Shown here piece by piece: positions 1 through 33,524 of a stretch of DNA of 33,524 bases (its first letter is position 1; each line of letters starts with the position of its first letter). The stretch comes from Pseudomonadota bacterium (GTDB lineage: Bacteria > Pseudomonadota > Gammaproteobacteria > Burkholderiales > Thiobacillaceae). The notes beneath the pieces are model-generated. The model was not told the DNA's origin. It saw only the letters and a list, made by a program, of their open reading frames with translations, and ran no database searches. Where the stretch lies: the NCBI GenBank assembly GCA_030653935.1, contig JAURYL010000012.1, positions 1 to 33,524 of the forward strand. The letters are read 5' to 3'. The position numbers and the translations under genes were made by a program.

Positions 1-42
1 CTTGCGCCAAATAATGAATTACAGACCGTCAGGATAAGAAAT

Positions 43-115
43 CCGCCGAATTCGGCCCGGCGGCATCAAAAAATCGCCTCAAAATAGGCGAGTTACGCAG
101 TCGGGTATTCGGCGG
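43..115. repeat. Nested inverted repeat, possible structured RNA or regulatory hairpin
   Basis: Outer arms CCGCCGAAT (43-51) and ATTCGGCGG (107-115) are perfect complements. An inner hairpin, CGCCT (75-79) with AGGCG (86-90), sits between them. There is no T-run behind it, so it does not look like an intrinsic terminator. It could be a leader RNA or the end of an upstream repeat cut by the window edge. I do not recognise it as a known riboswitch class. Confidence 0.4.
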
Positions 116-258
116 CGGAGAGTTTTGCAAGAGGCTCACATGTTTATTAACAGGCTTTATTTCGCCTCGTTCTTCATTCTCATATAACGTTTAGTTTATT
201 ATTATACCGTTTTCTCAGCCTCATATTTTTTCGTTATTGTATTTGTTTTTTTGTCGCG

Positions 259-293
259 ACACTCTTTATGCCACACCCAATGAGTGTTTTTTT
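259..293 (+). terminator. Terminator-like hairpin with T-run
   Basis: ACACTC (259-264) can pair with GAGTGT (282-287) and is followed by a run of T to 293. The stem is short and the loop long (17 nt), so the call is weak. If real, it would end a transcript arriving from the left of the window. Confidence 0.3.
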
Positions 294-454
294 ATTCACG
301 GCCTTGAAGTTTTGATTAATAGGATCACACCAATATGGCAAACATAATACTATAAAGGCTATTGTTATCTTACTACCTACTGTTGTTTATTTGAGACATA
401 TTACAACCGGCTTTATTTATAGTTTTGTTTGCTTTAATCTTTTAGGCGGTTATC

Positions 455-937
455 ATGCGTATACGCACATTGCGACGACGACTAACACATTACTTTGGCC
501 CTAACTTTTTTTATCAAATATCTTCTTTTATGTGGAGGATTAAACTTGTCCCATTAGCCGAGCTTTTTAGATATCTTGGAGTATTTATTTTTCATTGCGA
601 TATCAGTTACAAATCAATAATTGGGCAAAGAGTTAGCTTTCCACATTATGGCTTGGGGACTGTTGTTGGGAAATATGTAACGATTGGTGATGAATGCGTA
701 GTTATGCCTGGTGTTCTTTTGGGCGCCACTCTTAGAAACCAAGGGATGCCGAATCTTGGAAAAGGTGTGGTAATTGGTGCCGGTGCAAAAGTACTTGGTG
801 CTATTAATATCGGCGAGGGTGCAGTTGTTGCTGCTAACAGCGTAGTAACTATGGATGTTGCAGCCTTTTCCCTAGTTGGCGGCAATCCTTCTCGCGTTTT
901 AAAGGATAGAATTGAACCAAATGAACTCGATGTTTGA
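455..937 (+). CDS. Serine O-acetyltransferase-like hexapeptide-repeat acetyltransferase
   Basis: A 160-residue protein. The C-terminal two thirds form a left-handed beta-helix of hexapeptide repeats (GTVVGKYVTIGDE, GKGVVIGAGAKVLGAINIGEGAVVAANSVV), ending in a GGNPSRVLKDR tail like that of CysE/WbbJ-type acetyl-CoA-dependent O-acetyltransferases. The first 60 residues are short and basic and lack the full N-terminal helical domain of housekeeping CysE. Together with the polysaccharide genes downstream, this suggests acetylation of a sugar rather than of serine. The gene is markedly AT-rich compared with everything after 1170, a sign of separate acquisition. The next gene is 231 bp away and probably has its own promoter. 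The fold is secure; the substrate is inferred. Confidence 0.8.
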   Translation: MRIRTLRRRLTHYFGPNFFYQISSFMWRIKLVPLAELFRYLGVFIFHCDISYKSIIGQRVSFPHYGLGTVVGKYVTIGDECVVMPGVLLGATLRNQGMPNLGKGVVIGAGAKVLGAINIGEGAVVAANSVVTMDVAAFSLVGGNPSRVLKDRIEPNELDV

Positions 938-1168
938 CCAACCAATTGGGGTTGAAGCATTACATGATTATGTTAATTGCATGAATATTTATGCATGGCA
1001 ATAAAATATCTGTAATATTCTTCAAGCAGTTCTGCAGATTCTTCTATTAATGCAACAAATTATTTCTTGTCGGTTGGCTTGGCATGTAATAACTGATTTT
1101 TCCTGATTTTTCCATTTGTTTGATACTTTGCTATACCCACCCTAATCGGCAATAAATACCGTATTGAC

Positions 1169-2962
1169 ATGAATATAGCATTTTATTTCCATACTCTGCG
1201 CCACCTTCGCCAGGTGCAGATTACTGGCCGGTTGTGGCATCGGTTGAACCCGACGAAGCCTGATCTGAGGACCTCGCCTTCGCTTATGCTGGCAACAGGT
1301 CTATGGGCCAATACGGCAGAATGCCAGGCTTCCATGCTGGCGGTTGATGCCTTTCGCTTTCTGAATGCGTCTGGACAGGTACGGAATTCCGCATCCTGGA
1401 ACGAGCCGACGCAAGAAAAGCTTTGGCTATACAACCTGCATTACTTTGACGATCTGAATGCGGAGGGGGCTGCGGATAGAACAGCCTGGCACCGTGGACT
1501 GATGGCGCGCTGGGTGGCGGAGAACCCGCCAGCCTTCGGCAACGGTTGGGAGCCGTACCCTACTTCGCTTCGCATCGTCAATTGGATCAAGTGGGCGCTG
1601 GCCGGGAATGAGTTGGAACCGGCCTGGGTGCATAGTCTGGCGGTGCAGGCACGCTGGTTACGACGACATATCGAGTGGCATTTGCTGGGTAACCACCTGT
1701 TTGTAAACGCTAAGGCCCTTGTGTTTTCAGGCCTTTTTTTTGCGGGTGATGAAGCTGATGCGTGGTTGGCTCAGGGCTTGAAAATTCTCGGCCGCGAGGT
1801 GCCGGAACAGGTGCTGCCGGATGGTGCGCATTTCGAGCTGAGTCCGATGTACCACGCGATCATTCTTGAGGATTTGCTCGATCTGGTTAACGCGGCAGGT
1901 GTCTGGCCGTGGCGGGTGCCGGTTACTGTGGTCGCGCAGTGGCGGGAAGTGGCGGGTCGGATGTTGCGTTGGCTTGAAGGGATGGTTCATCCGGATGGCG
2001 AGATCGCCTTCTTCAACGATGCGGCTTTGGGTATTGCGCCAGGTTTCGCGGTGCTTTCTGCTTATGCGGGGCGGCTGGGGGTTGAGGTTGCGGGGTTGGG
2101 GGCGGGCAAGGAGCAGGGGGGATTGGGCGATATTCACAGTTGCGCAATTGTTGGAGAAATCCCCCCCAGCCCCCTTTTTTCAAAGGGGGGAGTCGGTGAG
2201 ATGGCTGGCGGCATCGATGAGCATCTGGTCGGTGCCCACACCCCCCCTTTTTCAAAGGGGGGAGTCGGTGCGAGATGCAGGCACTTTGCCGATTCTGGTT
2301 ATGTGCGCCTTGAACAGGGCAATGCGGTGGCGTTGCTGGATGTGGCCCGGATAGGGCCGGATTACCTGCCGGGGCATGCGCATGCCGATACCCTTTCGTT
2401 CGAGCTTTCGCTGTTTGGCCAGCGTGTGGTGGTGAACTCGGGGATTTCTCAATATGGGCTTGGCGCTGAACGTTTACGTCAGCGCGGGACTGCGGCGCAT
2501 AGCACGGTGGAGGTGGATGGCGCCGATTCGAGCGAGGTGTGGGGCGGGTTCCGTGTGGCCCGGCGGGCGCGGCCTTTAGGGTTGTCGATCGCGGATGACG
2601 GGCCTGCGTTGATGGTGAGCTGTGCCCACGATGGGTATCGGCGTTTGCCGGGCAAGCCGGTTCATCGTCGGCGTTGGCGTCTGGATGAACATGCCTTGCA
2701 AGTCAGCGATTCTATTGAGGGCGCCTTTGCAACTGCGGTCGCCCGCTTCTATTTGCACCCCTCGGTTCAGGTGTCTGGGCAAGGTCTGTCAGGTCAATTG
2801 GTCTTGCCTGACGGGCAGGTTGTGAGCTGGTCTGTGGCGGGTGGGGTTGCCCGGGTGGTGGCTGCCTCGTGGCATCCTGAGTTTGGGATTTCTCTACCCA
2901 GCCACTGCGTAGAAATTCAATTCGACGGCGCTGAAGCCGCAATCAACTTTTCCTGGGAGTGA
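1169..2962 (+). CDS. Heparinase II/III family protein (polysaccharide lyase-like), with an in-frame palindromic insertion
   Basis: A 597-residue protein. The N-terminal part (to about residue 310) is an alpha/alpha-toroid domain with WLYNLHYFDDL and LGNHLFVNAKAL. The C-terminal part carries the heparinase II/III-like beta domain with GPDYLPGHAHADTLSFELS and RGTAAHSTVEVDG. Family members in exopolysaccharide loci are thought to cleave or remodel uronic-acid-containing polymer. There is no clear signal peptide. Between the two domains (about residues 329-370) lies a low-complexity stretch containing PPSPLFSKGGVG and later PPFSKGGVG. It is encoded by two C-run/G-run palindromes and is absent from the usual domain layout. 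The reading frame survives the insertion. The gene ends 1 bp before the glycosyltransferase gene, so the two are probably cotranscribed. Confidence 0.85.
   Translation: MNIAFYFHTLRHLRQVQITGRLWHRLNPTKPDLRTSPSLMLATGLWANTAECQASMLAVDAFRFLNASGQVRNSASWNEPTQEKLWLYNLHYFDDLNAEGAADRTAWHRGLMARWVAENPPAFGNGWEPYPTSLRIVNWIKWALAGNELEPAWVHSLAVQARWLRRHIEWHLLGNHLFVNAKALVFSGLFFAGDEADAWLAQGLKILGREVPEQVLPDGAHFELSPMYHAIILEDLLDLVNAAGVWPWRVPVTVVAQWREVAGRMLRWLEGMVHPDGEIAFFNDAALGIAPGFAVLSAYAGRLGVEVAGLGAGKEQGGLGDIHSCAIVGEIPPSPLFSKGGVGEMAGGIDEHLVGAHTPPFSKGGVGARCRHFADSGYVRLEQGNAVALLDVARIGPDYLPGHAHADTLSFELSLFGQRVVVNSGISQYGLGAERLRQRGTAAHSTVEVDGADSSEVWGGFRVARRARPLGLSIADDGPALMVSCAHDGYRRLPGKPVHRRRWRLDEHALQVSDSIEGAFATAVARFYLHPSVQVSGQGLSGQLVLPDGQVVSWSVAGGVARVVAASWHPEFGISLPSHCVEIQFDGAEAAINFSWE
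2155..2275. repeat. Pair of C-run/G-run palindromes inside the heparinase-family gene
   Basis: Two palindromes in direct orientation: C5-TTT, short loop, AAA-G6 at 2170-2190, preceded by GGAGAAATC and C7; and C7-TTT, loop, AAA-G6 at 2241-2262. Both are followed by GAGTCGGTG and then GAGATG-like sequence. They belong to the same family as the copies at 8534-8938, 10301-10341, 11633-11740, 15412-15525 and 17730-17832. Both lie in the coding strand without a stop codon. Confidence 0.85.
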
Positions 2963-2963
2963 T

Positions 2964-4190
2964 ATGCATATTTTGTTTCTGACGGATAACTTTCCGCCGG
3001 AGGTGAACGCGCCTGCCTCGCGCACGTTCGAGCATTGCCGTGAGTGGGTGCGGGCAGGTCACAAGGTGACGGTGATTACCTGTGCGCCCAACTTTCCCAA
3101 GGGTCACGTTTTTGACGGTTATCGCAACCGGCTTTGGCAACGCGAGCAGATGGCGGGTATTCGGGTGATTCGGGTGTGGTCTTACATCACCGCGAATGAG
3201 GGTTTTGTGAAGCGGATTCTGGATTACCAGAGCTTTATGGTGTCCGCGACACTGGCGGCGCTGTTTGTGCCCAAGGTGAGTGTGGTGGTGGGCACTTCGC
3301 CGCAGTTCTTTACGGTGTGTGCGGCATATTTGGTGAGCCGCTTGAAGCGGATTCCGTATGTTTTCGAGTTGCGCGACATCTGGCCGGAGTCGATCAAGGC
3401 GGTGGGTGCGATGAAAGAATCTGCCGCTATCCGGGCGTTGGAGCGTTTGGAGCTGTTTCTTTACCGCAAGGCGGCGCGCATCGTTTCGGTGACGCATTCG
3501 TTCAAGAAAGCGTTGATCTCGCGCGGTGTGGATGGCGGCAAGATTGAAGTGGTGACCAATGGCGTCGACATGACCCGCTTCAAGCCGATGGCGAAGGATG
3601 CGGACCTGGTGCGGGAATTGGGGTTGGAAGGCAAGTTCGTGGCCGGCTATGTCGGCACCCATGGTTTGGCGCATCACCTGGAGACGTTGCTGGACGCGGC
3701 CGAGATGCTGCGCAACACGCCCGATGGCGCCGCGTTCCACTTCATTCTGCTGGGGGATGGTGCGCGTAAGCAGGCGCTCAAGGAGGAAGCGGCGCGGCGC
3801 GGACTGGATAACATGACTTTCATTGATTCGGTTCCCAAGGAGCAGGTGGCTCGCTATTGGTCGTTGCTGGATGTGTCGGTTATCCATCTGAGGAAGACCG
3901 AACTGTTCACGACGGTCATTCCTTCCAAGTTGTTCGAGTGCATGGGCATGGGCTTGCCGGTGCTGCATGGCGTGGCGGGTGAATCGGCCGATATCGTGCG
4001 CAAGGAAGGCGTGGGCATCGTGTTCGAACCGGAGAATGCCGCGCAACTGGTTGAACACCTGAAATTCTTGCAGCGAGACCGTGGCGCCTATGAGGGGTAT
4101 CGGGCGCAGTGCCTGGTTGCTGCGAAGAATTACGATAGAACCGCCATGGCTATGAAAATGCTGGGGGTGGTGACGCAGTTGGGGCGGTGA
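2964..4190 (+). CDS. Glycosyltransferase family 4, WbuB-like
   Basis: A 408-residue GT-B glycosyltransferase. The N-terminal Rossmann domain starts with MHILFLTDNFPPEVNAPASR and carries ELRDIWPESIKAVG, typical of WbuB/WcaI-like enzymes that add a sugar to a lipid-linked O-antigen or exopolysaccharide repeat. The C-terminal GT1 domain (from about residue 205) has VGTHGLAHHLETLL, HFILLGDG and the nucleotide-sugar region IPSKLFECMGMGLPVLHG. It starts 1 bp after the heparinase-family stop, so the genes are translationally close. It probably works at the cytoplasmic face of the inner membrane. WbuB homologues transfer N-acetyl-L-fucosamine, but the sugar here cannot be read from sequence. Confidence 0.88.
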   Translation: MHILFLTDNFPPEVNAPASRTFEHCREWVRAGHKVTVITCAPNFPKGHVFDGYRNRLWQREQMAGIRVIRVWSYITANEGFVKRILDYQSFMVSATLAALFVPKVSVVVGTSPQFFTVCAAYLVSRLKRIPYVFELRDIWPESIKAVGAMKESAAIRALERLELFLYRKAARIVSVTHSFKKALISRGVDGGKIEVVTNGVDMTRFKPMAKDADLVRELGLEGKFVAGYVGTHGLAHHLETLLDAAEMLRNTPDGAAFHFILLGDGARKQALKEEAARRGLDNMTFIDSVPKEQVARYWSLLDVSVIHLRKTELFTTVIPSKLFECMGMGLPVLHGVAGESADIVRKEGVGIVFEPENAAQLVEHLKFLQRDRGAYEGYRAQCLVAAKNYDRTAMAMKMLGVVTQLGR

Positions 4191-4198
4191 GGGGCGGT

Positions 4199-4257
4199 TG
4201 TCATTGCGAGTGGTGGGTGGCAAAGGCAGTTTGAAGGTGGAACTGGATTGCCGCCCG
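4199..4257. repeat. Degenerate CATTGCGAG / GGATTGCCG palindromic repeat
   Basis: GTCATTGCGAGTGG at the left and CTGGATTGCCGC at the right are the two ends of the intergenic repeat found in better form at 5065-5237 and 6412-6579. The centre is diverged. It lies between the glycosyltransferase stop and the hicAB promoter region. Confidence 0.6.
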
Positions 4258-4309
4258 GTGCGACTAAATATAGTTGCTAGAGTCAGCGATGTTTGGTTAG
4301 GATTTGTGC

Positions 4310-4558
4310 ATGGGTAAACACGATAAGTTGCTGGCGAAACTTAAGAATCGCCCGAAAGATTTCTCTTTTCAGGAGATCGCCACTCTGTTGGCAGGGTTTG
4401 GTTATGTACTCAATCAGGGCGGAAGCGGTTCACGAGTCAAGTTCGAGCATGAGCGTTTTGTGCCGATATTCATGCATAAGCCACACCCGTCGCCACTTCT
4501 GAAGCCGTATCAGATTGACCAAGTGCTGGATGTCTTGAAACAGGAGAGCTTGCTATGA
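4310..4558 (+). CDS. hicA: HicA-family toxin (module 1)
   Basis: An 82-residue protein starting at the ATG at 4310, with AGGAT about 8 bases upstream. MGKHDKLLAKLKNRPKDFSF, the central GGSGSRVKF and the C-terminal HKPHPSPLLKPYQIDQVLDVLK match the double-stranded-RNA-binding-like fold of HicA mRNA interferases. The classical GSH motif with its catalytic His reads GSR here, a variant I believe is common in one HicA subgroup; the nearest histidines are in FEHER and HKPHP. The stop overlaps the hicB start by 4 bases, the usual toxin-first hicAB order. A TATAGT at 4269-4274 may be the -10. Confidence 0.85.
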   Translation: MGKHDKLLAKLKNRPKDFSFQEIATLLAGFGYVLNQGGSGSRVKFEHERFVPIFMHKPHPSPLLKPYQIDQVLDVLKQESLL

Positions 4559-4896
4559 AAAATACTATGGATTTCAAGGGTTATACCGGGTCGGTTGAAT
4601 ATAGCGATGACGATGGAATTTTTTTCGGCAAGGTGCAGTTTATCCGCGCGCTGATCAGCTATGAAGGCAGCAACGCGGAAGAGTTGCGCAAGGATTTTCA
4701 CGATGGGGTGGATGATTACCTGGCGATGTGTAAGGAAAAAAACATTACGCCGGAGCAACCATTCAAGGGGTCATTCAATGTGAGGGTTGGCCGTGATCTA
4801 CACCGTCAAATCGCGATCGAAGCAGCGCGGCGCGGCGTGAGTTTGAATAGCCTGATCGTCGCTGCCCTGGAAAAAGAAACACACCACGCGGCGTAG
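4555..4896 (+). CDS. hicB: HicB-family antitoxin (module 1)
   Basis: A 113-residue protein. Residues 1-60 (FKGYTGSVEYSDDDGIFFGKV, LRKDFHDGVDDYLAMC) are the degenerate RNase-H-like HicB domain that masks HicA. The C-terminus (about residues 78-110, FNVRVGRDLHRQIAIEAARR and SLNSLIVAALEKE) is a ribbon-helix-helix DNA-binding domain, expected to bind the promoter and repress the pair. The ATG overlaps the hicA stop. Toxin-antitoxin pairing is clear from domains and order; activity is inferred. Confidence 0.9.
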   Translation: MKNTMDFKGYTGSVEYSDDDGIFFGKVQFIRALISYEGSNAEELRKDFHDGVDDYLAMCKEKNITPEQPFKGSFNVRVGRDLHRQIAIEAARRGVSLNSLIVAALEKETHHAA

Positions 4897-5281
4897 ATAG
4901 TTCTCCGTTGGATTGCCGCGTCGGCTGGCGCCTCCTCGCATTGATGGCGGTCGGTTGTCATTGCCGACGGTGGCAAGGCTATCGGCGCTGCTCGTCATTG
5001 TGAGCGCAGCGCGGCAATCCAGAGGTTTCGTTGTGTTGGCGTAAAGGCAATCAGAGGTTGGAACTGGATTGCCGCGTCGGCTAACGCCTCCTCGCAATGA
5101 CGGTGGGTTGGTTGTCATTGCGAGCGATAGCGCGGCAATCCAGGGCGTGGGGGGTGAGCGATAGCGATCTATTGTTAGTTCGCTGCGCTCACAACGTGGC
5201 TTCTGGATTGCCGCATCGCTTCGCTCCTCGCAATGACTGTTTATTTTTGTCTGCGGACGCAGATTATTTTTAGGATTGACG
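4897..5281. other. Repeat-filled intergenic region between hicB and wecB
   Basis: No gene is seen. The region consists of successive copies of the ATTGCCGCG...CGCAATGAC palindromic repeat in both orientations (about 4910-4950, 4965-5030, 5065-5145, 5205-5237). A short unrepeated tail carries the wecB ribosome-binding region (TAGGA, 5271-5275). Confidence 0.75.
5065..5237. repeat. Composite palindromic repeat, left copy flanking wecB
   Basis: It reads TGGATTGCCGCG...CTCGCAATGAC, then GTTGTCATTGCGAGCGATAG...CGGCAATCCAG, then a spacer containing GCGATCTATTGTTAGTTC, then TGGATTGCCGC...CGCAATGAC. The same composite, including the spacer, recurs in the same orientation at 6412-6579. In spurious reading frames this family gives HCEERSDAAIQ- and LRGGASRRGNP-type peptides; these are not real proteins. 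Confidence 0.85.
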
Positions 5282-6376
5282 ATGAAAACAATCGACATCA
5301 TCGCCGGCGCGCGCCCCAACTTCATGAAGATCGCGCCGATCATCAATGCATTGAAGGCGGCCCAGGCGCGGGGCGGGGCGTTGCGCTATCACCTGATTCA
5401 TACTGGCCAGCATTACGACAAGGCCATGTCCGGCGGCTTTTTCGAGCAGCTCGGCATTCCTGAGCCGGATATCAATCTGGAGGTGGGGTCCGGCACCCAG
5501 GCGGAACAGACCGCCGCGATCATGGTTCGCTACGAGAAGGTTTTGCTGGAACAACGCAGCGACTTGTGCCTGGTGGTGGGGGATGTGACTTCGACCATGG
5601 CGTGTTCCATTGTGGCCCGCAAGCTTGGGGTGCCGGTGGCGCATGTGGAAGGGGGGATTCGTTCGGGTGACTGGTCCATGCCGGAGGAGATCAACCGGGT
5701 GGTGACGGACTCGATCACGAATTGGTTTTTTACGACGAGCGAGACGGCCAATGCGAATCTGCGCCGCGCCGGTGTGGCGGACGACTGCATTTATTTCGCC
5801 GGTAACACGATGATCGATACGCTGCTCAAGCAGATGCCGCGTTTGCAGCCGCCCGGTTTCTGGGCTGAGCTTGGCTTGCAGCCGGGAGCGTATTTCGTGG
5901 TGACCTTGCACCGTCCCGCGAATGTGGATGGCGAACAGCAACTGCTGCGCTTGTTGCATGCCATTTCGGCGGGGGCGCAGGGTTTGCCGGTGGTGTTTCC
6001 GGTGCATCCGCGCACGGCGAAGAATCTGCGGGAATTGGAAGGGCAAATTCCAGGAATGCATTACGTTGATCCGCAGGGGTATCTGGAATTCAACTATCTG
6101 GTGAAACACGCCAAAGGGGTGATTACCGATTCCGGCGGCATTACCGAAGAAACCACGGTCATGGGCGTGCCCTGCCTGACCCTGCGCGATAACACCGAAC
6201 GGCCGGAAACGGTGACGATAGGTACGAATGAGTTGATCGGCACAGACCCGGCCAAGCTTGCTCCGGCCTTGGCGCGCTTGATGGCGGGTGAGTGGAAGAA
6301 AGGCGCCGTGCCCGAGAAGTGGGATGGGCATGCGGCCGAGCGAATCGTGGTGGAGCTGGAGCGGTTGCTGGGGTGA
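5282..6376 (+). CDS. wecB: UDP-N-acetylglucosamine 2-epimerase (non-hydrolysing)
   Basis: A 364-residue enzyme interconverting UDP-GlcNAc and UDP-ManNAc, a cytoplasmic step that supplies ManNAc or its uronate for surface polysaccharide. Family landmarks run throughout: GARPNFMKIAPI at the N-terminus, HTGQHYD, VVGDVTSTMA, HVEGGIRSGDWSMPEEINR (two catalytic-site acidic residues), VTLHRPANVD, VFPVHPRT and TDSGGITEETTVMGVPCLTLRDNTERPE for UDP binding. The ATG at 5282 is chosen over a TTG 6 bases upstream because TAGGA precedes it at a usable distance. The length is normal. The gene sits between two copies of a composite repeat of about 170 bp, separated from the other polysaccharide genes by hicAB. 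Confidence 0.95.
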   Translation: MKTIDIIAGARPNFMKIAPIINALKAAQARGGALRYHLIHTGQHYDKAMSGGFFEQLGIPEPDINLEVGSGTQAEQTAAIMVRYEKVLLEQRSDLCLVVGDVTSTMACSIVARKLGVPVAHVEGGIRSGDWSMPEEINRVVTDSITNWFFTTSETANANLRRAGVADDCIYFAGNTMIDTLLKQMPRLQPPGFWAELGLQPGAYFVVTLHRPANVDGEQQLLRLLHAISAGAQGLPVVFPVHPRTAKNLRELEGQIPGMHYVDPQGYLEFNYLVKHAKGVITDSGGITEETTVMGVPCLTLRDNTERPETVTIGTNELIGTDPAKLAPALARLMAGEWKKGAVPEKWDGHAAERIVVELERLLG

Positions 6377-6411
6377 TTTGTATTTGATCGCTGTGCTCAG
6401 AGGCTGGCTGC

Positions 6412-6579
6412 TGGATTGCCGCGCTTCGCTCGCAATGACGGCGGGATGGTTGTCATTGCGAGCGATAGCGCGGCAATCCAGGGGCGTTGGGTCTGAGCGG
6501 TGGCGATCTATTGTTTGTTCACTTCGCTCAGAGTGTGGCTGCTGGATTGCCACGTCGGCTTTCGCCTCCTCGCAATGAC
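6412..6579. repeat. Composite palindromic repeat, right copy flanking wecB
   Basis: Same order and orientation as 5065-5237: TGGATTGCCGCG...CGCAATGAC, GTTGTCATTGCGAGCGATAG...GGCAATCCAG, a spacer with GCGATCTATTGTTTGTTC, and TGGATTGCC...CGCAATGAC. The left palindrome lacks about 10 bases compared with the other copy. It fills most of the 304-bp gap between wecB and the next gene; the rest is the operator-like region at 6623-6688. Confidence 0.85.
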
Positions 6580-6622
6580 GGGGGGGTGATGTCCGCTTTG
6601 GATTTGTGTTGATTGCCCATTA

Positions 6623-6688
6623 ATGCCCAATATGGGTATGATCATGCCCGATATGGGCATAACCACATGGGCATAACCACATGGGCAT
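6623..6688 (+). promoter_or_regulatory. Operator-like cluster of ATGCCC/GGGCAT palindromes and 14-bp tandem repeats
   Basis: ATGCCCAATATGGGTAT (6623-6639) and ATGCCCGATATGGGCAT (6644-6660) are two 17-bp palindromes, the second with perfect 6-bp arms. The right arm of the second opens a tandem repeat of 14-bp period, ATGGGCATAACCAC, starting at 6653 and 6667. A third ATGGGCAT at 6681 contains the start codon of the HTH-nucleotidyltransferase gene. This is a natural place for autoregulation by that protein's HTH domain. Confidence 0.65.
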
Positions 6689-7304
6689 GACTTCACATTC
6701 CAGACAACAGGCTGCCTCGGCCGGCTTGGCGGGCGCGCTGTTTACTTCCACCCAGCAGCGGGTACTGAGCTATTTGTTTGGTCAGCCGGAGCGCAGTTTT
6801 TTCGGCAACGAGTTGATCAAACTGACTGGGTCGGGCTCGGGTGCAGTACAACGTGAGCTCAAGCGTTTGGTCGATGCCGAGTTGGTGACGGTGACGAAGG
6901 TGGGGAGCCAGAAGCATTTTCAGGCCAACCCGCAATGCCCTATCTATGCCGAGCTATGTGGCATCGTCAACAAAACAGTGGGGTTGGCTGAGCCGCTCAG
7001 GGCTTCCCTGCATGAGCTTCAAGCCCAAGTAGATGCGGCGTTTGTTTACGGTTCTGTGGCCAAAGGGGCCGATACGGCCGGCAGTGATATTGACCTGATG
7101 GTGATCAGTGATACGTTGGGCTACTCGGAGGTGTTTGGTGCGCTTGAACCTGTATCGGTAAGCCTGGGGCGTGTGGTTAACCCTACGGTGTACTCCCGAG
7201 CCGAGTTGGCCAAGAGGTTGGCCGAAAAGAACGTATTTGTGACGCGTGTCATGGCGCAGGCCAAGGTTTGGATTTATGGGGACGACGATGCCATCGCCGC
7301 TTGA
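6681..7304 (+). CDS. HTH domain fused to minimal nucleotidyltransferase (MNT); probable antitoxin of an MNT/HEPN-type module
   Basis: A 207-residue protein (an ATG at 6687 is an equally possible start). Residues 20-90 (TSTQQRVLSYLFGQPERSFFGNELIKLTG and KRLVDAELVTVTKVG) are a winged helix-turn-helix. From about residue 115 there is a Pol-beta-type minimal nucleotidyltransferase core, VYGSVAKGADTAGSDIDLMV, with the GS signature and the metal-binding D-x-D intact. In known MNT/HEPN systems the nucleotidyltransferase adds AMP to the HEPN RNase and silences it; here the HTH would add promoter control. The gene overlaps the next one by 17 bp, and palindromes cover its start. Confidence 0.8.
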   Translation: MGMTSHSRQQAASAGLAGALFTSTQQRVLSYLFGQPERSFFGNELIKLTGSGSGAVQRELKRLVDAELVTVTKVGSQKHFQANPQCPIYAELCGIVNKTVGLAEPLRASLHELQAQVDAAFVYGSVAKGADTAGSDIDLMVISDTLGYSEVFGALEPVSVSLGRVVNPTVYSRAELAKRLAEKNVFVTRVMAQAKVWIYGDDDAIAA

Positions 7305-7707
7305 GAATTTGTGCGGGCCTGGCAAGCATTTGAAAGTGGAGCCACCGGATGAGAGGGAATTCGCAGGATTGCTGCGTTCTGGCTTGGCGAGGCTGAAGGA
7401 TGCAGAGAACACGGCTATCTCGCGTGAAGGGCGCTTTGACTTGGCTTGCAACGCAGCGCATGCGTTGTGTTTGGCTGCGCTGCGGCGAGAGGGTTACCGC
7501 CCGGATAATCGCTATATCGTTTTTCAGGTGTTGCCCCATACACTGGGCTTGGGGCCTGAGGTGTGGCGTGTCCTGTCGAAGTGCCACGATGTACGCAATC
7601 TGGGAGAGTACGAGGGCGATTTGAATATTGATAATCGCCTTCTCGATGATCTGATTGCGGCAACGCGAAGGGTGGCACAGGAAATTACGGCATCCAGCGC
7701 CAAATAA
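7288..7707 (+). CDS. HEPN-like helical protein, probable partner toxin of the MNT gene
   Basis: A 139-residue protein if started at the ATG at 7288, which has GGGGA five bases upstream; another in-frame ATG is at 7276. It is predicted all-helical, with LLRSGLARLKDAENTAISREGRFDLACNAAHALCLAALR at the front and KCHDVRNLGEYEGD in the second half, where HEPN proteins carry their RNase motif. The usual R-x4-6-H motif appears as RNLGEYEG, without the His. It may therefore be a divergent or inactive member, or use another residue. Its overlap with the upstream nucleotidyltransferase gene is typical of MNT/HEPN pairs. Function is inferred from pairing. Confidence 0.65.
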   Translation: MPSPLENLCGPGKHLKVEPPDEREFAGLLRSGLARLKDAENTAISREGRFDLACNAAHALCLAALRREGYRPDNRYIVFQVLPHTLGLGPEVWRVLSKCHDVRNLGEYEGDLNIDNRLLDDLIAATRRVAQEITASSAK

Positions 7708-7708
7708 G

Positions 7709-7764
7709 AATGCCCGCGCGGCAATCCACCCTTGCAGTCATTGCGAGCACAGCGTGGCAATCCA
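7709..7764. repeat. CATTGCGAG / GGCAATCCAG repeat remnants
   Basis: Contains GCGCGGCAATCCA, then GTCATTGCGAGCACAGCGTGGCAATCCAG, the family seen around wecB. It sits in the short gap between the HEPN-like gene and the end of the convergent hicB-2 gene. Confidence 0.7.
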
Positions 7765-7782
7765 GTGCGAGCTTGGTAGTGC

Positions 7783-8142
7783 TCAAACGTGATGCTCACG
7801 GCGCCCCAATCCTTCGGCGATAAACGCTAGTACCAGTGTATTGAGGGAGACCCCCTCAGATTTCGCGCGGGTAGCGAGTTGGGCGTGAATTGTCTTAGGT
7901 ACACGTGCAACGAACTTGCCAGATGCCACACCTCCGCTGTTGGGTGCAGGCACAGGAAAACCCTTCTCTGTCAGTGCCGTAATGGTTGCCATCAGTGCAT
8001 CGCGTCCATTGGCGATGGCTTCCTCCACGGTCTCCCCGTCTGAAATGCACTCGGAAAAATCTGGGAAGGAAATCAGGAAGCCTCCGCCCTCCGCAGCGGT
8101 CAGGGGGCGAATCTCAAACGGATAGTCTGTCAGTTTGCTCAT
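7783..8142 (-). CDS. hicB: HicB-family antitoxin (module 2)
   Basis: A 119-residue protein on the reverse strand. Residues 1-65 (YPFEIRPLTAAEGGGFLISF, PDFSECISDGETVEEAIANG) form the HicB N-terminal domain. Residues 75-112 (GKFVARVPKTIHAQLATRAK, SLNTLVLAFIAEGL) form a ribbon-helix-helix. An AAGGAG Shine-Dalgarno lies 8 bases before the ATG, just inside the hicA-2 3' end. It follows hicA-2 by 3 bp in the standard toxin-antitoxin order and should still be produced despite the element in hicA-2. Confidence 0.9.
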   Translation of the reverse strand: MSKLTDYPFEIRPLTAAEGGGFLISFPDFSECISDGETVEEAIANGRDALMATITALTEKGFPVPAPNSGGVASGKFVARVPKTIHAQLATRAKSEGVSLNTLVLAFIAEGLGRREHHV

Positions 8143-8145
8143 GGT

Positions 8146-8487
8146 TCAATCTCCTTTCACCAACGCCAAAAGCTTCTTCAGGGCACCTCGAAAAACCCTT
8201 AATTCGTCGTTCCCGCGAATGCGGGAACCCAGTGAAATCAACACACTAGATTCCCGCCTTCGCGGGAATGACGGGTTTTTCGATGTGCCCTTCACATAGA
8301 TTGGCTTGACTGGGCGGTGAGCAGGCACCGGCAGGGTTTTGCCATCGGCGCGGACAAACACACAATGGCTGGTGCCGTCCTGCCGCCAGTCGATGCCATA
8401 TTGCCGCGCCACCGTCTGAAGCTGCTCAATCCGCCAATCCAGGGGGTGGCGCCTCATGGACTCAAGCAGTTTTGTGGCGGTATTCAT
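8146..8487 (-). CDS. hicA: HicA-family toxin (module 2) carrying a 38-codon in-frame MITE insertion
   Basis: The ATG at 8487 gives 113 residues. The first part (MNTATKLLESMRRHPLDWR, YGIDWRQDGTSHCVFVRADG) is a normal HicA with the catalytic-type SH motif, continuing to PVKPIYVK. The next 38 residues (SKNPSFPRRRES...SRIRGNDE...) are encoded by the 110-bp element at 8181-8290 plus one 4-bp target duplicate. The normal C-terminus KLLALVKGD then resumes in frame. Excising 114 bp gives an uninterrupted PIYVKKLLALVKGD end and 75 residues, the usual HicA length. Whether the enlarged protein is toxic is unknown, because the insertion falls before the last helix. Longer upstream starts run into repeat DNA and are rejected. 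Confidence 0.85.
   Translation of the reverse strand: MNTATKLLESMRRHPLDWRIEQLQTVARQYGIDWRQDGTSHCVFVRADGKTLPVPAHRPVKPIYVKGTSKNPSFPRRRESSVLISLGSRIRGNDELRVFRGALKKLLALVKGD
8181..8290. mobile_element. 110-bp MITE-like element inside hicA, copy 1
   Basis: Terminal inverted repeats GGGCACCTCGAAAAACCC (8181-8198) and GGGTTTTTCGATGTGCCC (8273-8290) match at 17 of 18 positions. Direct TTCA copies flank the element (8177-8180 and 8291-8294), consistent with a 4-bp target duplication. Inside are two smaller palindromes, TTCCCGCGAATGCGGGAA and ATTCCCGCCTTCGCGGGAAT. There is no coding capacity. The copy at 11765-11874 has the same length and organisation. Confidence 0.88.
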
Positions 8488-8533
8488 GATGAATATAGTG
8501 TTACCTGTGACATCACTCGTAAAGTCAGGCGAC

Positions 8534-8938
8534 GCCGCAAGCGGGAACCCCCCTTTTCCAAAGGGGGGCAGGGGGGATTTACCCAAGGTCGAGCCGCCAC
8601 TGAACGCCCGCTAAATCCCCCCCCAGCCCCCCTTTGATAAAGGGGGGAGCCAGCGCGCCGCAAGCGGGAACCCCCCTTTTCCAAAGGGGGGAGTCAGGCG
8701 ACGCCGCAAGCGGGAACCCCCCTTTTCCAAAGGGGGGCAGGGGGGATTTACCCAAGGTCGAGCCGCCACTGAACGCCCGCCAAATCCCCCCCAGCCCCCC
8801 TTTGATAAAGGGGGGAGCCAGCGCGCCGCAAGCGGGAACCCCCCTTTTCCAAAGGGGGGCAGGGGGGATTTACCCAAGGTCGAGCCGCCACTGAACGCCC
8901 GCTAAATCCCCCCCAGCCCCCCTTTGATAAAGGGGGGA
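8534..8938. repeat. Tandem array of C-run/G-run palindrome pairs (three full units, one short)
   Basis: Units begin with GCCGCAAGCGGG at 8534, 8657, 8703 and 8825. Units 1, 3 and 4 are about 122 bp long, and each has a first palindrome (C6-TTTTCCAAA-G6-CAG6-ATTT), a GC-rich spacer with CAAGGTCGAGCCGCC, and a second palindrome (AAATC7AGC6-TTTGATAAA-G6). The second unit is only 46 bp and holds the first palindrome alone. The units are almost identical; unit 1 has one extra C in its C-run and there is a T/C change in the spacer. The two palindromes within a unit are partly inverse copies of each other, a BIME-like arrangement. Confidence 0.9.
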
Positions 8939-9025
8939 GTCAGGCGTGTCGCGGCCGACCTGAAACCGGTGCAAACGTGACGACATGAAACTGGATGGTT
9001 ACCTTTCAGGCTTAAGTAAGTGCCA

Positions 9026-9072
9026 TTCCCCTCGGGCCCCCTTTGCCAAAGGGGGAAGCAACCCGTCCGTGC
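9026..9072. repeat. Solo half of the G-run palindrome family with AAGCAACCCG tail
   Basis: CCCCTCGGGCCCCCTTTGCC followed by AAAGGGGG and AAGCAACCCGTCCGTGC. The same tail follows the palindromes at 10513-10560 and 11713-11745, so it appears to be part of the element rather than flank. Confidence 0.7.
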
Positions 9073-9132
9073 TTGCTGCGGTTCGCTGGGCGCCGGGCGC
9101 ACGCGGTACCTGGCTACCATGACCTTGACAAT

Positions 9133-9167
9133 AGTTACTATACTAATGCTCGTTATGTGTAGTAACT
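9133..9167. promoter_or_regulatory. Inverted repeat upstream of the nucleotidyltransferase-fold gene, possible operator
   Basis: AGTTACTA (9133-9140) and TAGTAACT (9160-9167) are perfect 8-bp inverted arms 19 bp apart, just after a TTGACA (9125-9130). They end 12 bases before the start codon at 9180. This could be an operator over the promoter or a hairpin in the leader. No well-spaced -10 for the TTGACA was found. Confidence 0.5.
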
Positions 9168-9179
9168 CTCGCGAGGTAG

Positions 9180-10229
9180 ATGATGCGTTTTTCGGATTTG
9201 TCGTTGACCGCCCAGACAGCTTATGCGGAGTTGGCAGAGCAAACGCATGTTGTGGAGTTGGATGCGGCGCTATCCGGTTTCCCTGGTGCTTTCCACAAGC
9301 GCACGATCAAGGGTCGTGAATATTGGTACTTCGGCTACCGCGATTTCAATGGCAAGGGCCGTATGGCGTATGTGGGTCCGGATAGTGGTCGCGTCCGGGA
9401 CCTGGTCGAACGTTTTGCGACATTGAAGAGCCAGAAACCCTTGCTTCCCATGGCTGGGGCGGCCATTTCCCTTGGCTGCGAAGTGGTCGCCTCCAAGCAT
9501 TTCAGAATCATCAAGCGCCTGAGTGAGTATGGTTTCTTTCGCGCTGGAGGTCTGCTGGTGGGCACGCATGCTTTCATCGCCATGGGCAATCTGCTTGGCG
9601 TTCGATGGGGAGAGGGGCAACGCACTCAGGATGTGGACTTCGCGCATGCCGGCAGAAATGTTTCGGTCGCCTTGCCCGCGGATCTGAAATTGAACGTGCA
9701 CGATGCGTTGACTTCACTGGAAATGGGGTTGCTCCCGATCAGGCAGTTTGATGGTGGAGCCGGTGCGCAATATCGGAACCCCAGTGACCCTGAGCTGCGT
9801 CTGGATTTTGTTACCGCTCAGCATCGGAAGGCTGGGGTGCCGGTTGTGCTGCCTGACCTTGGGTTGGTTCTGGAACCGCTCAAGTTCATGGAGTTTTCAT
9901 TACAGGGGTCGACTCAAGGTTGTGTGCTGGCGCGCGAGGGGGCATGCATGGTCAATTTGCCCGATCCAGCTCGCTATGCGGTTCACAAGCTGATCATCTA
10001 TGGGGAACGCCCAGTCAGGGAGAGAACGAAGGCCAGCAAGGACTTGCTGCAAGCGGCTTGTCTGGCTTCTTTTTATTTGAGCCGAGGGCCCGTTGAACAT
10101 TTCAATGGCGCTTGGCGGGATGCGCTTTCACGCGGTCGAGGTTGGCAGGTCAGGGCCAGACAAGGCAAGGCAGCCGTGCTTTCGTTGGCTCCTGAGCTGG
10201 CTGATAACGGGTTGTGGGATGAAGGCTGA
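9180..10229 (+). CDS. GSU2403-family nucleotidyltransferase-fold protein
   Basis: A 349-residue protein; an ATG at 9183 is an alternative start with better spacing from GAGG. The N-terminus (FHKRTIKGREYWYFGYRDFNGKGR) and the central FFRAGGLLVGTHAFIAMGNLLGVRW, followed by QRTQDVDFA, resemble the GSU2403-type nucleotidyltransferase fold, with G-[ST]-x9-D-x-D geometry as in AbiEii-like enzymes. Later VLEPLKFMEFSLQ and RYAVHKLIIYGERPVRERTKASKDLLQA fit the helical part of such proteins. Many relatives occur in toxin-antitoxin or phage-defence contexts, but no partner gene is adjacent here. The identification is by motif memory, so the exact family name is moderately certain. Confidence 0.7.
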   Translation: MMRFSDLSLTAQTAYAELAEQTHVVELDAALSGFPGAFHKRTIKGREYWYFGYRDFNGKGRMAYVGPDSGRVRDLVERFATLKSQKPLLPMAGAAISLGCEVVASKHFRIIKRLSEYGFFRAGGLLVGTHAFIAMGNLLGVRWGEGQRTQDVDFAHAGRNVSVALPADLKLNVHDALTSLEMGLLPIRQFDGGAGAQYRNPSDPELRLDFVTAQHRKAGVPVVLPDLGLVLEPLKFMEFSLQGSTQGCVLAREGACMVNLPDPARYAVHKLIIYGERPVRERTKASKDLLQAACLASFYLSRGPVEHFNGAWRDALSRGRGWQVRARQGKAAVLSLAPELADNGLWDEG

Positions 10230-10260
10230 ACTTGGCGTGGTGTCGCTGTCATTGCTGGCG

Positions 10261-10341
10261 TAGCGCGTCAACCAGGCCTACGGGGTGGGGCAGGCGTTTG
10301 AAGTTCCCCCCTTTTGCAAAGGGGGGTAGGGGGGATTTTCG
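10261..10341. repeat. GCCTACGGGGTGGGG leader plus G-run palindrome (left part of an element)
   Basis: 10261-10290 matches 27 of 30 bases of the 3' part of the 50-bp repeat at 10596 and 11573. It runs into GCGTTTGAAGTTCCCCCCTT, then TTGCAAAG6TAG6ATTT, the same order as at 11609-11667. The sequence after it, GGACGTTTGAACTAGGGCG, also resembles the spacer at 11670. The right half of the element is missing where the RelE remnant begins. Confidence 0.75.
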
Positions 10342-10354
10342 GACGTTTGAACTA

Positions 10355-10486
10355 GGGCGTGCTGGCCGCATTCCCGGCACTCGCGAGCTGGTCATCAGCC
10401 GAACGCCTTTCATCGTGGTCTATCGGCTCCGTGACAAGCGCATAGAACTAATGCGCCTGTTGCACGGCGCTCAGCAGTGGCCGTGA
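10355..10486 (+). pseudogene. RelE/ParE-family toxin, C-terminal remnant
   Basis: The last 43 codons read GRAGRIPGTRELVISRTPFI and VVYRLRDKRIELMRLLHGAQ-QWP. This is the characteristic C-terminal half of RelE/ParE superfamily toxins, including the RVPGTREL and LRVLHGAQxWP motifs. The N-terminal half (about 45-50 residues) is absent: the frame runs upstream only into the G-run palindrome element. No antitoxin gene is adjacent. It appears to be a decayed type II toxin broken by the repeat. Confidence 0.8.
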
Positions 10487-10512
10487 GTTGGGTATGGGGG
10501 CATTTGGTGTGC

Positions 10513-10560
10513 ACCTCGGTCCTCCTTTGCAAAGGGGGAAGCAACCCGGACCGTGCTTGA
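10513..10560. repeat. Right-half G-run palindrome with AAGCAACCCG tail
   Basis: CACCTCGGTCCTCCTTTGCA, AAGGGGGAAGCAACCCGGAC and CGTGCTTGA match the right end of the element at 11700-11750. With 10301-10341 it may be the other half of one element, with the RelE remnant lying between the halves. Confidence 0.7.
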
Positions 10561-10595
10561 TCGTTTCGCAGTGCGCTGATGAGGCACCGAGCTAT

Positions 10596-10645
10596 TACGA
10601 ACACCAGGTAGTCGCTATCGCGCCAACCTGGCCTACGGGGTGGGG
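10596..10645. repeat. 50-bp direct repeat, copy A (one side of tacAT)
   Basis: Begins TACGAACACCAGGTAG and ends GGCCTACGGGGTGGGG. It matches 11573-11622 at 48 of 50 positions in the same orientation. The two copies bracket the tacA/tacT pair (10673-11436). A shorter relative lies at 10261-10290. Confidence 0.85.
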
Positions 10646-10672
10646 CTCCCCGAGGTTCATGGTGCTGTGCTA

Positions 10673-11167
10673 TCAGGTTTTCGCGGTGTTCAAACGCAGC
10701 ATCAGGGTCATTGGATGATGCGGTGATTCTTGGAAACCGTAGTGCTCGTAGAACTGCTTGGCGCGGCTGTGCAGGGCGTGGACGAGCAGCGCCCGGACAC
10801 CGGCGTTCAGCGAAACCGTCACTGCCCGGTTAACTGCGTCTTGCAGCAAGGAGGCGCCGAGCCTGATGCCCTGGGCACGGTGGTCGACCGCCAGCCGAGC
10901 CAGCACCATCACGGGAATGGGGTCGGGCATGTTCCGTCGCACGCCGCTAGTAGCCATCTGGTGCGAAACGGCACCTGCCGCCATCGCGTAGTAGCCATAG
11001 ACATGGCCACCCTGATCAGTGACGACAAACGTGCGGCTGGCCCCACTCATCTGGTTTGCCAGAGCCCGGCGCTTGAGCCATTCATCGAGAACGGCTTCGC
11101 CACAATTGAAATCATCCAGTAGATGGGTCGTGGCCAGCGGCTGCGGCGAACTGAACAGCAAATTCAT
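10673..11167 (-). CDS. tacT: GNAT-family acetyltransferase toxin, TacT-like
   Basis: A 164-residue GNAT protein. FNCGEAVLDEWLKRRA at the front, GYYAMAAGAV, VMVLARLAVDHRAQGIRLGA (acetyl-CoA pyrophosphate loop) and AKQFYEHYGFQESPHHPMTL (Tyr used as the general acid) are the hallmarks of TacT/AtaT-like toxins, which acetylate the amino acid on charged tRNA and block translation. Its ATG overlaps the upstream antitoxin stop by 4 bases, the usual antitoxin-toxin order. The target tRNA cannot be told from sequence. Confidence 0.88.
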   Translation of the reverse strand: MNLLFSSPQPLATTHLLDDFNCGEAVLDEWLKRRALANQMSGASRTFVVTDQGGHVYGYYAMAAGAVSHQMATSGVRRNMPDPIPVMVLARLAVDHRAQGIRLGASLLQDAVNRAVTVSLNAGVRALLVHALHSRAKQFYEHYGFQESPHHPMTLMLRLNTAKT

Positions 11168-11436
11168 GCCGCGTTGCTGCTCCAGGGAGCTTTGATGGCC
11201 ATGAGGCGTTCAAGCCCGGGGTTGGGGCTGGGCGGCGCATCGAGCTGTTCGTTGAACTGCCTGAACTTGTCGGCATCCAGATTGAAGAATACTTGGTCGA
11301 GCAAGACTGCCTGCGCCCTGTCGCAAGCCGCTTCCAGCATGAAGTCCGAACGGTTTTTTCCAAGCAGGTTGGCCGCGTGGTCGATCAAGTCCCGCTGTTC
11401 GGGCAGGGCGCGCAGATTTATGGCTGCATCACGCAT
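11164..11436 (-). CDS. tacA: DUF1778-family ribbon-helix-helix antitoxin, TacA-like
   Basis: A 90-residue protein. The N-terminus (INLRALPEQRDLIDHAANLL, GKNRSDFMLEAACDRAQAVL) is the ribbon-helix-helix DNA-binding domain. The C-terminal tail (FNLDADKFRQFNEQLDAPPS) is the type that wraps and neutralises the GNAT toxin. AGGAGA precedes the ATG. A TTGACA promoter lies upstream, and an imperfect TGTG...CACA palindrome near 11452-11472 could be its operator. Confidence 0.9.
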   Translation of the reverse strand: MRDAAINLRALPEQRDLIDHAANLLGKNRSDFMLEAACDRAQAVLLDQVFFNLDADKFRQFNEQLDAPPSPNPGLERLMAIKAPWSSNAA

Positions 11437-11472
11437 CGGCTTCTCCTGATTTGTGTATACGGTAGATGCACA

Positions 11473-11501
11473 ATTCTTTAGTCCCGTGTAGCCGTTGTCA
11501 A
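11473..11501 (-). promoter_or_regulatory. Sigma-70-type promoter for tacAT
   Basis: On the reverse strand TTGACA (11501-11496) is followed after 17 bases by AAGAAT (11478-11473), a perfect -35 with a 4-of-6 -10. It points toward the tacA start at 11436. Confidence 0.6.
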
Positions 11502-11572
11502 TACGTTGCGAGATTTTCGGTGCGGTTTTTGCGGCTTTATCGCTACCTGACGGTTCAACTTCATGCTTGGCC

Positions 11573-11622
11573 TACGAACGCCAGGTAGACGCTATCGCGC
11601 CAACCTGGCCTACGGGGTGGGG
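11573..11622. repeat. 50-bp direct repeat, copy B (other side of tacAT)
   Basis: Begins TACGAACGCCAGGTAG and ends GGCCTACGGGGTGGGG. It has 2 mismatches to 10596-10645 and the same orientation. It continues directly into GCGTTTGAAG and the palindrome element at 11633. Confidence 0.85.
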
Positions 11623-11632
11623 GCGTTTGAAG

Positions 11633-11740
11633 TTCCCCCCTTTTGCAAAGGGGGGTAGGGGGGATTTTTGGACGATTGAACTGGCGGAACCCTTGGAGAA
11701 ATCTCCCTCGGTCCCCCTTTGTAAAAGGGGGAAGCAACCC
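11633..11740. repeat. Complete G-run palindrome pair, intergenic copy
   Basis: First palindrome: TTC6TTTTGCAAAG6TAG6ATTT. Spacer: GGACGATTGAACTGGCGG, then AACCCTTGGAGAAATC. Second palindrome: TCCCTCGGTCCCCCTTTGTA, then AAAGGGGGAAGCAACCC. The AACCCTTGGAGAAATC spacer is shared with the bioF copy in the same orientation and with the bioC-bioD copy inverted. Confidence 0.85.
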
Positions 11741-11764
11741 GGCCGTGTTTGACATGACACGATT

Positions 11765-11874
11765 GGGTACCTCGAATAACGCCTGATTCGTCGTTCCCGC
11801 GCATGCGGGAACCCAGTGGAATCAACACTCTGGATTCCCGCATTCGCGGGAATGACGGGTTTTTCGAGGCCCCC
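11765..11874. mobile_element. 110-bp MITE-like element, copy 2
   Basis: Begins GGGTACCTCGAATAACGC and ends GGGTTTTTCGAGGCCCCC; both ends align base for base with copy 1 at 8181-8290, and the length is the same. GATT flanks both sides (11761-11764 and 11875-11878), the expected 4-bp duplication. Inner palindromes TTCCCGCGCATGCGGGAA and ATTCCCGCATTCGCGGGAAT are retained. Confidence 0.87.
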
Positions 11875-11932
11875 GATTGTGGCAATTTTCATGTCTGGTC
11901 TTCGGGGTGGGGGCGGCGGATAAAATGTGGGC

Positions 11933-12397
11933 ATGCACAAGATTCCCGTTTCCGTCCTGGTTGTTATTCATAGCGCCGATCTGCGGGTGCTTCTTCTGGA
12001 GCGCGCCGATGCTCCGGGGTACTGGCAATCCGTCACCGGCAGCCAGGATTACCTAAGCGTAGGGGAGCCGTCGGCTGTTGAATCCCTTTGGGAGACGGCT
12101 GTTCGCGAGGTGCGTGAGGAAACCGGTTTGGAGGCCGGTGACTTTGTTTTGATTGATTGGCATCTGGAAAACCGTTTCGAAATCTTCGAGCGCTGGCGCC
12201 ATCGTTATGCGCCTGGGGTCACCCATAACACCGAGCATGTTTTCGGTTTGCTGTTGCCGGTGCCGCGGCCGGTCACGCTTTCGCCGCGCGAGCATCTGAA
12301 TCAGGTTTGGTTGCCCTGGCGGGAGGCGGCGGAGAAGTGTTTTTCCTGGAGCAATGCGGATGCGATTCGGCGGCTCGGAGAGGCTGAGTTGCCATGA
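11933..12397 (+). CDS. nudB: Dihydroneopterin triphosphate diphosphatase (Nudix)
   Basis: A 154-residue Nudix hydrolase. MHKIPVSVLVVIHSADLRVL, LERADAPGYWQSVTGSQD and the Nudix box GEPSAVESLWETAVREVREETG (glutamates binding Mg2+), followed by NTEHVFGLLLP, closely fit NudB. NudB removes pyrophosphate from dihydroneopterin triphosphate, the second step of folate synthesis. A GTG at 11927 is an alternative start. The gene lies alone between repeat DNA and the convergent comF. Confidence 0.88.
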   Translation: MHKIPVSVLVVIHSADLRVLLLERADAPGYWQSVTGSQDYLSVGEPSAVESLWETAVREVREETGLEAGDFVLIDWHLENRFEIFERWRHRYAPGVTHNTEHVFGLLLPVPRPVTLSPREHLNQVWLPWREAAEKCFSWSNADAIRRLGEAELP

Positions 12398-12430
12398 GCT
12401 TCCGCTTGCTGCGGCTCGCTGGCGCGCCGC

Positions 12431-13135
12431 TTACAGGGTTCGCGCCACGACCCAGGCGCTGATCTCAAGCGCGCCGGCCTGGCGGGCGGTTTTCGCCAGT
12501 TCGTTGAGGCTGCTGCCGCTGGTCATGACGTCGTCGAGCAGGGCGATGCGTTTTCCCGACAAGTCCCCGTCACATTCGAAGGCGCCACGCAGGTTGCGTC
12601 GCCGCGCCTTGAGGTCGAGCCCGGCTTGCGCGGGGGTGTCGCGTCGGCGTTGGCAGGCGTGGCGGCAGGGGATGTTCAGTAGCGCGCCGAGGCGGCGGCC
12701 GATTTCCATGGCCTGGTTGAAGCCGCGTTCGCGCAGGCGCGCGGGGTGGAGCGGCATCGGCACGATGAGGTCGGGGCGCGGCAGATGCTTCAGTCTCGCC
12801 GCCAGGGCGGTGGCGAAGAGTTCGGCCAGTTCCTGGGCGCCGCCATATTTGCAGCGCTGGATCAGTGCGTCGAGCGGGAAGCAGTAGCTGTATACCGCTT
12901 CGCAGTGTTCGAATTGCGGCGGTTTTTTCAGGCAGGCGCCACAGGTCAGGCCGCCGGGGGAGGGGAGGGCGCAGCGCGGGCAGCGTTGATCCGGCAGCCG
13001 TGGCAGGTCGGCCTCGCAGGCGGCGCAGAGCAGCCCACCCCGGACTCGCGCGGCGCAGAGCACACAGGGCTGCGCGAGGCTGGTCTGCATAAATTTAATG
13101 CAGTTGTTCAGTATCGTGTTGCGTTGATTTGACAA
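12431..13135 (-). CDS. comF: ComF-family phosphoribosyltransferase-like protein
   Basis: A 234-residue protein. The N-terminus has four zinc-ribbon-like cysteine pairs (CVLC, CAAC, CPRC, CGAC). The second half is a type I phosphoribosyltransferase fold with VPMPLHPARLRERGFNQAME and the PRPP loop IALLDDVMTSGSSLNELA. ComF proteins take part in single-strand DNA uptake and processing during competence, though most proteobacterial members are uncharacterised. The TTG start at 13135 is supported by a perfect AAGGAGG 5 bases upstream; the first internal ATG is at 13090. It is divergent from the biotin operon, a common neighbourhood in betaproteobacteria. Confidence 0.9.
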   Translation of the reverse strand: MSNQRNTILNNCIKFMQTSLAQPCVLCAARVRGGLLCAACEADLPRLPDQRCPRCALPSPGGLTCGACLKKPPQFEHCEAVYSYCFPLDALIQRCKYGGAQELAELFATALAARLKHLPRPDLIVPMPLHPARLRERGFNQAMEIGRRLGALLNIPCRHACQRRRDTPAQAGLDLKARRRNLRGAFECDGDLSGKRIALLDDVMTSGSSLNELAKTARQAGALEISAWVVARTL

Positions 13136-13204
13136 GCGTGCCTCCTTACTTGAACATGCCGCGACTTTTTTCTAGTTTGCCGCGAGTTTCGCGCGCTTCT
13201 CGTC

Positions 13205-13591
13205 ATGCCCGATAAACATCTCATCACGGCCGATTCCTGCAAGCGTTCCGCGCGCTTGTTCAATTACGGCACGATTGCCGGCGCCTTGTTGCCGATTCCC
13301 CTGGGCATGCTCTGGGTGGCCGGTTCCATGTTCGTCTATGCCGCCAATGCACACCACCCGGATCCGCGTGTGGCGCACTACATCCGCTGGGCCGGTTATC
13401 GCTTCTATGCGGTGGCGGGCACGATGACGGTGTTCTCCAACGATCTGGCGGCATTTCTCGGGGGCGGTTCCAAGGGCTGGCTGGCAGTCTGGGCGCTGGC
13501 TGTCGTGGCCCTGGTGCCCTGGTCGCTGTATGACATCTGGAAAGCCGGTCGTGAAGACTGGAAAGACATCGAAGTGGAGAAACACGCATGA
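13205..13591 (+). CDS. Small membrane protein of unknown function, first gene of the biotin operon
   Basis: A 128-residue protein with about three hydrophobic segments (near residues 22-46, 62-86 and 92-112), the last within [20 protein letters not shown], then a charged tail. I do not recognise a family. Its stop overlaps the bioB ATG by 4 bases, so it is translated with bioB. A role linked to biotin or its precursors is only a guess from position. Confidence 0.75.
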
Positions 13592-14577
13592 CCGACCTTT
13601 CTCAAGCCGTTGCCGCCAAGTCCTGGTCCCTGGCCGAGGTGGAAGCGCTCTACGCGCTGCCGTTCAATGATTTGCTGTTTCAGGCGCAGAACGTGCACCG
13701 CCAGCATTTCGACGCCAACGCGGTGCAGTTGTCCACGCTGTTGTCGATCAAGACCGGCGGTTGTTCCGAGGACTGCGGTTATTGCTCGCAATCCGCGCGC
13801 CACGATACCGGCCTGGAGCGGGAGAAATTGCTCGATGTGTCGGCGGTGGTGGAAGCCGCGAAGGCCGCCAAGGATGCCGGCGCCACCCGTTTCTGCATGG
13901 GCGCGGCCTGGCGCGGCCCGAAGGACAAGGATCTTGGCGCGGTCACCGAGATGGTGCGCGAGGTGAAGGCGTTGGGCATGGAAACCTGCGTGACCCTGGG
14001 TATGTTGAAGCCCGGTCAGGCGGAACAGCTCAAGGAAGCCGGGCTCGATTATTACAACCACAATCTGGACACCGCCGCCGAGTTCTACGGCCAGGTCATC
14101 ACCACCCACACCCACAATGACCGCCTGAATACCCTGACCCAGGTGCGCGGCGCCGGCATCCATGTCTGTTGCGGCGGCATCATCGGCATGGGCGAGAGCC
14201 GCCGGATTCGCGCCGGGCTGGTCATGGAACTGGCCAACCTGAACCCGCAGCCGGAATCGGTGCCGATCAACTTGCTGGTGAAGGTGCCGGGTACGCCGAT
14301 GGCGGAGGGGGCGGATCTCGACCCGTTCGAGTTCGTGCGTACCGTCGCCGTGGCGCGCATCACCATGCCCGCTTCGCATGTCCGCCTTTCCGCCGGCCGC
14401 CAGGAACTGGGCGAGGCGGTGCAGGCCTTGTGCTTCCTGGCCGGCGCCAACTCGATATTCTGCGGTGACCGACTGCTCACCACCGGCAACCCGGAAGCGG
14501 AGGCCGACAACGCCCTGTTCAGCAAGCTTGGCCTGTATGGCGAGCCGGTGCAGGGCCGGCGCTGCGCCGGGCACTGA
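13588..14577 (+). CDS. bioB: Biotin synthase
   Basis: A 329-residue radical-SAM enzyme that inserts sulfur into dethiobiotin. The SAM-cluster motif [13 protein letters not shown] has Cys59, Cys63 and Cys66. The core continues with [35 protein letters not shown] (auxiliary [2Fe-2S] ligand region) and [14 protein letters not shown]. The length is normal. It follows the membrane protein with a 4-bp overlap and is separated from bioF by a 111-bp gap holding a palindromic repeat. Confidence 0.97.
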
Positions 14578-14591
14578 TCGCCGTCACTCGC

Positions 14592-14646
14592 AGCGCCGGC
14601 TTCGTTGTTCTGATCAGGCCCACAAAGCCGGCTGGAAGCCGGCGCT
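14592..14646. repeat. REP-like inverted repeat between bioB and bioF
   Basis: AGCGCCGGCTTC (14592-14603) and GAAGCCGGCGCT (14635-14646) are perfect 12-bp inverted arms, with a further GCCGGC in the loop. No T-run follows, so it is probably a REP-like element that may stabilise the bioB mRNA rather than a terminator. Confidence 0.75.
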
Positions 14647-14688
14647 ACATATACGCCCGATTTCAGCTTCCGGGGTGGCGTAGCCGCC

Positions 14689-16005
14689 GTGACCATTCGC
14701 TTGTCTTCCATGCTCCCCAGCCAGCTCCACTCCGCCCTCGCTGATCTCGACGAGCAGGGCCTGCGCCGTCGCCGCCGAGTGCTGGACGGCGTCCAGGGTG
14801 CGCGGGTGGTGCTGGACGGGCGGGAATATCTATCGTTTACCAGTAACGATTACCTGGGCCTGGCCGGGCACCCGGCCATCGCCGCGGCGGCGCAAGCGGC
14901 GGCGGCCGAGTTCGGTGTCGGCGCCGGCGCCGCGCATTTGCTCAGCGGTCATCACCGTTTGCACGAGACGCTGGAACAGGAACTCGCGGCCTTCGTCGGC
15001 ATGCCGGCGGCGTTGTTGTTCTCCACCGGCTACATGGCCAACCTGGGCGTAATCCAGGCCCTGCTCGACCGTCACGGCGAGGTATTCGAGGATCGTCTCA
15101 ACCACGCTTCCCTGGTCGACGCGGCCCTGCTTTCGCGCGCGAAGCTGAGCCGCTACCCGCATCTCGACCTGGTCACGCTGGAGCGTCAACTCGCCGCCAG
15201 CAGCGCGCGGGTGAAGCTGATCGCCAGCGACACGGTGTTCAGCATGGATGGCGACCTGGCGCCGGTGGCCGAACTGCTGGCGCTGGCCGAAAAATATGAC
15301 GCCTGGCTCTATCTCGATGACGCGCACGGGTTTGGGGTGCTGGGTGAGGCGGGCGAGGGCGCCACTTCGCTGTTGACTGTTCCGGTGCGTGAGGGTGTGC
15401 CAGGTGAGACCTTCTCCCCCCTTTTTCAAAGGGGGGCGGGGGGGGATTTGCGGACGTCCGAGCGGGCGCAACCCTTGGAGAAATCCCCCCCAGCCCCCCT
15501 TTTGCAAAGGGGGGGGCAACCCCCGCCACGCCTCATCTACCTCGCCACCCTTGGTAAGGCGGCCGGTGTTTCCGGCGCTTTTGTGGCCGGTAGCGACGAA
15601 CTGGTCGAGTGGCTGGTGAACAAGGCGCGCACTTATATCTACACCACCGCGCAGCCACCTCTGCTGGCGGCTGCGGTGAGCGCCAGCTTGAAGCTGATCG
15701 CGGCCGAACCCTGGCGGCGGCGGCGCCTGGCCGAGCTGGTGGCGCGACTGAAGGCCGGGATGGCGGGCTTGCCCTGGACCTTGCTGGCTTCGGATACGCC
15801 GATCCAGCCCTTGCTGGTGGGCGATGCCCATGCCTCGCTGGCGCTGGCCGATGGCCTGCGCCAGCGAGGCATCCTGATTCCCGCCATTCGCCCGCCGACG
15901 GTGCCGAATGGCACGGCGCGCCTGCGCGTTTCCCTGTCCGCCGCGCACACGGTGGAAGACGTGGACGAACTGCTCGCGGCGCTGCGCGCGTTGGCGGTCG
16001 CATGA
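14689..16005 (+). CDS. bioF: 8-amino-7-oxononanoate synthase with an in-frame palindromic insertion
   Basis: PLP-dependent condensation of pimeloyl-ACP with alanine. It has 438 residues from a GTG (ATG at 14710 also possible), clearly longer than the usual 385-395. SFTSNDYLGLAGHP, the STGYMANLG region, DTVFSMDGDLAPV, LYLDDAHGFGVLGE (Asp210 onward) and the PLP lysine in TLGKAAGVSGAF (Lys290) are all present. In E. coli BioF the corresponding Asp and Lys are 32 residues apart; here they are 80 apart. The excess of about 48 residues coincides with the palindrome pair at 15412-15525 (ETFSPLFQRGAGGDL, KSPPAPLLQRGGQPPP). All catalytic motifs survive, and the rest of the biotin operon is intact, so the protein is probably functional with an extra loop. 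It overlaps bioH by 4 bases. Confidence 0.92.
   Translation: MTIRLSSMLPSQLHSALADLDEQGLRRRRRVLDGVQGARVVLDGREYLSFTSNDYLGLAGHPAIAAAAQAAAAEFGVGAGAAHLLSGHHRLHETLEQELAAFVGMPAALLFSTGYMANLGVIQALLDRHGEVFEDRLNHASLVDAALLSRAKLSRYPHLDLVTLERQLAASSARVKLIASDTVFSMDGDLAPVAELLALAEKYDAWLYLDDAHGFGVLGEAGEGATSLLTVPVREGVPGETFSPLFQRGAGGDLRTSERAQPLEKSPPAPLLQRGGQPPPRLIYLATLGKAAGVSGAFVAGSDELVEWLVNKARTYIYTTAQPPLLAAAVSASLKLIAAEPWRRRRLAELVARLKAGMAGLPWTLLASDTPIQPLLVGDAHASLALADGLRQRGILIPAIRPPTVPNGTARLRVSLSAAHTVEDVDELLAALRALAVA
15412..15525. repeat. Palindrome pair inserted within bioF
   Basis: First palindrome: TTCTC6TTTTTCAAAG6CG8ATTT. Spacer: GCGGACGTCCGAGCGGGCGC, then AACCCTTGGAGAAATC. Second palindrome: C7AGC6TTTTGCAAAG8CAACCC. 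The structure and spacer match 11633-11740, and the same element lies inverted at 17730-17832. It introduces G8 tracts at 15438-15445 and 15509-15516 and a C7 tract at 15485-15491 inside the coding sequence. Confidence 0.9.
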
Positions 16006-16727
16006 GCGCCCCCCGGATTTTTCTCCATGGCTGGGGCCTCTCCAGCGTCGTTTGGGCCGATACCGCCGCGCGGCTGGCGGGAACCGCCGTCGATCTGCCG
16101 GGTTATGGCGCCGTGGCGGCAGTTTTTCCCTCTCGCGTTGAAAACCTGGCCGATGCCCTGGCCGAGCAAATCGCGGCGCCCGTCGCTCTGGTTGGTTGGT
16201 CGATGGGCGGCATGGTCGCGCTGGCGCTGACGGCGCGGCATCCGGAGAAGGTGGCGCGCCTGGTGCTGGTGGGCGCTTCGCCCGCCTTCGTCGCCAGTGC
16301 CGATTGGCCGCACGGCATGGCGCCGGAAGTGCTGGCCGAGTTCGCGCGGTCACTGGCGCTGGACTATCGCGCCACCTTGTCGCGCTTTCTTTCTCTCCAG
16401 GCGCGTGGTGGCGACGCGGCGCGCGAGGTGATCGCGCAACTGCGCGCGCGGCTGCGGGTGCAGGCGGAGCCGAGCCAGGAAACGCTGGCCGCCGGCCTCG
16501 AACTGCTGCGCGCGGTCGATCTGCGCGACCAGGTCGAGCGGGTCGTCTGTCCGACACTGGTGATTCATGGCGCCCACGATACGCTTTGCGCGCCGGCGGC
16601 TGGCGCCTGGCTGGCGAGCCATCTGCCGCATGCCCGTCTGGCCGCGCATGAACGCGCCGCGCACGCGCCTTTCCTGTCGCATCCGGACTGGTTCGCCGCC
16701 GAGCTTGAGGAGTTTCTGCATGGATGA
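16002..16727 (+). CDS. bioH: Pimeloyl-ACP methyl ester esterase
   Basis: A 241-residue alpha/beta-hydrolase that removes the methyl group from pimeloyl-ACP methyl ester, closing the BioC-BioH pimelate route. Landmarks: FLHGWGLSSVVW, the nucleophile elbow GWSMGG (Ser67), HGAHDTLCAP (acid residue region) and ERAAHAPFLSHP (catalytic His). The ATG at 16002 overlaps the bioF stop; upstream in-frame starts lie within bioF and are rejected. Its end overlaps bioC by 8 bases, so the three genes are tightly coupled. Confidence 0.93.
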   Translation: MSAPRIFLHGWGLSSVVWADTAARLAGTAVDLPGYGAVAAVFPSRVENLADALAEQIAAPVALVGWSMGGMVALALTARHPEKVARLVLVGASPAFVASADWPHGMAPEVLAEFARSLALDYRATLSRFLSLQARGGDAAREVIAQLRARLRVQAEPSQETLAAGLELLRAVDLRDQVERVVCPTLVIHGAHDTLCAPAAGAWLASHLPHARLAAHERAAHAPFLSHPDWFAAELEEFLHG

Positions 16728-17637
16728 GCAACTGAAACGCGCCATCCGCCGTTCCTTCGAGCGCGCGGCGGCGACTTACGACGAGGCCGCTTTCCTGCAA
16801 CAGGAAGTGGCGCGCCGCCTCGACGACCATTTCGACGGGGTGAAGATCGATCCCGGTCTGATCCTGGATGCCGGCTGCGGCACCGGCTTTGCTTACGATC
16901 TGCTGAAGGCGCGTTTTCCGAAGGCGCGCGTCATCGGCCTCGACATCGCCCACGCCATGCTCTGCCAGGCGCGCGCCCGCCACGGCGAGGCCGGCGGCTG
17001 GAGAAAGTGGTTGGCGCCGCTGGCCACTCGGCAGTTGCCGTTCGCCCCCCTCTGCGCCGATCTGGAACATTTGCCGTTGAAAAGCAACAGCATCGACCTG
17101 GCCTGGTCCAGCCTCGCCTTGCAGTGGGTGGATGATCTGGAATCGACTTTTCGCGGTGTGCATCGGGTGTTGAAGCCGGGTGGCCTGTTCATGTTCGCGA
17201 GCTTCGGCCCGGATACCTTGAAGGAATTGCGCGCCGCCTCTCGCGATGTCGATGGCCATCACCACGTCAACAGCTTCGTCGACATGCACGATGTCGGCGA
17301 TGCCCTGGTGCACGCCGGGTTCAGCAACCCGGTCATGGAGATGGAACATCTCACGCTGACTTACCCGGAGCTGCTCACGCTGCTGCGCGAGCTCAAGGCC
17401 ATTGGCGCCCATACCGTCAAACAGGGCGCCGATCAACGCAGCAGCCGCGGCCTGATGGGCAAGTCGGCGTGGCGGCGGCTGACGGAGAACTACGAACGTT
17501 TCCGCCAGGAAGGCCGCCTGCCCGCTACCTACGAGGTGGTCTACGGCCACGCCTGGGCCGGCGCCAAGGATCGCCTGGATGACGGCCGCCAGGTCATCCA
17601 GATGAAAATGACCAACCGGAAAGGAGGGCTGCGCTGA
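16720..17637 (+). CDS. bioC: Malonyl-ACP O-methyltransferase
   Basis: A 305-residue SAM-dependent methyltransferase that methylates malonyl-ACP so that fatty-acid enzymes can build the pimeloyl chain. MDEQLKRAIRRSFERAAATY opens the protein, the SAM-binding motif LDAGCGTGFAYDLL starts near residue 49, and LAWSSLALQWVDDLE and LKPGGLFMFASFGPDTLKEL are typical BioC segments. The ATG at 16720 lies inside the end of bioH. The C-terminus (TYEVVYGHAWAGAK) is conserved in BioC. The next gene, bioD, is 235 bp away because a palindrome pair occupies the gap. Confidence 0.95.
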   Translation: MDEQLKRAIRRSFERAAATYDEAAFLQQEVARRLDDHFDGVKIDPGLILDAGCGTGFAYDLLKARFPKARVIGLDIAHAMLCQARARHGEAGGWRKWLAPLATRQLPFAPLCADLEHLPLKSNSIDLAWSSLALQWVDDLESTFRGVHRVLKPGGLFMFASFGPDTLKELRAASRDVDGHHHVNSFVDMHDVGDALVHAGFSNPVMEMEHLTLTYPELLTLLRELKAIGAHTVKQGADQRSSRGLMGKSAWRRLTENYERFRQEGRLPATYEVVYGHAWAGAKDRLDDGRQVIQMKMTNRKGGLR

Positions 17638-17729
17638 TGCCGCATGCCGTGTTCACTCGGTGTATTCCCCCCGTCGGGGCGCTTTTCTCGCTAGCGGGTG
17701 ATCCACGCGAAAGCCGAGGGGAAGGTGAC

Positions 17730-17832
17730 TTCCCCCTTTTGCAAAGGGGGATTGAGGGGGATTTCTCCAAGGGTTGTGCGTGTGCGAGCGACCGCAAATC
17801 CCCCCCAGCCCCCCTTTTGCAAAGGGGGGAGT
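17730..17832. repeat. Palindrome pair in the bioC-bioD gap (inverse orientation)
   Basis: First palindrome C5TTTTGCAAAG5 (17732-17750) with ATTGAG5ATTT; spacer CTCCAAGGGTTGTGCGTGTG to GACCGC; second palindrome AAATC7AGC6TTTTGCAAAG6 (17796-17829) and AGTCTCGG. The spacer is the reverse complement of the bioF copy's spacer with several changes. It ends about 40 bp before the bioD start. Confidence 0.87.
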
Positions 17833-17872
17833 CTCGGTTTGGGCGCTCCCTTTTGGAAAATGGAGCGTCACT

Positions 17873-18574
17873 GTGCTGAACGCGCCGCGTGGTTTCTTCA
17901 TCGCCGGTACCGATACCCATATCGGCAAGACCTGCGTCACCGCCGCCTTGCTGCATGCCTACGCCGCGCTCGGCTATCGCGTCGTCGGCATGAAGCCGGT
18001 GGCGGCCGGCGCGGAACTGATCGACGGCTATTGGGTGAACGAGGACGTTGCGCTGCTCACCGCCGCCGGCAACGTGCGGGTGGCGCCGGAGGCGATCAAT
18101 CCCTACTTGTTCAGGGAGGCGATTGCGCCGCATATCGCCGCCGAGCACAAGGGCGTGCGCATCGAGATCCCCCGCATCCGCGAGGCTTATGAAGCACTGG
18201 CCGGCGAGGCCGACCTGGTGCTGGTGGAGGGCGTCGGCGGCTTGTTGGTGCCGCTGTCCGAGGACAAGGACGCGGCCGACCTCGCGGCGGCGCTGGAATT
18301 GCCGTTGATCCTGGTGGTGGGCATGCGTCTGGGGTGTATCAATCACGCCATGTTGACGGTCGCGGCCATCGCCGCGAGAGGGTTGAAGCTGGCGGGCTGG
18401 GTCGCCAATCGCGTCGATCCCACTATGGCCGCCTATGAGGAAAACCTGCGGGCGCTGATCTTGCGGATAGAAGCGCCCCTGTTGGCGGAAACGCCCTTCC
18501 TTGAGCCACCGGAACCGGCCAGGATGGCCGCCGCGTTTGCCCCGAAAAAGCTGGCGAGCCTGCTGTCTCGATAA
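17873..18574 (+). CDS. bioD: Dethiobiotin synthetase
   Basis: A 233-residue ATP-dependent enzyme that closes the ureido ring of dethiobiotin. The P-loop FIAGTDTHIGKTCVTAALL is near the N-terminus, followed by GYRVVGMKPVAAGAE, LVEGVGGLLVPLSED and GMRLGCINHAMLT. The GTG at 17873 is chosen because GGAG lies 7 bases upstream and the protein then begins directly before the P-loop. The longer frame from an ATG at 17774 would translate the palindromic repeat and is rejected. It is the last gene of the biotin cluster. Confidence 0.94.
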   Translation: MLNAPRGFFIAGTDTHIGKTCVTAALLHAYAALGYRVVGMKPVAAGAELIDGYWVNEDVALLTAAGNVRVAPEAINPYLFREAIAPHIAAEHKGVRIEIPRIREAYEALAGEADLVLVEGVGGLLVPLSEDKDAADLAAALELPLILVVGMRLGCINHAMLTVAAIAARGLKLAGWVANRVDPTMAAYEENLRALILRIEAPLLAETPFLEPPEPARMAAAFAPKKLASLLSR

Positions 18575-18610
18575 GACTTATTTTCTACCTTGCTGTCCGA
18601 AAATCCCTGC

Positions 18611-18637
18611 TTGCGCGGAAAAACACGCCGCTATAAT
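18611..18637 (+). promoter_or_regulatory. Promoter candidate for the Rrf2 gene
   Basis: A perfect TATAAT (18632-18637) lies 35 bases before the ATG at 18672. TTGCGC (18611-18616) precedes it with a short 15-bp spacer, so the -35 is weaker. A good GGAGTGAG ribosome-binding site follows. Confidence 0.55.
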
Positions 18638-18671
18638 CATTCCGGATAAAAAACTCTCCTTGGAGTGAGAC

Positions 18672-19133
18672 ATGGTTTTGTCGCGCACCAGTCAATATGC
18701 CGTGCAGGCGTTGATTTACATTGCCACCCAGCCGCCCGGTGAACCGGTGCTGAATCGGGATATCGCGGAGCGCCTCAATGTGCCGGCCGCCTATCTGGCC
18801 AAGATTTTGCAGAACCTGTGCAAGCAAGGGGTGCTGGATTCGTTCCGTGGCCGCCTCGGCGGCTTCTGCTTACGCGATGGCATGCATCGCACCACCCTGA
18901 TGCAGGTGTTGGTGCTGACGGAAGGGCCGGATTTCACCAAGAGCTGCATTCTCGGCCTGAAGGATTGTTCCGACGCGACCGCGTGTCCGATGCATTTCAA
19001 ATGGGTGCCGGTGAAAAAGAAAATCCTGTCGCTGCTCAATGATATGAATCTGGAGGAACTGGCCAAGGCGGTGCTGACCGGCAAGTACCGTCTCTCCGAT
19101 TTGCCGGCCGGCGCCATGCCGCGGGTGGAATGA
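18672..19133 (+). CDS. Rrf2-family transcriptional regulator with probable Fe-S cluster site
   Basis: A 153-residue winged-helix regulator. MVLSRTSQYAVQALIYIATQ and LNVPAAYLAKILQNLCKQGV with the wing SFRGRLGGF are standard Rrf2. Cys92, Cys99 and Cys105 (spacing C-x6-C-x5-C) sit where IscR and NsrR bind an Fe-S cluster. It stands directly upstream of sco and the ccoNOQP operon. A role in controlling respiratory or copper genes in response to O2, NO or Fe-S state is plausible but inferred; it is not clearly IscR because no isc genes are near. Confidence 0.88.
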   Translation: MVLSRTSQYAVQALIYIATQPPGEPVLNRDIAERLNVPAAYLAKILQNLCKQGVLDSFRGRLGGFCLRDGMHRTTLMQVLVLTEGPDFTKSCILGLKDCSDATACPMHFKWVPVKKKILSLLNDMNLEELAKAVLTGKYRLSDLPAGAMPRVE

Positions 19134-19137
19134 CGTT

Positions 19138-19749
19138 TTGCGGTTGACCTGTGGGCTTCCGCGCTGGCTGTGGGCGGTGGCGCTGCTGTTGGCGCTAGGC
19201 GGTTGCGAGCAGTCGGCGAAACCAGCTTTCCGGGGCAGCGATCTGGCTGGCGCCGATTTCGGGCGGCAACTGGCGTTGACCGACCACAACGGTCGCGCGG
19301 TGACGTTGGAGACCTTCAAGGGCAAGTCGGTGGTGTTGTTTTTCGGCTATGTCCACTGTCCGGACGTCTGCCCGACCACGCTCACGGATATGGCCGAGGC
19401 CTTGAAGTTGATGCCTCGCGCGGTGGCGGACAAGGTGCAGGTGTTGTTTGTGACGGTGGATCCGGAACGCGATACCCCGGATGTGCTCAAGACCTATGTG
19501 CCCTATTTCCATCCCGCGTTCCTCGGCCTGCATGGCAGCCCGGCGAAGGTGGCGAAGGTGGCGAACGAATTCCGCGTCGTTTATCGGCGGCATGTGGAGC
19601 CGGGCGCATCCGATTATCTGGTCGACCATTCGGCCGGCAGTTTTGTGCTGGATGGCCATGGCCGCTTGCGCTTGTACCTGCCTTATGGGCATTCGCCTGA
19701 AGACATCGCCCACGATCTGTTGACTTTACTCAAGGCGGATTCGGCGTGA
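19138..19749 (+). CDS. Sco1/SenC/PrrC-family copper chaperone lipoprotein
   Basis: About 203 residues from a TTG at 19138 (another TTG at 19144). The N-terminal signal LWAVALLLALGGC ends in a lipobox, so the protein is probably anchored to the outer face of the inner membrane. The thioredoxin-like domain has the copper motif HCPDVCPTTL (Cys74, Cys78) and the distal His in YLVDHSAGSFVLD (about His164). Sco proteins deliver copper to cytochrome oxidases; SenC-type members assist cbb3 assembly, fitting its place just before ccoN. Confidence 0.88.
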   Translation: MRLTCGLPRWLWAVALLLALGGCEQSAKPAFRGSDLAGADFGRQLALTDHNGRAVTLETFKGKSVVLFFGYVHCPDVCPTTLTDMAEALKLMPRAVADKVQVLFVTVDPERDTPDVLKTYVPYFHPAFLGLHGSPAKVAKVANEFRVVYRRHVEPGASDYLVDHSAGSFVLDGHGRLRLYLPYGHSPEDIAHDLLTLLKADSA

Positions 19750-19756
19750 TTCGTTC

Positions 19757-19785
19757 TTGTCGCTCAAGAGCCCTGCGTCTATACT
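19757..19785 (+). promoter_or_regulatory. Promoter candidate for the cco operon
   Basis: TTGTCG (19757-19762), a 17-bp spacer and TATACT (19780-19785) make a reasonable sigma-70 promoter about 110 bp before ccoN. Two T-runs and no gene follow in the leader. Confidence 0.5.
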
Positions 19786-19894
19786 CGCCCGGCTTTTTTT
19801 TAGGCAGGTTTTTTACCCATTTTTTCGCCGGTTTTGGCGCTGAAACGACGTCCCGGGGTGGTTCTCGGGCGGTGCTGTAACCCTAGGAGGCGTT

Positions 19895-21340
19895 ATGTCT
19901 GCAACCAATCAGGCTGCGGCCGGGCAGTACGATTACGAGATCATCAAGAAGTTCTCCGTCATGGCGATAGTCTGGGGGGTGGTGGGGATGTTCGTCGGCG
20001 TGTATATCGCCTCCGAACTGGCCTGGCCGTTCCTGAACTTCGACAGCCCCTATTTCTCGTTCGGCCGTTTCCGCCCCGTGCATACCGGTGCCGTGATCTT
20101 CGGTTTCGGTGGTTCCGCACTGTTCGCCACCTCCTACTATGTAGTGCAGCGAACCTGTCAGACCCGTTTGTTCGCGCCCGGTCTCGCCTCTTTCACCTTC
20201 TGGGGTTGGCAGGCGGTGATCGTGCTGGCCGCAGTCTCTTATGTGATGGGCTACAGCCAGGGGCGTGAATACGCGGAAATGGAATGGCCGATCGATCTGC
20301 TGATCCTGTTCGTCTGGGTGGCCTACCTGGTGGTCTATGTCGGCACCCTGATGCAGCGCAAGCAGGCGCACATCTACGTCGCCAACTGGTTCTACCTGTC
20401 GTTCATCCTGGCGACGGCGCTGCTGCACACTTTCAACAACATCGCCATTCCGGTGAATCTGTTCACCCTCAAGTCCTACAGCCTGTTCGCCGGCACCCAG
20501 GACGCGATGACGCAATGGTGGTACGGCCACAACGCCGTGGGTTTCTTCCTGACCGCCGCCTTCCTCGGCATGATGTATTACTTCGTGCCCAAGCATGCTG
20601 GCCGCCCGGTGTATTCCTATCGCCTGTCCATCGTCCACTTCTGGGCGCTGTCGTTCATGTACATGTGGGTGGGTACCCACCATCTGCACTGGACCGCGTT
20701 GCCGGACTGGGCTTCCACCCTCGGCGCCACCTTCTCCATCATGCTGTTGCTGCCTTCCTGGGGCGGCATGATCAACGGCATCATGACCTTGTCCGGTGCC
20801 TGGGATAAGTTGCGTACCGATCCGATCATGCGTTTCATGATCGTCGCCCTGTCGTTCTATGGCATGTCCACCTTCGAAGGGCCGCTGATGTCGCTGAAGG
20901 ACGTCAACGCGCTGTCCCATTACACCGACTGGACCGTGGGCCATGTGCACTCCGGCGCCCTTGGTTGGGTGGCGATGATTTCCTTCGGTTCGCTGTATCA
21001 CATGATGCCGCGCCTGTGGAATACCACCATGTACAGCGTGAAGCTGATCAACATGCACTTCTGGCTGGCCACCATCGGCACCCTGATGTACATCACCGCG
21101 ATGTGGATCTCCGGGATTTCCCAGGGCCTGATGTGGCGCGCCTTCGATGAGTTCGGCAACCTGCAATACTCCTTCGTGGAGTCGGTCGCCGCCATGCACC
21201 CCTTCTATGCCATGCGCGCCATCGGTGGCATGTTCTTCCTGACGGGGATGTTGTTGATGGCGTACAACATGTACCAGACCATCCGCCAGGGTGTGCGCGC
21301 CGAAGTGGCCAGCGCGCGCGCTGCCGCCGCTACCGCCTGA
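19895..21340 (+). CDS. ccoN: cbb3-type cytochrome c oxidase subunit I
   Basis: A 481-residue multi-span membrane protein, the catalytic subunit of the high-affinity cbb3 oxidase, carrying haem b and the haem b3-CuB centre that reduces O2 and pumps protons. Recognisable pieces are [40 protein letters not shown] near residue 210, [20 protein letters not shown] and [14 protein letters not shown] with the haem ligands. AGGAGG lies 4 bases before the ATG. It starts the ccoNOQP run, and ccoO follows 18 bp later. Confidence 0.97.
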
Positions 21341-21358
21341 CGCGAACGAGGTTAGGAA

Positions 21359-22099
21359 ATGAGCTTTAAACACGAAAAAGTCGAAACCAATGCCGGCATT
21401 CTGCTGGTGCTGACCATGCTGGCGATCAGCGTCGGTGGTCTGGTGGAAATCGCGCCGCTGTTCTTCATCAAGGACACCACCGAAAACGTGGAGGGGGTGC
21501 GACCCTACACGCCGCTGGAATCGCGCGGCCGCGACCTCTACATCCGCGAGGGTTGCTATACCTGCCATTCGCAGATGATTCGTCCGTTCCGTGACGAGCA
21601 GTTGCGCTACGGCCATTATTCCCTGGCGGCGGAGTCGAAGTACGACCATCCGTTCCAGTGGGGTTCCAAGCGTACCGGCCCCGATCTGGCGCGTGTCGGC
21701 GGCAAGTACTCCAACGAGTGGCATGTGCAGCACATGATCAAGCCCAAGTCGGTGGTGCCCGAGTCGGTGATGCCGAATTACCCCTGGATGATGACCACCA
21801 AACTGGATGTTTCCGACATCGGCGACCGGATGCGCGCCTTGCGCATCACCGGCGTGCCTTATTCCGCCAACGACGAGGAATACCAGCGCAACGTCAAGCA
21901 GTTCGGCGAGCCGGTGGCGAAGACACTGCATATCCCCGACGCGGTGAAGAATTTGGTGGCGCAGGCGCAGGAAGGCAACTATGACGGCGACCGCACCAGC
22001 GTCTCCGAGCTGGATGCCATGATCGCTTATCTCCAGGTGCTGGGGACCATGGTCGACTTCAGCAAGATCAAGCCTGAAGAACTGGTGAAATTCCGCTGA
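21359..22099 (+). CDS. ccoO: cbb3-type cytochrome c oxidase subunit II (monohaem cytochrome c)
   Basis: A 246-residue protein with one N-terminal membrane anchor (residues 14-38) and a periplasmic cytochrome c domain. [15 protein letters not shown] (haem site near residue 66), the [19 protein letters not shown] segment and PNYPWM with the distal Met region are canonical CcoO. Its final A is the first base of the ccoQ start. Confidence 0.97.
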
Positions 22100-22281
22100 T
22101 GCAGTGGTTCTCCAACCCGGAAAACACCAAGCCGCTCGGCCTGCTGATTTTTTTCATCACCTTCTGCCTGATCGTGGTTTGGGTGTATGGCAGCAGGAAG
22201 CGCAGCGCCAAGCTGGAAGAATACAAGAACATCCCTTTTCTTGATGACGACGAAGTGAAGAAGGACAAGTCCAATGGCTGA
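22099..22281 (+). CDS. ccoQ: cbb3 oxidase small subunit CcoQ
   Basis: A 60-residue protein with one transmembrane helix (PLGLLIFFITFCLIVVWVYG) and a charged C-terminus (RKRSAKLEEY...DDDEVKK). CcoQ helps stabilise the oxidase complex. Position between ccoO and ccoP and overlaps at both ends identify it. Confidence 0.9.
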   Translation: MQWFSNPENTKPLGLLIFFITFCLIVVWVYGSRKRSAKLEEYKNIPFLDDDEVKKDKSNG

Positions 22282-23212
22282 CAACTCCACAAACCCGGCG
22301 ACAAACCCAGCGACGAACCAGGTGCAGACCACTGGTCACGTGTGGGATGACGACCTTCAGGAGTTCAACAACCCGTTGCCGGTGTGGTGGACCTACACGT
22401 TCTACGTGACCATCGTGTTCGCGCTGGTGTACTGGGTGGCCTATCCTTCCTGGCCGGTCGGCAAGGGTTTTATGACGGGTGTGAGCACCATCACCTACAA
22501 GAACGCCCAGGGCGAGGATGAAACCTGGCACTGGAACACCCGTTCCAAGCTGCTCCTGGAAACCCAGGAAGCCGCCGCCGCGCAGAAACCCTACTACGAC
22601 AAGCTGGCGGCGATGCCCTACGAGCAGATCGCCAAGGATCCGGACCTCAGCAGTTTCGTGGTGTCCGCCGGCAAGGTGGTGTTCGCCGAGAACTGCGCGG
22701 CCTGCCATCAGGCGGGTGGCCAGGGCGTGATCGGCCACTTCCCCAACCTGACGGATGATGACTGGATCTACGGCGGCGCCTCCGAAAAGATCAACGAGAG
22801 CATCACCAAGGGCCGTCGCGGCTACATGCCGCCCTACGGCGAAGCGCTCTCCGGGGCCGATATCGACGCCTTGGCCAACTATGTCGCCAGCCTCTCCGGC
22901 ATCAAGGTGGATGCCGCGAAAGTGGGGAAGGGCAAGGAACTGTTCCATTCCCACGTGGCCGCCTGTTTCTATTGCCACAACGACGACGCCAAGGGTCGCA
23001 AGGACATTGGCGCCGCCAACCTGACCGACAAGGTCTGGCTCTGGGCCAACGTGCCCGGCGCGGCGGATGACGCGGCCAAGGTGGCGGCGATTCGCGGTGT
23101 CATCAGTAGCGGCCTCGACAAGGGCGTGATGCCCACCTGGCAAGGTCGTTTGAGTGAGCAACAGATCAAGTTGCTGACCGTTTATGTTCACGAGTTGGGC
23201 GGCGGCAAGTAA
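22274..23212 (+). CDS. ccoP: cbb3-type cytochrome c oxidase subunit III (dihaem cytochrome c)
   Basis: A 312-residue subunit that passes electrons from soluble cytochrome c to CcoO. The N-terminus has a short soluble part (GHVWDDDLQEFNNPLPVWW) and one transmembrane helix. Two haem sites follow, NCAACHQAGG near residue 140 and ACFYCHNDD near residue 230. Overlaps ccoQ by 8 bases. A clear intrinsic terminator follows, so ccoP ends this transcript. Confidence 0.97.
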   Translation: MADNSTNPATNPATNQVQTTGHVWDDDLQEFNNPLPVWWTYTFYVTIVFALVYWVAYPSWPVGKGFMTGVSTITYKNAQGEDETWHWNTRSKLLLETQEAAAAQKPYYDKLAAMPYEQIAKDPDLSSFVVSAGKVVFAENCAACHQAGGQGVIGHFPNLTDDDWIYGGASEKINESITKGRRGYMPPYGEALSGADIDALANYVASLSGIKVDAAKVGKGKELFHSHVAACFYCHNDDAKGRKDIGAANLTDKVWLWANVPGAADDAAKVAAIRGVISSGLDKGVMPTWQGRLSEQQIKLLTVYVHELGGGK

Positions 23213-23237
23213 TTCCCGCTCGAATTGAGCGTCATGA

Positions 23238-23258
23238 CCCCGGCTTGCCGGGGTTTTT
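23238..23258 (+). terminator. Rho-independent terminator after ccoP
   Basis: CCCCGGCTTGCCGGGG (7-bp perfect stem, 2-nt loop) followed by five T. It separates ccoNOQP from ccoG. Confidence 0.85.
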
Positions 23259-23291
23259 GATTTTCAGCGGCGCTACACGGTGCCGCGATTA

Positions 23292-24761
23292 ATGCCGGGC
23301 AGGCAGACGCTGTCGGCCGGGCCTGAAGGTAAGAAAGTGCAACAGCCTCAATCCTCCGATGGTGATCTCTATTTCAAGCGGATCCCCATCGTTCCCCGCT
23401 CCATCAAGGGGCCTTTCCGCCGCTTCAAGAGCGGCTTGTTGTGGTTGAGTTTCGCGGTCTATTTCCTGTTGCCGTGGCTGCCCTGGTCGAGGCACGACGC
23501 GCCCGCGCAGGCGGTGATGTTCGACATCCCAGGTCGCCGTTATCTGATCTTCGATCTGATCGTCTATCCGCAGGACATCTTCTGGCTGTCGATGCTGCTG
23601 TTCATCGCGGCGGTGCTGCTGTTCTTCATTACCGCCCTGTTCGGGCGGGCATTTTGCGGCTATTTCTGTTTCCAGACGCTTTGGACCGACGCTTTCATGC
23701 TCCTGGAAAAGCTGTTCCAGGGCGAGCGCCCGGCGCGTCTGCGCCTGATGCGCGAACCCTGGAGCAACCGCGAGAAGCTGCTGAAGGTGGGTGCCACCCG
23801 CGTTGCCTGGGTGCTACTTTCCTTCTGGACCGCGCTGACCTTCGTCCTCTACTTCGGCTATGCGCCGGATCTGCTGGTCGCCGTCTTCACCGGCCAGGCG
23901 GCGGCCGCTGCTTATATCACCACGGCGGCGCTGAGTTTCAGTACTTACGCGGCGGCGGCGCTGCTGCGCGAGCATGTCTGCACCTTCATCTGCCCCTATG
24001 GCCGCTTCCAGAGCGCCATGTATGACCCGGAAACGCTGACCGTCCATTACGACAGCAAACGTGGCGAGGCCGAGGCCGGCCGTGCCGTCGCGCGCGCCGG
24101 GCTGCGTGGTCGCGACGAGCGACAGGGCAAGGGGCACGGCGACTGCGTCGATTGCGGCCTTTGTGTGCAGGTTTGTCCGGTGGGTATCGACATCCGCGAC
24201 GGCCTGCAAGCGAACTGCATTTCCTGTGGCCTCTGCGTCGACGCCTGCAATAACATCATGGACAAGATGGGCTATCCACGCGGGTTGGTGCGCTACGACT
24301 CGGAAGTCAATCTGCTGAAACCACAGCCGGAACCGGTGCGCCCGCACTGGAAGAGCCTCAAGGTGCTGGGCTATGGCGTTTCGCTGATTCTCATGTGCGC
24401 CTACCTGGTTTATGACATCGGTCATCGCCAGAGCTTCGAGCACAGTACCCAGCAAATTCGCCAACCGCTGTACGTGACGCTGTCGGATGGCAGCATTCGC
24501 AACCGTTACCAGATTCGTCTGACCAATATCTCGGGTGACGAGGAGGTCTATACGATCAGCGCTCGCGGCCTTCCGGAGGGGGCGCTGGATCTGGGCAATT
24601 TCCGCACGGTGCATATCCGTAACGGCAAGAGCGTGATCATTCAGGCCAGCGTCCAGCTTGATCCGGCGCGCGCGGCGGCGCTCAACGAATTCGAGTTTGT
24701 CATCGGCAACAGCAAGGGCGAGGTCGTGGTCGACACGGCGCGCTTCTTTACCCGCAAGTAA
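23292..24761 (+). CDS. ccoG: Cytochrome c oxidase accessory protein CcoG (RdxA/FixG), polyferredoxin
   Basis: About 489 residues from the ATG at 23292; a GTG at 23280 would add 4. It is an inner-membrane protein with several helices in the first 230 residues (LWLSFAVYFLLPWLPW, FFITALFGRAFCGYFCFQTL). A double [4Fe-4S] ferredoxin domain (CVDCGLCVQVCPVG and CISCGLCVDACN, about residues 285-320) is followed by another helix and a C-terminal Ig-like domain. CcoG acts as a copper reductase in cbb3 assembly. It follows the oxidase operon after a terminator, so it probably has its own promoter; no strong Shine-Dalgarno helps choose the start. Confidence 0.94.
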   Translation: MPGRQTLSAGPEGKKVQQPQSSDGDLYFKRIPIVPRSIKGPFRRFKSGLLWLSFAVYFLLPWLPWSRHDAPAQAVMFDIPGRRYLIFDLIVYPQDIFWLSMLLFIAAVLLFFITALFGRAFCGYFCFQTLWTDAFMLLEKLFQGERPARLRLMREPWSNREKLLKVGATRVAWVLLSFWTALTFVLYFGYAPDLLVAVFTGQAAAAAYITTAALSFSTYAAAALLREHVCTFICPYGRFQSAMYDPETLTVHYDSKRGEAEAGRAVARAGLRGRDERQGKGHGDCVDCGLCVQVCPVGIDIRDGLQANCISCGLCVDACNNIMDKMGYPRGLVRYDSEVNLLKPQPEPVRPHWKSLKVLGYGVSLILMCAYLVYDIGHRQSFEHSTQQIRQPLYVTLSDGSIRNRYQIRLTNISGDEEVYTISARGLPEGALDLGNFRTVHIRNGKSVIIQASVQLDPARAAALNEFEFVIGNSKGEVVVDTARFFTRK

Positions 24762-24779
24762 CTCAAAGGCACGTACTCG

Positions 24780-25556
24780 ATGAATCTACTTATTACCGTC
24801 TTCGGCGGCATGTTGTTGACCGTGTTGCTGTATGGCGCGGCGCGCCTGCTGAAATTGTCCAACTTCTGGGCGTCGGTGGCGGCGGCGGGGCTGCCCACCG
24901 CGGCTTACCTGGCCTACGCGACCAGCAAGTGGCCGGGCCTGGATGTGGTGACCCTGCACGTGGTGACCTATCCGACAATTTCAGTGTTGCTGTTCCAACT
25001 CTATGCGAACAAGCCCGGCAAGGAATTGCATGTGCATTGGGTGCCGAAACTACTGATCGCGTTTTTCGTTTTCATCACGGTGGTGCTCGGGGGATTCGTC
25101 TACATCGCCGGAAACGGCCTGCCGCCGGCGCTCGCCTCGAAATTGCTGCCCAACGCCCAGGGCAAGACGCTCTATACCGGCTTCGCCGGCGTCGTCGAAC
25201 ATGGCGAAGAGGCGGCCAAGAGCATCGCGCAGCAGCGCAACATCAACGCCCGACTCGAACAACTCGGCTGGAATGTCGAGGTCAGTGGCCTCGCCGCGCT
25301 CGATCTCAAGCACGCGAACACGGTGGAAGTGCTGCTGCGCCGCGCCGATGGCGCCGGTGTCGTCGGCCAGCAATTGCTGCTGAGCCTGCATCGCCAGGGG
25401 CAGCCGGTAATGGGGGAACAGACCATGCGTGAAATCGGCGACGGCGTTTACCGGGGCAGCCTGACGCTGCCCGCCGCCGGGGTCTGGCTGGCGTCGATCA
25501 AATTCGCCGCCAATGGCAAGAACATCGTCCTGGAACATGCCGTCGGCAGCGAATGA
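24780..25556 (+). CDS. FixH/CcoH-like cbb3 assembly protein with a multi-span N-terminal extension
   Basis: A 258-residue protein. The first 115 residues contain about four hydrophobic segments (near 3-22, 29-46, 58-75 and 88-112, the last LIAFFVFITVVLGGFVYIAG). The C-terminal part (ARLEQLGWNVEVSGLAALDL, VEVLLRRADGAGVVGQQLLL, GDGVYRGSLTLPAAGVWLAS) resembles the small beta domain of FixH/CcoH, which interacts with the oxidase during assembly. Ordinary FixH has one membrane helix and about 150-170 residues, so the extra helices are unusual. It lies 18 bp after ccoG, the standard ccoG-ccoH position. No ccoI or ccoS follows. Confidence 0.7.
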   Translation: MNLLITVFGGMLLTVLLYGAARLLKLSNFWASVAAAGLPTAAYLAYATSKWPGLDVVTLHVVTYPTISVLLFQLYANKPGKELHVHWVPKLLIAFFVFITVVLGGFVYIAGNGLPPALASKLLPNAQGKTLYTGFAGVVEHGEEAAKSIAQQRNINARLEQLGWNVEVSGLAALDLKHANTVEVLLRRADGAGVVGQQLLLSLHRQGQPVMGEQTMREIGDGVYRGSLTLPAAGVWLASIKFAANGKNIVLEHAVGSE

Positions 25557-25666
25557 CCTTCGCGCTTCGCTGTCGTGATCGACGGCGAACGTGATCAGAT
25601 GGCGCAAGGCTGAAACGGCCTTGGGCCGAGAATGATTAACTGGTGTACAATCAGCAAGTTTTCCAT

Positions 25667-25686
25667 GGGCTTCGCGCCCTTTTTTT
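25667..25686 (+). terminator. Short hairpin with T-run in the rimP leader (attenuator-like)
   Basis: GGGC-TTCGC-GCCC followed by seven T, 11 bases before the rimP ATG. TACAAT at 25646-25651 could be the -10 of the operon, which would put the hairpin at the very start of the mRNA. Hairpins of this kind are common before rimP and may attenuate the operon; here that is inferred. Confidence 0.5.
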
Positions 25687-25697
25687 ATTTCCTAATC

Positions 25698-26147
25698 ATG
25701 GATTTGCAGACACTAATCGAACCAACCCTGGCCGGCATGGGCTACGAACTGGTCACCCTCGAACGGGCGAGCAGCGGCTTGCTGCGCGTGTTCATCGACA
25801 GTCCGAACGGAATCAACATGGAAGATTGCGTGAAGGTGAGCAATCAGCTGACGCGCGTGTTCACGGTTGAGAACGTCGATTACGACCGCCTTGAGGTGTC
25901 TTCACCGGGAACGGATCGGCCGCTGGTCAAGGAGGCCGACTTCGTGCGCTTCAATGGTGAACGCGCGTTGCTCAAATTGCACTCGCCACTGGAAGGGCGC
26001 AAGCGCTTCACGGGTCTGATCAAAGGTCTGCAAGACGGTATTTTGCAATTGGATGTGGATGGTGTGATGGTGGCGATTCCGCTTGTGGAAGTGGACTCCG
26101 CCCGCCTGGCACCGCTGCTGGAAGGTTCAACCCGGAGGGTGCGATGA
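25698..26147 (+). CDS. rimP: Ribosome maturation factor RimP
   Basis: A 149-residue factor for 30S maturation. [40 protein letters not shown] and [19 protein letters not shown] (alpha/beta N-domain), then an SH3-like C-domain with [20 protein letters not shown]. The start at 25698 is chosen because the frame upstream is the terminator-like leader. The end overlaps nusA by 4 bases. Confidence 0.96.
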
Positions 26148-27625
26148 GTCGGGAAGTCTTGATGCTGGCCGATGTGCTGGCGCGTGAGAAAAATGTGGAA
26201 CCCGAGGTGGTGTTCGGAGCCTTGGAATCCGCCTTGGCCCATGCCACCAAGAAGCGTTACCAGGACGATGTGGATATTCGCGTCGAAATCGACCGTCGCA
26301 CCGGTGAATATCAGGCCTATCGCTGCTGGGAAGTGCTGCCCGACGAGGCCGGTCTGGAATTTCCTGATCGCCAGTATCTGTTGTTCGAGGCGCGTGAGAT
26401 CAATCCGGATATCGAGCTGGGCGAATTCATCGAGGAGTCCGTGGAAGCGGTCGACTTCGGTCGTATCGGCGCGCAGGCGGCGAAGCAGGTCATCCTGCAG
26501 AAGATCCGCGACGCCGAACGCGAGCAACTGCTCAATGATTTCCTGGCGCGCAATGAATCGCTGGTCTCCGGCACCATCAAGCGCATGGAGCGCGGCGCCG
26601 CCATCATCGAATCCGGGCGCATCGAAGGGCGTTTGGAAAAAGACCAGATGATCCCCAAGGAAAACCTGCGTATCGGTGACCGCGTGCGGGCTTACCTGGT
26701 TCGCGCCGAACGCGCCGCGCGCGGGCCGCAGCTGGTGCTGTCGCGCACCGCGCCTGAATTCATCATGAAGCTGTTCGAGCTGGAAGTGCCGGAAGTGGAG
26801 GAGGGCGTGATCGAGATCAAGGCCGCTGCCCGCGACCCCGGCATTCGCGCCAAGATCGCGGTCAAATCCAATGACCCGCGCATGGACCCGCAGGGCGCCT
26901 GCATCGGTGTGCGCGGCACCCGTGTCACGGCGGTGACCAATGAGCTCAACGGCGAGCGCGTCGACATCATCCTCTGGGCTTCCGATCCCGCGCAGCTGGT
27001 GATCAACGCGCTTTCGCCCGCTCAGGTCAGCAGCATCGTGGTGGACGAAGAAAAACACGCAATGGATGTGGTGGTCGAGCCCGATCAGGTCGACGTCGCC
27101 ATCGGTCGTTATGGTCAGAACGTGCGCCTCGCCTCGGAGATGACTGGTTGGGCGATTAACATCCTGTCGGTTGATGAGGCTGAACAGAAACATGAGCAGG
27201 AAGCCTCCGGCATCCGCGAGATGTTCATGGAAAAGCTCGACGTCGAAGAAGATGTGGCCGACGTGCTGGTGCAGGAGGGCTTTTCCACGCTCGAGGAAGT
27301 GGCCTATGTGCCGCTGGCCGAGATGCTGGAAATCGAGTCCTTCGACGAAGACACGGTCAACGAGTTGCGTTCGCGGGCACGCGACGCGCTGCTGACCGAT
27401 GCCATCGTGCACGAAGAGGAAATGGAATCCGCCGCCGCCGACCTGTTGAGTGTCGCCGGCATGGATGAGGAAACCGCGGCGCAACTCACCGCCCAAGGCG
27501 TGAATACCGCCGAGGACCTGGCTGATCTGGCTGTGGATGAGTTGATGGAACTCGTCGGTATGGACGAGGAACGCGCGAAGGCGCTGATTATGACAGCGCG
27601 GGCGCCCATGCTGGCGGGCGTCTGA
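26144..27625 (+). CDS. nusA: Transcription elongation/termination factor NusA
   Basis: A 493-residue protein with the complete architecture: an N-terminal RNA-polymerase-binding domain (residues 1-125), S1 (from about 135, [20 protein letters not shown]), and two KH domains with [20 protein letters not shown] and [19 protein letters not shown]. Two C-terminal acidic helix-hairpin-helix repeats follow ([20 protein letters not shown] and [20 protein letters not shown]). It controls pausing, rho-independent termination and antitermination. It starts inside the rimP stop and ends 11 bp before infB. Confidence 0.98.
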
Positions 27626-27636
27626 ATGGGGGTAGC

Positions 27637-30366
<2,730 letters not shown>

Positions 30367-30376
30367 CAGGAGCAAA

Positions 30377-30440
30377 GGGCAAGGTTCAAGGGGCAAGATA
30401 GCTTGCCTTTCCTTGTGCCTTGAACCTTGCCCCTTGAACC
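30377..30440. repeat. Two overlapping, mutually exclusive 15-bp hairpins between infB and rbfA
   Basis: GGGCAAGGTTCAAGG (30377-30391) pairs perfectly with CCTTGAACCTTGCCC (30418-30432). Shifted by 6-8 bases, GGTTCAAGGGGCAAG (30383-30397) pairs perfectly with CTTGCCCCTTGAACC (30426-30440). The two stems cannot form together. No long T-run follows. It is probably a REP-like repeat that may modulate expression of rbfA-truB. Confidence 0.8.
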
Positions 30441-30449
30441 TACCCCCCT

Positions 30450-30815
30450 ATGGCCAATCAAAGAAATCTTCGCGTCGCCGAGCAAATCCTGCACGAGTTG
30501 GCATCCATCCTCATGCGGGAAATGAAAGATCCACGCGTGGTGGGCGTCACGATTACCGCAGTCAATGTCACCACCGACCTGGAACACGCCAAGGTCTGGT
30601 TCACCGTATTCGGCGACGATCATGACGCCGCGCGCAAGGGCCTGGCCAGTGCCGCCGGCTTCCTGCGCAGCGAGCTCGCGCGGCGCATGACCCTGCGCAC
30701 CGTGCCCAAGCTCACTTTTGTCCATGACGCCTCGGTTGAACGGGGCGCGCACTTGTCGCAACTCATTGACCAGGCGGTAGCGGAAGACAAGAAGCACCAT
30801 CAGGACGATGAATAG
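30450..30815 (+). CDS. rbfA: 30S ribosome-binding factor A
   Basis: A 121-residue KH-like factor for late 30S maturation and cold growth. RVAEQILHELASILMREMKD, GVTITAVNVTTDLEHAKVWF and LRTVPKLTFVHDASVERGAH are standard RbfA. The ATG at 30450 follows the infB-rbfA hairpin without a strong Shine-Dalgarno. Confidence 0.96.
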   Translation: MANQRNLRVAEQILHELASILMREMKDPRVVGVTITAVNVTTDLEHAKVWFTVFGDDHDAARKGLASAAGFLRSELARRMTLRTVPKLTFVHDASVERGAHLSQLIDQAVAEDKKHHQDDE

Positions 30816-30818
30816 CGT

Positions 30819-30899
30819 GTAGGGCGGATGCCCGCGGGGCGATCCGCCGCTTCGCGTCTATTCGCTTGATCGGCGGAACCGCTTCGCGTTCCGCCCTAC
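30819..30899. repeat. Inverted repeat GTAGGGCGGA...TCCGCCCTAC between rbfA and truB
   Basis: Perfect 10-bp outer arms (30819-30828 and 30890-30899) enclose further inverted pieces (GGGCGATCCGCC and GATCGGCGGAACCGC). A GTAGGGCGGA-type repeat of this kind is found in many proteobacterial genomes. It lies inside the operon, so it is transcribed. Confidence 0.75.
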
Positions 30900-30924
30900 G
30901 TTGTTTTCAATCCAGGTTTCCCGA

Positions 30925-31824
30925 ATGAACAAGATCGTCAGGCGCGCCATTTCCGGCGTGCTGCTGCTGGACAAGGTTGCCGGCTTCACTTCCAACGCCG
31001 CCCTGCAAAAAGCCAAGTGGCTGTACCGCGCGGAAAAAGCCGGCCATACCGGTACCCTCGACCCCTTCGCCACCGGCTTGTTGCCGCTGTGCCTGGGCGA
31101 GGCCACCAAGTTCTCGCAATTCCTGCTCGATGCCGACAAGGTCTACCGCGCCGAAATCCTGTTCGGAATACGCACCTCCAGCGGCGATCTCGACGGTGAG
31201 GTAATCGCGGAACGTCCGGTCACCAGCGACGAGGCGAACTTGCGCCAGGCGCTCGAACGCTTCCGGGGCGACATCGAACAGGTGCCGCCCATGCATTCCG
31301 CGCTCAAGCACCAGGGGCGGCCGCTCTATGAATACGCGCGCCAGGGTATCGAGATCGAACGCGCCGCGCGCAAGGTCACCGTATTCGACATCGAACTGGA
31401 AAGTTTCGACGGCCGCGTCGCCAGCGTGCGCGTACACAGCAGCAAGGGCTTCTATGTGCGAGCACTCGCGGACGACCTCGGCGAAGTGCTCGGCTGCGGC
31501 GCCCACCTGACCGGGCTCGACCGTCTGCAAGTCGGCCCCTACCACCTGGAAGACGCGATCACCCTGGAGGAGCTGGCGGAACTGAGCGAGGAAGAACGCG
31601 ATGCCCGCCTGTTGCCGCCGGACAACCTCACCCTGGACCTGGCCCGGCTCGACCTCGACCTGGAAGCCGCCTGGCAGATCAACCACGGCCAGGCGATCTG
31701 GCAAAGCGGCCTGCGCGTCGGTGAACTGCTCCGCCTCTACGCACCGGATGGCACCTTCCTCGGCGTCGCCGAAGTCAACCAGGACGGCAAGGCGGCGCCG
31801 AAACGCTTGCTGGCGAGCAGTTAA
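30925..31824 (+). CDS. truB: tRNA pseudouridine(55) synthase
   Basis: A 299-residue enzyme making pseudouridine 55 in the T-loop of tRNAs. ISGVLLLDKVAGFTSNAALQ, the catalytic motif HTGTLDPFATGLLPLCLGEA (Asp46), RGDIEQVPPMHSALKHQGRP and SSKGFYVRALADDLGE are typical, with a C-terminal PUA-like extension. The ATG at 30925 is preferred over a TTG at 30901 that falls next to the repeat. It is the last gene of the operon; rpsO, often next, is absent. Confidence 0.96.
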   Translation: MNKIVRRAISGVLLLDKVAGFTSNAALQKAKWLYRAEKAGHTGTLDPFATGLLPLCLGEATKFSQFLLDADKVYRAEILFGIRTSSGDLDGEVIAERPVTSDEANLRQALERFRGDIEQVPPMHSALKHQGRPLYEYARQGIEIERAARKVTVFDIELESFDGRVASVRVHSSKGFYVRALADDLGEVLGCGAHLTGLDRLQVGPYHLEDAITLEELAELSEEERDARLLPPDNLTLDLARLDLDLEAAWQINHGQAIWQSGLRVGELLRLYAPDGTFLGVAEVNQDGKAAPKRLLASS

Positions 31825-31859
31825 CGGGCAAGAGGCGGGTACCGCTTTCGGAACCCACC

Positions 31860-31933
31860 CGTAGGAGGGCCCGCTTGCGGCCCGAAATCACACCATAAGC
31901 GGCTTATTCGGGCCGCAAGCGGGCCCTCCTACG
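31860..31933. repeat. 27-bp perfect inverted repeat between convergent truB and the batD-like gene
   Basis: Arms 31860-31886 (CGTAGGAGGGCCCGCTTGCG and on to GAA) and 31907-31933 are perfect complements around a 20-nt loop that holds a small AAGC/GCTT pair. It is placed where a bidirectional terminator would be, but T-runs are lacking; it is probably a mobile REP-like repeat. Confidence 0.85.
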
Positions 31934-31942
31934 AGGAGGTGT

Positions 31943-33382
31943 TCACGGTAGACCATCACCCGGAGCCTCGGCGCGTCGATATCCAGCCGACGATTCCAAA
32001 GTCCGACATGCTGCCAGCACCCGGATTGCCCGCGCGCGCAACGCCGTGAAATCGTCGGCGATGCCACCATAGCGGGCGCGTTCCAGCGCATCGATCAACG
32101 CCTCCAGCCCTTCGCAGCGGGCCTCAGCCCGCAGGCGCTCGCGCCAGACACCCAGGGTGGCGGCGGGGCGTGGCCGCGCGGCCAGGGAAAAACCGCGCAC
32201 GGCGCGCAGCAGGGCTTCTGTATCCGTGCTCGCGGCCACGGCCGCCAGCCTGCGCCGCTTGTGCCGGCGCCAGGCATGCCGCCGGGCCATCCAGACCAAC
32301 AGGGCGGCCGTCATGCCGACGGCGAGCAGGAGCGCGAACCCGCGCGCCAGAGTCGCCAGCGCCGGATTCACGATGTTCACCTCGTCCCCGTTCAAGGTCA
32401 GGCTTTCCAGCCGGCCGCCGACAGGGTCGAACCAGGGCAGGGTCAGGGTCGGCAGCCGTAGCGGGCCGGTTTCCCGCGCATCGGCGTAAATCGTCACGCG
32501 CAAGTGGGTCAGCGGCGAATTGCGATCCTCGCCGGGCAGGGTCTCCAGCGTCGGCGCGTAGGTATTGAAGCCCGGCTGATTGTGTAGTAGCAGGGCCAGC
32601 AGTGTCTTCAGGCCCTCCTCGCTGTAGCCGCCGACGACTTCGAAGCGCCAGGCCAGGGGACGTTGCACGGGCCAGGTTTCGGGTTGTTTCTCCGCCGTCA
32701 GGTGGGGCAAGCCGATGGCGACATTGAGCGGCAACCAGGCCGGCACGGCGGCGGCCGTGAAGGCGACGGCGGGCGCGGGAAAGCGCAGTTGCCGGCCGAA
32801 CTTGCCGGCTTCCAGCATCGGCAAGGACAGTTGCAGCGGCCCGGCCTGGGTGGGAATGACCCGCCAATGCCAGCGATGAGCGGTGCAGCGGACGCCGTCG
32901 CGCTCCAGATCGATCTGTTCCTCGCCCAGCGGGCGGTGATAAAGGGCGGCGTGAAGCGGCAGCGGCGGGCGCTTCCAGTCGAGGCTGCCGTCGTCGCAGG
33001 CTTCCAGGGTGAGGCGGGTGGGTTGCCGCTGGATCGGCGCGGCGGGGTCGGTTTCCACCCGGAACAGCACTTGTGGGGTGTCGACGGAACCCGCCGTCAC
33101 CGTCACCCTGGCCGGTCGGCTGCGCGCCGCGCCGGCTTGCAGCGCGGGCAGGTCGAGGCGGCCCGAACGCAGCGGGTAGAGCGTCAAGACCAGGGTTTCT
33201 TCATTGCCGGAACGTGACAGCGTGCGGCCTCGTGCCTCGAAATCCACCGCCAGGGGGGCCAGGTCGATCTGCTTCAGCGTGCCGCCGGCCAGGGTCAGCG
33301 TCAGGGGCTCGCCCAGCGCCAGGGTGGTGAGGTCGAGCTGGGTTTTCAGGCCGGCGGCAGCAACGACCGAGGCAATGAGCAA
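31943..33382 (-). CDS. BatD-like membrane protein (oxygen tolerance family)
   Basis: A 479-residue protein on the reverse strand. It begins with a short hydrophobic segment (LIASVVAAAG), then beta-rich periplasmic domains with LDLTTLALGEPLTLTLAGG and VLTLYPLRSGRLDLPALQAG, the pattern of BatD. One transmembrane helix (ARGFALLLAVGMTAALLVWM) lies around residues 345-368, followed by a basic cytoplasmic tail. BatD proteins normally work with MoxR and the von Willebrand-type BatA/BatB; none is in view. The only possible starts are TTG (33382) or CTG just upstream, since a TAA lies two codons before. The signal peptide is therefore unusually short or the 5' end is damaged. Confidence 0.7.
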   Translation of the reverse strand: MLIASVVAAAGLKTQLDLTTLALGEPLTLTLAGGTLKQIDLAPLAVDFEARGRTLSRSGNEETLVLTLYPLRSGRLDLPALQAGAARSRPARVTVTAGSVDTPQVLFRVETDPAAPIQRQPTRLTLEACDDGSLDWKRPPLPLHAALYHRPLGEEQIDLERDGVRCTAHRWHWRVIPTQAGPLQLSLPMLEAGKFGRQLRFPAPAVAFTAAAVPAWLPLNVAIGLPHLTAEKQPETWPVQRPLAWRFEVVGGYSEEGLKTLLALLLHNQPGFNTYAPTLETLPGEDRNSPLTHLRVTIYADARETGPLRLPTLTLPWFDPVGGRLESLTLNGDEVNIVNPALATLARGFALLLAVGMTAALLVWMARRHAWRRHKRRRLAAVAASTDTEALLRAVRGFSLAARPRPAATLGVWRERLRAEARCEGLEALIDALERARYGGIADDFTALRARAIRVLAACRTLESSAGYRRAEAPGDGLP

Positions 33383-33450
33383 CAGATGTTACCGGCTGAG
33401 TAAACCCGCCTAAATCTGGCGGAATTTCCAGAAGGTAGGGACAGGAAATG

Positions 33451-33478
33451 AAGAAGGGGCCCGGCTGGGCCCCTTCTT
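33451..33478 (-). terminator. Hairpin terminator downstream of ssb
   Basis: AAGAAGGGGCCC (33451-33462) and GGGCCCCTTCTT (33467-33478) form a 12-bp perfect stem with a GGCT loop. Read on the reverse strand it lies 25 bases after the ssb stop and is followed by TTCATTTCC, a weak T-tract. Confidence 0.75.
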
Positions 33479-33503
33479 CATAGTGGCTACGAGCGGTTGT
33501 GAA

Positions 33504-33524
33504 TCAGAACGGCGTATCGTCCTC
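33504..33524 (-). CDS. ssb: Single-stranded DNA-binding protein, last six codons (cut by the window edge)
   Basis: The reverse strand reads GAG GAC GAT ACG CCG TTC TGA, giving EDDTPF and stop. An acidic tail ending D-x-P-F is the signature C-terminal peptide of bacterial SSB, which docks repair and replication proteins. The rest of the gene lies outside the window. The stem-loop terminator just downstream supports a gene end here. Confidence 0.75.
   Translation of the reverse strand, partial: EDDTPF

What the first reader, a model, noticed from the sequence alone, without database searches (positions are those of the whole stretch)
8177..8294. A 110-bp MITE with 18-bp ends and a 4-bp target duplication sits in frame in hicA
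Seen directly: TIRs matching 17 of 18, TTCA on both sides, and 110 + 4 = 114 bp = 38 codons with no stop in the hicA frame. Joining the TTCA copies restores PIYVKKLLALVKGD and a 75-residue HicA. The insertion point and the ancestral gene are therefore exactly reconstructible. In-frame palindromic elements that become part of proteins are known from Rickettsia (Rickettsia palindromic elements); I know of no equivalent established for this sequence family.
Basis: partly seen in the sequence, partly recalled or inferred. Interest (0 to 1): 0.8.

Follow-up and report, generated by a model that had tools for sequence, protein, structure and literature searches.

The report
IS5-type mini-transposon inside hicA genes
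A 110-base non-coding mobile element built from two bacterial palindromes landed in a small toxin gene without breaking its reading frame, and a second copy did the same to another toxin gene of that kind in the same genome; its ends match those of a known class of jumping genes, which suggests how this kind of palindrome may spread.

Summary
Window 8181-8290 is a MITE: 18-bp ends matching at 17 of 18, TTCA on both sides, read in frame by a hicA-like gene (113 aa). A same-genus genome holds the natural empty gene (75 aa, 96% identical).

Of 41 copies examined in the genome, 24 have exact 4-bp duplications against 0.28 expected. The core is a head-to-head pair of CGTC REPs, a superfamily reported in 2013 to lack a dedicated transposase. 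The ends match a 1,245-bp IS in Methylomonas fluvii with a 4-bp duplication and an IS5-family transposase, so IS5-type mobilisation in trans is the best reading. No such transposase was found in this genome.

A second copy sits in another hicA, in frame, within two alignment columns, in opposite orientation, also with a natural empty allele. Other copies lie mostly near gene 3' ends.

The Rickettsia-like idea is only partly supported: open frames are no commoner than in shuffles, and in-frame CGTC REP pairs are already published. In models the insert splits HicA's C-terminal helix; I infer a damaged toxin with reading into the antitoxin kept. New variant of a known kind.

The parts
8177..8180 (.). 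target duplication, left copy (TTCA)
   Evidence: Sequence; single copy at the site in the natural empty allele L052
8181..8198 (+). left terminal inverted repeat GGGCACCTCGAAAAACCC
   Evidence: same kind of end as an IS5-family IS in L104
8181..8290 (+). 110-bp MITE
   Evidence: 41 copies examined in the genome; exact 4-bp duplication in 24 of 41
8205..8232 (+). CGTC-tagged REP unit 1 (8-bp stem, 4-base loop, CCA tail)
   Evidence: 0 mismatches to the pattern; family definition from PMC3733652
8246..8273 (-). CGTC-tagged REP unit 2, head-to-head partner; ends CTAG where the pattern has CCAG
   Evidence: inverted pair I9; alignment of copies
8273..8290 (-). right terminal inverted repeat, 17 of 18 matching
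8291..8294 (.). target duplication, right copy (TTCA)
8146..8487 (-). hicA-like gene with the element read in frame (113 aa)
   Evidence: 75-aa empty allele L052 96% identical; its model's best solved match is T. thermophilus 1whz
7783..8142 (-). hicB antitoxin gene, start codon 3 bases after the hicA stop
   Evidence: Pfam HicB and HicB_lk_antitox; spacing
11765..11874 (+). second copy of the element in the window, duplication GATT

Best explanation
A non-autonomous MITE with IS5-family-type ends around a head-to-head pair of CGTC-1 REPs. A transposase of an IS5-family relative would recognise the ends, insert the element and duplicate 4 bp. Shown: copies, ends, duplications, two natural empty sites, and an IS with the same kind of ends and an IS5-family transposase in another bacterium. 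Inferred: that such a transposase moved it here (none was found in this genome). In hicA it lands just inside the last helix. With the duplication it adds 114 bp, so the frame is kept, and no stop falls in the frame used. I infer that HicA is damaged or weakened, and that the open frame was tolerated or favoured because hicB starts 3 bases after the hicA stop and may be translationally coupled. The insert also puts a very strong hairpin in the hicA mRNA. How far selection shaped this is unknown.
For: Copies and 4-bp duplications: 24 of 41 exact against 0.28 expected; 3 bp: 0, 5 bp: 2. Empty alleles with a single target at the site: TGAA in L052, TCAA in L228. Ends shared with a 1,245-bp element in L104 with an exact CCTT duplication encoding a transposase that matches NCBIfam NF033581 IS5 family (284.7 bits, cut-off 140) and Pfam DDE_Tnp_1 and DUF772; similar reading frames follow the same repeat in L145 and L181, by eye. 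Second hicA insertion L025:1148-1257, Pfam HicA_toxin up to the element, within two alignment columns of the first. Same 11 sequences: model of the empty allele mean pLDDT 86.9 with C-terminal helix 62-73; with the insert 52.0, residues 55-97 below 50. RNA hairpin -77.7 kcal/mol, z -11.6.
Against: No transposase of this type in G000 (0 matches at E 1e-10; 5 of 23 genus genomes have weak ones). The IS with matching ends is in another, distant bacterium. AlphaFold with 11 sequences cannot show loss of function, and its low-confidence model of the inserted protein still draws the three strands and a C-terminal helix (93-112). Against G002, the first 65 codons of hicA show 5 synonymous and 2 non-synonymous differences and hicB 13 and 1 in 119: no clear decay of the toxin part. 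E. coli hicAB genes do not overlap and use two promoters (PMC5535158, passages), so coupling is not general.
Confidence: 0.8

Rival explanations
1. Rickettsia-RPE-like palindrome selected to be translated: length and stop-free frames are maintained so that it can live inside proteins.
For: 110 + 4 = 114 = 38 codons, and both hicA copies are open. In copy 7 the frame is open because TGG stands where the window copy has TAG in that frame. Of the 4 CGTC-core elements, 3 have a frame-keeping length.
Against: Open frames 2.82 of 6 against 2.51 in shuffles; over all 20 sister elements 6 have a length that keeps the frame; only 2 of 41 copies found inside genes (weak on short genes).
Confidence: 0.1
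2. A REP pair moved by a REP-associated tyrosine (HUH) transposase; the outer repeats are incidental.
For: The core is a REP dimer, and GTAG REPs are thought to be moved by RAYTs (PMC3733652). 178 CGTC REP units (up to 2 mismatches) occur in the genome, so many are outside this MITE.
Against: The outer repeats and a 4-bp duplication are features of DDE transposition (established knowledge of the families), and 24 of 41 copies show the duplication. PMC3733652 found no tyrosine transposase gene flanked by CGTC REPs.
Confidence: 0.07
3. The two hicA hits reflect a target preference (near gene 3' ends, or at the hicA-hicB junction), not selection on HicA function.
For: The nearest called gene end is a 3' end for 31 of 41 copies, and for 25 of the 33 with genes called on both sides, against 940 of 1968 random non-coding positions. 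The hicA sites are about 30-50 bases from the hicA stop codon.
Against: Target sequences are diverse; the two hicA proteins are only 18% identical in the alignment and read the element in opposite orientation. A 3'-end bias can itself come from purifying selection.
Confidence: 0.3
4. The 38 residues are an ancestral hicA feature, not an insertion.
For: The frame is open throughout.
Against: 96%-identical empty allele without it; 40 other copies elsewhere in the genome.
Confidence: 0.01

Closest known systems
CGTC-1 REP dimers of Halothiobacillus neapolitanus (Di Nocera et al. 2013, PMC3733652, section 7)
   Same: CGTC-1 dimers, all inside a palindrome GGGaaGCTT-GAAAaACC ... GGTaTTTCgAAGC-gCCC, close to the ends here.
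   Different: That section speaks of dimers within palindromes; I saw no duplication or transposase assignment in the parts I read. Here 4-bp duplications and an IS5-family relative make the outer palindrome the transposon ends.
Rickettsia palindromic elements (RPE-4, RPE-6: PMC3733652 section 15; review PMC10969869, passages)
   Same: CGTC-type palindromes read in frame inside genes.
   Different: Many RPEs are in genes (review: nearly half, from three of ten families); here 2 of the 41 copies examined. The RPE papers themselves were not read.
IS5-family IS of Methylomonas fluvii (L104:5636-6880)
   Same: Same kind of terminal repeat and a 4-bp duplication.
   Different: 1,245 bp with a transposase gene, and no CGTC REP core found.
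Other MITEs with the same ends (Methylococcaceae, Halothiobacillaceae, Acidithiobacillus, Zoogloea, Iodobacter, Frateuria)
   Same: Ends and exact 4-bp duplications.
   Different: Lengths 99-303 bp and other cores.

Membership tests
MITE | short, no transposase gene, terminal inverted repeats | tested here: met
   110 bp, 17 of 18
MITE | target site duplication of constant length | tested here: met
   4 bp exact in 24 of 41
MITE | dispersed copies and empty sites | tested here: met
   empty sites L052, L228
MITE | autonomous partner with the same ends | tested here: inconclusive
   Found in another bacterium; none in G000
IS5 family (by ends) | ends and duplication like an IS with an IS5-family transposase | tested here: met
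   L104: exact duplication, NF033581 above cut-off
IS5 family (by ends) | mobilisation by that transposase | not testable with these tools
   needs a transposition assay
CGTC-1 REP | CGTC tag, 8-bp stem, 4-base loop, CCA tail, head-to-head dimer (definition) | tested here: met
   8205-8232 and 8246-8273 read from the sequence; unit 2 has CTAG in place of CCAG
Rickettsia palindromic element | frequent in-frame location in genes | tested here: not met
   2 of 41 found in genes; openness as in shuffles; gene calls are home-made
HicA toxin (host gene) | Pfam PF07927 match | tested here: not met
   No Pfam match for P0001 or the empty allele L052; its 51%-identical relative L056 matches at 26.6 bits, cut-off 27
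HicA toxin (host gene) | HicA fold and hicB next door | tested here: met
   Model of the empty allele: best match 1whz, prob 1.00, E 0.016, none at E 0.001 or better; 6g26_E HicAB complex at rank 38; HicB by Pfam. That 1whz is TTHA1913 is recalled; PMC10865869 names TTHA1913 as HicA. The second hicA (copy 7) does match PF07927

The most novel reading that the evidence does not exclude
CGTC REP pairs, the superfamily reported to lack a dedicated transposase and to include Rickettsia RPE-4 and RPE-6, spread as the core of MITEs with exchangeable DDE-transposon ends of the IS5 kind: one core is found here with two kinds of ends and with hybrid ends, and one kind of end is found around several unrelated cores. 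Intragenic copies such as the two in hicA are survivors at sites where reading through keeps the downstream antitoxin expressed.
Probability: 0.4. Interest if true: 0.7.

Novelty: new variant of a known kind. Interest (0 to 1): 0.5.

Why it matters
Di Nocera et al. left open how CGTC REPs move. Elements with IS5-type ends, 4-bp duplications and a CGTC REP core make that question testable: provide the transposase, supply the element, look for 4-bp duplications. The two in-frame hicA insertions with natural empty alleles are ready-made pairs for asking what a MITE does to a toxin-antitoxin operon.

Tried and rejected
Rejected: ancestral hicA domain (empty allele); frame-selected element; single freak insertion (second hicA). 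Led nowhere: Rfam scan of the window, 0 matches; NCBIfam on P0001, none; search of solved structures with a relative's sequence gave only two designed proteins; literature searches for the peptide motif (0 papers), for Gallionellaceae with MITEs and for HicA with palindromes (nothing relevant that I could see in the listing); an autonomous partner in the genus. The end matches outside known copies were mostly further MITE ends; L083 and L086 showed no recognisable partner end.

Limits of the copy count: one search scored only 40 of 120 first-look candidates, so 41 is a lower bound. As a check, all 44 end matches and 30 of the 31 own-genome end matches lie at those 40 places; the other (C49:33026) is a degenerate MITE end. 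Rows dropped: of 43 local BLAST places, two that matched only 28-30 bp were left out. One copy lacks its left flank (contig edge) and some are truncated or hybrid; they stay in the 41 as misses. One search gave 30 loci. One search gave 12, of which 11 are relatives; 6 were aligned and 5 minus-strand ones, read in the wrong frame, were set aside.

Weaknesses: the gene caller is a home-made codon score trained on 11 window ORFs; it missed both hicA genes, so other short genes may be missed. The test flagged 2 of 58 places (copy 7 and copy 16); it missed the window hicA, and copy 16 was not followed up. Copy 27 overlaps the 3' end of an AbiEii-like gene. The finding was chosen for hicA, so only the second hicA is independent: chance 0.027 for at least one of 40 other copies in 11 other hicA genes, assuming 240 bp each and no selection.

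Full report
What is there. Window 8181-8290 is a 110-bp element with 18-bp ends matching at 17 of 18 and TTCA on both sides. It folds as one long hairpin (DNA z -11.3; RNA on the hicA strand -77.7 kcal/mol, z -11.6). The minus-strand ORF 8146-8487 (113 aa) reads through it; hicB follows at 8142-7783, its start 3 bases after the hicA stop.

Is it an insertion? Yes. In a genome of the same genus (G002), locus L052 carries the gene without the element: 75 aa, 96% identical, one TGAA at the site.

Copies. The own genome (3.82 Mb, 135 contigs) gave 40 distinct places, which scored 40 of 120 first-look candidates. A local search of the stretches fetched gave 43, of which 41 were kept. All 44 end-sequence matches and 30 of 31 in this genome fall at those 40 places. 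The span between aligned ends is 110 bp in 33 of the 40 copies with both flanks. Exact 4-bp duplications occur in 24 of 41, against 0.28 expected from flanks of different copies; 2, 3 and 5 bp give 3, 0 and 2. The duplicated words are diverse. In a sample of 31 genomes 17 had matches, all 17 in the genus, several of them to the REP core only; 0 of the 12 genomes from other families matched. The host's name is not known.

Anatomy. The core is two CGTC REPs head to head: tag CGTC, 8-bp stem, 4-base loop, CCA tail, as defined for family CGTC-1 in PMC3733652 (abstract, outline, passages, sections 7 and 15, and part 1 of section 17 seen). [quoted passage not shown] neapolitanus CGTC-1 dimers lie in a palindrome very like the ends here, that the intragenic repeats of R. 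conorii correspond to RPE-4 and RPE-6, and that more than half of intragenic REPs are dimers or groups encoding 20-30 amino acids. It left out hypothetical proteins under 120 residues, so a gene like this hicA would have been missed. The genome holds 178 CGTC REP units at up to 2 mismatches, more than the MITE copies account for. Two copies (L050:2001-2073, L044:3742-3814) carry the same core between different ends, and two more (L048, L049) have one end of each kind.

What moves it. In L104 (Methylomonas fluvii) the repeat is paired 1,245 bp apart with an exact CCTT duplication. The gene between is an IS5-family transposase (NF033581, 284.7 bits, cut-off 140; DDE_Tnp_1 and DUF772). Similar reading frames follow the same repeat in L145 and L181, judged by eye. 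Among 20 elements with these ends and an exact 4-bp duplication, that IS included, 4 have a recognised CGTC REP core and 16 do not. In the genus the ends seen outside the known copies are mostly further MITE ends, and the transposase has no match in G000 at E 1e-10 and weak ones in 5 of 23 genomes. So IS5-type mobilisation is inferred, and the partner is missing here or absent from the draft.

A second hicA. Copy 7 (L025:1148-1257) lies in a different hicA: Pfam HicA_toxin matches profile positions 2-48 of 58 up to the element, and the ORF as it stands is open and ends at an ATGA overlap with hicB. A same-genus genome (G011, L228) holds the gene without it, 84 aa, one TCAA at the site. In alignment A1 the two insertion points are within two columns; the duplicated bases leave the exact residue open. 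The two proteins are 18% identical in that alignment and read the element in opposite orientation. The genome has 11 Pfam HicA matches, 10 over the cut-off, copy 7's gene among them, plus the window gene, which Pfam misses. The chance of a second hicA hit is 0.027 on simple assumptions.

Effect on HicA. With the same 11 sequences, the empty allele models well (pLDDT 86.9) with a helix at 62-73; its best solved match is 1whz (prob 1.00, E 0.016). The insertion follows residue 65, inside that helix, and the inserted allele models poorly (pLDDT 52.0, residues 55-97 below 50), although three strands and a last helix (93-112) are still drawn. This suggests damage but does not prove it. hicA and hicB close together or overlapping are taken to suggest translational coupling in several hicAB classes (PMC10865869, passages); E. 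coli hicAB is described as non-overlapping with two promoters (PMC5535158, passages). I therefore infer, without a test, that stop-free, frame-keeping insertions are the ones that leave hicB expression intact.

Is it Rickettsia-like? Weakly. Openness equals that of shuffles, frame-keeping lengths are at chance in sister elements (6 of 20; 3 of the 4 with a CGTC core), and copies lie mostly near gene 3' ends: nearest called gene end 3' in 31 of 41, or 25 of the 33 with genes called on both sides, against 940 of 1968 control positions. Gene calls are home-made and miss short genes, both hicA genes included.

Literature limits. In the held library, searches showed me no paper that ties CGTC REPs to IS5-type ends; most listed papers were not opened and subscription journals are mostly not held. 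PMC3852290 (passages) lists IS5-related MITEs in archaea. RPE facts come from PMC10969869 (passages) and PMC3733652.

Noticed in passing
window 4304-4558 (+) and 4555-4896 (+): Another hicA-like gene (PF07927 match at 4370-4528) overlapping the next ORF; no element in it. The next ORF was not identified (no NCBIfam match).
   Followed up: partly
window 8533-8943: Three copies of a ~120-bp unit rich in CCCCCCTTT..AAAGGGGGG palindromes just upstream of hicA; similar tracts flank some other element copies.
   Followed up: no
L050:2001-2073, L044:3742-3814; L048:2001-2093, L049:2002-2088: Same REP core between other ends (GGAAGYGCTGATTAA type), and hybrids with one end of each kind.
   Followed up: partly
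L110, L126, L143, L152, L173, L175, L178, L201: Methylococcaceae MITEs of 121-303 bp with the same ends but a different core, several with CTTCGAYAnnCTCAGT-like sequence.
   Followed up: partly
L019:662-664, L034:5766-5768, L041:781-890, L040:2111-2121: Copies placed at gene ends: 1 bp from the called ends of secA and of a DctM gene, in the 3' end of an AbiEii-like gene, and 9 bp from a PIN-domain gene.
   Followed up: partly
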